Below, one piece after another: positions 1-64,000 of a DNA stretch of 64,000 bases. Position numbers and translations under genes: made by a program. Below the pieces are notes generated by a model. That model was not told where the DNA came from and ran no database searches. It was given only the letters and a program-made list of their open reading frames with translations. This DNA is from Moritella sp. PE36 (lineage in GTDB: Bacteria; Pseudomonadota; Gammaproteobacteria; Enterobacterales; Moritellaceae): NCBI RefSeq assembly GCF_000170855.1, contig NZ_ABCQ01000007.1:62001-126000 (forward strand), in the 5' to 3' direction. Every line of letters begins with the position of its first letter. Position 1 is the first letter of the stretch.

Positions 1-342
1 GCATCACACGAGTCAAATCCATTAGCCAAAGCCTTTATTTGGATCTTGCCATTATTATTCCCCTTCTACGGATTAGTCAAAGGCAAACCTTACACGGCCG
101 CTTGGAGTAACTTTGTGGTGATGATCTATTACATGCATTCATTAACCATCATGTATACAGATCCAGATGAACGTTATCTTGCGATCCTAGAGTTTGCCTT
201 AGCCAACTGTATGTTGTTTGGTAATGGCCTTTATGCCCGGATGCAGGGCAAAGAGTTAGGGCTAGGTTTTGATAAGCTAAAAGTAGTGATGGCTGCAGAA
301 AAAGAACGCGAAGAAGCATACAAAACGCAAAGCAAAGATTAA
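1..342 (+). CDS. DUF2069 family inner-membrane protein, C-terminal part
   Basis: The reading frame is open at the left window edge, so the gene starts outside and only the last 113 codons are seen. The visible part begins with the tail of a hydrophobic segment, followed by a second one (around FVVMIYYMHSLTIMY), a DPDERY motif and a charged C-terminus. This fits the small DUF2069 membrane proteins of gammaproteobacteria, which often lie near hda. No biochemical function is known to me. A bidirectional hairpin at 382-418 separates it from the convergent hda. Confidence 0.7.
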   Translation, partial: ASHESNPLAKAFIWILPLLFPFYGLVKGKPYTAAWSNFVVMIYYMHSLTIMYTDPDERYLAILEFALANCMLFGNGLYARMQGKELGLGFDKLKVVMAAEKEREEAYKTQSKD

Positions 343-381
343 CCTTGTGTAGGCTCGTGCTAACAGTCACACTGAAATAAC

Positions 382-418
382 AAAAAGGAAATAGTGTCAT
401 CGACCCTATTTCCTTTTT
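382..418. terminator. bidirectional terminator between DUF2069 gene and hda
   Basis: The 13-base arms AAAAAGGAAATAG and CTATTTCCTTTTT are perfectly complementary around an 11-base loop, with T-runs on both strands. It lies between two convergent genes. Confidence 0.8.
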
Positions 419-464
419 ACTTTTTACTTTTTCAATATGTTGTAAGTCGTTTTGGCTTTGTTAA

Positions 465-1178
465 TTATAAAGAAAGGGTTTCTTTTACAAAGGGGATAGT
501 CAATCGACGTTGCGCACTAATTGACGCTTGGTCTAATCGATCTAATGTGGCAATAAGCGTTTTCATATCACGTGATGAGCGGTTTAACAGAAAGCGAGCT
601 ACATCCATTGGCAGCTTCAATCCTCTAAACTCAGCACGTAGTTGCAGTGCAGCTAACTTGCCATCATCATCCAATAACTGCAATTGGTAACTCACACCCC
701 AATCTAATCGCGATAACAGATCTGGTAACTGAATACCTAAATGTCGCGCCGCGCTATTACCGGTGACGATCAATGAACCTGGGGTATTTTTATCATGGCT
801 ATCGAGCCAACGGTTATAAAAGTTGAATAAGGCCACTTCCCACTCACGGTTCCCCGCGATCAATTCAATATTATCGATACATACAAGATCAAGATGTTCC
901 ATACCATCAAGTACGGATGGAATCATCATAGAAGACATTTCCATCGGTAAATAAGCCGCTGAGCGATCAGCATCGGAACATTCAGTACACGTAGCATGAA
1001 GTAAATGAGAGGTGCCGGAACTCCGGTTACCAAATAGATAAATAAATGGATCACCGTCGCCTACAGCGGCATTTTTTAGCGCTGTCAGTAGCTGGACATT
1101 AGCACCGGGGTAAAAACTCGCGAAAGTTTCACCGTCGGGTAATTGTACTGGTAAAGAAAGTTGTGCTGGAGTGTTCAA
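465..1178 (-). CDS. hda: DnaA regulatory inactivator Hda
   Basis: Hda is an AAA+ DnaA homologue that binds the beta clamp and stimulates hydrolysis of DnaA-bound ATP after initiation, preventing re-replication. The protein keeps the N-terminal clamp-binding segment (NTPAQLSLP, QLSLP motif), a GMEHLDLVCIDNIE Walker B-like segment and a C-terminal RLTIPFVKE end. I chose the TTG start at 1178: it aligns with the known N-terminus MNTPAQLSLP and has AAAGGGTG five bases upstream. A longer in-frame TTG start at 1196 would give 243 residues, but has no better ribosome site. Length is 237 aa from the chosen start. Confidence 0.93.
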   Translation of the reverse strand: MNTPAQLSLPVQLPDGETFASFYPGANVQLLTALKNAAVGDGDPFIYLFGNRSSGTSHLLHATCTECSDADRSAAYLPMEMSSMMIPSVLDGMEHLDLVCIDNIELIAGNREWEVALFNFYNRWLDSHDKNTPGSLIVTGNSAARHLGIQLPDLLSRLDWGVSYQLQLLDDDGKLAALQLRAEFRGLKLPMDVARFLLNRSSRDMKTLIATLDRLDQASISAQRRLTIPFVKETLSL

Positions 1179-1188
1179 TATCACCCTT

Positions 1189-1235
1189 TCATACAATCAT
1201 AAGATTAGTGTGGCCATTGTAGCATCTCAATGGCC
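1189..1235 (-). promoter_or_regulatory. hda leader: stem-loop and three-codon mini-ORF
   Basis: Arms GGCCATTG (1212-1219) and CAATGGCC (1228-1235) form a perfect 8-bp stem with an 8-base loop just upstream of hda. Reading toward hda, an ATG-ATT-GTA-TGA mini-ORF (1200-1189) follows, and its stop abuts the AAAGGG ribosome site. The elements are seen directly; any role in hda expression is inference. Confidence 0.4.
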
Positions 1236-1252
1236 GATAGAAAACGACTAGT

Positions 1253-1275
1253 AAAAAAACACATTATAAAATGTG
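1253..1275 (-). terminator. short terminator after the DUF2066 gene
   Basis: Just past the DUF2066 stop codon the minus strand reads CACATT, a four-base loop, AATGTG, then seven T. The stem is only 6 bp, so efficiency may be modest and some readthrough into hda is possible. Confidence 0.5.
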
Positions 1276-1276
1276 C

Positions 1277-2323
1277 TTAATTTATCGAGTTCCACTGGAA
1301 ATTCATGTCACCAAAGGCATTTTCACTACTTTTGATCCGTTGATCTAACGACAGTTCCATTAATAGATCTTGCTGGGTACCCAGTAACACCAATTTTAAT
1401 TGAATACTTGATCCTGACACGGCTTCAAGATCAGCTTGAGCAACGGCTGATAACTCAGAAAACATCTCAATTAACTTGGCATAATCAGTAATGCCAGATA
1501 CTGCATCAACATTTAAAAACACCACTTCATTGTTTCCGGATGCTTTTACGCTATAACGTTCAGCAAGATGGTTAGCGAGATTATCTGTTAGCTCAGTACC
1601 GATTACAGTAAGCGCACCTTGACCTTGGCCATTCAACCAAACCTCATACGCTTGCTTGCTATTGCTGCGACCGTACATACTCCAATCTAGTTTATAATCA
1701 TCATTCTGTTTAATTATCTTAGCAATAATATAATTGTCGGCGGCATAACGGGTTGAAGCAAGTTCTACCGGATCGGTAAATTTACCCCATAAATCGCGAC
1801 TACTTACTTGCAATTGATCATCGAGATCCATGACTGGAAATAATACCGGGATCGCACGTTTATTTGCTTGCGCTTTAATCGCATCAATGAACTCTGCATA
1901 GTCACTGTCACTTTCGCCTCTGACACTGCGGCTAAAATCTTCATCAACGACTAACCACACAATTAACTGTGGACGATTCGAGCTCCACACACCAAATTTG
2001 CTGCTGCGTAATAAGCGGTTTATTTTTTGATCATTAAAACTTGTTTGTAAATAACGTTCGCCATCAACATGTTCTTCAGCTTGTTTCACTAAATATTGAC
2101 GTGCATTGATTAACGCTTTTTTGATTACCGGATCCGCAGTTATTGTGGCATTGCCAGAAACTTTAACCAGCACTTCAGCAAAGGCGACTTTTTGTAAAGT
2201 GCGGTTAGACTGATTATTCTCCGCCATAACAGATGCAGAATACAACTGCTCAACCTCAACCGCACGCGTGGTGAGAGGGAGAAGAGATAACAATGATAAT
2301 AAAATAGGAAATAAACGCTTCAT
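1277..2323 (-). CDS. DUF2066 domain-containing exported protein
   Basis: This 348-residue protein starts with a clear Sec signal peptide (MKRLFPILLSLLSLLPLTTRA, cleavage likely before VEVEQLY). The mature part matches the DUF2066 family, found in marine gammaproteobacteria between hda and purM or upp. No catalytic motif stands out and the function is unknown. It is in the same orientation as hda, about 100 bases upstream, with a short terminator between them. Family assignment rests on overall sequence character and neighbourhood. Confidence 0.8.
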   Translation of the reverse strand: MKRLFPILLSLLSLLPLTTRAVEVEQLYSASVMAENNQSNRTLQKVAFAEVLVKVSGNATITADPVIKKALINARQYLVKQAEEHVDGERYLQTSFNDQKINRLLRSSKFGVWSSNRPQLIVWLVVDEDFSRSVRGESDSDYAEFIDAIKAQANKRAIPVLFPVMDLDDQLQVSSRDLWGKFTDPVELASTRYAADNYIIAKIIKQNDDYKLDWSMYGRSNSKQAYEVWLNGQGQGALTVIGTELTDNLANHLAERYSVKASGNNEVVFLNVDAVSGITDYAKLIEMFSELSAVAQADLEAVSGSSIQLKLVLLGTQQDLLMELSLDQRIKSSENAFGDMNFQWNSIN

Positions 2324-2493
2324 ACGATCCTTTTAAGAGTAACGTGATGACTCAAATTGATGATGGGATAATAATAACCAAACCATTCGCTATGTCCAAA
2401 CATATTCCATCGCATTAACTAATTAGCGAGATAGAGAAAGAGTGACCATACTAAAGTATCAAGGAGTTAGATTAAAATGAAGGAATAATAGCG

Positions 2494-2610
2494 ATGGATA
2501 ATAAACAAACTGAAAATGACCGATATTTTGATATCGATATTGAAGATATATATATATTAAATATGTTATTGCTGTGGGGCGGATATTTGGTCGGAAATCA
2601 AGTTGAGTAA
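2494..2610 (+). CDS. possible 38-residue small protein
   Basis: An ATG preceded by AAGGA (spacing about 8) opens a 38-codon frame ending TAA. The product has an acidic N-terminal half (DNKQTENDRYFDIDIEDIY) followed by a short hydrophobic stretch (ILNMLLLWGGYLVG). It is the only gene-like element in the 360-base gap between the DUF2066 gene and upp. No family is recognised, and such a short frame may be chance. Confidence 0.35.
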   Translation: MDNKQTENDRYFDIDIEDIYILNMLLLWGGYLVGNQVE

Positions 2611-2626
2611 AAGAAAGAACAAAGAA

Positions 2627-2657
2627 ACAGACATCAATAGTAGCAGTTGATGTCTGT
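2627..2657 (-). terminator. terminator of upp
   Basis: Perfect 11-bp arms ACAGACATCAA and TTGATGTCTGT surround a 9-base loop. On the minus strand they are followed by a T-rich run (TTTCTTTGTTCTTTCTT), just downstream of the upp stop. Confidence 0.85.
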
Positions 2658-2685
2658 CGAATTCAATTAAGATTGAATCTGGATA

Positions 2686-3312
2686 CTATTTAGTACCAAA
2701 GATCTTATCGCCTGCGTCACCAAGACCAGGAACGATATAACCTTTTTCGTCTAAACGCTCATCAATAGATGCAGTGTAAAGCTCGATATCTGGGTGTGCT
2801 TCTTCTAACGCTTTTAGACCTTCTGGTGCCGCAACAAGTACAAGTACTTTAATGCGCTTACAACCTTTTGCTTTTAGCAGGTCTAATGTTGAGATCATAG
2901 AACCACCCGTTGCTAACATCGGGTCAATTACAATCGCTAAACGCTGGTCTATACTGTGAACGATTTTTTCAAAGTAAGGTATTGCTTCTAATGTTTCTTC
3001 ATCACGGTAGATACCAACAACGCTTACTCGTGCACTTGGCATATGTTCTAACACACCATCCATCATGCCTAAACCAGCACGTAGGATTGGCACAACAGTT
3101 ACTTTTTTGCCTTTGATTTGATCAACGGTAACATCACCATTCCAACCTTCAATTGTCTTCTGCTCTAGCTCTAAATCAGCCGTTGCTTCATAAGTAAGTA
3201 GGCTGCCCACTTCTGTTGCTAATTCACGAAAACGTTTAGTGCTGATATCAGCCGCGCGCATTAAACCCAATTTATGACGTACTAACGGGTGTTTAACCTC
3301 AACAACTTTCAT
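2686..3312 (-). CDS. upp: uracil phosphoribosyltransferase
   Basis: Upp salvages uracil by joining it to PRPP to make UMP. The 208-residue protein has the PRPP-binding loop DPMLATGGS, the flexible-loop segment [10 protein letters not shown] and the C-terminal [14 protein letters not shown] uracil-binding end. I chose ATG at 3312 because the product then begins [16 protein letters not shown], as in other Upp proteins, with GGAG five bases upstream; an in-frame extension to 3378 looks non-native. It is divergent from purM and ends at a strong hairpin. Confidence 0.97.
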
Positions 3313-3534
3313 GGAAACTCCTAATAAAATCAAAGTAAGTGCAATATAAAAACGCGTAATATTACCAATAACGCCCATATAATGATAGCTTATTCCAAGG
3401 AAAAGCCAGAGTTAAGAATAAAATCTATTAGCAGGTCAAACAAGGCATAATATTGTTTCTATTCTGTGATTAAAATTGTTAACATGGCGGCGATTTTTTA
3501 ATCCAATTGATACGATTAGTTTGTGAGGGATCCA

Positions 3535-4575
3535 GTGAGCAACCAAAATACTTCTCTAAGTTATAAAGATGCAGGCGTTGATATCGACGCAGGTAATGCA
3601 TTAGTAGAACGCATTAAAGGTGTAGCGAAAAAAACTAAACGCCCAGAAGTTATGGGTGGTCTAGGTGGCTTCGGCGCTCTTTGCCAAATACCTACTGGTT
3701 ATAAAGAACCAGTGTTGGTCGCAGGAACAGACGGTGTAGGAACGAAACTACGCCTCGCTATCGATTTAGCTAAATATGATACGGTTGGTATTGATTTAGT
3801 TGCTATGTGTGTGAACGACCTTATTGTACAAGGTGCTGAACCACTCTTCTTCTTAGATTACTATGCAACAGGCAAGCTAGATGTAGATGTAGCGACAGCT
3901 GTTGTTACCGGTATCGGCGAAGGTTGTTTATTATCTGGCTGTGCATTAACAGGTGGTGAAACAGCTGAAATGCCTGGTATGTACCACGATAAAGATTTTG
4001 ACATTGCTGGCTTCTGTGTTGGTATTGTTGAGAAAGCAAATATCATTGACGGCACTAAAGTTGCTGCGGGTGATAAACTTATCGCTTTAGGATCGAGTGG
4101 CCCTCACTCAAACGGCTATTCTTTAGTGCGTAAGATCCTTGAAGTTTCAAAAGCAGATCCAAGTCAAGCATTTGGTGATTCAACGCTAGGTGATACGCTG
4201 CTAACGCCAACTAACATCTATGTTAAGTCTGTGCTAGCTGTGCTGAAAGAGTGTGAAGTTCACGCTTTATCACACATTACTGGTGGTGGCTTCTGGGAAA
4301 ATATCCCACGTGTACTACCAGCACTAACAAAAGCGGTCATTGATGAAAATAGCTGGCAGTGGCCTGAAATTTTCAACTGGTTACAAGAAAAAGGTAACGT
4401 TGAACGTACAGAAATGTATCGTACGTTTAACTGTGGTGTAGGTATGGTTATTGCGCTACCTGAATCACAAGTTGAAAAAGCACTGGAAATCTTCACTGCA
4501 CACGGCGAAAATGCGTGGCTAATCGGTGAAATTGCAGACGCTGCAGAAAATGAAGAACAAGTAGAGATAAAATAA
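3535..4575 (+). CDS. purM: phosphoribosylformylglycinamidine cyclo-ligase (AIR synthetase)
   Basis: PurM closes FGAM to aminoimidazole ribotide with ATP in purine synthesis. The 346-residue protein is full length, with the glycine-rich [11 protein letters not shown] segment, the catalytic-site GTDGVGTKL motif and the [12 protein letters not shown] signature. The start is GTG at 3535: SD-like TGAGGGA lies five bases upstream, and the product ([17 protein letters not shown]) matches known N-termini; a GTG at 3523 lies inside that ribosome site. The stop codon overlaps the purN start by one base (TAATG), so the two are translationally coupled. I saw no convincing PurR box upstream. Confidence 0.97.
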
Positions 4576-5222
4576 TGTCTAAACAAGCATCTATCGTAGT
4601 ATTAGTGTCTGGTCATGGCAGTAATTTACAAACCATTCTAGACCAGTGCGAACAAGGTTCTATTAACGGTAAAGTAACTGCCGTTTTTAGTAACAAAAGT
4701 ACTGCATATGGCTTAGAGCGCGCACAACAAGCAGGTGTGGACGCAATATCACTGGCTCAAGGTGATTTTGCTGACCGTGCTGCATTTGATGCAGCGTTAA
4801 TGACACAAATAGATCAGTATCAACCCGATCTAATTGTGTTAGCAGGCTATATGCGTATTCTGAGTGATAACTTTGTACAGCATTATGCTGGCAAGATGCT
4901 TAATATACATCCTTCTCTATTACCTAAATATCCAGGTTTAGATACACATCAACGTGCAATTGATAATTGCGATGAAGAACACGGTGCTTCTGTGCACTTT
5001 GTAACGCAAGAATTAGATTCCGGTCCTGTTATCTTGCAAGCAAAAGTACCTGTATTTGCTGACGATAGCGTCGATGATTTAAGTTCACGGGTGCAAACTC
5101 AAGAACATATGATCTACCCTATGGTTGTGCAGTGGTTCTGCGCTGAACGTTTAGCAATGATCGACGGTAAAGCCGTACTTGATGGTAAAGAATTAGCACA
5201 AAGCGGTTATGCTGCTGACTAA
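4575..5222 (+). CDS. purN: phosphoribosylglycinamide formyltransferase
   Basis: PurN transfers a formyl group from 10-formyl-THF to GAR in purine synthesis. Visible motifs are SGHGSNLQ near the N-terminus, the catalytic NIHPSLLPKYPGLDTH segment, and HFVTQELDSGPVI carrying the conserved aspartate. At 215 residues it is typical. It overlaps purM by one base and ends before a strong terminator, so purMN is a two-gene operon. Confidence 0.97.
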   Translation: MSKQASIVVLVSGHGSNLQTILDQCEQGSINGKVTAVFSNKSTAYGLERAQQAGVDAISLAQGDFADRAAFDAALMTQIDQYQPDLIVLAGYMRILSDNFVQHYAGKMLNIHPSLLPKYPGLDTHQRAIDNCDEEHGASVHFVTQELDSGPVILQAKVPVFADDSVDDLSSRVQTQEHMIYPMVVQWFCAERLAMIDGKAVLDGKELAQSGYAAD

Positions 5223-5247
5223 GCTAATTCATTGAACCTAGATAATA

Positions 5248-5284
5248 AAAAGCCTTTATCGCATTGCTGCATAAAGGCTTTTTT
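5248..5284. terminator. terminator after purMN
   Basis: Arms AAAAGCCTTTAT and ATAAAGGCTTTT are perfectly complementary around an 11-base loop, followed by T residues on the plus strand. It separates purN from a convergent amidotransferase gene. Confidence 0.88.
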
Positions 5285-5321
5285 GTGATTGTAATTTTTA
5301 TAGCGGTAATAAAATTAAGCG

Positions 5322-6098
5322 CTACTTATTCGTTAGCATGATCGTGCCGCGACAGAACACACAATACTCACCCGGCTGCATTTTGTGCCACACTTCATTA
5401 TCCGTCAGCGGTTGTGTCGCGATTATAGCGACAACGTCAGAGTCTGACGTTTCATTCGCAAAATTAATTTCAATATTTTCATCAATTAACTGGGCATGAC
5501 CAAACGGTGCTTCGCGTATAATATGATGTAAATTATTAGTACAGTAGGCAAATACAAAGTCGCCATCTGTTAATAACAAATTAAATACACCTAATGCCCG
5601 CAACTGATCACATAAGCTAGCAATAAAACGAAACACAGGTTTCATATCATCTGGCTTAACTGGAAACTGTTTACTTACTTCTTGTAAGATCCAACAGAAT
5701 GCGAGCTCACTGTCAGTCTCACCAATTGGCGTATAAAAACCCGTCGCTAAACCTTGATAATCGGTTAGTTGACCATTATGCGCATAGGTCCAATTTTTAC
5801 CCCAAAACTCACGGGTAAAAGGATGGGTATTCTCTAATGCAACACCACCACGATTAGCTTGGCGAATATGTGAAATAACCGCTTGGCTTTTAATCGGGTA
5901 ATTTTTGACTAATTGCGCGACTTTTGATTCGCAGCTTGGCTTTGGATCACGAAAAGTACGGCAACCTTTGCCTTCATAAAAAGTAATTCCCCAACCATCA
6001 GAATGCGGTCCAGTCTTACCACCACGCTGCATCAGCCCAGAAAAACTAAAACAAATGTCGGTAGGTACATTTGCGCTCATACCTAATAATTCACACAT
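5322..6098 (-). CDS. class II glutamine amidotransferase, YafJ type
   Basis: The product starts Met-Cys-Glu-Leu-Leu-Gly, so cleavage of Met exposes the catalytic Cys of an Ntn-type glutamine amidotransferase. Further family motifs are SDGWGITFYE, SHIRQANRG, ENTHPF and WTYAHNGQL, the glutamine pocket. At 258 residues it is a stand-alone amidase domain with no synthetase partner, like E. coli YafJ. It lies next to gmhA and fadE, the same neighbourhood as in E. coli. The ammonia acceptor is unknown. Confidence 0.88.
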   Translation of the reverse strand: MCELLGMSANVPTDICFSFSGLMQRGGKTGPHSDGWGITFYEGKGCRTFRDPKPSCESKVAQLVKNYPIKSQAVISHIRQANRGGVALENTHPFTREFWGKNWTYAHNGQLTDYQGLATGFYTPIGETDSELAFCWILQEVSKQFPVKPDDMKPVFRFIASLCDQLRALGVFNLLLTDGDFVFAYCTNNLHHIIREAPFGHAQLIDENIEINFANETSDSDVVAIIATQPLTDNEVWHKMQPGEYCVFCRGTIMLTNK

Positions 6099-6255
6099 AT
6101 ACTGATAACTTCACTTTTATGGCTGACAACATTAACCACTCAGGGTTAAATTAATTTCACACTCTTTCATTCTACTTAATGCCAAGCCGCTGTCTATGGA
6201 AAATACCACAATAAACCGTATTATTGGGTACTGTCATATAACGAAATACGTTGGC

Positions 6256-6846
6256 TTAATCAGCATAACCCATCATTTTTTCAACTAACTGGATTAATAA
6301 GTGGATCACTTTAATGTGGATCTCTTGAATACGGTCAGCATAACCAAAGTGTGGCACACGAATTTCGATATCAGCGATACCCGCCATTTTGCCGCCATCT
6401 TTACCTGTTAAGGCAATCGTTTTCATGCCTTTTGCTTTCGCTGCCGCAAATGCATTTAATACATTTTGTGAGTTACCACTGGTACTTATACCTAATAGCA
6501 CATCACCTTTCTGGCCAATGCCTTCAACATAGCGTGAAAATACATATTCATAACCAAAATCGTTGCTAACACAAGACATATGGCTCACATCAGAAATGGC
6601 AATACCTGGCATTGCTGGACGATTTTCACGATAACGGCCTGATAACTCTTCAGCAAAATGCATCGCATCACAATGTGAACCGCCATTACCACAAGATAAT
6701 ACTTTACCACCGGCTTTAAATGAATCCGCTAATAATGCCGCTGCGGCTTCGATATTTTCACCCTGTTTCGGGTCGGCTAAAAAATCATTTAAAACTTTTG
6801 CTGCTTCGACTAATTCTTGCTGAATTAAGCCTTGATAATTTGTCAT
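6256..6846 (-). CDS. gmhA: sedoheptulose-7-phosphate isomerase
   Basis: GmhA converts sedoheptulose 7-phosphate to D-glycero-D-manno-heptose 7-phosphate, the first step of the ADP-heptose pathway for the LPS core. The 196-residue SIS-domain protein has [27 protein letters not shown] and the C-terminal [17 protein letters not shown] segment with its metal/active-site His and Glu. The related DnaA-binding DiaA lacks this C-terminal match, so GmhA is favoured. It is divergent from fadE, as in E. coli. Confidence 0.95.
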
Positions 6847-7282
6847 TTAATATCGCCTCTATACCAAAAATATATTTCTATAATAGTACTATTCTTTCAC
6901 AAAATAATGTACCTGTATCACCCACATAAATAAAAGGTTAACCATCACCAAAAATAAGCAAAAGGCATTGAAAAGTGCTTAGTTAACACCCACTTAATAC
7001 CTACTTGTGAGTAAGTTTAAGTCCAGTTTCTTGACCGAACTGACCTAAAATAAAAGCAAATAGGCAATTAAATTATCAATTCAATAACGCTACTATCAGT
7101 GAACACTTGTAACCCCAATGGGTCAAAAACAAGCGTTTAGTTACAGGTTCTATAAATAGTATGTAAATTGCATGTAAAAAACTTGCTAATTTAATAATTA
7201 TCAACTAGAACTAATACTCAAACCAGTCTTCTGGTCTGACCTCTGACTTTGCTATTTAGTTGCTTAATGAAAGGAGAAAATC
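6847..7282. other. intergenic region between gmhA and fadE
   Basis: This 436-base AT-rich stretch separates two divergent genes and holds no convincing open frame. It contains a FadR-like operator (7222-7241) near its right end and GAAAGGAG (7268-7275), the fadE ribosome site. I see no other clear structured element. Confidence 0.6.
7222..7247 (+). promoter_or_regulatory. FadR-like operator upstream of fadE
   Basis: CTGGTCTGACC at 7231-7241 matches the core of the FadR consensus (CTGGTCNGACC) and follows ACCAG at 7222, giving an ACCAG...CTGGT inverted repeat. FadR represses beta-oxidation genes such as fadE until long-chain acyl-CoA is present. The match is seen in the sequence; binding is inferred. 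Confidence 0.65.
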
Positions 7283-9799
7283 ATGGCAACCACAATTTCA
7301 CTCTTAGCCTTAGTGGCAATATTTGGTACATTATCTTACCAAAGAGCATCATTAGCTGCTTTTACCGGTGCGTTTTTTATTGCACTTGCAGCCGTTTCAT
7401 ATTTCGGTGATGTGCCATTAGCTATCTGGATAATAACAGCTGTAATTGCGATACCATTAAATATAACCAGTATTCGTCAAAGCTATTTAACAGCGCCTAT
7501 CTTAAAAGGCTTCCGTAAGATCATGCCGGAAATGTCTCAAACAGAGACAGAAGCATTAGAAGCTGGTACCACTTGGTGGGACGCAGATTTATTCAGCGGT
7601 AAGCCAAATTGGGAAAAACTTCATAACGTGCCAGCGCCTGCGCTAACTGCTGAGGAACGTGCTTTTCTAGACGGTCCAGTAGAAGAAGCATGTCGCATGG
7701 CTGATGAGTTTGATATCACACATAACCGTGCTGATTTACCTCCAGAGCTGTGGGAATTCCTTAAAACTAAGGGTTTCTTCGCCATGATCATCAAGAAAAA
7801 ATACGGTGGTCTCGAATTCTCTGCATTAGCACAATCAATGGTACTACAAAAATTAACTGGCTCAAGCGCAGTAATGGCGAGTACAGTTGGTGTACCTAAC
7901 TCATTAGGACCTGGTGAACTACTACAACACTACGGTACTAAAGAGCAACAAGATTACTACCTTCCTCGTCTTGCAGCTGGTGATGAAATTCCATGTTTCG
8001 CACTAACAAGTCCTGAAGCGGGTTCTGATGCAGGTGCGATCCCTGATTTCGGTATCATATGTAAAGGCGAATTCGAAGGTAAAGAAGTTCTAGGTATGAA
8101 ACTGACTTGGAACAAACGCTACATTACACTGGCACCTATTGCGACTGTACTTGGTCTTGCGATTAAACTGCGCGACCCAGATGGTCTAATCGGTGATAAA
8201 GTAGACATCGGTATTACTTGTGCGCTTATCCCTACGGATATCCCAGGTGTTGAAACTGGTCGTCGTCATTTCCCACTTAATTTACCGTTCCAAAATGGTC
8301 CAACTATAGGTAACGAAGTATTCGTACCATTAGATTACATCATTGGTGGTCCAGAAATGGCTGGTCAAGGCTGGCGTATGCTAGTTGAATGTCTATCTGT
8401 GGGTCGTGGTATTACCTTGCCATCTTGTTCTGCGGGTGCCGTTAAACTTGCTGCACTAGGCATGGGTTCTTATACTGCTATTCGTCGTCAATTTAAAGTG
8501 GCGATTGGTAAAATGGAAGGTATCGAAGAGCCACTAGCACGTATTGGTGGTAATGCTTACTTAATGGGCGCTGCATCGACGTTAACTACAAGTGCCATTG
8601 ATTTAGGTGAAAAACCATCGGTGATCACTGCGATTATTAAAATGCATTTGACCGACCGCGCACAGAAATGTGCAATCGATGCAATGGACATTTCAGGTGG
8701 TAAAGGTATCTGTCTTGGTCCAAATAACATGGCAGGTCGTGGTTACCAAGCGGCGCCAATTGCAATTACGGTAGAAGGTGCAAACATTCTTACCCGTAAC
8801 CTGATCATTTATGGTCAAGGTGCTATCCGCTGTCATCCGTTCGTATTAGCTGAATTAAATGCAGCAGCACTTGACGATCAAAACAAAGGCCTGCAAGACT
8901 TTGATGCCGCATTATTCGGTCACGTTGGCTTTGCAATGTCTAACTTCTTCCGTTCATTTGTAATGGGTATTACTAACGGTAAAGGTTCTGCAGCACCATT
9001 TAAAGATGAAACTGCACAATACTACCAACAGATGAACCGTTTAAGTGCCAACCTAGCCTTCCTATCTGATGTAGCGATGGGTGTACTTGGTGGTGAGCTT
9101 AAACGTAAAGAACGTGTTTCTGCTCGTCTTGGTGATATCTTAAGTCAACTGTACCTATCATCAGCAACGCTAAAACGTTTTGAAGATGAAGGTCGTCAAA
9201 AAGATGATTTACCATTTGTTCATTGGGCACTACAAGATTCATTATTTAAAGCTGAGCAAGCAATTGATGAGTTATTACGTAACTTCCCTGTTCGTGTTGT
9301 AGGTATCGCACTTCGTGCAATGGTATTGCCAACTGGTACGCGTCTATCACGTCCGACGGATAAGCTAGACCATGTTGTGGCAGGTTTACTACAAGTTCCT
9401 TCTGCAGCGCGTAGCCGTCTAGCAACAGACATGTACCTAACTGAAGAAGAAGGTAACCCTGTTGGTCTACAAGAGAAAGCCTTGAGAGACATCATTGTTG
9501 CTGAACCTATCTTCATCCGTGTTTGTAAAGAGAATGGCGTTAGATTACCACTTATTTACTTAGACAAATTTGCTGACGAAGCACTGGCTAACAAGCAGAT
9601 CACAGCTGATGAAGCGGAACTATTGAAAGTTGCTGAAGAAGGTCGTTTACGTACAATTAACGTTGATGACTTTGATCCTGAAGTACTTGCTGCAGATAAG
9701 TCGTTAGTTAACCAACTAAACGGTGACTGGCGTGCACGTGCAAATGGCACAGCGAAACCAGTAAAAAAGAAAAAAGTAAAAACTGAAGCTGTTGCTTAG
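7283..9799 (+). CDS. fadE: acyl-CoA dehydrogenase FadE
   Basis: FadE catalyses the first step of beta-oxidation, oxidising acyl-CoA to trans-2-enoyl-CoA with FAD. The 838-residue protein has two or three N-terminal hydrophobic segments, as in E. coli FadE, then an acyl-CoA dehydrogenase core with [13 protein letters not shown] and the [19 protein letters not shown] flavin/active-site segment. The C-terminus has a Lys/Arg-rich tail (KKKKVK). AAAGGAG precedes the ATG by 7 bases. It has its own terminator and a FadR-like site upstream. Confidence 0.96.
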
Positions 9800-9848
9800 G
9801 TCGTTACGAAACAAGTCGCGATGAATCAATAACGGTTAATCGCAACAT

Positions 9849-9893
9849 AAAAAAATCCCACTGGTCATCATTGATGACAGTGGGATTTTTTTT
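9849..9893. terminator. bidirectional terminator between fadE and pepB
   Basis: AATCCCACTG pairs with CAGTGGGATT, and the stem extends inward through GTCATC/GATGAC with a single bulged G. A-tract and T-tract flanks make it usable in both directions, between convergent fadE and pepB. Confidence 0.9.
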
Positions 9894-9934
9894 AGCCGTT
9901 AAATTTTATAACCACAGAAATTGAAGCTAATAAC

Positions 9935-11233
9935 TTAAGCGTCTAATAATGTTTTAGCTAATGTACGTATACCGTGCCCTTTCGCGCCAGTCGCCCATAA
10001 ATCATTGGCCGCTTTTTGATACGAACCCGCTAAATCTAAATGTAACCAACCTTGCCCATCTTCACGCACAAAACGCGATAAGAATGCTGCAGCTGTAGAT
10101 GCCCCAGCACGTCCTTCTCCGGCATGGATGTTCGCCATATCAGCAAAGCTTGACGGTAATTGTTGTTGATGCCATTTTTCGAGCGGTAGTTGCCAAGCAA
10201 ACTCATTTTCTGCTTTGGCATTCGCTAATAATGAATTAACAAAGCGCTGATCAAAACCAAATACCGCATTATAATCACGGCCAAGTGCCATCTTAGCTGC
10301 ACCAGTCAGTGTAGCAGCATCAATCAAGCGCTGTGGCGAGTTTTCTTCTGCGGCAAGTAAACCGTCAGCTAACACTAAGCGGCCTTCAGCATCAGTATTA
10401 AGCACTTCTACTGTAATGTCATTTTTGTAGGTAATGATATCGCCAAGTTTAAATGCATTGCTGCTGATCATATTTTCTGCACAGCACAAGAATAACTGCA
10501 CGCGTTGGTTTAAACCTTGGCGGATTGCTAATGCTAACGCACCAGTCAATGTCGCAGCGCCGCCCATATCACTCTTCATGGCCGTCATCGGCTCTGATGG
10601 CTTGATACTGTAACCGCCCGAATCAAAGGTAATGCCCTTACCCACTAATGCCGTCACTACAGGTGCATCTGCGTCACCCGTAGGATTGAAATCCAATTGC
10701 AGCATTGCAGGCGGGTGTTGACTGCCACGACCAACAGTATGGATCCCGGTAAAACCATGGGTTAACAAATCATCACCAGCAATAATCTTGTAAGTAATCG
10801 ATTCTGGTGCCAATTGTAATAATAAGTCTGCCGCACTTTGCGCTAATTTAAGCGGGTACATTTCTTCTGCATCGGTATTAATGGTTTTACGCACCCAATG
10901 ACTTGCTTGTTGAAAATCAATGAACGCCTTTTTTTCAATACTGCTCACTTGATCTAAACCAAAACAAGCTTGTTGATTTTCTTTCGCAGTGTAATAACCT
11001 TGATCAAATGCAATACGTAATTCAGTATTCCATAACTCGCCTTTTAAGGTTACTTTAGCTATGCCTTGATTCGATAGCTTACGTGCAGCGCGTTGAACTT
11101 GTAATGCACTCTCTGCACCATCTTCACCAAGGTGAATCGATGCGACGCCAGCATTAAAACTGATTAATGCATTATTACCCCAAAAACTGTCAGCAGGAGC
11201 AACCGTTAGCTCAACGCTCATGAAATCCTTCAT
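9935..11233 (-). CDS. pepB: aminopeptidase B (M17 leucyl aminopeptidase family)
   Basis: PepB is a cytosolic di-metal aminopeptidase. The family signature NTDAEGRLVLADGL is intact, as are the metal/active-site segments VGKGITFDSGGYS and KSDMGGAA. I chose ATG at 11233 (MKDFMSVELTVAPAD), preceded by AAAGGA; an upstream in-frame start at 11263 has no ribosome site, and ATG at 11221 is also possible. Length is 432 aa, close to E. coli PepB. It sits downstream of iscX, as in E. coli, behind a terminator. Confidence 0.94.
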   Translation of the reverse strand: MKDFMSVELTVAPADSFWGNNALISFNAGVASIHLGEDGAESALQVQRAARKLSNQGIAKVTLKGELWNTELRIAFDQGYYTAKENQQACFGLDQVSSIEKKAFIDFQQASHWVRKTINTDAEEMYPLKLAQSAADLLLQLAPESITYKIIAGDDLLTHGFTGIHTVGRGSQHPPAMLQLDFNPTGDADAPVVTALVGKGITFDSGGYSIKPSEPMTAMKSDMGGAATLTGALALAIRQGLNQRVQLFLCCAENMISSNAFKLGDIITYKNDITVEVLNTDAEGRLVLADGLLAAEENSPQRLIDAATLTGAAKMALGRDYNAVFGFDQRFVNSLLANAKAENEFAWQLPLEKWHQQQLPSSFADMANIHAGEGRAGASTAAAFLSRFVREDGQGWLHLDLAGSYQKAANDLWATGAKGHGIRTLAKTLLDA

Positions 11234-11313
11234 TGAATATCCTTTATTTAGACGTGTTAGCAATACGTTATGTTATATAGCACTTATTTAGCTTTCATAT
11301 TAACAAGTTAAAG

Positions 11314-11357
11314 CACAAAAAAAAGCCCATACTCAGCGTTATGCTAACTATGGGCTT
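11314..11357 (-). terminator. terminator of the isc operon
   Basis: Arms AAGCCCATA (11323-11331) and TATGGGCTT (11349-11357) are complementary; read leftward the second arm is followed by a run of T. It lies just past the iscX stop. Confidence 0.85.
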
Positions 11358-11366
11358 ATTCAGTAT

Positions 11367-11564
11367 TTAATATTCATCAATCCAAGCAAGCATTACGGCT
11401 TCCAGTACTCTTTCACCACAATGATTAGGATCATCGGTAAAATCGTCCAACCCTAATATCATCCTACGCAAGTCTGTAAACCTAACTTGCTGCGGATCTT
11501 GCTCTGGATAATTTTCAGCTAATGTAATGGCAATTTCTGTACTATCCGACCACGCTAATGCCAT
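11367..11564 (-). CDS. iscX: Fe-S cluster assembly protein IscX
   Basis: IscX is a small acidic protein that binds IscS and tunes sulfur transfer or iron delivery. The 65-residue product has the family pattern W-x-D-S-xx-I, VRFTDLR, LDDFTDDP and a C-terminal LEAVMLAWIDE. ATG at 11564 is chosen because GGAGG lies six bases upstream; an in-frame extension to 11597 would add 11 unmatched residues. It is the last gene of the isc operon. Confidence 0.93.
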   Translation of the reverse strand: MALAWSDSTEIAITLAENYPEQDPQQVRFTDLRRMILGLDDFTDDPNHCGERVLEAVMLAWIDEY

Positions 11565-11677
11565 AAAAAACCTCCCTAAAAATAGGTGCCGCAACAAATA
11601 GGCTGCACAGTTACTTTCAGTTTAGTTTGCTTACGCTATTTATGCGTAGGATAAAGATACCTTAGCTGCACAATCAA

Positions 11678-12016
11678 TTAATGGCTTTCAGATACCATGT
11701 TGATCGTGTATTTAGGGATCTCTACAACCAAATCTTCATCTGCGACGATCGCTTGACAACCTAAACGAGAGTCGGGTTCTAAACCCCATGCTTTATCTAA
11801 CATGTCATCTTCAAGTTCATCACTTTCTTCTAATGAATCAAAGCCTTCACGTACAATCACATGACAAGTAGTACAAGCGCATGATTTCTCACAAGCATGT
11901 TCAATGATAATTTTATTTCTTAATGCAACATCAAGAATGGTTTCACCTTTCTCAACCTCTACAGAGAGACCTTCTGGGCATAAATCTTCATGAGGTAAAA
12001 ATATAACTTTTGGCAT
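11678..12016 (-). CDS. fdx: ISC-type [2Fe-2S] ferredoxin
   Basis: Fdx supplies electrons to Fe-S cluster assembly on IscU. The 112-residue adrenodoxin-type protein has cluster ligands in the order C-x5-C-x2-C (ACEKSCACTTCHV) and a distal cysteine in RLGCQAIV. It starts three bases after hscA stops, so the two are tightly coupled. Length and context match E. coli fdx. Confidence 0.96.
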   Translation of the reverse strand: MPKVIFLPHEDLCPEGLSVEVEKGETILDVALRNKIIIEHACEKSCACTTCHVIVREGFDSLEESDELEDDMLDKAWGLEPDSRLGCQAIVADEDLVVEIPKYTINMVSESH

Positions 12017-12019
12017 TTC

Positions 12020-13879
12020 TTAGACCTTATCTACCGACTGACCCTGCAACGCTTTACGGATTGATGCATCCATACGACGAGCAGCAAAATCTTGTGTTAA
12101 TTTATCGACTGTTTCAATTTCTTTTTCAATAGCATCTCTATCATCACTTTGGCGAGTTTGATAAAGCTTTTGCATTGCTGTTTCAATCGCATTTTGTTCT
12201 GCATCTGACAATAAAGCTTTACCATCTTGCTGCAAGGCAACAATCAGACTTTCCATGACACGGTCTGCTTCTAGCTGTTGTTCAGCTAGCATACGCGCAG
12301 TCACATCTTCTTTCGCATATGTCATTGAATCTTTAAGCATGTTAGCCACTTCATCATCACTTAAACCATAAGACGGTTTAACTTGGATAGAAGCGGATAC
12401 ACCCGATGATTTCTCCATCGCTGATACACTTAATAACCCGTCTGCATCCACTTGGAACGTCACACGAATATGCGCTGCACCCGCTGCCATCGGTGGAATA
12501 CCCGTTAATGAGAATCGCGCTAATGAACGGCAATCACTGACCAATTCACGTTCGCCTTGCAACACATGGATTGTCATGGCAGTTTGACCATCTTTAAAGG
12601 TGGTAAACTCTTGCGCGCGTGCGACAGGTATAGTGGTATTACGTGGGATCACTTTTTCAACTAGGTTGCCCATGGTTTCTAAACCAAGAGATAACGGCGT
12701 AACATCCAGTAGTAATAAATCTGAATCAGGTTTATTACCGACTAATACGTCAGCCTGGATCGCAGCGCCAATCGCAACCACTTTATCTGGGTTGATACTG
12801 GTCAGTGGCTGTTGGGCAAAAAACTCACCGACTTTTTCACGTACTAATGGCACCCGTGTTGAACCGCCAACCATAACGATTTCAAGTACATCGTCTTTAC
12901 TGATATCAGCGTCTTTTAACGAACGACGACAGGCTAATAAAGTGCGTTTAACTAATGGTTGAATAAGACCTTCAAATGTTGAACGGCTTAATGTTCCCTG
13001 CCAATTAACATCATCTAATACGATATTAATCGCAGCGCTATCGCTATCTGTTAGTGCTTGTTTCGTATGTTTGGCTTCCGTTAGCAGCAGACGTTGCATC
13101 GCTAGCGACTGCTTACCCACAAGTCCGGCTTCAGCACAGATCCAGTCAACGACTAAATGATCAAAGTCATCACCGCCCAGCGCAGAATCACCACCGGTTG
13201 CAAGTACTTCGAAAACACCTTTGTGCAGACGTAAGATGGATATATCAAACGTACCACCACCAAGGTCATAAACCGCAATAATACCTTCTTGACCGGCATC
13301 CAAACCATACGCAATAGCGGCTGCCGTTGGCTCGTTTAATAATCGTAAAACATTTAACCCTGCAATATTTGCAGCGTCTTTCGTGCCTTGACGTTGTGCA
13401 TCATCAAAATAAGCGGGTACCGTAATAACCACACCATTAAGTTCACCTGCAAGTGTCTCTGTTGCACGTGCTGCTAATGCTTTTAGAATTTCTGCGGATA
13501 CTTGTACCGGATTGAGCTCACCTGCCACCGTCTTAATTAACGGTTGGCCCGATGCCGATTCAACCAGTATATTCGGAATACGCGTAGGATCAATATCAGT
13601 GAATGCTTTGCCCATCAAACGCTTGACCGAAGAAATAGTATTTTCTGGATCAGTTATCGCTTGTTGTGCAGCCTCGTCACCAACCACAACTGAATCTGTA
13701 GTATAACGAACTACTGACGGTAAAATATCCCGGCCAGTCTTATCAACTAACGTTTCAGCACTGCCACTACGGACACTTGCCACTAATGAATTGGTTGTGC
13801 CTAGATCGATACCAACAGCAAGTTTATGCTCATGAGGTGCTGCCGCTTGTCCCGGTTCAGCAATTTGAAGTAATGCCAT
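12020..13879 (-). CDS. hscA: Hsp70-type chaperone HscA
   Basis: HscA is the dedicated Hsp70 that, with HscB, drives cluster release from IscU. The 619-residue protein has the nucleotide-binding signatures [24 protein letters not shown] and [12 protein letters not shown], then a substrate-binding domain and a helical lid. It follows hscB by about 30 bases and precedes fdx. IscU here carries the LPPVK peptide that HscA recognises, so the partnership looks intact. Confidence 0.96.
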
Positions 13880-13909
13880 GTTTTAGGTTCTTAAATTTAA
13901 ATTATTTGA

Positions 13910-14428
13910 TTAGTAATCAAGTAAACTATCTTCAAGTGTACTTAATTGTGCTTGTAGTTTGTAGACAAACTTTAATTTACGCACTACATTTGCCGCGTCG
14001 TGATAATGCTCAGCGCTGATTAATTTATTAAATTCTTGCAGGTACGCTTTAATGGATAATGTTAATTCATCATCAAAGTCTGCAATTTCTTGTTCAGGAT
14101 CAGCGGTGTGTGGGATGTCTTCAAGACGCTCGTGTAGTTCCATTTGCTGCATTAAAAACACTGGATCTTGCAATGTCTTTTGCTCACCACGAATATCTTC
14201 ATGGCAAACGGCGAGCATATATTCTGCACGTTGAATAGGCGACTTAAGAATTGAATAAGCATCATTAACTTGCGAGGATTTTTGCACCGATAATAAGCGC
14301 TCTCGCTCACTGCTATTGGCAAATTTATCCGGGTGTAGTGTGCGCTGTAATTCTCGATATGTTGTTGCTAAACCGGCACTATCTAGTTCAAAAATAACGG
14401 GTAAACCAAACAGCTCAAAATGGTTCAT
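13910..14428 (-). CDS. hscB: J-domain co-chaperone HscB
   Basis: HscB delivers IscU to HscA and stimulates its ATPase. The N-terminal J-domain carries the essential HPD tripeptide (LHPDKFAN), and the C-terminal half is the helical IscU-binding domain. The 172-residue length is typical. It is separated from iscA by a strong hairpin (14464-14488), which may set its level relative to iscRSUA. Confidence 0.95.
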   Translation of the reverse strand: MNHFELFGLPVIFELDSAGLATTYRELQRTLHPDKFANSSERERLLSVQKSSQVNDAYSILKSPIQRAEYMLAVCHEDIRGEQKTLQDPVFLMQQMELHERLEDIPHTADPEQEIADFDDELTLSIKAYLQEFNKLISAEHYHDAANVVRKLKFVYKLQAQLSTLEDSLLDY

Positions 14429-14463
14429 CTGACGACCTTCAATGAATAGATTAAATAAACAAA

Positions 14464-14488
14464 GCCCAAATAACCAGGTTATTTGGGC
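14464..14488 (-). terminator. intra-operon hairpin between iscA and hscB
   Basis: Arms GCCCAAATAACC and GGTTATTTGGGC are perfectly complementary with a single base between them; read leftward they are followed by TTTGTTTATTT. It has the form of an intrinsic terminator, and lies between co-directional iscA and hscB, which are usually cotranscribed. Confidence 0.7.
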
Positions 14489-14502
14489 ATTTCATCTCAT
14501 TA

Positions 14503-14826
14503 TTACACGTTGAAGCTTTCACCGCAGCCGCATTCGCCTTTCAAGTTAGGATTGTTAAATTCAAACCCTTCATTAAGGCCTTCTTTAACGAAATCTAATT
14601 CGATCCCGTCAAGATAAACGAGGCTTTTTTTATCCACGATAACGGTGACGCCTTTTTCAACAAAAACTTCATCGTTTTCATCAATCGAGTCAACAAACTC
14701 GAGGACATAAGCCAAGCCAGAGCAACCAGATGTTTTTACACCTAGGCGTAAACCGGCACCTTTACCACGTTTATCAAGGTAGCTCGCAACGCGTGCTGCA
14801 GCAGAGTCTGATAAGGTAACAGCCAT
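14503..14826 (-). CDS. iscA: iron-sulfur cluster assembly protein IscA
   Basis: IscA is an A-type carrier that passes iron or Fe-S clusters to apo-proteins, notably [4Fe-4S] targets. The three conserved cysteines are present: one in [10 protein letters not shown] and two in the C-terminal GECGCGESF. The 107-residue length is typical. It starts about 10 bases after iscU stops. Confidence 0.96.
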
Positions 14827-14835
14827 ATTTAGCTC

Positions 14836-15219
14836 CTAAGACGCTTTTTTCTTTTTGTAATCATCAATTGCAGCTTTAATTGCATCTTCAGCAAGAATTG
14901 AACAGTGAATTTTCACTGGTGGTAATTCTAGCTCTTCAGCAATAGTCATATTGGTGATTTCGCCCGCCTGCTCAATACTCTTGCCTTTTACCCATTCGGT
15001 AACAAGTGAGCTTGATGCGATCGCTGAACCACAACCGTAAGTTTTGAATTTAGCATCTTCGATAATGCCGTCATCATTAATTTTAAGTTGTAACTTCATT
15101 ACGTCACCACAAGCAGGTGCGCCGACCATACCGGTTGCGATAGATGGATCATTTTTATCAAATGAACCTACGTTACGTGGGTTTTCATAATGGTCGATTA
15201 CTTTTTCGCTATAAGCCAT
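14836..15219 (-). CDS. iscU: Fe-S cluster scaffold IscU
   Basis: IscU is the scaffold on which [2Fe-2S] clusters form from IscS-derived sulfur. All three ligand cysteines are present (PACGDVM, TYGCGSAIA, KIHCSILAE), and the HscA-recognition peptide LPPVK directly precedes the third. The protein has 127 residues. It lies between iscS and iscA in the conserved order. Confidence 0.97.
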   Translation of the reverse strand: MAYSEKVIDHYENPRNVGSFDKNDPSIATGMVGAPACGDVMKLQLKINDDGIIEDAKFKTYGCGSAIASSSLVTEWVKGKSIEQAGEITNMTIAEELELPPVKIHCSILAEDAIKAAIDDYKKKKAS

Positions 15220-15273
15220 GATATAACTCCTTCAAACTGAATATAAATCTTCGTGAAACAAGAGTGGTCGATT

Positions 15274-16488
15274 TTAGTGGTGATCCCACTCGATAGTGCT
15301 TAAATCGATACCATCTTTAAACATCTCCCATAAAGGCGACATGTCACGTAGTTTACTGATGTTGTCTTTAATGATGCTGGTTGCGTAATCCACTTCTTCT
15401 ATCGTCGTAAAACGACCGAATGAGAAACGAATTGAACTATGCGCCATTTCATCGTTTAGACCTAATGCACGCAGTACATATGACGGTTCTAAACTTGCTG
15501 ATGTACAAGCAGAGCCAGAAGAAACCGCAAGGTCTTTCAGTGCCATCATTAATGACTCACCTTCAACAAAGTTGAAGCTTACGTTTAGGTTACTTACGAT
15601 ACGTTGTTCAGCGTGGCCATTTAGATATACTTCTTCGATATCGGCAATGCCTGCCCAGAAACGTTTACGTAATGCTTCAGCATGGTCTGTATCTTGTTGC
15701 ATTTCTTCTTTAGCAATACGGAAAGCTTCACCCATACCAACAATTTGGTGAGTAGCTAATGTACCACTACGCATACCACGTTCATGACCGCCACCGTGCA
15801 TTTGTGCTTCAAGACGGATACGCGGTTTACGTTGTACGTATAGTGCACCAATACCTTTAGGGCCATAAATTTTATGTGCCGATACTGATAACATATCTAC
15901 TTTCAGTTCTGAGAAATCGATTGGTAATTTACCCGCACTTTGCGCAGCATCTACATGGAATAAGACTTTCTTAGAGCGACAAAGTTCACCCAATGCAGCG
16001 ATATCATTAATCGCACCAATTTCGTTATTCACGTGCATGATACTAACAATGATTGTATCTTCACGGATTGCAGCTTCAAGGATTTCAACCGTAATTAGAC
16101 CTTCAGGTGTTGGGTCTAAATAAGTTACTTCGTATCCTTCACGCTCAAGTTGGCGACAAGTATCCAGCACAGCTTTGTGCTCAATTTTACTTGTGATGAT
16201 GTGCTTGCCTTTCTTCTTATAAAAATGCGCTGCACCTTTAATAGCAAGGTTGTTTGATTCAGTTGCACCCGAAGTAATTACAACTTCACGTGGGTCTGCA
16301 TTTACTAAATCTGCAATTTGATTACGAGCAATGTCTACTGCTTCTTCTGCTTGCCAGCCGAAACGATGTGAACGAGACGCAGGGTTACCAAAAATGCCGT
16401 CCATAGTTAAGCATTGCATCATTTTTTCTGCTACACGTGGATCTACAGGCGTAGTGGCAGAATAATCCAAATAAATAGGTTTTTTCAT
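15274..16488 (-). CDS. iscS: cysteine desulfurase IscS
   Basis: IscS is a PLP enzyme that extracts sulfur from cysteine for Fe-S clusters, tRNA thiolation and cofactors. The PLP lysine lies in [12 protein letters not shown], and the mobile catalytic-loop cysteine in [21 protein letters not shown]. The 404-residue length matches group I IscS. It follows iscR by about 90 bases and precedes iscU. Confidence 0.97.
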
Positions 16489-16581
16489 CTAGTCATTGCT
16501 CCATACAACACAGTTAAACCGCTAACCGTGTTCATACTTATAATTATAATTATAATTCTATTATGTTTAATTAAACAATTA

Positions 16582-17055
16582 TCAAATAATATTTACATCA
16601 ATTTTATTTAACATTTGACGGTCATGATCTTGATCATTGACGATCTGCTTTATCTCATTATTTGTCATCAAATCAGCAAGCGATATGTTATCAAGAAAAT
16701 CACTAATTCGCTTACTTAAATCATCCCAAAGTGAATGCGTTAAGCAACGTTTTCCATCATTACAACCACCCGAAGAATCACACTTAGTCGCTTTTACATT
16801 CTCATCAACTGCATCGATGATCATACCAACAGAAATATCCCCAGGTAACATGCCTAATTTATAGCCACCACCGGGTCCTCGTGCACTTGCTACCAGGTTC
16901 TTTCGACGTAATCGAGAGAATAACTGCTCCAAATACGACAGTGAAATACTTTGCCGCTCGGATATTTCAGCCAGTGGTACAGGCTTCATATCTGCGTGCA
17001 ATGCAAGATCAATCATAGCTGTAACGGCGTAACGTCCTTTCGATGTCAATCGCAT
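16582..17055 (-). CDS. iscR: Fe-S-responsive transcription regulator IscR
   Basis: IscR is an Rrf2-family winged-helix regulator which, with a [2Fe-2S] cluster, represses its own operon. The N-terminal DNA-binding domain ([18 protein letters not shown]) is followed by three cluster cysteines spaced C-x5-C-x5-C ([17 protein letters not shown]); the usual fourth ligand is a His shortly after. The protein has 157 residues. It is the first gene of the isc operon, and two IscR-type palindromes lie directly upstream. Confidence 0.96.
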
Positions 17056-17092
17056 AGCAACCTCTAAAACTGTTATTTAAAGCTATGGTTAC

Positions 17093-17117
17093 ATACCCGA
17101 CTGAAATGGTCAAGTAT
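17093..17117 (-). promoter_or_regulatory. IscR type 1-like operator, proximal
   Basis: A 25-bp near-palindrome with half-sites ATACCCGA and TCAAGTAT, nine bases apart. Read toward iscR it contains TTGACC, a plausible -35 element, about 40 bases from the iscR start. Symmetry and location fit autoregulation by cluster-bound IscR. Confidence 0.7.
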
Positions 17118-17142
17118 ATACCTGACTAATTTACTCAGGTAT
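17118..17142 (-). promoter_or_regulatory. IscR type 1-like operator, distal
   Basis: A second 25-bp palindrome with perfectly symmetric half-sites ATACCTGA and TCAGGTAT, directly abutting the proximal site. Two back-to-back IscR dimers could cover 50 bp of the iscR promoter. Confidence 0.7.
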
Positions 17143-17178
17143 TATTTTAACGTCACCAATTGCGCTACTTCGACGCGA

Positions 17179-17895
17179 CTATTTTTTAAAATTACGCTGA
17201 ATAGACACCAATGCACCACGTAAAATATTTAATTCTATAGTTTCAGGACGAGCACGGGTGAAGAGTCGACGTAAACGATTCATCACAACACCTGGGTGGG
17301 CTTTGTTAATAAAACCAGAATCCCACAATGTCTGTTCAAGATGCGTATGGAACATTTCAAGTTCCTCTTGTTTTGGATACGGGTTCTCTTGTTCAGGATA
17401 AGTGTTGGTAGCAAGATATGCCATACGTGTTTCGTACGTTAAGATCTGTACTGCCATGGCTAAATTCAATGAACTGTATTCAGGATTTGCAGCAACACAT
17501 ACATGATAAGTACATTTTTGTAGCTCTTCATTGGTCAAACCAATACGCTCACGACCAAATACCAGTGCCACTGGATAATTCGGTACTTCTTCAATTAATT
17601 TTAACCCTGCTTCACGTGAATCCAGCATTGGCCATTGCAGCGTGCGTGAACGCGCACTTGTACCAATCACAAGGCCACAGTCTGCTACCGCTTCTTCTAA
17701 GGTATCGACGATCGTTGCATTCTCTAATACATCTGCAGCACCGGCAGCTAATGCGACTGATTTCTCATCAATCTCACATAAAGGTGCCACTAGCACTAAT
17801 TGCGTGAACCCCATGGTTTTCATTGCTCGAGCAGCAGAACCAATATTACCAGGATGAGATGTACCGACTAATACAACTTTTACGTTTGCTAACAT
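17179..17895 (-). CDS. trmJ: tRNA (cytidine/uridine-32-2'-O)-methyltransferase TrmJ
   Basis: TrmJ 2'-O-methylates position 32 of several tRNAs using SAM. The 238-residue SPOUT-fold protein has the N-terminal [20 protein letters not shown], the knot segment [16 protein letters not shown] and a C-terminal [13 protein letters not shown] segment. It lies upstream of iscR in the same orientation and divergent from suhB, as in E. coli. Confidence 0.95.
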
Positions 17896-18098
17896 AATTA
17901 ATACCTAAAAAGATGCATAATAGTCAAACAAGCTATTTAAACCACAGGTTAAAAGCAAGAGTTAGACTATTATTGGAGTTGTTAATTTATGGTCGCGAAT
18001 TCTAGCACAATTAACCCGTAGCGGATGTAATAAGCCGCGGTGAAAACGTAAAATATACTAAGAATAAATATAAGGCGTAAAAAGTTATGAAAATTACT

Positions 18099-18127
18099 TT
18101 GGATCTTTACCTTAAGTTGGTTATACT
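18099..18127 (+). promoter_or_regulatory. predicted sigma70 promoter of suhB with GC-rich discriminator
   Basis: TTGGAT (18099-18104) and TATACT (18122-18127) are separated by 17 bases, and the -10 is followed by CCGCGCCC. A GC-rich discriminator of this type is typical of promoters under stringent and growth-rate control, such as rRNA promoters. The motif is seen; the regulation is inferred. Confidence 0.55.
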
Positions 18128-18171
18128 CCGCGCCCTAATTCCCGTTCTTTCAAAAATTTGGTGGTAATAGT

Positions 18172-18975
18172 ATGCATCCGATGCTAACAATCGCGATCCG
18201 TGCTGCGCGTGACGCAGGCAATGTAATCGTAAAAGCTTATGGCGATCCTAGTAAAACTAAGGTTGAGCAAAAAGGCACAAATGATTTTGTGACTAACGTA
18301 GAAAAAGAAGCTGAAGCAGCTATTATCGCTACAATTAAAAAAGCTTACCCAGAGCATACGATCATCGCTAAAGACAGCGGTGCGACTACTGGTGCAGATA
18401 CAGACTACCAGTGGATCATTGACCCACTAAACGGTCATATTAACTTTATCAAAGGTATTCCACACTTCGCAGTGTCTATTGCTTTACACGTTAAAGGTAA
18501 AGCTGAAGTTGCTGTTATCTTTGATGCTATCGGTGATGAAATCTTCTCTGCTTGTCGTGGTAAAGGCGCTCAATTAAACGGTTTCCGTTTACGTGCTGGT
18601 TCTGCTAAAGATCTATCTGGTACTGTTTTAGCGACAGGCTTCCCACACAGCATGAAGCATCAGCAAGATACTTACATGAACATCTTCGGCGCATTATTCT
18701 CTGAATGTGCTGATATCCGTGCAGCTGGTTGTCCTGCACTTAACCTTGCTTACCTAGCAGCTGGTCGTATCGACGGTTTATGGAGCATGGGTCAAAAACC
18801 TTGGGAAACTGCAGCGGGTAACTTAATCGCTACTGAATCAGGCGCTATCGTCACTGATTTCGCTGGCGGCCATGACTTCTTCAAGTCTGGTAACTCAGTT
18901 GCTGCATCGCCACGTGTACTTAAAGATATGCTTGCTAAGATCCGTCCTAACCTGACTGAATCTTTAGCTAAATAA
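18172..18975 (+). CDS. suhB: SuhB, inositol monophosphatase-fold protein with degraded active site
   Basis: SuhB belongs to the inositol-1-monophosphatase family; in E. coli it also acts with Nus factors in rRNA antitermination. The 267-residue protein aligns with E. coli SuhB without gaps over the first 216 residues, yet metal and catalytic positions differ: Glu67 is Lys, Asp87 of the DPLDGT motif is Asn (DPLNGHIN), Thr89-Thr90 are His-Ile, and Asp212 of PWD is Glu (PWETAAG). Asp84 remains. Phosphatase activity is therefore doubtful, while the fold and length are kept. The start ATG is preceded by GGTGG, and a strong terminator follows. It neighbours trmJ, as in E. coli. Confidence 0.93.
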   Translation: MHPMLTIAIRAARDAGNVIVKAYGDPSKTKVEQKGTNDFVTNVEKEAEAAIIATIKKAYPEHTIIAKDSGATTGADTDYQWIIDPLNGHINFIKGIPHFAVSIALHVKGKAEVAVIFDAIGDEIFSACRGKGAQLNGFRLRAGSAKDLSGTVLATGFPHSMKHQQDTYMNIFGALFSECADIRAAGCPALNLAYLAAGRIDGLWSMGQKPWETAAGNLIATESGAIVTDFAGGHDFFKSGNSVAASPRVLKDMLAKIRPNLTESLAK

Positions 18976-19035
18976 CTTGATTTTAACTAGATAGTAGCGT
19001 TAACGCGCCACATTATTAAGTAAAAAATTAAGCAC

Positions 19036-19074
19036 AAAAAAGCCCAGTACTTGTTACAAGTACTGGGCTTTTTT
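19036..19074. terminator. bidirectional terminator between suhB and iucD
   Basis: AAAAAAGCCCAGTACTTG pairs with CAAGTACTGGGCTTTTTT with only three bases between the arms. It serves convergent suhB and the siderophore operon. Confidence 0.92.
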
Positions 19075-19096
19075 AGGTTTTATTTTAGGAATAAGA

Positions 19097-20458
19097 TTAC
19101 GCCATAGATAATGTCTTCTCAGCTATCCCTTCATTTACGCTTTGTGCTGCACTTGCCGGTTCACAGTCATGTTCACTATCATCATTGGTCCATTGGATAA
19201 CATGTTCATTTTCAAACAAATCAAATGCTGGAACGGGTAATAAATCATTAATGATTTTAGCAGAGCGCCAAGCCATTAAGCTCAGTTGAGGATCGGCAAT
19301 ACCATGACTATCTAATCCCGCATTAACGGCATAAATATGGTTATCTTGACCACCAGACCATTTCACTCTGAAGTTTGGATCAAGTTGCAATAAACCACCC
19401 TCTGATAAATCCAGCATCGGCGTTAACGCTTTAATACAATTAGGAATTTTTGACTCAAACCCGGTCGCTAAAATAACGACAGTGGCGGCATAATGTTCCT
19501 CTTTACCAGTTAAAGTATTATTAGCCATTAACTTAAAACCATTGGTCGTATTGCTCATTGCATTTACAGTTCGATGTGGCAATAAGCGCACCCATTTACG
19601 TTGTTTTTGCACTTCAAATTTATCATATAGTTCTTGATAAATAGCTAATAATGCTTCGCTTGTGATCCCATCACTGGTTAACTTCTGCGCCCGGATCTCT
19701 TGCTGTTTTACCGCTTCATCCAAATGATAGAACTGCTCAACATAACGAGGCATAAAGTATTCATTACTAAACGCTGCCTCATCTAAAGCTTGGAAATTTG
19801 CGCGTCGTGATAACCAATCTAGCTGAGCAGGTTGCCCCCAATTTCCACGTAACGCATTTAAAAATACATCAGCGCCGGTTTGACCACCACCGACCAGCAC
19901 AACGCGCTTGCCAGTCAAATCAATATTACGTAAGCCAATTTCACTGGCATGGAAACAATTGTCACCTAAATAAGGTTTTATTTCTGTCGGGATATAAGGC
20001 GACTTGCCAGTCCCTAAACAAATGTGCTTAGTCTGATATTGCCCTTGGTTCGTCGTAACAATAAAACGATCGTCAACAAATTCAATCTGTTCAACAGTCT
20101 GCGAAAATTTCACATTAGTGAGTTGTTTTGAGGCCCAAGATAAATAATCAGAGAACTCAGCGCGGGTAATCGTTTTTTGCTCAGTATTTAAAAAACGATA
20201 GAACTTTTTATTTCGGACTAAATAAGCAATAAAACTATATGGACTTTCTGGTGCCACAGCGGTGACAAGATCCTTTAAGTAGGATGTTTGCATATACGTG
20301 TTTGGCAGCATTAAACCTTCATGCCAAATAAATTCTTTTTTATGCTCTAAAAAGCAGCTTGTTAAACTTGGAACCTGTTCAAGTAGCGCGGCAATACTTA
20401 AGTTAAAAGGGCCAACACCTATACCCATAATATCTGTTAATCTTTCCATCTTGCTCAT
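19097..20458 (-). CDS. iucD: L-lysine N6-monooxygenase, aerobactin synthesis
   Basis: IucD hydroxylates the epsilon-amino group of lysine using FAD, NADPH and O2, the first step to aerobactin. The 453-residue protein begins with a family FAD site (GIGVGPFNLSIAALLE), has an NADPH site (VVLVGGGQTGADVFLNALRG) and ends with ATGFESKIP and GIADPQLSLMAWRSAKI. Throughout it resembles aerobactin IucD more than ornithine hydroxylases such as PvdA; substrate choice is inferred from that and from the IucA/B/C partners. It is the last gene of the siderophore operon, two bases after the iucA-iucB fusion. Confidence 0.93.
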   Translation of the reverse strand: MSKMERLTDIMGIGVGPFNLSIAALLEQVPSLTSCFLEHKKEFIWHEGLMLPNTYMQTSYLKDLVTAVAPESPYSFIAYLVRNKKFYRFLNTEQKTITRAEFSDYLSWASKQLTNVKFSQTVEQIEFVDDRFIVTTNQGQYQTKHICLGTGKSPYIPTEIKPYLGDNCFHASEIGLRNIDLTGKRVVLVGGGQTGADVFLNALRGNWGQPAQLDWLSRRANFQALDEAAFSNEYFMPRYVEQFYHLDEAVKQQEIRAQKLTSDGITSEALLAIYQELYDKFEVQKQRKWVRLLPHRTVNAMSNTTNGFKLMANNTLTGKEEHYAATVVILATGFESKIPNCIKALTPMLDLSEGGLLQLDPNFRVKWSGGQDNHIYAVNAGLDSHGIADPQLSLMAWRSAKIINDLLPVPAFDLFENEHVIQWTNDDSEHDCEPASAAQSVNEGIAEKTLSMA

Positions 20459-20460
20459 CC

Positions 20461-23238
20461 TTAAATAATACGCTCAAAAAAATCATTCCGTTCACTACAC
20501 AGTAATGCAGCTCTTTTATGCGGAAAATCGAACTCTTTTAACTTCTGTAAACCAACCTTACTCGCGATCGTCGCCACGTGTTTATTATCAGCTCGCGGCT
20601 CGCCCAATACATTTCCTGTGCGCTGCTCATCGGTATAAATGGCATGCTGTAGACAACTCGCCCAATTAACAAAGTAGCGCCCACCTAAGAACAATGGATT
20701 GCCCACCAGCATATGTACACCACGATCATAATGCTGACAGTCATAATAAATGCCGAGACGATCTTCAGGCGTCCAATACACTTCTAAATAGCCAAATGCG
20801 ACACCATCAACATAACCAATCACAGCCATGCTATGCGGATCCGCTGTTTGTTTTTCAAGGTATTGTTGATGCTCAGATTTTGTTCCTGCGAGTTCCCACA
20901 TTCGGTTCACTTCAGGACGATTATGCCAATGGCTGAATGTGGCTACATCCAAGCTAATGTCTGCACATTTAAAACTAATCACCCGATCAAGATCATAGGC
21001 GTATTGCTGATACCAAATACCTTGAGGCTGCGGTGGACGTTGTGGATACTCAATGCCTTGCTCAGATAGCAATAAGGGAGAGTCTACATTCGTGTTTGCT
21101 TGGTTTTGAGACCAAATGTTAGCGAATTGAAAAAACGCAGCGCGTTGAATATGCACGTCATCACCGACACTTTCAGCCCACTTCGGTATTTTCGCTGTGG
21201 TCATTGTTAACCATAACGACTGGTTGATAGTGATGGTTTTACGATTAACGCCCATACCAGAAAACGTGTGTTCAAGAATATTAAACCACTGTGCTTGGTT
21301 TAACGTATCAGTGCTGGTATCCATCACTGTATGTAAGCCATGCTCGTCATAACTAAACGACCACAGACTTAAGCAGCTCGTTACCGTAAATTGCTTTCCA
21401 GTGGTTTCAAATACCAGCTCAGATCCCGTTTTATTGGTATGACCGCTATCAGCCTTACCAATAATGCCTTGCTGTCGGAATAACGGTTTAAATACAGTCT
21501 TAACTTCCTTCTTCACCGCCAACTTAAAAATATTCGGATAGTTGACATAAATTTTACTTGGGTCCGCGATCTCAGTTTCATTTTGCGCTGACAAGAAACA
21601 GAAGAAATTACTTTTAATCGTTAAGCTGTCGCTATTGAGCAGATAATCATAAAACGAGCGATCATAAAAACTCTGTTGCGCTAATTTACGCCATAGATTT
21701 TGGCTCAACTGAATCAACTGCTCATGTGATACGACACTATCCTCAGTACTGCGATTCAGTAACGGTAAGTCACTTTGCAATGCCGCTATCACGCTATTGA
21801 GTGAATTAACGATAAGGTAATAACTGAAATACGAATTCACATTTTCATTCTGCATGAAATATTCTGGCGCATTTTCTTGTAGTAACGGAAAACGTGTTAC
21901 TGCCGTTTCTGTAAACCCGGTTCCCTGACAATCTCTGAATTTAGCGCCGCAAGGCAAGCCATGGTCAAAATCCACCAAAATGTTTTGTTGATGTGCCAAT
22001 AACACCAAGCCGTAATCACTGCGAGCAACGCAGATTGGTTTTATCACCTGCTCTAAGAATTGTTCGAACCATACCAAACTTGCGTCACGATAAGATAGCG
22101 ACTGATGTTCAGCAAATTGCATGATTAAATCTTGAATGAAATTACTACCATCGGCCTTAGTCTGGGTTAATGTCGCTAACACCATGCTTGGCTCTTTACC
22201 TGTTGGGAACGGATTTTCACGCCAACAGAACAAGCTATCAACAATCGACTCACCAGCAAGATCATTTAATCCACACCATGCAGGTTCTTGTAATACCGAG
22301 AAGCGAGGGAAGCGTTGCCACAACTCTGCACCCGCTACTTCTTCACTAACCTGCTTGAACAATACTCCACGTTCCAGCTCTTTAACCGATAAGTAACGGA
22401 CTGAGTTTGTCAGCTTCACCGCTAAAGAAAACTTCAACATCCAGCGGCTATCTTGCTGCCATAACGCGCGGGTTGATGATGTCGGATGCCAAGCCCTACC
22501 CTGCTTACTATCCGTAAACTCAATAATCAAACCATCAGCAAAATATTGTTGTATGCTGGTATTCTCACGCAGTACTTTGGCTTGATGTGGGTGCACAGGG
22601 AAAGCCAGATAACCGTCAGGGATAGTGTCAGGAAATGTCGTGGTATTAAATGTATCTTGATAGGTTTGCAGCAGTAAGGCTGAAATTGATTCGCCATGAC
22701 TATTGCCCGCCAATAATGTCGGCGCGACAAAATACCACTGCAACGAAAAGCTATTCGCGTAATCAGGGCTATACAGTTTAGACTCTGCTGCGGTCCAACC
22801 TTGATGACTCTTACCTGCAGGATGTAAATTATGCCCACCGATAAGGCTCTGCTCCGCCTGAATAAAACCATCAATACCGACAGGAGCAAGTCGTTCCGCC
22901 AATACATTTTCCATATGCGCCTGACTGGCAAACACTTGTTGTTTAAAGCCCGTCAATTGGGTTTGACTAAAATCACCGGTGATCTCATGATGCTTACAAA
23001 TCAATTCAATTACGTCAGCATAAGCGATATCTGACTCACCCTGTAAATCACGAAACTTAACCGGGTAATTAAATTGAAAACGCTGAACGGGAGAATACTG
23101 TAATAATGGCAGTACTATTTGTCCTTCCGCCATATCGATACAAATTTCATGCTGCGTTGTCGCATAACCTTGCCATTCATTAAGCAATGCATTTAAAAAC
23201 GCATCTAATGATAGCTTCTCAGCATAACTATACTGCAT
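20461..23238 (-). CDS. iucA-iucB: fused aerobactin synthetase IucA and N6-hydroxylysine acetyltransferase IucB
   Basis: One uninterrupted 925-residue frame joins two enzymes. Residues 1 to about 575 are an IucA-type NIS synthetase (GHNLHPAGKSHQGW, HPTSSTRALW, KFSLAVKLTNSVR, LLAHQQNILVDF), which condenses acetyl-hydroxylysine with citrate. Residues about 580-925 are IucB-like, with a GNAT domain at about 754-925 (FSHWHNRPEVNRMWE, GYLEVYWTPEDR, LGEPRADN, EFDFPHKRA) that acetylates N6-hydroxylysine. In the classical aerobactin operon these are separate genes. ATG at 23238 is chosen because AGAGGAGA lies about 6 bases upstream. The start overlaps the nitroreductase stop by 11 bases. Confidence 0.93.
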   Translation of the reverse strand: MQYSYAEKLSLDAFLNALLNEWQGYATTQHEICIDMAEGQIVLPLLQYSPVQRFQFNYPVKFRDLQGESDIAYADVIELICKHHEITGDFSQTQLTGFKQQVFASQAHMENVLAERLAPVGIDGFIQAEQSLIGGHNLHPAGKSHQGWTAAESKLYSPDYANSFSLQWYFVAPTLLAGNSHGESISALLLQTYQDTFNTTTFPDTIPDGYLAFPVHPHQAKVLRENTSIQQYFADGLIIEFTDSKQGRAWHPTSSTRALWQQDSRWMLKFSLAVKLTNSVRYLSVKELERGVLFKQVSEEVAGAELWQRFPRFSVLQEPAWCGLNDLAGESIVDSLFCWRENPFPTGKEPSMVLATLTQTKADGSNFIQDLIMQFAEHQSLSYRDASLVWFEQFLEQVIKPICVARSDYGLVLLAHQQNILVDFDHGLPCGAKFRDCQGTGFTETAVTRFPLLQENAPEYFMQNENVNSYFSYYLIVNSLNSVIAALQSDLPLLNRSTEDSVVSHEQLIQLSQNLWRKLAQQSFYDRSFYDYLLNSDSLTIKSNFFCFLSAQNETEIADPSKIYVNYPNIFKLAVKKEVKTVFKPLFRQQGIIGKADSGHTNKTGSELVFETTGKQFTVTSCLSLWSFSYDEHGLHTVMDTSTDTLNQAQWFNILEHTFSGMGVNRKTITINQSLWLTMTTAKIPKWAESVGDDVHIQRAAFFQFANIWSQNQANTNVDSPLLLSEQGIEYPQRPPQPQGIWYQQYAYDLDRVISFKCADISLDVATFSHWHNRPEVNRMWELAGTKSEHQQYLEKQTADPHSMAVIGYVDGVAFGYLEVYWTPEDRLGIYYDCQHYDRGVHMLVGNPLFLGGRYFVNWASCLQHAIYTDEQRTGNVLGEPRADNKHVATIASKVGLQKLKEFDFPHKRAALLCSERNDFFERII

Positions 23239-23842
23239 CGCTGTTCTCCTCTGTCGCAAATAGTGGTACTAGTTTTCCATCGCCTTGCCATTGATAACAA
23301 TGCTTATCCACCTCGCCACGCGGTTTAATACGCTCTGTTTTTTTAGTCCCCAGCATAATAAAGGCCACAGGTTCTTGTTGCGCCGTTAAGCCAAATAATT
23401 GTTGCACGCGGGGTAACTCCGCCGCATCGGTGCTGTACCAAATAGCCGCAACACCTTGCTCTTCAGCCGCCAGTAAAATATTCTGACACGCAGCTGCGGC
23501 TGATAATACTTGGTCTCGGCGAGACACAGGGTGAGGACTGGTAATGTTAGCCGAGACAACGACAACCATAGGCGCATCACCAAGATAATGAGTAAGTCGA
23601 CGCACCTTGGCGGGATCAATATCACCACCTTCTTCCAACCAAGCCTCACACATTAACTCACACATTATCGGTACTTTTTCATTGGCAACAACAACCAAAT
23701 GCCAAGGCCGAATATTGCCGTGGTCGGGGGCGCTCATGACCGCCTGAAAGATACGTTTCAACTGCATTTCATCCGGTGCAGGCTGACACATTTCATGGAC
23801 GTGACAAGAGCTACGCTGATAAATAAAATCTAAAACAGGCAT
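23228..23842 (-). CDS. nitroreductase-family flavoprotein in the siderophore operon
   Basis: This 204-residue protein resembles small single-domain nitroreductases such as E. coli YdjA: an N-terminal YQRSSCHVHE segment, SAPDHGNIRPWHLVVV, and a C-terminal AIWYSTDAAELPRVQQLFGL and FIMLGTKK. These enzymes bind FMN and reduce substrates with NAD(P)H. ATG at 23842 follows the fhuB-like stop by two bases and has AAGGA upstream, and its 3' end overlaps iucA-iucB by 11 bases. Location suggests a siderophore-related redox role, perhaps ferric-siderophore reduction, but this is inference. No ferric-siderophore reductase of the FhuF or SIP type is present in the cluster. Confidence 0.85.
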   Translation of the reverse strand: MPVLDFIYQRSSCHVHEMCQPAPDEMQLKRIFQAVMSAPDHGNIRPWHLVVVANEKVPIMCELMCEAWLEEGGDIDPAKVRRLTHYLGDAPMVVVVSANITSPHPVSRRDQVLSAAAACQNILLAAEEQGVAAIWYSTDAAELPRVQQLFGLTAQQEPVAFIMLGTKKTERIKPRGEVDKHCYQWQGDGKLVPLFATEENSDAV

Positions 23843-23844
23843 GA

Positions 23845-25773
23845 TCAATTCCTTTTATAACCAAGTAAAATCAAACAAATAAAGTAAAGTCCGCCAATGA
23901 TCGAAACTAATATGCCACTGGCAATCTCAAATGGTGCAATTAAGGTACGACCGAGTCCGTCGGCGAGTACTAATAGCCAAGCGCCAATCGCACCACTGCC
24001 AAGCAGCAATACCCAATGACGAGTTTGTCCACATAAACGCAATAAGTGTGGCGATAACAATCCAACAAACGCAATCGCACCAACGGACGCGACGGCAGCC
24101 GCGGTAATCAACACCACCAACAATAAGATCAACATGCGTAATTTAAATAACGGCTGGCCGAGGTTATGTCCCCATGTCTCACCGAGCGTGAACAGATCAA
24201 GATGACGCGCAAACGTAAAGAGTAATAAACAACAAGGTATAGTGACCGCAAGCAGCAGTAAGCCGATTTGACTATCAGCACCATAGGTAGTGCCCGTCAG
24301 CCAAAGGACGGTGACCGACGCAGCGCCCGCACCAAAGGTTAATACCATCGATGCAACGGTGCCGCACCATGCTGAGATGGCGATACCCAATAAAGCGAGT
24401 TGCGAAACATTAAATTGATAACGCATCGCAATAAACAAAATAGTCACCACAATACCCGCACCAATCAAGGCACAAGCAAACAGAAATACCCGAGAAGCAT
24501 CAGGCCATACTTGCAGTGCTAAAATAATGCATAATACCGAGGCTGAAGTAGCGCCTGAAATGTCAGGGCTGGCCATCGGGTTACGAAACAGTGCTTGTAA
24601 TGTACAACCCGCAACGCCTAAGCCAAAACCAGAAAAGACCGCAACGACAATGCGCCATTGTGTAAAGTACTCGCCATCAACAGTCGGCCAGAAATAGGCC
24701 ACTGTCAGTGTCAACGCTAGCGCAGGTAAAGACAGTGCTAACCACTTAGGTAGCTGAATAAGCGACGCTAAGCCAAACCCAGTTTCTTGCATGACCATGC
24801 CCGCTAAACCTTGTTTTCGCATAAGTAAATACAAGAAAAAAGGGGTACCCAATAGAACGGTTAATACACCCGTTGGTAAGCGATAACCAGCCAATGGCAT
24901 AGCACGAGAGAATAGCTCCGCAAAGATAACTAATAACGCCCCTATCGCACTGGCAAATAGCAATTTTTCACGATGACGATAGTAACCAAGTAACTTCGCC
25001 ATGTGTGGTGCCATCAAACCAATAAAGCCTAATACACCGACCATTGCGGTCACTAAAGATGCTTGCAATACCGCCAACATTAATAGACCGACTCGCCAGC
25101 GATTGACTTTAAGGCCTGCCGTATTCGCCATTTCATCACCCATGCTGAGCATATCCAGATGACGATGACACAATAAAGGCAATAACAATAACAACAGCGC
25201 TGGGGTTAAAATGATCGCCGCTAATTCGCCATCACTTTGGCTAATGTTGCCGCTTCCCCAGAGGAATAACCCATCCATACGTTGTTCAGCATAAAGCATG
25301 ATGGCAGATGACACGGCACCCACCGCTAAGCTCATAGCCATACCAATTAAGATCAGCTGTAACTTACCGCCACCAATCACTTGCGATAAGATTAAAATGA
25401 GTCCCGCAACCATCACCGCCGTAATAAATGCCGCGATCCACAACATCCAGATGCTCGGATCAGGGATAAATAAATTAACCAGCATCGCGCCTAACAACGC
25501 CCCAGAGCTAATGCCGATCGTGGACGGTGATGCAAAATCATTACCTAAGGTAACCTGTACTACGGTGCCTGATTGCGCTAATAACGCACCACTTAATACG
25601 GCAATTAATAGCGTGGGTAACAACAGCTGAAATACATAAGTTTGTTGGTAACTATCAAATAGATTCATTGTGGGAACGAGAGAAAAAGTACCCACAGAAA
25701 GTAAACCAAGCACAAACAACACAGCTAAGAACACCGAGCTCCCCAGCATTTTCTTATCAACATTAACTAACAT
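23845..25773 (-). CDS. fhuB: ferric hydroxamate ABC transporter permease, double-domain FhuB type
   Basis: This 642-residue membrane protein is two fused FecCD-type permease halves, as in FhuB. Each half carries a family motif late in its sequence (GVLGFIGLMAPHMAKLLGY at about 245 and GAIAFVGLLSPHLLRLCG at about 575), with about ten hydrophobic segments per half. It moves ferric siderophore across the inner membrane with the FhuC-like ATPase. Its start overlaps the binding-protein gene by 11 bases. Aerobactin is a hydroxamate siderophore taken up through Fhu systems, so placement here is logical. Confidence 0.92.
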   Translation of the reverse strand: MLVNVDKKMLGSSVFLAVLFVLGLLSVGTFSLVPTMNLFDSYQQTYVFQLLLPTLLIAVLSGALLAQSGTVVQVTLGNDFASPSTIGISSGALLGAMLVNLFIPDPSIWMLWIAAFITAVMVAGLILILSQVIGGGKLQLILIGMAMSLAVGAVSSAIMLYAEQRMDGLFLWGSGNISQSDGELAAIILTPALLLLLLPLLCHRHLDMLSMGDEMANTAGLKVNRWRVGLLMLAVLQASLVTAMVGVLGFIGLMAPHMAKLLGYYRHREKLLFASAIGALLVIFAELFSRAMPLAGYRLPTGVLTVLLGTPFFLYLLMRKQGLAGMVMQETGFGLASLIQLPKWLALSLPALALTLTVAYFWPTVDGEYFTQWRIVVAVFSGFGLGVAGCTLQALFRNPMASPDISGATSASVLCIILALQVWPDASRVFLFACALIGAGIVVTILFIAMRYQFNVSQLALLGIAISAWCGTVASMVLTFGAGAASVTVLWLTGTTYGADSQIGLLLLAVTIPCCLLLFTFARHLDLFTLGETWGHNLGQPLFKLRMLILLLVVLITAAAVASVGAIAFVGLLSPHLLRLCGQTRHWVLLLGSGAIGAWLLVLADGLGRTLIAPFEIASGILVSIIGGLYFICLILLGYKRN

Positions 25774-26737
25774 CGGAACCCTCCAATAATGCAGCCGTAA
25801 ACGCCCGAGCCATCCGGATCACCGATACCGGACCACCAAAACTCCACAATGCGGGTACATAATAGATATCATCGTTTTTAACAAACTCATGCTGCGTCCA
25901 TAACGGTGATAACGTCATGCGTTCGCCTTTTGATTGTGTTTCTTGGACTAAAATTAATGCGGTATTGCCGAGCAACTTGATCTGTTCCAACTGTAAATGA
26001 GTAAAATCTTTACCTGGTAAGTTAGTAGCCCACACGTAATTTAAGCCAATGTCATTAGCGACAGAAGCGGCTAAACTTTGCTGTGAAAACACCCTTAAGC
26101 CGTAGCCCATTCCCACAAACTTGCCATATGCCACCGGTTTATCCGCTAAGCCAGCGGCAAATATTTTCTGTTTAAGGCGAGCTAATTCGGTATCCATCTC
26201 CCGGAGCTGAACTTGTGCTAACTCCGCTTTACCAAGTTGCTTTGCAAGGGTTAAATAATTACGACGCATTTGCTGCATATAACGATATTGCGGTTGGTCT
26301 ATACGGCCAAACTGTTGTAACAATAACGTGGGTGCGATGCGATTAAGATCACCACGAATACGTGCATGACGAAACGGGTAACCAACAATTAAGTCGGGCT
26401 GTAATTGCATCAGTAAGGGAAAACTCGGAAATGCACGGTTACCCACATCAACCACATCATCAGGTAACGCAGGTGAATTAGACTGCCACTGGCGATAACC
26501 ATTTCGAGACGTCACCGCTTGTGGTTGTATTCCCAGCGACAGGAGCATTTCTGCCGCACTCCAATTAAGCGCAACGACTTTAGGCTCTTGCTGATATGTC
26601 TGCATTAATCCGGTGAGTGGCAAGGGTTGTGCTAACGCTTGAAAAACTTGCTCATTAATCTCTTTAGCAAATACTTGAACTGGTAATAATGTCATCGCAG
26701 CGAACATGAGACCAGCTACTGTTCGAAGCCGTCTCAT
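25763..26737 (-). CDS. fhuD: periplasmic ferric-siderophore binding protein, FhuD type
   Basis: The 324-residue protein has a Sec signal peptide (RRLRTVAGLMFAAMTLLPVQVFA) without a lipobox, so it is probably a soluble periplasmic protein like E. coli FhuD. The mature part is a helical-backbone (TroA/FecB-like) binding protein, with VVALNWSAAEMLLSLGIQP and LQPDLIVGYPF. It would hand ferric aerobactin to the FhuB-like permease. It overlaps the fhuC-like gene by four bases (ATGA). Confidence 0.9.
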   Translation of the reverse strand: MRRLRTVAGLMFAAMTLLPVQVFAKEINEQVFQALAQPLPLTGLMQTYQQEPKVVALNWSAAEMLLSLGIQPQAVTSRNGYRQWQSNSPALPDDVVDVGNRAFPSFPLLMQLQPDLIVGYPFRHARIRGDLNRIAPTLLLQQFGRIDQPQYRYMQQMRRNYLTLAKQLGKAELAQVQLREMDTELARLKQKIFAAGLADKPVAYGKFVGMGYGLRVFSQQSLAASVANDIGLNYVWATNLPGKDFTHLQLEQIKLLGNTALILVQETQSKGERMTLSPLWTQHEFVKNDDIYYVPALWSFGGPVSVIRMARAFTAALLEGSDVS

Positions 26738-27552
26738 TGATTCACCTGCTGTGGTAATAAGTGCTCGTCACTCACAGCTGCCGTACAAGGCCACAATAAT
26801 GTTTGATCATTCACTTGCACTCGCGTGATCGGCGTTTGATAAACCTCACTAATACGTTCTGCGGTAAAGACATCATCAACCGTACCACTGGCAACCACTT
26901 CACCTTTCAGCAACATGATCGCTTGATGGCTAAATTGCTGCGCATGATTAAGATCGTGTAATACCCAAATAATGGTTTTACCATAATCTTGATTTAAGCG
27001 TTGAACGATATGTAAGAGTTCGATTTGATGGGCGATATCAAGCCAAGATGTGGGTTCATCCAATAACACAATATCGGTATCTTGTGCGAGCACCATGGCT
27101 AACCAACAGCGCTGCGCTTCACCACCCGATAATGTTTCAATGGCTAAATCAGCAAATTCAAGTACGCCAGCTTCTGCCATTGCCCAGTGCATTCTTTCTT
27201 TATCTTGAGCTGAAAGTGGTGCGAACCAACGACGATGCGGATGACGACCAAATTCAACCAGATCTGCCACTGTCAAGCCGACGGGCACTGCATGACGCTG
27301 CGGTAACATCGCTAAACGTAAGGCCATATCAGCACGGGAATACTGCTTTATTCCCTTTCCTTCCAATAATATTTCGCCCTCTTCATTCGGGGTCAGTCCT
27401 GCAATTATTTTTAGCAAGGTACTTTTACCTGAGCCATTGGGACCAACCAATGCGGTAATTTTACCCTGTAAAAACTCACAGTTAATATTATTAAGGATTA
27501 ACTTGCCGCCTAAACGGCAAGTTAATTTATTCACAGTTAACAAAGGAACCAA
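26734..27552 (-). CDS. fhuC: ferric hydroxamate ABC transporter ATPase, FhuC type
   Basis: The 272-residue ATPase has Walker A (GPNGSGKST), the ABC signature (LSGGEAQR), Walker B (DIVLLDEPTSWLD) and the switch His (VLHDLNH). It powers the FhuB-like permease. The likely start is TTG at 27552, two bases after the iutA stop, but a TTG at 27543 is also possible and neither has a strong ribosome site; coupling to iutA translation is plausible. Confidence 0.93.
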   Translation of the reverse strand: MVPLLTVNKLTCRLGGKLILNNINCEFLQGKITALVGPNGSGKSTLLKIIAGLTPNEEGEILLEGKGIKQYSRADMALRLAMLPQRHAVPVGLTVADLVEFGRHPHRRWFAPLSAQDKERMHWAMAEAGVLEFADLAIETLSGGEAQRCWLAMVLAQDTDIVLLDEPTSWLDIAHQIELLHIVQRLNQDYGKTIIWVLHDLNHAQQFSHQAIMLLKGEVVASGTVDDVFTAERISEVYQTPITRVQVNDQTLLWPCTAAVSDEHLLPQQVNQ

Positions 27553-27554
27553 CG

Positions 27555-29804
27555 TTAGAACTCAACACTGTAGTTAACAGAGTAAGTACGGCCTTGACCT
27601 TTGAAACGAACCAGAGATGTATTAGGGATTAAAGCGCTATATATCTCCTCAGAACGCTGAGACCATAGTGTATTATACTCAGTGTTCAATAAGTTCGTAA
27701 TACCAAACTGTAATGAACCAACAGGTAAACGAACGCCAGTTAATAGGTCCACCGTATTATAGCCATTTAATTTTTTGTCGCTGTCATCTTCATAACTAAA
27801 CATTTGCATCGTTTGTAAACGAGCTTGTAACAGGTCCGATTGCCAAGCTACATAAGCTGATGCCTTTGATGGACTTGCATAAGAAATACCTTTATCTTTC
27901 CATTTATCATCAGCTTTTACTTCACTAATAATGTAGTTAAAATTAGTACCTATGCTAACTTCAGAAGTAACAAAGTAATCCAATTTTCCTTCTAAGCCAT
28001 AGTTACGTTCATCTTTATCTATAATATTAATTGTTTGCTCAGTCTTGTCATAATGAACTTGTTTATCTGACTTTGAATAATAAGCAACAAGTTGTGCCGA
28101 TACATCATTTGAATTTAAACGCCAGCCAAGTTCTAACGCATTAGTTTTGACCCCATCAAGTGGATTGTCAGCAACACTTACAGCTTTAATAAGAGTATTC
28201 CCAAGCCCATCGCCTGCGTTTACTAGATCGCTATATTTACCCTGTCCGTAATATTTTGCAGGGTCTGGAATTTCAAAACCTTGGGCAAAGCTCAACCAGA
28301 CCTGTTGCTCTTTACTTATTTTATATAGAGCGCCTGCATTAACGAGGGTATTAGAATACCCTTTATCTCCACCTTCAACTGCTTCAGCAGAACTATAATA
28401 ACCTTTTGAAATAACAATTTGCTGCTTTGCTGGCACAAATGTTTCAACATCTACATTTGTATATTGGTAACGAACACCTGCATTTAATATCAATGAAGGT
28501 GAAACTGCATAATCACCCTGCAAGAACGTGGCAAACGAAGTATTCTGTATCTCAGGATAACGGCCAATTTCATCCGTTTTATTATTAATTAAACCACCCG
28601 AAGCGGCTGACGTATTATAGTCATATAAACTTTGTGACGACTCAAATGATTCAAAATCAGCGTCTAAACCATATACAAGATTCATGTTATTTGTTGGTTC
28701 AGCAGTAAATACGATTTTAGTTCCGAAGACTTGTGTATTTTGTTGAGATGCCCCCATGCTTTGAGTTGTTGGATCTGGGAATGGATTGTATCTTAGCTCT
28801 TCATTTCGGTAGAAAAGCTGTAAATTTAAAGTCTGATTATAAAAATGACTATCACTGTAATTTAAAGTGATCAAACCTCGAACTGACTCTGCTTGTTGAT
28901 CCGAGACGTAGCCTTTCTTCATTCCGATTTGTTTACTCGGATCATATAAATACCCAAACCCGGAACCATAATCAACACCGTAGTCACTATCCTGCCCACT
29001 ATCATAATATTGCGCTAACAACTCAAGACGTTTCGTTGATGAAATATTGAAACCCATGTTTGCCATTATGTCTAATTGCGATACAAACTGAGAACTAGTT
29101 TGGGTTACATCTTGTAAGACCATATCACCATTTGAATCGTACATTGCGCCAGTATCAACATAAGATACCGCAATACGTGCATCCATTTTGTCACTGCTCG
29201 TGGATACAGCTTGTGCGACTTGCCACTCTAAATCTTCACTACTATTAAAACCTGATTTAGCGCCTAACCACGTTTCGCTAACACCATCTGCATCGCGGCC
29301 TTTTTTAGTAATGATATTGATAATACCGCCGGTACTGCCACCACCATACATAGCAGATGCACCAGAGATCACTTCAATACGGGCAATATTAAACGGATTA
29401 ATCGCATCAAACTGACGACTGATACCACGTGAAGAATTCAATGAAATACCATCAATCATCACCAGCGTTTTACGACCACGCATGTTTTGACCAGCATTAG
29501 TTCGCGATTGGCTACCCACGTCTAAACTTGGGATTAAGTTAGCGAGCATTGCTTTAAAATCGATACCCGATTTTGCCTGTTCTGCAATTTGAGCTTCGTC
29601 GATGACAAGCACGGTTGCCGCAATATCACTGATGCTCTGCGTACTACGGTTTGCAGTTACCACAGTCATGTTGTCATTTTTATCTGCGGCATGAACAGAT
29701 GCTTGAGCAGCAAGAGGCGCTGACAGTCCTAACATCGCGATAAGAATGGGGTTGAGCATAAATGTGGTTTTATTCGACTTAGCAATTTTCATTATTAATT
29801 CCAT
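27555..29804 (-). CDS. iutA: TonB-dependent ferric aerobactin receptor, IutA type
   Basis: IutA brings ferric aerobactin through the outer membrane using TonB. The 749-residue protein has a signal peptide, a TonB-box-like TVVTANRS segment, a plug domain (NMRGRKTLVMIDGISLNSSRG, YGGGSTGGIINIITKKG) and a beta-barrel ending in an aromatic Phe (SVNYSVEF). Stretches such as ASASGG near LYDYN, SFAQGFEIPDPAKYYGQG and the C-terminal end closely resemble E. coli IutA, so I prefer this to a generic hydroxamate receptor. The start may be ATG 29804 or ATG 29792. Confidence 0.9.
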   Translation of the reverse strand: MELIMKIAKSNKTTFMLNPILIAMLGLSAPLAAQASVHAADKNDNMTVVTANRSTQSISDIAATVLVIDEAQIAEQAKSGIDFKAMLANLIPSLDVGSQSRTNAGQNMRGRKTLVMIDGISLNSSRGISRQFDAINPFNIARIEVISGASAMYGGGSTGGIINIITKKGRDADGVSETWLGAKSGFNSSEDLEWQVAQAVSTSSDKMDARIAVSYVDTGAMYDSNGDMVLQDVTQTSSQFVSQLDIMANMGFNISSTKRLELLAQYYDSGQDSDYGVDYGSGFGYLYDPSKQIGMKKGYVSDQQAESVRGLITLNYSDSHFYNQTLNLQLFYRNEELRYNPFPDPTTQSMGASQQNTQVFGTKIVFTAEPTNNMNLVYGLDADFESFESSQSLYDYNTSAASGGLINNKTDEIGRYPEIQNTSFATFLQGDYAVSPSLILNAGVRYQYTNVDVETFVPAKQQIVISKGYYSSAEAVEGGDKGYSNTLVNAGALYKISKEQQVWLSFAQGFEIPDPAKYYGQGKYSDLVNAGDGLGNTLIKAVSVADNPLDGVKTNALELGWRLNSNDVSAQLVAYYSKSDKQVHYDKTEQTINIIDKDERNYGLEGKLDYFVTSEVSIGTNFNYIISEVKADDKWKDKGISYASPSKASAYVAWQSDLLQARLQTMQMFSYEDDSDKKLNGYNTVDLLTGVRLPVGSLQFGITNLLNTEYNTLWSQRSEEIYSALIPNTSLVRFKGQGRTYSVNYSVEF

Positions 29805-29833
29805 TTATTAAGAGTTGTTTTATTATTTATTAT

Positions 29834-31057
29834 TTATTCAATTACAGACTGTCGTGGCAAGTTCACAACAGCATTATTAAGACGTATTGATTGCTGATAA
29901 AGGCGTGACCACCCTAATACAATCAACAACATCAGAATGACAAAACCTGGGAATAGATAATTGCTATCCCAAGCCAGTAATAACCCCGCCAGTAACGCAC
30001 CAAACGCATTACCCAATGTATGGCCTTGTGAGATAGATGCTGATGCTTGTGCTTTTTGATTGTCAGTACTGCGCATGGCAACCGCGGTATACCAAGCAGG
30101 TGCCATCGCAAGCGCAGAACTAATCAACATCACGCTAAGCATGAGTTGTATTTGCAGTACAAATAGGATCGTGCCAATAAAGAAAGAGACCGTGATAAAA
30201 ACCAGAAACAATGGCGTCGAACGGATAAGTAATTTATACAAGAAAAATAAAGAAACCAGCGCGCTCACACTCGCTGATAACAATAATTCAGCCACCATTG
30301 CACTGGCTTGAGCAGCCGTCATCAAGCCATTACTTAATAACGGACCAAGACTGAATTGTAGCTGCGACGAGAATAAGGTAATTAAGAATGCCGTGACAAT
30401 GACCGTTGAACCGATCAATTTCATATTTTGATGAGCACTTGCATCAAGGGGGATATGGTTGGTAACAAGTAACGATTCAGCATCTTTTGTAGTTGGTGAT
30501 TTAACTAACATCAAGCAACTAAGCACAAACGCTAACACGGTCATAGCAGCAACGAACCACAAACTGAAATACTCAATATCAAGTGGTAAAAACGTCAATA
30601 GTGGTGCTGTCAAACGACCTATGTTAGTAGATATAGTGACCCAAACTAACTTTTCACCACGTTGGTCTTCTTGCGATAACCACAACTGTGCAGTTGGGAT
30701 CACCCCACTGCAAAACATACCATGCAGCACACGGCTAAAACACAAACCGATAATCAAACTTATTCCAGTTAATTGACGGCTCTCTAGTAAAGCTAAAAAG
30801 CTTAACTGTGATAGCGTAAAACCAAATAATATCAGTGTTAAAATCCCCGCCAAGGGGCGCTTATTCGCGACACTGCGATCCAGCCACTTTCCCCAATAAC
30901 CAGAACCAACAAAAAAAATAAACGTACCTAACGATAAAGGGATCGCGATCATCCATGCCGTTAGCTGTCCTTGTGCCATCATGACAGGTACGAGAATGAG
31001 GATAACGCCTTGTAACGCCCCCAATACCCAACACGATAGACCGACAATCGCTTTCAT
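29834..31057 (-). CDS. MFS transporter, likely siderophore exporter
   Basis: A 407-residue protein with about twelve membrane segments and a major-facilitator-type loop (SGYWGKWLDRSVANKRPLAG). It is the first gene of the leftward siderophore operon, 29 bases before iutA and immediately behind the Fur-box promoter. MFS proteins such as ShiF in aerobactin loci are proposed exporters, so export of newly made aerobactin is the likely role. That comes from context, not from a substrate-specific motif. AAGGGA precedes the start. Confidence 0.85.
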   Translation of the reverse strand: MKAIVGLSCWVLGALQGVILILVPVMMAQGQLTAWMIAIPLSLGTFIFFVGSGYWGKWLDRSVANKRPLAGILTLILFGFTLSQLSFLALLESRQLTGISLIIGLCFSRVLHGMFCSGVIPTAQLWLSQEDQRGEKLVWVTISTNIGRLTAPLLTFLPLDIEYFSLWFVAAMTVLAFVLSCLMLVKSPTTKDAESLLVTNHIPLDASAHQNMKLIGSTVIVTAFLITLFSSQLQFSLGPLLSNGLMTAAQASAMVAELLLSASVSALVSLFFLYKLLIRSTPLFLVFITVSFFIGTILFVLQIQLMLSVMLISSALAMAPAWYTAVAMRSTDNQKAQASASISQGHTLGNAFGALLAGLLLAWDSNYLFPGFVILMLLIVLGWSRLYQQSIRLNNAVVNLPRQSVIE

Positions 31058-31076
31058 TTTAGCTAATCCCTTAGTT

Positions 31077-31104
31077 CAATTCTTATATTTTGCAAGCATA
31101 CTAT
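31077..31104 (-). promoter_or_regulatory. predicted promoter of the leftward siderophore operon
   Basis: On the minus strand TTGCAA is followed, 16 bases later, by TATAAG, about 25-30 bases before the MFS start region. The Fur-like box at 31106-31124 adjoins its upstream edge, so Fur would occlude polymerase. Confidence 0.5.
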
Positions 31105-31132
31105 TGCAAATGAGAATCATTGTCACTAATAT
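31104..31132 (+). promoter_or_regulatory. predicted promoter of iucC
   Basis: TTGCAA (31104-31109) and TAATAT (31127-31132) are 17 bases apart. The Fur-like box occupies the spacer between them, an arrangement expected to give tight iron repression. Confidence 0.6.
31106..31124. promoter_or_regulatory. Fur box shared by divergent siderophore operons
   Basis: GCAAATGAGAATCATTGTC matches 15 of 19 positions of the Fur consensus GATAATGATAATCATTATC. It lies in the 105-base gap between the MFS gene and iucC. A second, weaker GATAATAATT-containing stretch is present near 31145. Iron-bound Fur would repress both directions. Confidence 0.82.
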
Positions 31133-31162
31133 TATTATAACTATTGATAATAATTTAAAACA

Positions 31163-32977
31163 ATGGACTTACAAATGGTTAACATATGCAGTGAACAATG
31201 GACTAACATCAATAACGAATTAAATGCAAAGATAATCAGTGAATTACATTATGAAGAAGTGATATTTCCCGACCCAATAAACACCAATGACTGGATATGG
31301 GAAGTGGATGGTGCGACTTGGGTCTTTAAAGCAAAGCAGCATATTTGGCAGAACCTGGTGATAGACAGTGACTCTATTACTCGTAATGGTAAGCCTAATA
31401 TTAACAGTGCAGAATTAATAACCGATATTGCGAAATCCATTCGACTTGATGATATTATTCTGGGTAATTTAATCGAAGAAATACAGCAAACATTATATGC
31501 TGACCTCATCGCCTACCAACATAGGGACAGCTATTCTCTCGCACAATTAACCGCATTATCAGGTATTGCTTTACAGGCTATTTTAAAAGGTCACCCAAAG
31601 GCGATAGCGAACAAAGGCAGGTTGGGCTGGGGGGTTAATGAACTTGCGCGTTATGCGCCTGAAGCCGCGCAATCGTTTCAGTTACATTACTTAGCCATCG
31701 ATAAATCACTCACGCAAATTGGTATCGAATTACCTCTCCCTTTAGACAAGGAAAGTCGGTCAGAACCAGTCAATACACAAGCATTATTACTTGCACAATT
31801 GATGTCTACAGCCGATAAAAACCGGCTCTTAGACAAGTTAAATCAACACGGTATGAAGAGTGATGAATACTGGATAATCCCAATCCATCCGTGGCAATTC
31901 AGTCAATTTATCGTGCCACAATTTACGGCTTTATTTGCCAATAATAGTCTTATCGATTTAGGTGTCACGGGTGACTTTTATCAAGCGCAACAGTCAATTC
32001 GCACATTATCTAATTTAACCTCACCGACTAAAAATGACATTAAATTACCGATTACAATTTTGAATACCTCCTGCTATCGAGGCATACCAGGTAAATACAT
32101 TACCTCAGGTGCAGTGCTGTCAAAAACAATTAATCAGTTGTGCCAGCAGGATGAATTCTTAACGCAATGTAACTTGCAAGTTTTGCAGGAATGGGCCGGA
32201 ATTCATGTCCCACAAACAACACAGATGAGAATTCCAGGCACCCCTTATCGCTATAATGAAATGCTCGGTGTCATCTTCCGTCAAAGTCCAGCCGCGCTGT
32301 TGCAATCTGGGCAGCAGGACAAACTAGCCGCAGCCTTAATGCAAACGGATAATCAAGGAAATAGCTTCATAGCTGCCTACATCAAAGACAGTAAACTCGA
32401 TGTACAAACATGGCTAACGCGATTATTTGACTGCACTGTTATTCCGCTCTATCACCTTATGTGTCAATACGGTATTGCTTTAGTATCACACGGCCAAAAC
32501 TTGACGATCTTATTCGAAGATAATATTCCCACAGGCTTAGCGATTAAAGATTTCCATGGCGATTTACGTCTGGTAGATCAGGAGTTTGAAGAACTCAATA
32601 TTTTTCCAGCACACATTAAAAAAACATTAACACGATTACCCGCTAATTATCTCTTACATGATTTGTATACCGGAAATTTCGTCACTGTTTTACGTTTTGT
32701 CTCACCTTATTTACAAGCCGAAATGGGCTATAGCGAAACCGAATTTTATCAATTACTCAATGCTAGAATTCGCCATTATCAAGCCCAATTTCCCACGTTG
32801 AAAGAACGATTTGAATTATTTGATTTACTTGCCCCAACAATGGAAAAAATATGCATTAACCGGGTACGCTTTAAAGTGGGGTATCAGGATACCAGTGAGC
32901 GTTTATTACCAGAGCTCGGCACCCCTATTGCAAACCCACTATTTCGTGAGCAAGAACAGCATTATTCAATTAAGTAA
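31163..32977 (+). CDS. iucC: aerobactin synthetase IucC
   Basis: IucC is the second NIS synthetase of the pathway, joining the second acetyl-hydroxylysine to the citrate intermediate to finish aerobactin. The 604-residue protein shows GHPKAIANKGRLGWGVNELARYAPE-type active-site sequence, HPWQ, TILNTSCYRGIPGKY, and HGQNL with DFHGDLRLV. These fit IucC rather than IucA. It is divergent from the rest of the locus. ATG 31163 has no clear ribosome site; ATG 31175 aligns better with the E. coli N-terminus. Confidence 0.93.
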   Translation: MDLQMVNICSEQWTNINNELNAKIISELHYEEVIFPDPINTNDWIWEVDGATWVFKAKQHIWQNLVIDSDSITRNGKPNINSAELITDIAKSIRLDDIILGNLIEEIQQTLYADLIAYQHRDSYSLAQLTALSGIALQAILKGHPKAIANKGRLGWGVNELARYAPEAAQSFQLHYLAIDKSLTQIGIELPLPLDKESRSEPVNTQALLLAQLMSTADKNRLLDKLNQHGMKSDEYWIIPIHPWQFSQFIVPQFTALFANNSLIDLGVTGDFYQAQQSIRTLSNLTSPTKNDIKLPITILNTSCYRGIPGKYITSGAVLSKTINQLCQQDEFLTQCNLQVLQEWAGIHVPQTTQMRIPGTPYRYNEMLGVIFRQSPAALLQSGQQDKLAAALMQTDNQGNSFIAAYIKDSKLDVQTWLTRLFDCTVIPLYHLMCQYGIALVSHGQNLTILFEDNIPTGLAIKDFHGDLRLVDQEFEELNIFPAHIKKTLTRLPANYLLHDLYTGNFVTVLRFVSPYLQAEMGYSETEFYQLLNARIRHYQAQFPTLKERFELFDLLAPTMEKICINRVRFKVGYQDTSERLLPELGTPIANPLFREQEQHYSIK

Positions 32978-33067
32978 TCAAATTAGGCATTAGTTTAAAA
33001 CAAACTGGTTTATGCTACGTCATTAATTTAATGACGTAGCCACCTCAATTTCAAGGATGAAACAGTG

Positions 33068-34072
33068 ATGATGACCTTCAGACGACCTAAAATATTACCT
33101 TTCGCAGTAGCCTTAGCTGTAACAGCAAGCTTAAGTTTAACAGGCTGCTCAAGTATGCAAGATGCTGTATCCGCTAGCCCTACGATAAGCAGTGTTTGGG
33201 GAATTGGGGAAATGCCGATTGCAGACCTCAATGCGCTATATGCCAACGAAGAATCACAGTGGATGGATATTAATGGTATGCGTATTCACTACCGTGACGA
33301 AGGTAATCCCAATGGTCAACCGATTGTCTTAGTCCATGGGATTTTGTCATCATTGCATACTTGGGATGAGTGGCATAAAGGCTTAACAGCCGACTACCGG
33401 ATCATCAGCCTCGATGTACCCGGTTTTGGCTTAACAGGTGGACCTGAAAATCCAGATGACTACTCTGAAACCCTATTGCATTCATCTTTCGAACAATTCG
33501 TAGCCCAATTACAACTCGATGATTTTATTTTAGTCGGTAATTCACTCGGCGGTTATATTTCAGCTCAGTATGCAGCGAACAATCCCGGTAAAATAAAAAA
33601 ACTTATCCTTATCGATCCTGCTGGCGCCCCACAAGAACTGCCGTTTCTGTTAAGTTTTGCAAGTATGCCGGGTATCAATAGCCTGGCTGCCAATGTATTC
33701 CCACCTTTCATTGTCGCGATGGGGGTAAAAGATGTCTATGGCGATCCAGAACGGATCACTAAAGCCAACATGGACCGCTACATTCATCTGTCATTGCGTC
33801 CTGGTGCTAAACAAGCTTATGCCAATACCATTGCCATGTTAGCTGAAAAAAACGACCGACACGCACCGCTAAACTTCAGTAGCATCACAGCTCCGACGTT
33901 ACTGATGTGGGGTGAAAAAGATATTTGGGTTCCTGCCACACTGAGTGAGCAATGGCTCGCTAATATCTCGGGCTCAACCTTGATCACTTACCCTAAAGCT
34001 GGTCATGTACCAATGGAAGAAATACCACAGCAAACCTTGCAAGACGCGCTTACTTTTATTGATTTGAAATAA
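33068..34072 (+). CDS. alpha/beta hydrolase lipoprotein
   Basis: A signal peptide with a lipobox (LSLTGC) marks this as a lipoprotein. The body is an alpha/beta hydrolase with HGILSS, the nucleophile-elbow GNSLGG, a late GEKDIWVP acid region and the catalytic GHVPMEE His. Substrate unknown. It lies 90 bases after iucC in the same orientation, so may be read through from the iron-regulated promoter, but aerobactin has no ester bond for it to cleave. AAGGA and GTG ATG ATG codons leave the exact start open (33065, 33068 or 33071). Confidence 0.85.
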   Translation: MMTFRRPKILPFAVALAVTASLSLTGCSSMQDAVSASPTISSVWGIGEMPIADLNALYANEESQWMDINGMRIHYRDEGNPNGQPIVLVHGILSSLHTWDEWHKGLTADYRIISLDVPGFGLTGGPENPDDYSETLLHSSFEQFVAQLQLDDFILVGNSLGGYISAQYAANNPGKIKKLILIDPAGAPQELPFLLSFASMPGINSLAANVFPPFIVAMGVKDVYGDPERITKANMDRYIHLSLRPGAKQAYANTIAMLAEKNDRHAPLNFSSITAPTLLMWGEKDIWVPATLSEQWLANISGSTLITYPKAGHVPMEEIPQQTLQDALTFIDLK

Positions 34073-34086
34073 ACCCTTATTTAAAT

Positions 34087-34125
34087 ACTGATGATGACGG
34101 TGGCACCACCAGCTTCATCATCAGT
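34087..34125 (+). terminator. possible terminator after the lipoprotein hydrolase
   Basis: Outer arms ACTGATGATGA and TCATCATCAGT are perfectly complementary and enclose an inner GGTGG/CCACC stem. Only three T follow, so it may be a strong hairpin with weak intrinsic termination. Confidence 0.5.
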
Positions 34126-34326
34126 TTCCCCGACGATTAGTCAACGCCTTCTAGTTTTTGTCACCATAACATCATCCTTGCTTCACTTAGCTGTCACAGT
34201 CTTATTCAATACTTATCAAGTAACACAGATACACATAACTACCAAATTCTGGTATTTACTCTACGCTTGTTATACCCATTGAATACATAGTTGGTGGTTA
34301 GAACAAGTAAATATATCGAGGTTGCT

Positions 34327-35163
34327 ATGATTAAAACAGCACTTGTTGTTGAAGGCGGTGGTATGCGCAGCGTATTTACTGCTGGAGTATTAGATACCTT
34401 TTTAGACCATGGTTATGATCCTTTCGATCTGTTTATTGGCAGCTCTGCTGGCACCTTAAACTTATCTGCATTTATTGCTGGGCAAAAGAAATATTCGCTA
34501 CGACTGATTAATCACCTTGCTAAATCAACTACCTTTGTTGATTGGACGCGCTTTATCAAAGGTGGTAATGCCATGGAATTGGCTGAATTACATGATATAT
34601 TGGCGCTACATGATCCTATCGATCTGATTCAAGCAAAACGACGTTTAAACTCCCGCCCTTTTGTGATCACCAGTTGTGACAAATCAAAAGGCCAAGCAAG
34701 TTATCAAAATGCAGAACCGAGCCGTTGGTTTCAACAGATAATAGCCTCGTGTGCCTTACCCATAGTGTTTCGTCCAGGGGTTAAGCTTGGTAATGATATT
34801 CATATCGATGGCGGGCTCGTCGATCCGATACCGGTAAAGAAGGCGGTCGATTTAGGGGCGAATCATATTATTGTGATCAGGACCAGAACCCGACATTGGG
34901 TAGAAAAACTATCCGTTTTAGAACGCTTACTTACCTACTGGGTTAGGCACGATACCGTACTCACCAAGCTGCTTGATAATTACAGCAAAGAATACAACAG
35001 CACTTGCGAGTTTATGCGAAATCCACCAGCAGGTGTCAATATTATCGAAATAGCACCGGATGAAGAACTACAAACGCCCACCTTAACACGTCAAGTTAAC
35101 ACGCTCGAAGGCGATTATAGTGCAGGTATTAAGGCCGCGACGTTATTCTTACAGCGTCATTAA
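34327..35163 (+). CDS. patatin-like phospholipase, YjjU type
   Basis: Patatin-fold lipid acyl hydrolases use a Ser-Asp dyad. The 278-residue protein has the oxyanion motif EGGGMRSVFTAGVLD, the nucleophile GSSAG, and a DGGLVDPIP motif with the catalytic Asp. This arrangement is closest to bacterial YjjU. ATG at 34327 is chosen because GAGG lies upstream and the product begins MIKTALVVEGGG; a frame open to 34291 has no ribosome site. Substrate unknown. Confidence 0.88.
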   Translation: MIKTALVVEGGGMRSVFTAGVLDTFLDHGYDPFDLFIGSSAGTLNLSAFIAGQKKYSLRLINHLAKSTTFVDWTRFIKGGNAMELAELHDILALHDPIDLIQAKRRLNSRPFVITSCDKSKGQASYQNAEPSRWFQQIIASCALPIVFRPGVKLGNDIHIDGGLVDPIPVKKAVDLGANHIIVIRTRTRHWVEKLSVLERLLTYWVRHDTVLTKLLDNYSKEYNSTCEFMRNPPAGVNIIEIAPDEELQTPTLTRQVNTLEGDYSAGIKAATLFLQRH

Positions 35164-35177
35164 GCGTCCATAAAAAT

Positions 35178-35209
35178 GGGCTGAACACGTTATATAACGT
35201 ATTCAACCC
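35178..35209. terminator. imperfect hairpin between patatin and DUF5062 genes
   Basis: GGGCTGAACACGTTAT and ATAACGTATTCAACCC form a long stem with two mismatches between convergent genes. T-rich flanks are weak; the fold is clear but a terminator role is only likely. Confidence 0.5.
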
Positions 35210-35221
35210 AACATCGAATTA

Positions 35222-35488
35222 TTATTCGCCGGTAAGTAAAGGGTGGTCAGCCGGTAATTTTCGAGAGATCCAAATAGCTAATTTATGTTTAATATTAAGG
35301 GTGCTTTCTTGATCTTTAGCCAGAGGCTGCATCAGTTTATCAAACACTAACGCTTTATAAATATATTGCGCTTTAACGTCTTCTGGATCTGTCGTTGTAA
35401 ATGTACTACCACGTTGCTGTAGGTACTGAGTACCTAAGGCGATCGCAGCTTTAAATAATTTTTTTTCATTTTTCAGTTTAGCCATCAT
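35222..35488 (-). CDS. DUF5062 family protein
   Basis: An 88-residue basic protein with KLFKAAIALGTQYLQQRG near the start and HKLAIWISRKLPADHPLL at the end. The latter matches the DUF5062 family of Vibrio-type bacteria as I remember it. No function is known. GAGGA precedes tandem ATG codons at 35488 and 35485. It stands alone between convergent and co-directional neighbours. Confidence 0.72.
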   Translation of the reverse strand: MMAKLKNEKKLFKAAIALGTQYLQQRGSTFTTTDPEDVKAQYIYKALVFDKLMQPLAKDQESTLNIKHKLAIWISRKLPADHPLLTGE

Positions 35489-35579
35489 TTCCTCTTCACA
35501 TAACAGACAGTTAATCTCGCTGAGTACACACTGTTATAGCACGATTAAGAAAGAATGAATGTGACTTTTAAATTATAAA

Positions 35580-35936
35580 TCAGGTTTTAATTGACTGGTA
35601 TTGTCCAGCATCAATAAGTGGATGTGCTTCCATCGCATAAATGTCATTATACTCATGCTCAATCAGCAAGCCAAAATGTGCAGAGAGTAAGCCGATATCT
35701 TGTAGTGACAAGTCTTCAAGTGACCAGACTGGTGTTGCATAATCACAAATATAATAACCTTGTAATTGTGCACTGGGATTTTCAACGATCATGATGCGAT
35801 CGATGGCGTAACACTCATCAATACCAGGCACAGACAAGCAGGCTTTATCTGCTATGAGTAATACACTAAATGTCACTTTAGAATCAGGCAGTTCCAATAA
35901 ATAACATAGTTTTCTGGGCATTATTACACTCATCAT
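35580..35936 (-). CDS. hypothetical protein
   Basis: I do not recognise this 118-residue protein. It has no signal peptide or long membrane segment, is acidic, and has several aromatic residues and cysteines (KLCYLLELPD, DKACLSV, YYICDY). The start may be ATG 35936 or ATG 35924, which would give MPRKLCYLLELPD. It lies between the DUF5062 gene and fadH with its own intergenic spaces. Confidence 0.6.
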   Translation of the reverse strand: MMSVIMPRKLCYLLELPDSKVTFSVLLIADKACLSVPGIDECYAIDRIMIVENPSAQLQGYYICDYATPVWSLEDLSLQDIGLLSAHFGLLIEHEYNDIYAMEAHPLIDAGQYQSIKT

Positions 35937-36177
35937 AAAAGTTAAACTTAGACTTCAAGACTAGAGTACATTTGCACGACCGCACTGGTATTAAGCAAAT
36001 TAATTTAATTTTTAGCAACGCTAAAATACGGCTCTCATATGCACATTAAAATCACAAGCCTGAGCGGACTATGCTAAAAAATCAGCCTAAAACATTCTCT
36101 CGGTAATAAGCTCAGCGACTATCGTCAAAATAGTCACTAGGAAAGGCTGCTCTAACATGCCTTTCCTAGCATATAGG

Positions 36178-38223
<2,046 letters not shown>

Positions 38224-38372
38224 TCACCCCATTGCTTTGGCTATTTGGTTCAGAGTTTATTATTTTTATATTATTAAAAAATTTATTAGTTCTTATTTTT
38301 GTTAAAAGTAGCGTTAAAGCACAACGGATACAATGCTCATGATATACAATTAACTATCTTTAGTTAGCAAAG

Positions 38373-39473
38373 ATGAATTCTTGGCTAGCATGTGTGATGA
38401 CGGATATGGATTCAATGACGGAAACAATAGATTCAAAAGTAAGTTTGGGGGATATTTCGGTTAACTTTTTGCAGCAAATGAGTTTAACCAGTAATAAGCT
38501 CAGTTGCGATATCAATCCTATTTTAGCCAAATACAATGTCTCCATCGCGCAGCTTAGTGCCCATCATGGTCGCTTATCTATTCCCAAATATATGCGCATA
38601 GGTTTTGAGTTAATTCAACAAACGGGGCGCGAAGACCTAGGCTTACTGATGGGCGAAAATGTCTGCTTTCAACATTATGGTATGCTGGGATTCACCTGTA
38701 TGTCGGCCATTAATATCAGTACCATGGCACAAGTACTCGCCCAATATGAAAGTTTGTTAAGCCAAAATGTACGGGGTCATTCAACGTTTATTACAGCACC
38801 AGAGCCGACACTGACCTTTTATTCGATAGCCCCGTATAATCCGTATAATTATTTTGTGGTTGATTCTGTGTTAGCAAGTTGGTTCACCTTACTGACCTCC
38901 CGAGCCATGCACTTAACCCAGCCTGTCAGTATTGTTAAAGCGGTGCATATTGAATACCCAGAGCCAAAGAACAGCGAGCGCTATCATGCATTTTTCCAAT
39001 GCCCGGTTATTTTTAATTCCACATTTAATGGTTTAGTATTAAATAGCCAGCATATCCAGACGCCATTACCCGATGCCTGCATGAGCAGTTATCTGCAAGC
39101 ACAACAGTTATGTCAAAATGAACTGCAACAGCTGCAACAAAATCAGGATTGGCAAACCAAGGTTATTGAAAAAGTCAGCCATAACCTGGTGGGTAACATG
39201 CCTGATATTAATCAAGTAGCTGAACTACTGGGGACATCAGCCTGGACATTAAGACGCCGCTTATACAAAGAAAAGACTAACTATCAAAGTATCATGGATA
39301 CAACTAGGAAAGGTCTGGCATTAAGTTATGTCCGCGATACCCTGCTTACCTTCAGTGAGATATCGTATTTATTGGGCTTTGCCACTCCGGCAGCATTTTA
39401 TAAAGCCTTTCGACGTTGGACGGAAAGTACACCAAAGAATTACCGACATGCGTTTATAAACAAGCGCGAATAA
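38373..39473 (+). CDS. AraC-family transcription regulator
   Basis: The 366-residue protein has an N-terminal ligand-binding domain of the arabinose-binding-like type (about residues 40-220) and a C-terminal AraC double helix-turn-helix (ADINQVAELLGTSAWTLRRRL-like segment, then FSEISYLLGFATPAAFYKAFRRW). Start alternatives ATG 38397 and 38409 exist. It is divergent from fadH across 150 bases, so control of fadH or lipid use is plausible but unproven. Its 3' end overlaps the convergent DTW gene by 20 bases. Confidence 0.85.
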   Translation: MNSWLACVMTDMDSMTETIDSKVSLGDISVNFLQQMSLTSNKLSCDINPILAKYNVSIAQLSAHHGRLSIPKYMRIGFELIQQTGREDLGLLMGENVCFQHYGMLGFTCMSAINISTMAQVLAQYESLLSQNVRGHSTFITAPEPTLTFYSIAPYNPYNYFVVDSVLASWFTLLTSRAMHLTQPVSIVKAVHIEYPEPKNSERYHAFFQCPVIFNSTFNGLVLNSQHIQTPLPDACMSSYLQAQQLCQNELQQLQQNQDWQTKVIEKVSHNLVGNMPDINQVAELLGTSAWTLRRRLYKEKTNYQSIMDTTRKGLALSYVRDTLLTFSEISYLLGFATPAAFYKAFRRWTESTPKNYRHAFINKRE

Positions 39474-39915
39474 ACGCCTTAAACTCTAATCTTAGTTGCT
39501 CAGCTTCTGGTTCGCGTTGCTGCAAGCGTAGCAGTTCGATCACACATTCAATGGTACTTAACCCGCCGTCAACTTGATTGGCGCGTAAAATAAACTCAGA
39601 TGCTTGTGGCGCGGTTAACGTGACCTTAGGTAAATCTTTTAAATAGTCACTGCGACTATACATTTTCCGCGCTTCTTGCCAGGTACTGTCCAGCAATACC
39701 AAACTATCAAAATCACTTATTTCATGTTCGCCTTCTGCGTCTGGAGCCAAAATTGCCACCCGACCGGATTTGATCGCCGTTAGCAATTGATTATCGGGTT
39801 CTTTACGACGCCAATGCACAACACTTGTTTCATCGGGGAGAAACTGTTGGACTAATTTGCCGGTATTACTGCGGCGCGAGAACTCTCTCTCGTGGGTAAC
39901 CAGGTATATGTGCAT
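39454..39915 (-). CDS. short DTW-domain protein (TapT-like)
   Basis: The DTW family includes tRNA-uridine aminocarboxypropyltransferases such as TapT, which modify U47 in tRNA. The signature region LLDSTWQEARKM is present, followed by FILRANQVDGGLSTIECVIELL. At 153 residues it is much shorter than TapT and begins directly with HIYLVTHEREFSRRSNTGKL, lacking the N-terminal Cys-rich motif. So it is a DTW paralogue of uncertain substrate. Its 3' end overlaps the AraC-type gene. Confidence 0.82.
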   Translation of the reverse strand: MHIYLVTHEREFSRRSNTGKLVQQFLPDETSVVHWRRKEPDNQLLTAIKSGRVAILAPDAEGEHEISDFDSLVLLDSTWQEARKMYSRSDYLKDLPKVTLTAPQASEFILRANQVDGGLSTIECVIELLRLQQREPEAEQLRLEFKAFIRACL

Positions 39916-40032
39916 GAATTTATAACTTCAGTCGATGAAACAGGATAAATATTAAATAAGAGGTAAAGTAACCGCTATCATTATACTCTACAGTAAGTCT
40001 TAACTAAGCTGTAAGTATGACGAGGATCTACT

Positions 40033-40140
40033 ATGTTCGCATTGAGTAAACACATTATCAGTAAATTAAACTATATCTTATCACTGTTTTTTCGTCCTAA
40101 CGAACCTGCTCAAACCAATATAACCTTTATGACGATATAA
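40033..40140 (+). CDS. possible 35-residue small protein
   Basis: An ATG with GAGGATC eight bases upstream opens a frame encoding a short basic and hydrophobic peptide (KHIISKLNYILSLFFRP then a polar tail). It is the only frame in the 300-base gap between the DTW gene and the methionine sulfoxide reductase. No family recognised. Confidence 0.33.
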   Translation: MFALSKHIISKLNYILSLFFRPNEPAQTNITFMTI

Positions 40141-40219
40141 TCATCAGATAAAATACACATTACTATCATCGATAAGATGCGTCTTACACTTTCATCTTAT
40201 CTATTCATCAAGGGAATAC

Positions 40220-40681
40220 ATGTCTAAGATCCAACTTTATCAGCGTCTTGCCCAACAAGCTGACGCTTTAATGGCTGAAGAAACCCATTTAATTGCCAAT
40301 TTAGCTAACCTAAGTGCGTTATTATTTATGGAACTAGAAGATATTAACTGGGTAGGTTTTTATCTTTACGAGAATGACGAGTTAGTATTAGGTCCTTTCC
40401 AAGGTCAACCTGCATGTATCCGCATTCCAGTAGGGCGTGGAGTATGTGGCACAGCAGCAAGTACATTACAAACTCAATTAGTGACAGATGTGCATGACTT
40501 CCCTGGCCATATAGCCTGTGATGCTGCCAGCAACTCAGAGGTCGTGGTACCGATTGTGGTTAATGACAAATTAATCGGCGTACTGGATATCGATAGTCCA
40601 AGTATTGGCCGGTTTGATAATGATGACTTAGTCGGCGCAGAATTGCTGGTTAGCCAACTTGTGAAGCGTTTAACCGCCTAA
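40220..40681 (+). CDS. msrC: free methionine-(R)-sulfoxide reductase
   Basis: This GAF-domain enzyme reduces free Met-R-sulfoxide with thioredoxin, repairing oxidative damage. The 153-residue protein has the family pattern INWVGFYLYE, LVLGPFQGQPACIRIPVGRGVCGTAA and HIACDAASNSEVVVPI, with the catalytic cysteines (in PACI, GVCG and IACD). AAGGGAA precedes the start. It is also known as YebR or fRMsr. Confidence 0.94.
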   Translation: MSKIQLYQRLAQQADALMAEETHLIANLANLSALLFMELEDINWVGFYLYENDELVLGPFQGQPACIRIPVGRGVCGTAASTLQTQLVTDVHDFPGHIACDAASNSEVVVPIVVNDKLIGVLDIDSPSIGRFDNDDLVGAELLVSQLVKRLTA

Positions 40682-40717
40682 TAACTTATATTAGTTAATA
40701 AACTGTAAATAATAACA

Positions 40718-41299
40718 TCATGATAAGGCCTGAAGCTGAGAAGCGCAGGTCTTGGTGATGATAGCAATACGACGCCCCAGGTACTTCGCGGTATCGAGAT
40801 CACTGCGGTGCACTTCGCCTTCCGGATTATGCCCAACTACACCTAACTGACATCCGAGACGATTTAGCCCCACGCTGTTATAACCACCGGCAATATCGAG
40901 CCCAATCCATAACATGCCATGCTGACTGGCTAATGTCGCCATATACTGAAGCGTGTTGGCCTGATCACCGTTAAGACAGCTACCAACGGTAAAACCACCG
41001 GCAAATTTATTACGCCATTGTTGGCTATCCCAACGCTCACTTGTCGCATCGGCAAACGCTTTAAACTGAGCTGATACCCCACCCATGTAGGTTGGCGAAC
41101 CAAATATAATAGCATCGGCGTTATCCAATAAGCACATCAGTTCATCGTTATCAAAACGACCTTCAAATAAATCCCAGGCCTGCACCTGACATTCAATGAC
41201 TTTTACGTCTTCAACGGTGTTGACACCAGAGATCACTTCGCGAGCGAGCGCCTCAGTTGAACCTGAAGCTGAAAAATACACGACTGCAACTATGGTCAA
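40718..41299 (-). CDS. flavodoxin-family NAD(P)H-dependent oxidoreductase
   Basis: The 193-residue protein has the flavodoxin FMN phosphate loop (YFSASGSTEALAREV), a FGSPTYMGGVSAQFKAFADAT segment of the WrbA/NAD(P)H quinone-reductase type, and GYNSVGLNRLG late in the chain. Substrate and partner are unknown. It is convergent with the methionine sulfoxide reductase gene. Confidence 0.85.
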   Translation of the reverse strand: MTIVAVVYFSASGSTEALAREVISGVNTVEDVKVIECQVQAWDLFEGRFDNDELMCLLDNADAIIFGSPTYMGGVSAQFKAFADATSERWDSQQWRNKFAGGFTVGSCLNGDQANTLQYMATLASQHGMLWIGLDIAGGYNSVGLNRLGCQLGVVGHNPEGEVHRSDLDTAKYLGRRIAIITKTCASQLQALS

Positions 41300-41503
41300 A
41301 CAAAACCTCTCACACTATCCATATTCATTAACCTATATCCCTATTTAAATCTAACACTACTGTAGTGCAGTGCGGCACTGAATATCTGCGACCTAAATAC
41401 AGGCATTCAGCTAATCACAAATAATATCAGTCTTTACGCTAAGGTATACACTTAAACACCGAAAATATGATTTAAATATTCCTTTCCCTGATTCACAGGC
41501 ATA

Positions 41504-41532
41504 AAAAAAGGCCTGTAAAAACAGACCTTTCT
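41504..41532 (-). terminator. terminator of the der operon
   Basis: AAAGGCCTGT and ACAGACCTTT form a 10-bp stem with one mismatch around a four-base loop; read leftward it is followed by a T-run. It lies just downstream of the der stop. Confidence 0.85.
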
Positions 41533-41552
41533 ATCAATAACAACTGACGCTA

Positions 41553-43034
41553 TTATTTTTTACTTTTATAGTGCGACATCATGCGACGGCGTTTTTTCTG
41601 TTGCGATAATGATAACTTATTTTTCTTATCTGCAAACGGATTATCACTGTCACGGAATTCAACTTTAATCGGCGTGCCCATAATTTTTAATGAACGGCGG
41701 AAGTAGTTGATTAAGTAACGACGGTATGAACCCGATAATTTGGTTACTTGGTTACCATGCACAACGATCAGTGGAGGATTGTAACCACCCGCATGCGCAT
41801 AACGCAGCTTAACACGACGTCCTGCATGCATTGGCGGCTGATGATCATCAACAGCCATACGTACGATACGCGTTAGCATAGACGTTGATACACGCTTAGT
41901 AGATGAATCGAATGCTTCTGTAATCGATTCAAATAAGTTACCAACACCCGTACCGTGCAATGCCGAGATGAAATGGATACGTGCAAAGTCAATGAAGCCT
42001 AAGCGACGATCTAATTCAGATTTAATACGATCTTTCACGCCAGCATCTAAACCATCCCATTTATTAATGGCAATCACAATTGAACGGCCTGAGTTAATCG
42101 CAAAACCTAATAACGTTAGATCTTGTGAGGTAACACCAACACGCGCATCCAATACCATCAATACCACGTTAGCATCATCAATTGCTTGTAATGCTTTAAC
42201 AATCGAGAACTTCTCAACTGCTTCATTGATATTTTTACGACGACGTACACCAGCAGTATCGATAAGCATGTAGTTACGACCAGCACGCTCCATCGGAATG
42301 TAGATGCTGTCACGGGTAGTGCCCGGCATATCATAAACAACAACACGTTCTTCACCTAAAATACGGTTAACCAGTGTTGATTTGCCTACGTTAGGGCAAC
42401 CAATCATTGCTAGTTTGATTGGTAAACGCGCGTAATCTTCCGCAGTTTGCTCATCTTCCTCACCTTCCTCTTCTTCTGGTAATAACTCACCATTTACAAA
42501 AGGGTCTGCATCTGAGAATTCTTCTTCATCTTCAGCATCAGCAACTTCAACGTGTGCTAATGCTTCTTCAATAAGAATGTTAATGCCACGTCCCTGCGAT
42601 GCAGCAATTTGGTAAATATCACCAAGTGCAAGCGCATAGAATTCAGCAACAGCAACATCGCCATCGAGGCCATCTACTTTGTTGGCAACAAGAAATACTT
42701 TTTTCTGTTGCTTACGTAAATGTTCGGCAATTGCTTGATCAGCGACCATTAGGCCTGCTCGAGCATCTACCATAAATAATACGGCATCAGCTTCTTCAAT
42801 CGCAAGTAACGACTGATCAGCCATTTTTGCATCAATCCCTTCTTCATCACCATTAATACCGCCGGTATCAACTACGATGAACTCACGACCAGCTAAGTTA
42901 GCCTGTCCATATTTACGGTCACGAGTTAACCCTGGGAAATCGGCAACAAGTGCGTCCCGGGTACGAGTTAAGCGGTTGAACAATGTTGATTTACCAACAT
43001 TAGGGCGTCCAACCAATGCAATTACAGGGGTCAT
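41553..43034 (-). CDS. der: ribosome-assembly GTPase Der
   Basis: Der (EngA) is an essential GTPase for 50S subunit maturation. The 493-residue protein has two tandem G domains (first: [17 protein letters not shown]; second: [17 protein letters not shown]), an acidic linker, and a KH-like C-terminal domain with a Lys/Arg-rich tail. ATG at 43034 ([16 protein letters not shown]) is chosen because GAGG precedes it. It is the last gene of the yfgM-bamB-der group. Confidence 0.96.
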
Positions 43035-43144
43035 AGTTAACCTCAGCCTCAATACGGCTCTAGTAAAATAAAGTCACTTATTTAAAAGGACAAAATGCGC
43101 CTCTCGGCGCAATAAATTAGGTTGATGGTATTCTATCTCATCAG

Positions 43145-44335
43145 TTAAATTGGTTTTTTTACCGCAACCAAGTCACCACGACGGCTTTGAACATAGAGAT
43201 ATTCATCTGAGTTCAAGGCTTTAGAAAATAATCCATCACTGTCAATTAATTTTTGTGCAACTAACTTACCGGTTTTTCGGTCTAGCCAGTGCAGGTAACC
43301 TTCTTTGTCGCCGACAACAATGTTATTGCCCGAGACAGTGGGTGCTGTTACACCGCGTAACGCTAAACGATTCTGCGACCATAAGGTCAAGCCATTACGA
43401 CGATCGATTGCATGAATACGACCTTCAGTATCGGTTAAAAACAGTTCAAAGCCAGCAACTGTAAGATCTTTTACCGATGCATATGCACGTTTCCAAAGTA
43501 CCTTACCTGAACGTAGTTCAATCGCCATTAACTCACCGTTAAACGCAGAGGTATATACCTCAGTGCCACGAGCAACTGCTTGACCATTAACATCAACTAA
43601 ACGATCAATGTCATTGGCGCCTTTTGGCTTAGCAACATTCACTTCCCAGATCAATCGACCATTAGCGAGAAAGACTGCGGCTAGTTTACCATCACTGCGA
43701 CCATAAATCGCTGCTCCATTGGTGGTGATTGGCGAATTATTACCACGTAAAGTCAACGCCGGTAATTCTGAACTTTGGATCCAGCGCTGTTCACCCGTCT
43801 GAACGTCAAAGCCAATCAAGCTACCACTGCCAGTCTGGATGATAACCAGACCTTCATCAACCACAGGACTTGCGATCACTTCACCGTCAGTTTCAACTTG
43901 CCAGAGTACTTCGCCCGTGTCCTCGTTTAATGCAAACAATACCGCATTTTCACTACCGACAAAGACCATGCCATAACCAGCAGCAATACCACCAGAAAGC
44001 AGCGCATTATCACTGTCATCAAAACGGTTAAAAACGTCTTGATCAGACAAATCTTGCGCCCAAATTTCATTACCTGAAATAGGGTCTAGCGCTTTCACTA
44101 AACCAGAACGACTTGCAGCAAAAAGTCGATCATTTACAAGTAAGGTTCGTGTCTGTGAGTAATACTCACCCACACCCGAACCAATACTCTCACGCCATTC
44201 AATTTCTGGCGTGAATTCAGCTTGGATCACAGGCAAAGGTGAATACACGTCCTCATCATCGCTGAATAAAGAGCACCCTTGTAAAAAAACTGAAAGAACC
44301 GCAGCTGTTGTTATTGTTCTCAGCTTATTGGTCAT
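43145..44335 (-). CDS. bamB: outer membrane protein assembly lipoprotein BamB
   Basis: BamB is the beta-propeller lipoprotein of the BAM complex that inserts outer-membrane proteins. The 396-residue protein has a lipobox (LQGC), then repeated PQQ-type blades (for example LDPISGNEIWAQDL, LNEDTGEVLWQVETDG, IDRRNGLTLW). Its start overlaps yfgM by 11 bases, and it is followed by der, the conserved gammaproteobacterial order. Confidence 0.96.
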   Translation of the reverse strand: MTNKLRTITTAAVLSVFLQGCSLFSDDEDVYSPLPVIQAEFTPEIEWRESIGSGVGEYYSQTRTLLVNDRLFAASRSGLVKALDPISGNEIWAQDLSDQDVFNRFDDSDNALLSGGIAAGYGMVFVGSENAVLFALNEDTGEVLWQVETDGEVIASPVVDEGLVIIQTGSGSLIGFDVQTGEQRWIQSSELPALTLRGNNSPITTNGAAIYGRSDGKLAAVFLANGRLIWEVNVAKPKGANDIDRLVDVNGQAVARGTEVYTSAFNGELMAIELRSGKVLWKRAYASVKDLTVAGFELFLTDTEGRIHAIDRRNGLTLWSQNRLALRGVTAPTVSGNNIVVGDKEGYLHWLDRKTGKLVAQKLIDSDGLFSKALNSDEYLYVQSRRGDLVAVKKPI

Positions 44336-44996
44336 TCAACTCTCCCGCGATTGCAGCATCAAGATCATCTGCAACGTCGGCAATAGCAAGGTCATCAAGC
44401 TTTAATTGTAGCAGCTGTGTATTTGCACCAACACCCGCTAACGCCGTTTCATAAGCACTACGCGCTGCGTTTAAATCGCCTTGCTGTACATAGATATCAC
44501 CTTTTACTTCTGCTTTCTTACTAGCAAAGGTATCAAGTGTCACTTTATCCAATGTCGCCAGTGCAGCATCAAAGTTTTGTAACTGCGCTTGCACTCGTGC
44601 GAGACGAATCTTAGCGATCGGTAAAATACTTGCTTGATTACTGTTTGTCGCTACCCAGCTAAGTTGCGTTTCAGCTTCAGCAAAATCTTGTTTTTTCACC
44701 GCTTCAGCGGCAAGTTGTAATGCTGTTAGTGTTGCGTAAGCATTACCACTGTTGGCATCAATAAACGTCTGAGTTGTCGCCTTTGCTGCAAGTCCATTTT
44801 CAGATAATTCAGTCACAACAGTATCATAAGCTGCTGATAGTTCTTCTTGTGCTGCTAACTGGCTATCGTTGTAATAACGAAAACCCACTAAGCCAGCTAG
44901 GCCTAGTACAGTACCAAAAATAACCGCATTACCATGGGACTTCCACCATGATTTCAGCGCTTCAACTTGTTGTTCTTCAGTAGCGTAACCTTCCAC
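44325..44996 (-). CDS. yfgM: YfgM family Sec-translocon-associated TPR protein
   Basis: YfgM is a membrane-anchored periplasmic TPR protein that works with PpiD near SecYEG. The 223-residue protein has a cytoplasmic start (EGYATEEQQVEALKSWWKSHG), one membrane segment (VIFGTVLGLAGLVGF) and TPR-like helices. It lies between hisS and bamB, as in E. coli. Confidence 0.92.
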   Translation of the reverse strand: MEGYATEEQQVEALKSWWKSHGNAVIFGTVLGLAGLVGFRYYNDSQLAAQEELSAAYDTVVTELSENGLAAKATTQTFIDANSGNAYATLTALQLAAEAVKKQDFAEAETQLSWVATNSNQASILPIAKIRLARVQAQLQNFDAALATLDKVTLDTFASKKAEVKGDIYVQQGDLNAARSAYETALAGVGANTQLLQLKLDDLAIADVADDLDAAIAGELNDQ

Positions 44997-45048
44997 GTCT
45001 CACCCTTAATTTTTAAACACAATTAATCAGTATTGCTTACTTGTTGCT

Positions 45049-46335
45049 TTACTTGCTTAATAGCGTGGTTAATTTATTTACTAACTCAGTGACTGCGATA
45101 GTTTGCTGCTGTGTCTTACCAGTCAGATCTTTCACCGTCACTTGTTGGTTTTCGATTTCGTCGCTGCCCAGAATAAGTGCTACTTTAGCGCCATTTTGAT
45201 CAGCTCGTTTAAGTTGTTTCTTAAAGTTACCGCCGCCGTTATGCATCATAAATTTCACATTCGGCATTTGATCGCGTAACTGCTCTGCTAATAACATACC
45301 GTGCATATCAGCGCCTTCGCCTAATGCTGCGATATAAACATCAACAGCGCCAGCAATATCAGCGGTTAATTCTAATGTTTCTAATAATAATACGAGGCGT
45401 TCGATGCCCAATGCAAAACCAACTGCAGGGGTTGCTTTACCACCCAATTGTTCCACTAAGCCATCATAACGACCACCACCACACACAGTACCTTGCGCGC
45501 CTAAGCTTTCAGTTACCCACTCAAATACAGTGTAGTTATAATAATCAAGGCCACGCACTAAACGATGATTGATTTGATAGTTAACGCCTGCACTATCTAA
45601 CATCTTACATAGACCATCGAAATGCGCTTTAGTTTCTTCGCCGTAGTAATCCGCTAAGCTTGGTGCATCGTTAAGCAATGCTTGAACATTTGGATTCTTA
45701 CTATCGAGTACGCGTAATGGGTTGGTATACATGCGACGTTGGCTTTCTTCATCAAGCTGGTCTTTAAAACCTTCTAAGAAGCTAATTAATGCTTCTTTAT
45801 GCGCACTACGCTCTGCAGAAGAACCCAGAGAGTTCAGCTGTAATGTCACGTGTTGCTCAATACCAAGTAGTCTCCACAAGCGTGCGGTTAATAAAATAAC
45901 TTCCGCGTCGGTATCCGCGCCTTTAAGACCAAATATTTCTACACCAAATTGGTGGAATTGACGATAGCGCCCTTTTTGTGGACGTTCGTGACGGAACATA
46001 GGACCTATGTACCACATACGACGCTCTTGGTTATATAACAAACCATTTTGAATACCAGCACGCACTGTTGAAGCTGTGCCTTCAGGGCGTAATGTTAGGC
46101 TGTCACCGTTACGATCATCAAACGTGTACATTTCTTTTTCAACAACGTCTGTTACTTCGCCGATCGCGCGCTTGAATAAATTCGTAGATTCAACGATTGG
46201 CATACGAATTTCAGAGTAGCCATAGGCTGCAACAGTATCACGTAATATTGATTCTACTTTTTGCCATACCGGCGTTTGTTCTGGTAAGCAATCATTCATG
46301 CCACGAATTGCTTGGATAGGTTTAGCCACGGTCAC
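45049..46335 (-). CDS. hisS: histidyl-tRNA synthetase
   Basis: HisS charges tRNA-His. The 428-residue class II synthetase has motif 2 ([18 protein letters not shown]), [12 protein letters not shown], the histidine motif [15 protein letters not shown] and motif 3 ([19 protein letters not shown]), with a C-terminal anticodon-binding domain. It is in the conserved order ispG-hisS-yfgM, with a 118-base gap to ispG holding a long stem-loop (46403-46443). Confidence 0.97.
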
Positions 46336-46402
46336 TCTCGAAAATTAAAAAAGACATATAACCCCGGATTATAAGGAGTTTCTACGTCGAGGTAAAATAT
46401 TC

Positions 46403-46443
46403 AAAGGTGTTAGTAGGATATTTATCCTAATTTCAACACCTTT
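46403..46443 (-). promoter_or_regulatory. long stem-loop between ispG and hisS
   Basis: Outer arms AAAGGTGTT and AACACCTTT enclose an inner perfect stem TAGGATA/TATCCTA with small internal loops. No strong T-run follows, so it may be a processing or attenuation element rather than a terminator. Confidence 0.5.
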
Positions 46444-46453
46444 ACTGGGAAAA

Positions 46454-47572
46454 TTACGATCCTGCGTCCGTTACTATGATGTTTTCAGGTGCCATCATCG
46501 CTGCTTTAGCTCGAATTTTAGCCTCAAGCTGGTCGATTATATCGTTATTATCAAAACGTTCTTTCTGACGTTTGCCATCAAGGTAATAACCGCTCTTATT
46601 ACTGCCACCAGTTACACCGATGTGTACAGCTTCCGCTTCACCAGGGCCGTTTACCACGCAACCTATAATAGACACGTCCATTGGGATAATAATATCCTCT
46701 AAACGCTCTTCAAGTGCATTAACGGTACTGATCACATCAAACTCTTGACGAGAACAGGTCGGGCAAGCAATAAAGTTAATACCACGACTACGGATACGTA
46801 ATGATTTTAAAATATCAAAACCAACACGTACTTCTTCAACAGGATCTGCAGCCAATGAAATACGTATTGTATCACCGATGCCTTCGGCTAATAACATGCC
46901 AAGGCCAACGGCTGACTTAACCGCACCACTTCTGAAACCACCCGCTTCAGTTATACCTAAATGCAATGGTTGCTCGATCAACTTTGCTAATTGGCGGTAA
47001 GATGCCACCGCAAGGAACACGTCCGATGCTTTGACACTGACTTTAAATTGATCAAAGTTCAAGCGCTCAAGAATATCAACGTGACGCATTGCTGATTCAA
47101 CCAACGCAGCCGCTGTCGGCTCACCATATTTCTCTTGGATCTCACGCTCTAATGAACCACCGTTAACACCAATACGAATTGGAATATTCATGTCTTTGGC
47201 ACAATCCACCACAGAGCGGATACGACTTTCATTACCGATATTACCTGGGTTGATACGCAAGCAATCAACGCCGTATTCAGCGACTTTAAGTGCAATACGG
47301 TAGTCAAAGTGAATATCAGCAACCAGTGGCACATCAACTTGTTGTTTAATTAGTTTGAATGCTTCTGCGGCATCCATGGTCGGCACGGAAACACGCACAA
47401 TATCAGCACCAACGGCTTCTAATGCTTTAATCTGAGCAACGGTTGCAGCAACATCCGTCGTCAAAGTATTTGTCATTGACTGTACTGCAATCGGGGCATT
47501 GCCACCAACGGGTACCTTACCAACCATGATCTGTTTTGAGTGGCGGCGAATAATTGGACTTTCCTGATGCAT
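46454..47572 (-). CDS. ispG: 4-hydroxy-3-methylbut-2-enyl-diphosphate synthase
   Basis: IspG is the Fe-S enzyme that converts MEcPP to HMBPP in the MEP isoprenoid pathway. The 372-residue protein has a TIM-barrel N-terminal domain ([21 protein letters not shown]) and the C-terminal cluster cysteines (CPTCSRQEF and [12 protein letters not shown]). It lies 17 bases after rodZ in the same operon. It depends on clusters made by the isc system in this window. Confidence 0.97.
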
Positions 47573-47588
47573 ATTTATAACTCGTTAA

Positions 47589-48572
47589 TTAAGCTTCAAA
47601 AGGTACTTTAAATTTAGCAAGTTTACCTTGTTTAAAGGTTGATAAATCGACTGACTCACCGGCATAACTCATTGTGACATACTCTGGTGCGCCAAGTTTA
47701 ATTGATAATGGTGCTAAACCTTGTAATGAAATTGACTGACCGGCTTTTCTCACACCCGTCGACAATGTTTTGCCGTTTTTATCTTTAACTTGTATCCAAC
47801 AATCTCCGGCGAAGGTCAGTACCAATGACTGAGCAACAATAGCAGGTTTATTATCAGGAGTATTTGTAACCACAGGTGAAGTGATCGTCGGTAGCGCGGT
47901 GACGTGTGCCAATACTTCTGCTGGAACGACCTCTGATGATGGAGGTGCGATAACATCCAATGCTGGAGTCTGCGCTACGGTACTATCAAGCTCAGTACTT
48001 TCAAACTCAGTGCTATCAAACTCAGGACTTTCAGCAACAACCAAAGGGGCTTGCTCTTCAATAACCGTCACAGCACCAACTGACTCTATCGTTTGCGTGA
48101 TGATAGGCTCTGGCACAACAACGTCAACATCAACGTCATCTCCTAATCCCCAAATTAAAAATACCGCTAGCATAAAGCCAATAATACCGTAACTCACCAG
48201 CATTAAACGGTTATCGTGTGCTTCCAATTTAGTTCGACAGGAAAAGCTCTGTAATTCAGTTTGTTGTTCACATGCTACATTTTGGCCATCATAAGCAGTA
48301 ATGACTTCATCTTCAGATATTTTAAGATAACGAGCATAACAACGAATGTAGCCACGCATGAATGTAGATGAGATTTGTTTATCAGCAACACTTTGTTCAA
48401 TATTGTTGATAACGGACAATTTAAGGTGGATATGATTACAGACCTCTTGCACACTGATACCAGATGCAATTCTTGCATCTTGCAACATTTGGCCTGCAGT
48501 CACCACATCGATATTCCCCTGCAATTCAGCAGCTTTATCAGGGTCTTTTAAGGTTTCTAAATCAATAGTCAT
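47589..48572 (-). CDS. rodZ: cell-shape protein RodZ
   Basis: RodZ links MreB to the cell envelope to keep rod shape. The 327-residue protein has a cytoplasmic helix-turn-helix of the HTH-25 type (about residues 25-90), one membrane segment (LMLVSYGIIGFMLAVFLIWG at about 125), a low-complexity linker rich in Glu, Ser and Thr, and a C-terminal periplasmic domain (DCWIQVKDKNGKTLSTG). The linker includes four 15-bp repeat units (47980-48039). It overlaps pilW by 11 bases. Confidence 0.93.
   Translation of the reverse strand: MTIDLETLKDPDKAAELQGNIDVVTAGQMLQDARIASGISVQEVCNHIHLKLSVINNIEQSVADKQISSTFMRGYIRCYARYLKISEDEVITAYDGQNVACEQQTELQSFSCRTKLEAHDNRLMLVSYGIIGFMLAVFLIWGLGDDVDVDVVVPEPIITQTIESVGAVTVIEEQAPLVVAESPEFDSTEFESTELDSTVAQTPALDVIAPPSSEVVPAEVLAHVTALPTITSPVVTNTPDNKPAIVAQSLVLTFAGDCWIQVKDKNGKTLSTGVRKAGQSISLQGLAPLSIKLGAPEYVTMSYAGESVDLSTFKQGKLAKFKVPFEA
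47980..48039. repeat. four 15-bp tandem repeats in rodZ
   Basis: Four consecutive 15-base units of the type GTACTTTCAAACTCA, the first three very similar and the last diverged. They encode the repeated Asp/Glu-Ser-Thr-Glu pattern in the periplasmic linker. Being in frame (15 = 3 x 5), copy-number change would lengthen or shorten the linker without frameshift. Confidence 0.8.
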
Positions 48573-49344
48573 TTGTAATATATTTTTGTGTTTGGAACGC
48601 TAATGGAAATTGAGCTAATAATTGCCGACTATATACTTCAGCGACGGCCGAATTATTCAGTTTTTCTGCAATATTAAAACCCAACCAAAGACTACGAGCG
48701 GTTACTTTACTGATTGACTCATATATAGTTAATTGTTGTTTGGCCACCGCATAATCGGCCAGTTTATAGTGTAATTCAGCAATAGAGAACAGCACGTTTA
48801 AATTTTGCGGTTCATATGCGAAAGATGACTGTAAATACTTTAATGCAAGGGGATTATTGCCTTGTTCATGCGCACAGCGCCCCGCATTTTCATAACTATT
48901 CGCAATTTGGTTATAGCTCGGCGACGCGATTGCGGTTAAAAACTCAGTTTCTGCTTCATCAAATCGCGCAAGTCCACATAGAAATACACCAAAGTTATTA
49001 TGAATATTACCATCATCTGGTGCCAGGTCGAGCGCATATAAATAGGCTTTCTCAGCTTGTTGATGCTCTTTTACTTTCTGATAGTAATATGCATAAGCTA
49101 AATAAATATTCGCATCGTCAGGTGTATAACGATTAGCTTTATCAAGATTTATTTTCGCATTTTGATAGTGTTCAATTTCAATATACTTAAGCGCTAAGGT
49201 GAGTCGGCTTCGGGACGCTGCAATTTTATCAACAGAGTTATCAGTCAAGCCAGCACTGGTTTCAATATAACTTTGTGTGCTACATCCAGCCAGTGCTGTT
49301 ATTAGTAATCCTACTACAGCGAAACGTTTCATGCCTAAATCCAT
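48562..49344 (-). CDS. pilW: type IV pilus biogenesis/stability lipoprotein PilW (PilF)
   Basis: PilW/PilF is a TPR lipoprotein that helps PilQ secretin assembly. The 260-residue protein has a lipobox (LAGC) and about six TPR repeats (for example DANIYLAYAYYYQKVKEHQQA, GNIHNNFGVFLCGLARFDEA). It is between rlmN and rodZ, the standard order. Confidence 0.9.
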   Translation of the reverse strand: MDLGMKRFAVVGLLITALAGCSTQSYIETSAGLTDNSVDKIAASRSRLTLALKYIEIEHYQNAKINLDKANRYTPDDANIYLAYAYYYQKVKEHQQAEKAYLYALDLAPDDGNIHNNFGVFLCGLARFDEAETEFLTAIASPSYNQIANSYENAGRCAHEQGNNPLALKYLQSSFAYEPQNLNVLFSIAELHYKLADYAVAKQQLTIYESISKVTARSLWLGFNIAEKLNNSAVAEVYSRQLLAQFPLAFQTQKYITNDY

Positions 49345-49357
49345 CTAGTCAAAAGTA

Positions 49358-50473
49358 TTAATCAGCCATCTTGACTGAAATCGCTTCACCTTGCATCCGT
49401 TTTTTTAATGTTCTTTTCGTTCTGTCGATTACATCGCCCGCTAATTGACCACAAGCAGCATCAATATCATCACCGCGGGTTTTACGAATTGTCACCGTAT
49501 TTTCGTATTCCATCAGCACCTTATTAAAGCGATCGATGCGGCTATTACTTGGTTTACCATAGTCACTGCCCGGGAACGGGTTAAACGGGATCAAGTTAAT
49601 TTTACACGGCGTATCTTTTAATAAATGCGCTAATTCATGTGCTTGATCGGTTGAATCATTCACGTGATCAAGTAATACATACTCAATCGTTACTTTTTTA
49701 CGATTGGCATTTGATTTACCAATATAGTTTTTAACCGATGCTAGTAACATTTCAATATTATACTTTTTATTGATAGGGACAAGCTCGTCACGTAATGTAT
49801 CATTCGATGCATGCAATGAAATAGCCAATGCTACATCAATTGAATCCGCTAATTTATCTAATGCAGGTACTACACCAGAAGTAGATACGGTTACACGACG
49901 TTTTGATAAACCAAAACCATAATCATCTAACATTATGTTCAATGCCGGGACCAAGTTTGTCATGTTAAGCAGTGGTTCACCCATACCCATCATCACGACA
50001 TTGGTGATCGCACGTTTCTTATTATTAAAACCGATAACTTGACTTGCACGCCAAACCTGACCGATAATTTCAGATACACGTAGGTTACGGTTAAAACCTT
50101 GTTGTGCAGTCGAACAGAATGTACATTCGAGAGCACAACCTACCTGAGATGATACACACAGAGTCGCGCGGTCACCGTCTGGGATGTAGACCGTTTCATA
50201 TTCTTGACCATCAACTTTTAATGCCCACTTGATCGTACCATCAGCACTGCGTTGCTCTTTGCTAATTTCAGGTGCTTGAATAACAGTTTCACGTAATAAT
50301 TTTTCTCGTAACTTTTTATTCAAGTTAGTCATTTCATTAATATCATCACAGCCTTCATGATAGATCCATTTCATCACTTGATCAGCACGGAATGGTTTTT
50401 CACCAATGTCAGCGAAATATTGGCGCATCGCTTTGCGATCTAAGTCTAATAGATTAATTTTTTTATTACTCAT
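49358..50473 (-). CDS. rlmN: dual-specificity 23S rRNA/tRNA (adenine-C2)-methyltransferase RlmN
   Basis: RlmN is a radical-SAM enzyme that methylates A2503 in 23S rRNA and A37 in some tRNAs. The 4Fe-4S motif is present ([17 protein letters not shown]), as are GMGEPLLN and the C-terminal CGQLAGD with the methyl-carrying cysteine region. ATG at 50473 ([17 protein letters not shown]) is preceded by GTGAG; the frame continues upstream to 50491. 371 residues. Confidence 0.95.
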
Positions 50474-50832
50474 GAAGTGAGCCTCTGTCATTTATTTTAT
50501 TCGGTTTGAAACAATTTAAGACTCAATTTTAAACCATACTTAAGCATAGTTGGATAAAAAAGACGATACTAAAATTGAGGTTTCAGGGCGCGGGATTGTA
50601 CAAAGTTTAACGCCTAGACGCTAGCGCATTAGCCGAATTAAACAAAATAATTTATTAACCGTTATTTTCAATAACAAAGAATCGAGTGCGATAACAAATG
50701 ATTAAGGCTGAATATCAGAGTTTAAAGAGGAAATGCATAGAATGTGGAGGTGGGAAATATAATCATAAAACCGGGCAGTAAATTAATCACGCATCACTAC
50801 GCAACGACTTTACAGCCCGCTACACTAACTCA
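50474..50832. other. intergenic region between ndk and rlmN
   Basis: About 360 AT-rich bases with no convincing open frame. A weak long-range inverted repeat (GGGCAGTAAA near 50774 and TTTACAGCCC near 50810) lies just past ndk and could be its terminator. I see nothing else definite. Confidence 0.5.
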
Positions 50833-51258
50833 TTAACGTGGGCATACTTCGTTTTCAGTAAAGAAGTAAGCAATTTCACGTGCAGCTGATTCTTCACTAT
50901 CAGAACCATGTACCGCATTCAAACGCATGCTCTCAGCATAGTCACAACGTAACGTGCCCGCGGCTGCATTTTCAGGGTTAGTCGCCCCCATTAACTCACG
51001 GTAGAAAGTGATCGCATTTTCACCTTCTAATACTTGCACCATGAGCGGACCTGACGTCATAAATTCCATCAATGGTTCGTAGAATACTTTGCCTTCATGT
51101 TCTGCATAAAAACCTTCCGCTTGTTCACGGGTAAGGTGAAGCATTTTTGCTGCAACAACATTTAAACCACTTGCTTCAATACGAGAGTAAATAGCACCAA
51201 TTAAATTTTTTCTTACTGCATCAGGCTTAACAATAGAAAATGTGCGTTGAATCGCCAT
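50833..51258 (-). CDS. ndk: nucleoside diphosphate kinase
   Basis: Ndk equilibrates nucleoside di- and triphosphates through a phospho-His. The 141-residue protein has the signature [12 protein letters not shown] with the catalytic His, and the N-terminal [15 protein letters not shown]. It is upstream of rlmN in the conserved cluster, in the same direction. Confidence 0.97.
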
Positions 51259-51486
51259 AATTTTTAACCTTAATTTGAGAAGTTTACAATCTTAGTTTGA
51301 CTCACTGAATAAAACAGCGAGTCCGTAAGATAACCGTTCAAAATAAAGGTTATCTTATTAACATCGACTTTAATTGCATTACAATTTTTAAACAAGTGTT
51401 AATCGCGAAACGACACTTAAATAACGAGTAATGCGAGCCTTATCCTGCACAAATCAGTTACATTGCCTAATTGTTTAAATATCAGA

Positions 51487-52809
51487 CTATTTATCCAGTG
51501 AATTAAGATCCAAATCAGTCATCATGCTCTGCTTATCAGTCGATTCAGCAGGCAATTGTGATGCTAAATCATCACCTATTTGGTTCGATATCACTTTTTC
51601 AAATTTGCGTTTTTGCCAAAACTTAATACTAAATAATGCTGCAACCGCTAAAAGGAGTAACAAGATCAAACCGCCAATGACCCACAATAATAAATTCCAG
51701 TCACTCTCTGAATCTTCGAACATATCCATTGCGGTCTCTGTCGTGTCTGCCTGAGAGGCTGTAGCAGCAAGAATCAGAGCACTATCAATAACAATCGGTC
51801 TTGGTATCACAAATGCTTCTGAAGGCATGTTTATGGTAATCTCACGTCCTGCTGTTGTGGTCGCAAACAACACTAATTCAATGCTATAACTGCCAAACTC
51901 TGCGGGTCGTGCAAAAGAATGAATTTGTTCTGTCATCCCTGCTTCACCATAAATGATAAAGTCATTACTTTTACCACGATTAACTGATTCGAGACGGCCT
52001 TTAATAACAATACTCTCGGGCTTTAATTCGTCAGTATCATAAGTCAGTTTTAACTGCGGGTCGGCATCCATCAGTAAGGGTAACATCTGCGTTTTTATTG
52101 GTTTTGGGAACAGGACAATATCTTGATTAAAATGACGACTAAAAGCATTGTTTGTTACTGCCACCTCAAATTTATACTTACCCGTCGCTAAATCAAGTTG
52201 CAAATAGGCCGTAAAAAGCCCGTCTTCAGGTACTTCATCAAAAAAAACGCCTTTATCATTAAACTTCGCCAACTCTTGAGAGGTAAAGCTAAAATTTTCG
52301 TCTTCTGTGCGATTATAACCATAAGCAGTAACAATCAGTTCGGTATCGCGTAAATACGTGGCGTTAAGGCGCTTTTGCAAATGCAATAATTCACCCGTAA
52401 TTTTTAAGCGTTCGCCACTATATAACTGAATAGGCAAACGATTAACTTGCAGTTGTACGTCTGACAATAATTGAATACGGTTATCACCTTGGATCTTACC
52501 TAATGCTTGCCAGGGTCCAGGCATCGGATTTTCAATCGTGATAATGTCATGCTCTTTGCCTTCAATCCAATGAACGCGATCAGACTTATCCCAAATATAA
52601 ACTTTGCTGCCGTCAGGACGCACTAAGATAACCGCTTTAGAAAAACGTTCACGCGCAATAATAAAGGTGAGTTGCTCAATGCCATAATCAACCCGAAAAC
52701 GATTATCTAACAACTTGATATCACTGGTCTGATAAACACTTTTAGCCGATGTAAAGGTGCTGATACCAACTGCACCAATCAATGCCAATAACAACCAAAT
52801 CTTACGCAT
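51487..52809 (-). CDS. TIGR03503-like exported membrane-anchored protein
   Basis: The 440-residue product has an N-terminal signal or anchor (KIWLLLALIGAVGISTFTSA), a long extracytoplasmic region, and a C-terminal membrane segment (LLLWVIGGLILLLLLAVAALFSI) followed by a charged cytoplasmic tail. This topology and sequence recall the uncharacterised TIGR03503 family of marine gammaproteobacteria. ATG at 52809 is chosen because AAGGA lies upstream; upstream in-frame starts to 52872 would bury the signal peptide. It lies just after dnaQ, in the same orientation. Confidence 0.65.
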   Translation of the reverse strand: MRKIWLLLALIGAVGISTFTSAKSVYQTSDIKLLDNRFRVDYGIEQLTFIIARERFSKAVILVRPDGSKVYIWDKSDRVHWIEGKEHDIITIENPMPGPWQALGKIQGDNRIQLLSDVQLQVNRLPIQLYSGERLKITGELLHLQKRLNATYLRDTELIVTAYGYNRTEDENFSFTSQELAKFNDKGVFFDEVPEDGLFTAYLQLDLATGKYKFEVAVTNNAFSRHFNQDIVLFPKPIKTQMLPLLMDADPQLKLTYDTDELKPESIVIKGRLESVNRGKSNDFIIYGEAGMTEQIHSFARPAEFGSYSIELVLFATTTAGREITINMPSEAFVIPRPIVIDSALILAATASQADTTETAMDMFEDSESDWNLLLWVIGGLILLLLLAVAALFSIKFWQKRKFEKVISNQIGDDLASQLPAESTDKQSMMTDLDLNSLDK

Positions 52810-52822
52810 GTTTATCCTTATC

Positions 52823-53560
52823 TTAGTGTACTTGCCACAGCGCATCACCAACGATACCAAGTCGTTCATCATGCGCTTTCAGTTCATCATCTGTTGCTTG
52901 CACCACTTTCAATGGCGCTCGGCTTGCTGCAACACGGCGAATACCACCACCCTGCGAATTAGCGCTATCTTGCGATAAATTCAACTTAGTCTGGCCACCC
53001 GTCATAAACAGATAAACGTCAGCTAAGATCTCCGCATCCAGTAATGCGCCATGCAGGGTACGGTGTGAATTATCAATACCATAACGAGTACATAGCACGT
53101 CTAAGTTATTTCGTTTACCTGGGAAAAGTTTCTTAGCAATAGCTAATGTATCGGTAATCTTACAAATTTCTTTAGTTGCAGGCAGACCTTTATTCAGTAA
53201 TCTAAATTCATGGTCCAGGAAGTTAGTATCAAACGAAGCGTTGTGTGCAACTAACTCGGCACCAACAATAAAGGCGATAAATTCATCTGCGATCGTTGCG
53301 AAACTGGGTTTGTCTTGCAAAAATTCATCGGTAATACCGTGTACTGCGATCGCCTCTGGATCAACCAAACGGTCTGGCTTGATATAAACATGATATGTAC
53401 GTCCCGTCGGACGACGATTGATCAACTCAATACAACCGATTTCAATCACGCGGTGACCAATGTGTACACCACCTGCGCCCATATTCATACCGGTTGTTTC
53501 TGTATCAAAAACGATTACACGACCAGCGCCCTGTATTAACTCTGCATTGTCCAACGACAT
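52823..53560 (-). CDS. dnaQ: DNA polymerase III epsilon subunit (3'-5' proofreading exonuclease)
   Basis: DnaQ proofreads replication. The three exonuclease motifs are present: FDTETTG (Exo I), HNASFDTNF (Exo II) and LHGALLDAEILADV (Exo III). The C-terminal part binds the alpha subunit. ATG at 53560 has GGTGAG upstream. 245 residues. In E. coli rnhA is adjacent and divergent; here it is not present next to dnaQ. Confidence 0.95.
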   Translation of the reverse strand: MSLDNAELIQGAGRVIVFDTETTGMNMGAGGVHIGHRVIEIGCIELINRRPTGRTYHVYIKPDRLVDPEAIAVHGITDEFLQDKPSFATIADEFIAFIVGAELVAHNASFDTNFLDHEFRLLNKGLPATKEICKITDTLAIAKKLFPGKRNNLDVLCTRYGIDNSHRTLHGALLDAEILADVYLFMTGGQTKLNLSQDSANSQGGGIRRVAASRAPLKVVQATDDELKAHDERLGIVGDALWQVH

Positions 53561-53683
53561 AAATCTCACCACCTAAATTAAACTGTCGCTATTCTAATAT
53601 GAATTAGCCTTCGATTCACCTGATAACACGCCTAAATCAAATGCAGAAGTAAACTTGGCAAATAAAAAAAAGAATAATCAAGT

Positions 53684-54433
53684 CTAAGACGGCTTATGCG
53701 GTAATTTTTGCGTGGCACCCGTCGGTATAAAACGCCGTTTAGCATAGCTGACTTGCCACCAATTTTTGACCGGTGATATTGGCGCACGGCGTTTACGCGC
53801 AACAATAAAATAGACCGATGAAAAAGAAGGGAAATGCATTTGACCGATACTCTCAGACCACCAGGTTAATGGTTTTTTACCTAAAAAAGAGGTAAAGCCA
53901 AAACGGTCATCTTGAATAATTTCGAAACCAAGTAACTCTAACCAATCTTTAATACGCGCAGGGGTAAACATTCTTCCCGACCAAGGCGGATGATTACGTT
54001 TAATCCCACATAGTTTAACCAAACCACACAGTGACAACGGATTATAACCACTTAAGATAAGATAACCGTCACCCGTTAATACCCGCTCAACCTCACGCAA
54101 TACTTGATGAGGATCCGCCGAAAAATCCAATGATTGCGTCAAGATACACGCATCAATGCAATTTTCCTGAAACGGTAGATGAGCAGGATCAATAAATATC
54201 CCCCCCATACCTAACTCTGACGTCGCCGTTACTTGATGTTGTATACTGCAGCCAAAACAATTAAGCTCACCACTTAACGAGCCCAATTTTAGTAGATGGT
54301 ATCCAAATATTGTTGGACACCAAGCATCAAGGCGCGCCTGAATTTGGCTAGCAAGCCACTCTCCCATAGGAAGATCATTCCAAGAATGGGGAATTGTTAT
54401 CTCATGTTTATGATGTGCAGGTTTTATTAACAC
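53684..54433 (-). CDS. class I SAM-dependent methyltransferase, YafS type
   Basis: The 249-residue protein has a methyltransferase-11-like core with the post-SAM-pocket segments FQENCIDACILTQSLDFSADPHQVLREVERVL and DGYLILSGYNPLSL. It lies between gloB and dnaQ, the position of yafS in E. coli. The substrate is unknown. It is divergent from gloB. Confidence 0.85.
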   Translation of the reverse strand: MLIKPAHHKHEITIPHSWNDLPMGEWLASQIQARLDAWCPTIFGYHLLKLGSLSGELNCFGCSIQHQVTATSELGMGGIFIDPAHLPFQENCIDACILTQSLDFSADPHQVLREVERVLTGDGYLILSGYNPLSLCGLVKLCGIKRNHPPWSGRMFTPARIKDWLELLGFEIIQDDRFGFTSFLGKKPLTWWSESIGQMHFPSFSSVYFIVARKRRAPISPVKNWWQVSYAKRRFIPTGATQKLPHKPS

Positions 54434-54498
54434 GACAATATCCGCTAAAATTTTGTTTTATATGTAATTAAAGATAATCCCATAAAGAGAGCGATGCA

Positions 54499-55275
54499 AT
54501 GCTTGAAGTCATTTCTATACCAACATTTAACGACAATTATGTTTGGTTAATCAAAAATACTGAAAATAATCACTGTTGTATCGTTGATCCCGGTCAAGCA
54601 GACCCAGTATTACAAGTCATTAATCAGCAAAATTTAATTCTCGAGGCGATTTTAATTACCCATCACCACTATGATCATATCGATGGTATTAGTGACATTC
54701 TTAACGCATCGACCAATCCTGTGCAGGTCTATTCGTCGATTGCGATAGACGTTGATGCACCGGTCACCTTAGTCACTGAAAATAGCCAGTTAAATCTACT
54801 TAATAATAGTTTAGCATTGACCGTAATGGCGACACCGGGGCATAAACGTGAACATGTAGTTTACTATAACCAGACGATGTTGTTCTCGGGTGATACCCTA
54901 TTTTCTGGTGGTTGCGGTCGACTTCTTGATGGTAGCGCGGCAGAATTGTTTTCATCACTACAACGCATTAAAGCCTTAGATGAAAATATTTTGGTGTATC
55001 CCGCTCACGAATATACCCAAGCGAACTTAATGTTTTGCTATGCCGTAGAACCACAAAATAGCGCACTAAAAAAACATATTGAACACACCGCAAAGCTACG
55101 TCAACAAGGGCTGCCGACCGTACCAAACAGCCTGAAAAACGAGAAGGAAATCAATGTTTTCTTACGCACCAACGAAGCAACTGTCAGTATGGCTATGGAA
55201 CATAAACTGCTTGATATCCTCACCAGCGAGCAAGCTGTATTCACTGCATTAAGAGTCTGGAAAGACCACTTTTAA
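54499..55275 (+). CDS. gloB: hydroxyacylglutathione hydrolase (glyoxalase II)
   Basis: GloB hydrolyses S-lactoylglutathione in methylglyoxal detoxification. The 258-residue metallo-beta-lactamase-fold protein has the metal motif THHHYDHIDG, then TPGHKREHVVYY, FSGDTLFSGGCGRL and YPAHEYTQANL. It is next to mltD in the usual order. Confidence 0.95.
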   Translation: MLEVISIPTFNDNYVWLIKNTENNHCCIVDPGQADPVLQVINQQNLILEAILITHHHYDHIDGISDILNASTNPVQVYSSIAIDVDAPVTLVTENSQLNLLNNSLALTVMATPGHKREHVVYYNQTMLFSGDTLFSGGCGRLLDGSAAELFSSLQRIKALDENILVYPAHEYTQANLMFCYAVEPQNSALKKHIEHTAKLRQQGLPTVPNSLKNEKEINVFLRTNEATVSMAMEHKLLDILTSEQAVFTALRVWKDHF

Positions 55276-55359
55276 CCCAATATTAAGCATAATGCTACAC
55301 TTGCTTTGTTTTCTGTTGGCTATTAGCATGTCAACGTTGTTCACTTATATAAGACGTAT

Positions 55360-56964
55360 ATGAAATTTAAATTATCTATTCCGGTATTGATATTACTGAC
55401 CGGGTGTCAAATGACATCTGAAGATCGTAGTAACGATGTGCAAACTACTATAACGCCTGTCGTTGCCCCATCTGTAAAAGCCAGCAATGAAGACAATGGT
55501 TTAGATAGTGCAACTGAAGAAAATATTGCGAGACTCATTGTCGCCGAAGACGTGACCGTCGAGCCAATTGATAATGTTTGGGTTCGCATCGCTGAGCAAA
55601 TGACTATTCCTATTCCCGATAATGCCCGTATTGCCAAACACCGTAAGTGGTTTTTAGACCACCCACAACATTTAAAAACGGTATCAAAACGTGCAGAACC
55701 ATTTTTATATCTCATTGTTGAAGAGCTCGAGCGTCGTGGCTTACCCTTAGAACTGGCGCTGCTTCCTGTGGTAGAAAGTGCCTTTGACCCATTTGCCTAC
55801 TCACATGGTAGCGCATCGGGTATGTGGCAATTTGTACCAGGCACAGCAACGCAATACGGTCTAGAGCAGAACTGGTGGTACGATGGTCGCCGTGACGTAC
55901 TGGCATCGACAAGTGCAGCACTGACCTATATGGAATACTTAAGTCGTCGCTTCGATGGTGACTGGTTACATGCCCTTGCTTCGTATAATTCAGGTCAAGG
56001 TCGCGTCGGTCGTTCTATTAAGCGTAACCAAAAAGCGGGCTTAGCAACGGACTTCTGGTCGTTGTCGCTTCCAAAAGAAACAGAGGCATACGTCCCTAAA
56101 TTATTAGCGCTTGCTGATATATTACAAAACGCTGAAAAATATAACCTGACGCTACCTGTGATTGATAACGAGCCTGCTATTCAGCAAGTTGACGTCAACA
56201 GCCAAATCGATTTAGCACTTGCCGCCGATTTAGCTGGGATGGATGTAGCGCAACTACAGCGTCTTAATCCTGGGTTTAACCAATGGGCTACCGCGCCAGA
56301 TGGGCCACATACATTATTAATTCCCAATGAAAATGTAGCAAGGTTTGAAACTGCATTAGCAAAAACGGATGCGAAAGGCCGTTTAAACTGGGTTCGCTAT
56401 AAAGTGAAGTCAGGTGATAGCCTAGGTGAAATTGCCCAAAACTATAATACTTCCAGCAAGATCATTGCCTCGGTTAACAATCTAGACAGCAGCATGATCA
56501 AGATCGGTCAAGCGTTGTTAATTCCAATGGCTGCTAAAGATCTCGATTATTATAAATTTAGCGAATCATCACGCATCACTCGTCGCCAAGAAAAACCCGC
56601 CGGACGCTTTAAAATAGTACATAAGGTACAGTCAGGTGATAACTTGTGGGATATTTCACGTGCCTACAAAGTTAACTACAAGAGTCTAGCTAAATGGAAT
56701 AATATCGCACCTAAAGACACATTAAAGGTCAATCAAAAACTAGTGGTGTGGCAAGGTAAGAAACAAGGCAGTGCCAATGGTAAAGGCATTATGCGTAATA
56801 TTACCTACAAGGTCCGTCAAGGTGACTCACTTGAACGTATTGCCAATAAATTTAACGTAAAAGTAAAAGATCTGGTGAGATGGAATGGCCTTGCTAAGCA
56901 GAAATATATCCAACCTGGGCAAGCACTACGACTTTATATTGACGTAACCAAGGTTAGTACCTAG
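55360..56964 (+). CDS. mltD: membrane-bound lytic murein transglycosylase D
   Basis: MltD cuts peptidoglycan glycan strands, producing anhydromuropeptides. The 534-residue protein has a lipobox (LLTGC), an SLT catalytic domain with the Glu in ALLPVVESAFDPFAYS and GMWQFVPGTATQYGL, and three C-terminal LysM modules at roughly residues 345-390, 420-465 and 480-530 (YKVKSGDSLGEIA, HKVQSGDNLWDIS, YKVRQGDSLERIA). It follows gloB, as in E. coli. Confidence 0.95.
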   Translation: MKFKLSIPVLILLTGCQMTSEDRSNDVQTTITPVVAPSVKASNEDNGLDSATEENIARLIVAEDVTVEPIDNVWVRIAEQMTIPIPDNARIAKHRKWFLDHPQHLKTVSKRAEPFLYLIVEELERRGLPLELALLPVVESAFDPFAYSHGSASGMWQFVPGTATQYGLEQNWWYDGRRDVLASTSAALTYMEYLSRRFDGDWLHALASYNSGQGRVGRSIKRNQKAGLATDFWSLSLPKETEAYVPKLLALADILQNAEKYNLTLPVIDNEPAIQQVDVNSQIDLALAADLAGMDVAQLQRLNPGFNQWATAPDGPHTLLIPNENVARFETALAKTDAKGRLNWVRYKVKSGDSLGEIAQNYNTSSKIIASVNNLDSSMIKIGQALLIPMAAKDLDYYKFSESSRITRRQEKPAGRFKIVHKVQSGDNLWDISRAYKVNYKSLAKWNNIAPKDTLKVNQKLVVWQGKKQGSANGKGIMRNITYKVRQGDSLERIANKFNVKVKDLVRWNGLAKQKYIQPGQALRLYIDVTKVST

Positions 56965-57104
56965 CTTCATAACTACCTCGTTATCTAGCTACCTAGGCGC
57001 TAAAGAACGAGTTAGCAACGCAAAGCCTACCTGTGGTTGATCAATTCAGTGATTGATAAATTCAGTGGCTGATAAAATTCGTGGTAGATCAATAATCCAG
57101 GCAT

Positions 57105-57153
57105 AAAAAATGGCTTACTGTTAAGATTTATTCTTAACCGTAAGCCATTTTTA
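57105..57153. terminator. bidirectional terminator between mltD and the chalcone-isomerase-like gene
   Basis: AAAAAATGGCTTAC and GTAAGCCATTTTT are complementary, and the stem extends inward through GTTAAGA/TCTTAAC. It lies between convergent genes. Confidence 0.88.
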
Positions 57154-57186
57154 TTATTGCCTTGTAATGTTCAATTACAGTGCGAA

Positions 57187-57738
57187 TTATAAACCCAGCA
57201 TATCTTCTTTCAGGTCATCATCAGCAGGCTCATCACCTAACCAAATAGACAATACCGCTTGGCGGAAAACGTCGTTATTAATAGTCGATAATTTTTCATT
57301 ATTTTTATACGTTGCCAAACCTTTACCTGGTGTACTCACTAAAGTAAATTGATCGCCTTTCGCTATCTCAGCACTAAACACACCAATAAACTCAGCTATT
57401 TCAGCAGAGATAGGGGCGGTATTACCCTCAGTCGCGCTATCAAAACCGTCGTTGATCGCCGAAACCATCTTCTCAGAGGTAATCAGACCTGAAATTATAT
57501 TAAGACGAATAGCGCTTACATCTTGGCTTTTTATTACATCTTTACTCGCTGTTTGTGTAAATAGCGAACCAACATACAGATCAATAAAGAATTTACTACG
57601 AACACCTGCCCCTTGATAATTAAGTGATGTACCTTCAACAGATACACTATCTGGTACTGAAACGCCAGACACTTCCTGTGCAGCATTAACAGAGAAACTT
57701 AATAGCATTGCAGAAGCTAGAGTTGCTAATTTATTCAT
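57187..57738 (-). CDS. periplasmic chalcone-isomerase-like protein
   Basis: The 183-residue protein has a signal peptide (MNKLATLASAMLLSFSVNA, cleavage near AAQEV) and a body like the bacterial chalcone isomerase-like family: YQGAGVRSKFFIDLYVGSLF, IRLNIISGLITSEKMVSAINDGF, and GVFSAEIAKGDQF. Bacterial members generally lack flavonoid chemistry, and their function is not established. Confidence 0.85.
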   Translation of the reverse strand: MNKLATLASAMLLSFSVNAAQEVSGVSVPDSVSVEGTSLNYQGAGVRSKFFIDLYVGSLFTQTASKDVIKSQDVSAIRLNIISGLITSEKMVSAINDGFDSATEGNTAPISAEIAEFIGVFSAEIAKGDQFTLVSTPGKGLATYKNNEKLSTINNDVFRQAVLSIWLGDEPADDDLKEDMLGL

Positions 57739-57863
57739 GACTTGATCCTATGTGAGTCGGTATTAAACGTCAATTTAACCATAAAGAAATTAGAGCTAAA
57801 ACTCTAACCCTTTAGATTAAGTAAATTTAATACCAATTCATTACCATTAAATTCATACCTAAT

Positions 57864-57899
57864 AAAAAAGCCACTTATTACGAAAATAAGTGGCTTTTT
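57864..57899. terminator. terminator of the alanine symporter gene
   Basis: AAAAAGCCACTTATT and AATAAGTGGCTTTTT are perfectly complementary around a five-base loop, with T-tracts on both strands. Confidence 0.9.
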
Positions 57900-57924
57900 C
57901 TAATTTTACAACACTAATTTATCA

Positions 57925-59340
57925 CTACTTTTTAAATTTAGAGTTCCAAATTTCACTGTTGATCTTTTTATCGATTTCAGGGTATTCAGCGCTATCAAAT
58001 GTAGGTGTTTTACCTTCAGCTAATTGCTTGTTGTAATCTTTCGCGACGATGATGACATACTTAGATAACATCAAGATAGCAATGATATTGACCAGTGCCA
58101 TTAAGCCCATTGACGCATCAGCCATGTTCCAAATCAGATCTGATTTCGCCACAGCACCAAACATAACCATACCTAAAACAGCAGCACGGAAGATCCAGAT
58201 CATTACTTTCGAATCACGGTTCAAGAATAAAATACTTGTTTCAGCGTATGAATAGTTCGCCACAATTGACGTAAATGCGAAGAATAAGATCGCAATAGCA
58301 ACAAATGTACTACCCCAATCGCCAACATGCGATGACAATGCATGCTGCGTTAATTCGATACCACCAATACCCGATGTATCACCAAGATCAGAAAGTAGAA
58401 TAATAGACGCAGTCGCAGTACAGATAACGATAGTATCGATGAATACACCTAACATCTGCACATAGCCTTGTGATGCAGGGTGATTAGGGAATGGTGCCGC
58501 ACTTGCCGCAGCATTCGGCGCACTACCCATACCCGCTTCATTCGAGAATAAACCACGTTTGATACCTTGCATCATAGCAACACCTAATGCGCCACCAGCA
58601 GCTTCTTCTAAGCCGAATGCAGATTTAATGATAAGTTCGAAAACGGCAGGTAGTTCTGAAATGTTCATTGCCACAACAACAAACGCAATCAGAATATAAG
58701 CCAGTGCCATGAATGGCACCACGATTTCAGCAAATGCGCCGATCACACGCAGACCACCAAAAATGATGAAGCTTGTAAATACAACTAATACGATACCAAC
58801 GATAGTTTTATCAAAACCAAACGCATTGTGCATTGAGTTGGCAATCGCATCAGATTGAACAGCGTTAAATACCAAGCCAAATGCAACGATTAGGCAGATA
58901 GAGAATACAACGCCCATCCAGCGACGACCTAAACCTTTCTCCATGTAGTAAGCGGGACCACCACGGAAGTTGCCATCAGCATCTTTAGTTTTAAATAATT
59001 GCGCTAGTGAGCTTTCTGCAAAACTAGTCGCCATACCAATAACAGCAATTAACCACATCCAGAATACAGCACCAGGGCCACCCGCAGTAATTGCCACAGC
59101 AACACCAGCAAGGTTACCAGTACCAACACGCGCAGCTAGACTTGTACATAGCGCTTGAAATGATGATACACCTTCAGAGCTGCTTTTACGGCTACCAGCA
59201 AGAACAGAGAACATGTGAGTAAAATGGCGGAACTGAATAAAACCTAATTTAAAGGTAAAATACAGACCTGTACCGATAAGTAAATAAATCAGTACAGAGC
59301 CCCACAACAGCCCGTTTATAAAGTCGATAACTTCCGTCAT
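57925..59340 (-). CDS. alanine or glycine:cation symporter (AGCS family)
   Basis: The 471-residue protein has about ten membrane segments and the family signature GVSSFQALCTSLAARVGTGNLAGVA, plus GLFSNEAGMGSAPNAAASA. AGCS proteins import alanine or glycine with sodium, which suits a marine bacterium. It is monocistronic with its own terminator. I looked upstream for a glycine riboswitch and did not find one. Confidence 0.92.
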   Translation of the reverse strand: MTEVIDFINGLLWGSVLIYLLIGTGLYFTFKLGFIQFRHFTHMFSVLAGSRKSSSEGVSSFQALCTSLAARVGTGNLAGVAVAITAGGPGAVFWMWLIAVIGMATSFAESSLAQLFKTKDADGNFRGGPAYYMEKGLGRRWMGVVFSICLIVAFGLVFNAVQSDAIANSMHNAFGFDKTIVGIVLVVFTSFIIFGGLRVIGAFAEIVVPFMALAYILIAFVVVAMNISELPAVFELIIKSAFGLEEAAGGALGVAMMQGIKRGLFSNEAGMGSAPNAAASAAPFPNHPASQGYVQMLGVFIDTIVICTATASIILLSDLGDTSGIGGIELTQHALSSHVGDWGSTFVAIAILFFAFTSIVANYSYAETSILFLNRDSKVMIWIFRAAVLGMVMFGAVAKSDLIWNMADASMGLMALVNIIAILMLSKYVIIVAKDYNKQLAEGKTPTFDSAEYPEIDKKINSEIWNSKFKK

Positions 59341-59659
59341 ATTGTCTTTCCATACTCTTATTAAAGTCCACAGATAGCAGTAAAAATAACACCTCTATCT
59401 GAACAAGGCGCGGAATATAACATAAAAAACCAGTAAATTGTTAATATACAGGCGTTAAAATTATCGAACTAACAACGATGACCCTAATTAGATACATATT
59501 TGAAAAATAATCACCGTGCATTTTGCATAAACTATTTTATACCTATTCCACTTTTGATCTTTTTACGTGACCTAACACTCAAATATACGACGAAATATGA
59601 CTAAGGGCATTAAAAAAATGCTATAGAGAAAGGGTAACTATCATTGCAAAGGTGATCCC
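59341..59659. other. intergenic region upstream of the symporter and DUF3545 genes
   Basis: An AT-rich 320-base divergent promoter region. I see no open frame and no convincing riboswitch or palindrome; AAAGGTG near 59649 is the ribosome site for the DUF3545 gene. Confidence 0.5.
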
Positions 59660-59827
59660 ATGGAAGGAATAAATCAAGTGTCGATAGAAAATACAAAAAA
59701 AGAAGCAAAATCAGCGTCAAAACGAAAATGGCGTGAAATTGAAGCGATTAAGGATAAGCTAATATTAGAAAAGGAAATGGACGGTTATAATGATCCTTTA
59801 AGTTATTACTCTGATCTTATTACTTAA
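59660..59827 (+). CDS. DUF3545 family small protein
   Basis: A 55-residue product from ATG 59660, with AAAGGTG 6 bases upstream. The core SKRKWREIEAIKDKLILEKEM matches the DUF3545 family, a short highly charged helix-rich protein of marine gammaproteobacteria. The function is unknown. A perfect terminator directly follows the stop, supporting a real transcription unit. Confidence 0.82.
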   Translation: MEGINQVSIENTKKEAKSASKRKWREIEAIKDKLILEKEMDGYNDPLSYYSDLIT

Positions 59828-59828
59828 T

Positions 59829-59856
59829 AAAAAGCCGCATTGAATGCGGCTTTTTT
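59829..59856. terminator. terminator after the DUF3545 gene
   Basis: AAAAAGCCGCATT and AATGCGGCTTTTT are complementary with one base between the arms, followed by T. It serves the small DUF3545 gene and the convergent hemerythrin gene. Confidence 0.9.
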
Positions 59857-59895
59857 AATGCGAGAGATACCTATACAACAGCAAGGTTATACCCT

Positions 59896-60477
59896 TTATA
59901 CTAAGCAGAGATCCTCTTTTGCCTCACCAATAAATCCAGCGGTAACGATACGCTGTGTTAATTGCTCATAAGCATCATTAAACACAGCAATGGCTTGTGC
60001 ATCTTGCAAATCGCCATTTTTCCACAAATGCTCAATATGACACCAATCATCTGGGGTGAATTTCTCAGCCATTAGTGGCATTACCACATTGGTTTCATAT
60101 TGAATATGGGCACGCTGTTTGTCTACAAACCCGCGCAACTGTACTGCAAGTGCATCAAATGGCATAACAGAATCAAGTTGGATCATATTTAATGAATGCG
60201 AAAGTTCACGGCTAAGGAAGTTTAAGCTTTGGTGCTCACTGGCGAGACGGTTCGGCATATCAGCATCTTCAACATAATGCTCAAGATAATACGCATAGAT
60301 CAAATCTTCTTTCGGATGATGGTAACGGTCAATGTAGTTACGTAAATAATGAACAATATCATCCATTAATTTAAAATTAACACCCTGCTGTTCAGATTCG
60401 AGTTCAGCTAGCTGCTCAGTTAGTACATTTAACAGTAACTCTACTTGTTCATGATCTTTTGTTATGAGAGATAACAT
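59896..60477 (-). CDS. hemerythrin-domain protein
   Basis: The 193-residue helical protein has a hemerythrin (HHE-type) layout: an N-terminal KDHEQVELLLNVL, then YIDRYHHPKEDLIYAY, SEHQSLNFL and HIQYETNVVMPLM, providing the His and Glu ligands for a di-iron site. Such proteins sense or bind oxygen, nitric oxide or iron; which applies here is not shown. Confidence 0.86.
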   Translation of the reverse strand: MLSLITKDHEQVELLLNVLTEQLAELESEQQGVNFKLMDDIVHYLRNYIDRYHHPKEDLIYAYYLEHYVEDADMPNRLASEHQSLNFLSRELSHSLNMIQLDSVMPFDALAVQLRGFVDKQRAHIQYETNVVMPLMAEKFTPDDWCHIEHLWKNGDLQDAQAIAVFNDAYEQLTQRIVTAGFIGEAKEDLCLV

Positions 60478-60606
60478 ATAAACTCCAATTTGAAATTATC
60501 TCTCACTACCTTATACCCATATAGTGTTAGTTACTTTGATCGAGTTCAATTTTCACCTATAAAGGTATAATTGCAAAAGGTGTCATGATCTTCAGTTCAG
60601 CCGATA

Positions 60607-61287
60607 TTATATTAGCCGATCAACAGTACTCACTTGCCAATTAATGGCTGTTTGTTGGCGAGTTTGTAAACGGCTATTAATAGCAGAAAAATGTTGGCAA
60701 CCAAAGAAACCACGACTTGCAGACAAAGGGGATGGATGCACCCCCTCTAAAACGTGATGTCGGCTGCGATCAATATGGCGGCCTTTTTTCTTGGCGTGAT
60801 TCCCCCATAATACAAAAATAATCTCTTCATCTTGCTGGTTTAGCAGTTCAACGACATGGTCAGTGAACGTCTCCCAACCCGATTTGGCATGGGAATGGGC
60901 TTTTGCTTGCTCTACCGTTAGCACTGTATTTAACATTAAAATACCCTGTTGTGCCCACTCGATTAAATAACCGTGGTCAGGCGCTGCAAAGCCGTCAATA
61001 TCAGTACTCAGTTCTTTATACATATTACGTAATGAAGGTGGGATCTTAATACCCGGCAATACTGAGAAACATAAACCATGCGCTTGTTCTGGTCCATGGT
61101 ACGGGTCTTGCCCTAAAATCACCACTTTTACATCTTTTAACGGGGTTAATGAAAACGCTTCAAATACATCAGCCTCTTTAGGAAAAATGACTTTTCCTAC
61201 CGCTCTTTCAGCAGTAAGGAAGTTTTGTAATTCTAAATAATACGGTTGTTGCTGCTCGTGCAACAAAAATTCTGACCAAGTTTTCAT
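60607..61287 (-). CDS. ung: uracil-DNA glycosylase
   Basis: Ung removes uracil from DNA. The 226-residue family-1 enzyme has the catalytic motif [22 protein letters not shown], the uracil-pocket region LNTVLTVEQ and the Leu-loop [13 protein letters not shown]. It is divergent from nfo, pairing two base-excision repair genes. Confidence 0.96.
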
Positions 61288-61408
61288 TTATAAATCCTAA
61301 AGATTAGCATTGCCAAAGACCTAATTTTATCGTAAAAAGCTCCCTTTAAAACTATTTTGTCGTTAAATTGACTAAAAATGACGAATACTCAACGTAAGGG
61401 AGCAAAAA

Positions 61409-62257
61409 ATGACTAAGTTTATTGGTGCACACGTATCAGCAGCAGGCGGTGTGTGGAATGCCCCTAAAAACGCCCACGATCTAGGAGCAACCGCATTTGC
61501 GCTATTTACCAAAAACCAACGTCGTTGGGATGCAAAAGCACTGAGCCCAGATGATATTCGTAAGTTTAAAGCCAATTGTAAACGTTACAATTTTACCTCA
61601 GCACAAATTTTGCCACATGATTCTTACTTGATTAACCTTGGCCACCCAGAAATGGCAGCATTAGAAAAATCACGTAATGCCTTTTATGATGAAATGCACC
61701 GTTGTGAGCAATTAGGTTTAACCTTACTTAACTTCCACCCGGGCAGTCATTTAAAAAAGATATCGGAATCAGAAAGTCTCAAGCTGGTAGCCGAATCAAT
61801 TAACCTGGCGCTGGAAAAATCAACGTCAGTTAAAGCCGTCATTGAAAACACCGCAGGTCAAGGTACTAACTTAGGTTACCGTTTTGAACATCTTGCCGAG
61901 ATCATTGAACAAGTAGAAGATAAGAGTCGTGTTGGTGTGTGTATCGATACCTGCCACACCTTTGTGGCTGGATATGATTTACGTACTTTTACAGCCTGTG
62001 AAAAAACCTTTAATGATTTTTCCAGCATTGTCGGCTTTGAGTACCTCGCAGGTATGCATATTAATGACAGTAAAGTCGACCTAGGCACAAAAGTTGATCG
62101 CCATCACAGCTTAGGGCAAGGTTTTATTGGTGACGATGCCTTTAAATTTATCATGCAGGATGAACGCTTTAATGGTATACCTATGGTATTGGAAACAATA
62201 GACGATACTATTTGGGCTGATGAAATTGCTTGGTTACAGCAGTTAGCCGCTAAATAA
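61409..62257 (+). CDS. nfo: endonuclease IV
   Basis: Nfo is a zinc AP endonuclease that processes abasic sites, acting downstream of glycosylases such as the divergent ung. The 282-residue protein has [48 protein letters not shown] and [10 protein letters not shown], the family metal-ligand segments. AAGGGAG precedes the start. Confidence 0.96.
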
Positions 62258-62297
62258 GTAAGATATAGTAATACAAATTATATCAATAATTGGTAAA

Positions 62298-62325
62298 GCC
62301 CAAACACGCGGAGTCGAGTTTGGGT
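62298..62325 (+). terminator. possible weak terminator after nfo
   Basis: CCCAAAC and GTTTGGG form a 7-bp stem with a 12-base loop between nfo and the downstream gene. No T-run follows, so termination may be partial. Confidence 0.4.
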
Positions 62326-62374
62326 ATTAAAAGGATTATCGACGAGGACTGTTGATAATAAAAAGGGATGTAAT

Positions 62375-63118
62375 TTGAAATACTCGATAGAGCTTGTACC
62401 CCGTTCATGGGAAACCTTAAATACTGAAGCTGAAGAAGTTAGCCAATTTAGCCAAATTAATACGCTAAATATTCCCGACTTACTGCGCTTTGATGTTCGT
62501 AGCTGGGATGCTTGCGATCGCCTACAAGATAAATTCGATGAGGTGATCCCTCATCTTCGCGCTATCGATTTTGATCTGAGAAACGGCTTTCCATTAACCG
62601 ATTTTTTCCGTCATAGTAAGATCAATTCAGTACTCGTTGTCGAAGGCGATCCGCCGCAAGATATTTCACACCGAACCTATCGCAATACCTCATGTGAACT
62701 TATCCGTATTATCAAAAAAGAACTACCTTATATGAAAGTGTACGCGGCGATCGATCAATATCGAACCAGCATGCGTAAAGAACTCGATTATATTCACGAC
62801 AAACTTGATGCGGGTGTTGATGGCTTTTTCACGCAACCATTTTTTGATTTAAAATTTCTCGATGTATACATGGACATGCTGCAAGGTACAGAAGTATTTT
62901 GGGGCCTAAGTCCGATCCACAGCGAGACCAGTAAATCGTACTGGGAAAATAAAAACGATGTGGTTTTTCCAAGTGATTTCGAACCGACAAAAGAATGGAA
63001 TATTAAGTTTGGCCGAGCCATGATCAAAAAGGTGCAAGCCAAAGATGATAATGTCTACTTTATGCCAATCAGAGCCAACGCTAGTGAATACCTTGATAAA
63101 TTACTCGCCGAAGATTAA
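62375..63118 (+). CDS. methylenetetrahydrofolate-reductase-like protein
   Basis: A TTG start at 62375, with AAAGGGA upstream, gives 247 residues. Segments such as NSVLVVEGDPPQDISH, YAAIDQYRTSMRKELDYIHDKLDAGVDGFFTQPFFD and FWGLSPIHS resemble the TIM-barrel MTHFR family. It is shorter than MetF and its substrate is not certain. It follows nfo by about 120 bases in the same orientation. Confidence 0.72.
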   Translation: MKYSIELVPRSWETLNTEAEEVSQFSQINTLNIPDLLRFDVRSWDACDRLQDKFDEVIPHLRAIDFDLRNGFPLTDFFRHSKINSVLVVEGDPPQDISHRTYRNTSCELIRIIKKELPYMKVYAAIDQYRTSMRKELDYIHDKLDAGVDGFFTQPFFDLKFLDVYMDMLQGTEVFWGLSPIHSETSKSYWENKNDVVFPSDFEPTKEWNIKFGRAMIKKVQAKDDNVYFMPIRANASEYLDKLLAED

Positions 63119-63150
63119 TCTGATTACAGTGTCACCATAACAACATAAAT

Positions 63151-63187
63151 AAACCACTTTTAACAATATCTAAGTGGTTTATTTTTT
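63151..63187. terminator. terminator between the MTHFR-like and phasin genes
   Basis: AAACCACTT and AAGTGGTTT are complementary around a 12-base loop and followed by ATTTTTT on the plus strand. Confidence 0.78.
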
Positions 63188-63643
63188 ATCTGTTAGCTCA
63201 GCCAGTAACGCATCAAGCTTATCATTTAATTGATTTATTTTATCACTTTCAATGCCGGTGAATTTAGTACAGGTCCGTTGGATCAACTTTTCTAATCCGT
63301 GCAAAGATATATGTTCAGCCGTCGAATGCAACTTAAACGCGTTATCCACCTTTTCGCCTTGACGTAAAAGATCTTCAAAAAACATTGACGATTTTTCACC
63401 CGCAATATTGAGTCCCTCAATACTATTACTATAGGCACCGAGTCCAGCTAACCAGATCTGCCGTACAAAGTTCATTTTGGCCGCTAACGTCACCTCAACA
63501 GCAGCACTATCGATGCCTTCTGGCGATTCAATGCCTTCGAGTGATTCAATATCTGGATTGTTAATAGCAATGAAATTATCAATTATCACATTATTATTAA
63601 CAACATCATTATTATTTGAATTGCAGTTTTCATTCTGGCGCAT
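63179..63643 (-). CDS. phasin / polyhydroxyalkanoate granule-associated protein
   Basis: The 154-residue protein has an Asn-rich low-complexity N-terminus (NENCNSNNNDVVNNN), then the phasin-type signature FVRQIWLAGLGAYSNSIEG followed by an amphipathic helical tail ending LNDKLDALLAEL. Phasins of the PhaI/PhaF type coat PHA granules. No PHA synthase is in the window, so the assignment rests on the signature alone. Confidence 0.8.
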   Translation of the reverse strand: MRQNENCNSNNNDVVNNNVIIDNFIAINNPDIESLEGIESPEGIDSAAVEVTLAAKMNFVRQIWLAGLGAYSNSIEGLNIAGEKSSMFFEDLLRQGEKVDNAFKLHSTAEHISLHGLEKLIQRTCTKFTGIESDKINQLNDKLDALLAELTDKK

Positions 63644-63804
63644 TGTTAAATCTTATCAACGATACTAGGAACTATTAAGCATAGATGTAATAGCCATAAA
63701 TGAGAGCATAACTTGTATCACTGTGATCCTAATAACAAATTTATCACGAAATAAAATACCTATATCGATAAAATAAGCGCATCTTAAATCGCGTAAACTT
63801 CGAG

Positions 63805-64000
63805 TTAACCATCCATGTTAATCGTTAAAAACTGCTTTATATGTTGAGATATGTCATTTAATTGTTGTGGTGTAACCGTATGCTCTGCCGGATAACGACT
63901 ATAATCGGGTTCATAACCCAGAGCTTCTAAATATTTTACCGCATCGAGTCCAAGGGACTCTGCGACAACCGGATCAGCACTGCCGTGATAAATATGCACC
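63805..64000 (-). CDS. alpha/beta hydrolase (carboxylesterase/phospholipase type), C-terminal part
   Basis: The frame is open at the right window edge, so only the last 64 or so codons are seen. IYHGSADPVV carries the catalytic Asp region, and YPAEHTVTPQQLNDI the catalytic His, a pattern of the phospholipase/carboxylesterase family (YpfH-like). The substrate is unknown. Confidence 0.75.
   Translation of the reverse strand, partial: VHIYHGSADPVVAESLGLDAVKYLEALGYEPDYSRYPAEHTVTPQQLNDISQHIKQFLTINMDG

Follow-up and report, generated by a model that had tools for sequence, protein, structure and literature searches.

Loss of the inositol monophosphatase metal site across Moritella SuhB, a protein probably kept as a Nus factor

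Functionally, SuhB of Escherichia coli (PDB 2qfl, 6ib7, 6ib8 and 6tqn) is both an inositol monophosphatase (IMPase) and a Nus factor, and the suhB phenotypes of E. coli are independent of IMPase activity, with an active-site null leaving them intact (PMC2834668, PMC4807359, PMC6614801). On the enzyme side, residues equivalent to E67, D84, D87 and D212, together with the carbonyl of residue 86, hold three Mg2+, and the equivalent of E205 (E228 in M. tuberculosis, E213 in human) is a specificity-determining substrate contact (PMC2080633). On the Nus side, a SuhB surface that includes K251 and L254 binds the AR2 repeat of NusA, and a double alanine change at these two residues abolishes the binding (PMC6614801). 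The E. coli gene is autoregulated through a boxA with the consensus GYTCTTTAANA (PMC5725501), and E. coli without suhB is cold-sensitive (PMC4807359). Inactive forms are known as laboratory IMPase mutants, with Asp-to-Asn changes in the DPxD motif of E. coli SuhB and of M. tuberculosis impC (D86N), the latter being unable to replace the functional gene (PMC2834668). A natural parallel is the PHP domain of E. coli DNA polymerase III (PMC3666897), a once-catalytic metal-binding fold that lost ligands and was kept, although its fold is unrelated and it is a polymerase domain, not a separate transcription factor. Our literature search returned no paper joining Moritella and SuhB, SuhB and D87N, or inositol monophosphatase and pseudoenzyme, and a natural pseudoenzyme form of SuhB is not described in the literature searched.

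The suhB gene considered here lies in a 64,000-nucleotide stretch of Moritella sp. PE36 (contig NZ_ABCQ01000007.1, positions 62,001 to 126,000; hereafter the window), where the original prediction had placed a SuhB of unchanged fold, length and neighbourhood that had lost catalytic metal ligands. Its open reading frame (ORF) and translation were confirmed, the ORF being an intact one of 267 codons (Table 1). The protein passes the NCBIfam SuhB equivalog profile NF008027 (385.8 bits over residues 1-266, cut-off 332) and scores 209.6 bits against PF00459 (inositol monophosphatase superfamily), so that family profile and fold both place it in the family. Structurally, an AF2 model (pLDDT 94.5, pTM 0.92), made from an input alignment of gammaproteobacterial SuhBs only, superposes on the SuhB of the E. 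coli rrn antitermination complex structure (6tqn_S) with a deviation of 0.9 A and a Z of 42.6, and on human IMPase 2hhm with a Z of 35.8; the fold is uninformative on metal occupancy. Fold and length were thus as predicted, whereas the neighbourhood varies within the genus, since no trmJ was found within 1.5 kb of suhB in four of 11 Moritella genomes (L007, L009, L010 and L013). In L009 and L013, suhB is flanked by an ORF of 323-326 aa and an alpha/beta-hydrolase-like ORF, and in L007 the suhB coding sequence resembles that of the window while the 5' region resembles that of L013, a mixture that may be the result of recombination. In the window, suhB is also adjoined by an iron-siderophore gene cluster (19097-26737, minus strand), which encodes a 932-aa fusion of IucA/IucC, FhuF-like and GNAT acetyltransferase domains, a lysine/ornithine monooxygenase, a nitroreductase-family protein and a double FecCD permease.

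Residue by residue, an alignment to E. coli SuhB (PDB 2qfl; 58-59% identity) that runs without gaps bore out the substitutions originally listed (E67K, D87N, T89H, T90I and D212E, with D84 kept), and added others that had been overlooked, namely D44E in 8 of 11 Moritella species and E205S, D191N, P119A and R184A in 11 of 11 each. Where the E. coli protein has E67, D87, T89, D44, E205, D212 and R184, its Moritella counterparts have K67, N87, mostly H89 and E44, S205, E212 and A184. The residues K67, N87, A119, A184, N191, S205 and E212 are common to all 11 species, three named Moritella genome records being among those with K67, N87 and E212, so the genus carries K67, D84, N87 and E212 throughout in place of the catalytic IMPase ligand set E67/D84/D87/D212. 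Correspondingly, 0 of 11 Moritella proteins match either PROSITE PS00629 (DPxDG[ST]) or PS00630 (the WD motif), patterns found in 76 and 73, respectively, of 82 other SuhBs of the order. Two of the predicted changes carry less weight than had been supposed: T90I is not diagnostic of catalytic loss, as intact SuhBs have S, A, N, R, K and others at this position, and D212E, while present, is weak evidence for a lost ligand, Glu being acidic and found in 4 of the 82 relatives of the order, all otherwise intact. It is T89, not T90, that is equivalent to human T95, and human D47 and T95 (SuhB 44 and 89) form the water-activating catalytic pair. Elsewhere in the protein, codon 159 (18646-18648) encodes a His fixed in 11/11 Moritella (Phe in 73/82 relatives of the order), and the conserved K160 that directly follows it is lost in the genus.

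Table 1 Features of the Moritella sp. PE36 suhB locus, in window coordinates.
Feature	Position	Strand	Description
trmJ (SpoU-family methylase)	17179..17895	-	divergent neighbour of suhB; orthology context
suhB leader, 31 nt	18141..18171	+	identical in 11 Moritella species; boxA-like GTTCTTTCAAA at 18144-18154
suhB, 267 aa	18172..18975	+	SuhB ortholog, IMPase fold, degenerate metal/active site
codon 44 GAA	18301..18303	+	D44E; human D47 equivalent; E in 8/11, D in 3/11 Moritella
codon 67 AAA	18370..18372	+	E67K, ligand of metal sites 1 and 3 to Lys; 11/11 Moritella, 0/190 others
codon 84	18421..18423	+	D84, sole unchanged metal-ligand Asp; invariant
codon 87 AAC	18430..18432	+	D87N, metal site 2 ligand; 11/11 Moritella, 0/190 others
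codon 89 CAT	18436..18438	+	T89H, human T95 equivalent; Moritella: H 7, N 1, T 3
codon 90 ATT	18439..18441	+	T90I; varies in intact SuhBs, not diagnostic
codon 119	18526..18528	+	P119A; 11/11 Moritella; P in 189/190 others
codon 184 GCA	18721..18723	+	R184A, dimer core; 11/11 Moritella; R in 81/82 order, 103/108 class
codon 191	18742..18744	+	D191N; 11/11 Moritella
codon 205 AGC	18784..18786	+	E205S, human E213, substrate contact; 11/11 Moritella; E in 82/82 order, 101/108 class
codon 212 GAA	18805..18807	+	D212E, metal site 2 ligand; 11/11 Moritella; Glu also in 4 relatives with intact site
codons 251-254 (K251, L254)	18922..18933	+	NusA AR2-binding residues in E. coli; kept 11/11 Moritella

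The comparison of these residues took in 11 Moritella species and 190 non-Moritella SuhBs, of which 82 came from the same order and 108 from across the class. E67, D84 and D87 occur in all 190 of the latter, D44 in 189 and T89 also in 189. Within the order, E67, E68, D84, D87, E205 and R183 occur in 82/82, R184, D44 and T89 in 81/82 and D212 in 78/82; across the class, D44, E67, D84, D87, T89 and D212 occur in 108/108, R184 in 103/108 and E205 in 101/108. The residue-level alignment across related genomes that the original prediction had proposed as a check therefore shows losses that are genus-wide in Moritella, with E67 and D87 intact elsewhere, and the loss of this pair is unique to Moritella within the sampled SuhBs. 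A search of 369 genomes of the class for the pattern DPxNGxxN[FYIN] returned only the window suhB and two unrelated matches, one within an acyltransferase-like ORF and one in no SuhB-type ORF. Sequencing or assembly error is ruled out by the agreement of all 11 Moritella genomes, and background variation by the invariance of E67, D84 and D87 in the other SuhBs. Among the 190, the sole residue-44 change is a D44A in L112 (G021, family f21), where the metal ligands are intact.

Two further ways in which the enzyme could have been preserved were also rejected. Acidic ligands supplied at shifted positions are not indicated by the sequence, the alignment being gapless and no acidic residue having been gained in the metal-binding motifs; the new acidic residues fixed in Moritella SuhB (14, 25, 122 and 235) all lie outside them. 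An intact paralog is ruled out as well, since the search for a second IMPase gene, likewise proposed at the outset, found no other SuhB in the Moritella genomes, the remaining family members being three CysQ-related proteins (L002, L003 and L004), two of which pass the CysQ cut-off while the other is a CysQ-like protein of 318 aa. In several species the residue of the 318-aa protein that corresponds to E67 is N or S (L045, L048-L050). An inositol-phosphate synthase domain was found in 0/11 Moritella genomes.

Evolutionarily, Moritella SuhB forms one clade in the protein tree (SH-aLRT 100), inside the order and sister to the SuhBs of family f25 (support 83), on a stem of length 0.47 versus 0.16 for that sister family. 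A DNA gene tree built with the substituted codons removed likewise recovered Moritella suhB as one clade with full support, and xenologous replacement is ruled out by the gene tree. On the DNA tree, one change each is needed at sites 44, 67, 87, 184 and 205 and two at site 89, and eight species form a group (support 94/92) that excludes the three with D44 and T89 retained; sites 44, 68 and 89 vary within Moritella only. Because D44E and the loss of T89 arose inside the genus, the simplest order of losses places the metal ligands and substrate contact first and the catalytic pair later. The ORF is intact in 11/11 species, and suhB is under purifying selection in Moritella, with an omega of ~0.14 (Nei-Gojobori, median of 55 pairs; 0.08 in the sister genus), which indicates that the protein is still constrained. 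Positions conserved in >=95% of other SuhBs were changed in 7 of 14 cases within the active-site motifs versus 3 of 46 elsewhere (Fisher p = 0.0007), with p of 0.014, 0.06 and 0.055 at stricter cut-offs of 97%, 98% and 99%; the motifs were defined from published work, but with several cut-offs applied successively and non-independent sites, this enrichment is descriptive.

The original prediction had further suggested an RNA-polymerase-only SuhB, which is plausible on circumstantial grounds, but for the loss of a near-invariant arginine, R184. On the favourable side stand, beside the retained K251 and L254, a NusA with both C-terminal repeats, including AR2, that aligns full-length to E. coli NusA, and a NusB (each in 11/11 Moritella genomes), and a canonical boxA 196 nt upstream of the 16S rRNA in two of these genomes; because such partners are near-universal, their presence is weak evidence for a Nus role. 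The suhB leader adds the boxA-like GTTCTTTCAAA, 28 nt before the suhB ATG and so placed near the start codon like the boxA of E. coli suhB, with one mismatch to GYTCTTTAANA (C for the consensus A at position 8), and the sequence upstream of the 31-nt leader block diverges among Moritella species. R184A complicates a Nus-only reading and makes binding to RNA polymerase or the Nus factors less certain. An E. coli SuhB with R184I reportedly lost RNA polymerase binding/sensitivity and complementation, in work by Wang from 2007 in JBC. In the E. coli R184A variant (PDB 2qfl), Ala184 has been proposed to stabilise the dimer, the wild type being dimeric too and the crystal dimer of the variant matching it (PMC6614801), and in M. 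tuberculosis SuhB the dimer is promoted by Mg2+ (PMC2080633). In Moritella, unlike in that variant, A184 is natural and paired with loss of the metal site; it may compensate for the missing metal through a preference for the dimer, or may signal altered RNA polymerase binding.

Taken together, we posit, at a probability of roughly 0.75, that Moritella has a naturally metal-free, catalytically dead SuhB that is kept as a Nus factor. The first part of this reading, a natural loss of catalysis with the gene retained, is well supported and, judged from the sequences, very probably correct: the substitutions affect ligands at each of the three metal sites, the motifs have gained no acidic residue, omega is low and no second SuhB or IMPase is present. 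A vertically inherited SuhB would have lost its IMPase Mg2+ site on the branch to Moritella (E67K, D87N and E205S, with D212E) and, we propose, been retained because its second role, that of fifth Nus factor in the rRNA transcription/antitermination complex, needs no phosphatase activity; the catalytic pair D44/T89 would then have decayed further inside the genus. The present-day protein would bind no catalytic Mg2+, lack IMPase activity and work in the Nus complex, K67 supplying the vacated pocket with a positive charge of its own and A184 favouring the dimer. A stronger version, in which a metal-free site took the place of the metal site, with K67 standing in for Mg2+ and R184A locking the dimer to give a constitutive Nus factor without a link to Mg2+ or substrate, is tentative and on balance doubtful.

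Other readings weigh the same residues differently. D84 and E212, which remain, might bind a single metal ion weakly, and a phosphatase that remained metal-dependent, with one metal on D84, E212 and the residue 86 carbonyl and a slow or different chemistry, would fit the occurrence of Glu212 in relatives that are otherwise intact and the persistence of D44 and T89 in three species. We consider it improbable, given that a Lys sits at the ligand common to metal sites 1 and 3, that N87 replaces a site 2 ligand and S205 the substrate carboxylate, that D44/T89 drift in 8/11 species and no acidic residue in the motifs compensates, and that single Asp-to-Asn changes inactivate relatives (PMC2834668). 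Neofunctionalisation is about equally improbable: here the emptied pocket, with K67, H159 and often H89, would bind an anionic metabolite, RNA or something similar, and the stem changes would have been selected for the new role, as the fixation of K67 and H159 and the long Moritella stem followed by tight constraint might suggest; yet H89 is missing in four species, and this, with the drift at D44/T89, is what relaxation of the pocket, not selection on it, would be expected to give. Finally, SuhB might be decaying in both functions, dispensable or on its way out in Moritella, as could be read from the coincidence of R184A with active-site loss and from the separation of suhB from trmJ in four species. 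This appears very improbable when set against the universally intact ORF, the constraint measured by omega, the leader identical in 11 species and the retained K251 and L254, and also against the cold sensitivity that follows suhB loss in E. coli (PMC4807359), which would be costly for a cold-water genus.

On the preferred reading, in which SuhB persists as a Nus factor but no longer catalyses, the automatic annotation of the Moritella protein as an inositol-1-phosphatase (NF008027) is probably wrong. Compared with the laboratory active-site mutants, with which it shares the Asp-to-Asn change in the DPxD motif, the Moritella version is natural, genus-wide and multi-residue. It bears on a conflict, in that laboratory work in E. 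coli finds the phosphatase unneeded, yet the catalytic residues E67, D84 and D87 never vary in the 190 SuhBs sampled outside the genus, and such near-total conservation of the site means that catalysis or metal binding matters somewhere. If K67 does stand in for Mg2+, site conservation in other SuhBs would reflect a regulatory or structural metal, or a use of substrate, that Moritella has by-passed. On the preferred reading as a whole, Moritella SuhB would represent a natural separation of functions, with the enzyme site gone and the Nus-factor surface kept, and it offers a test of the role of the metal site in dimerisation, in NusA and RNA binding, and in growth in the cold.
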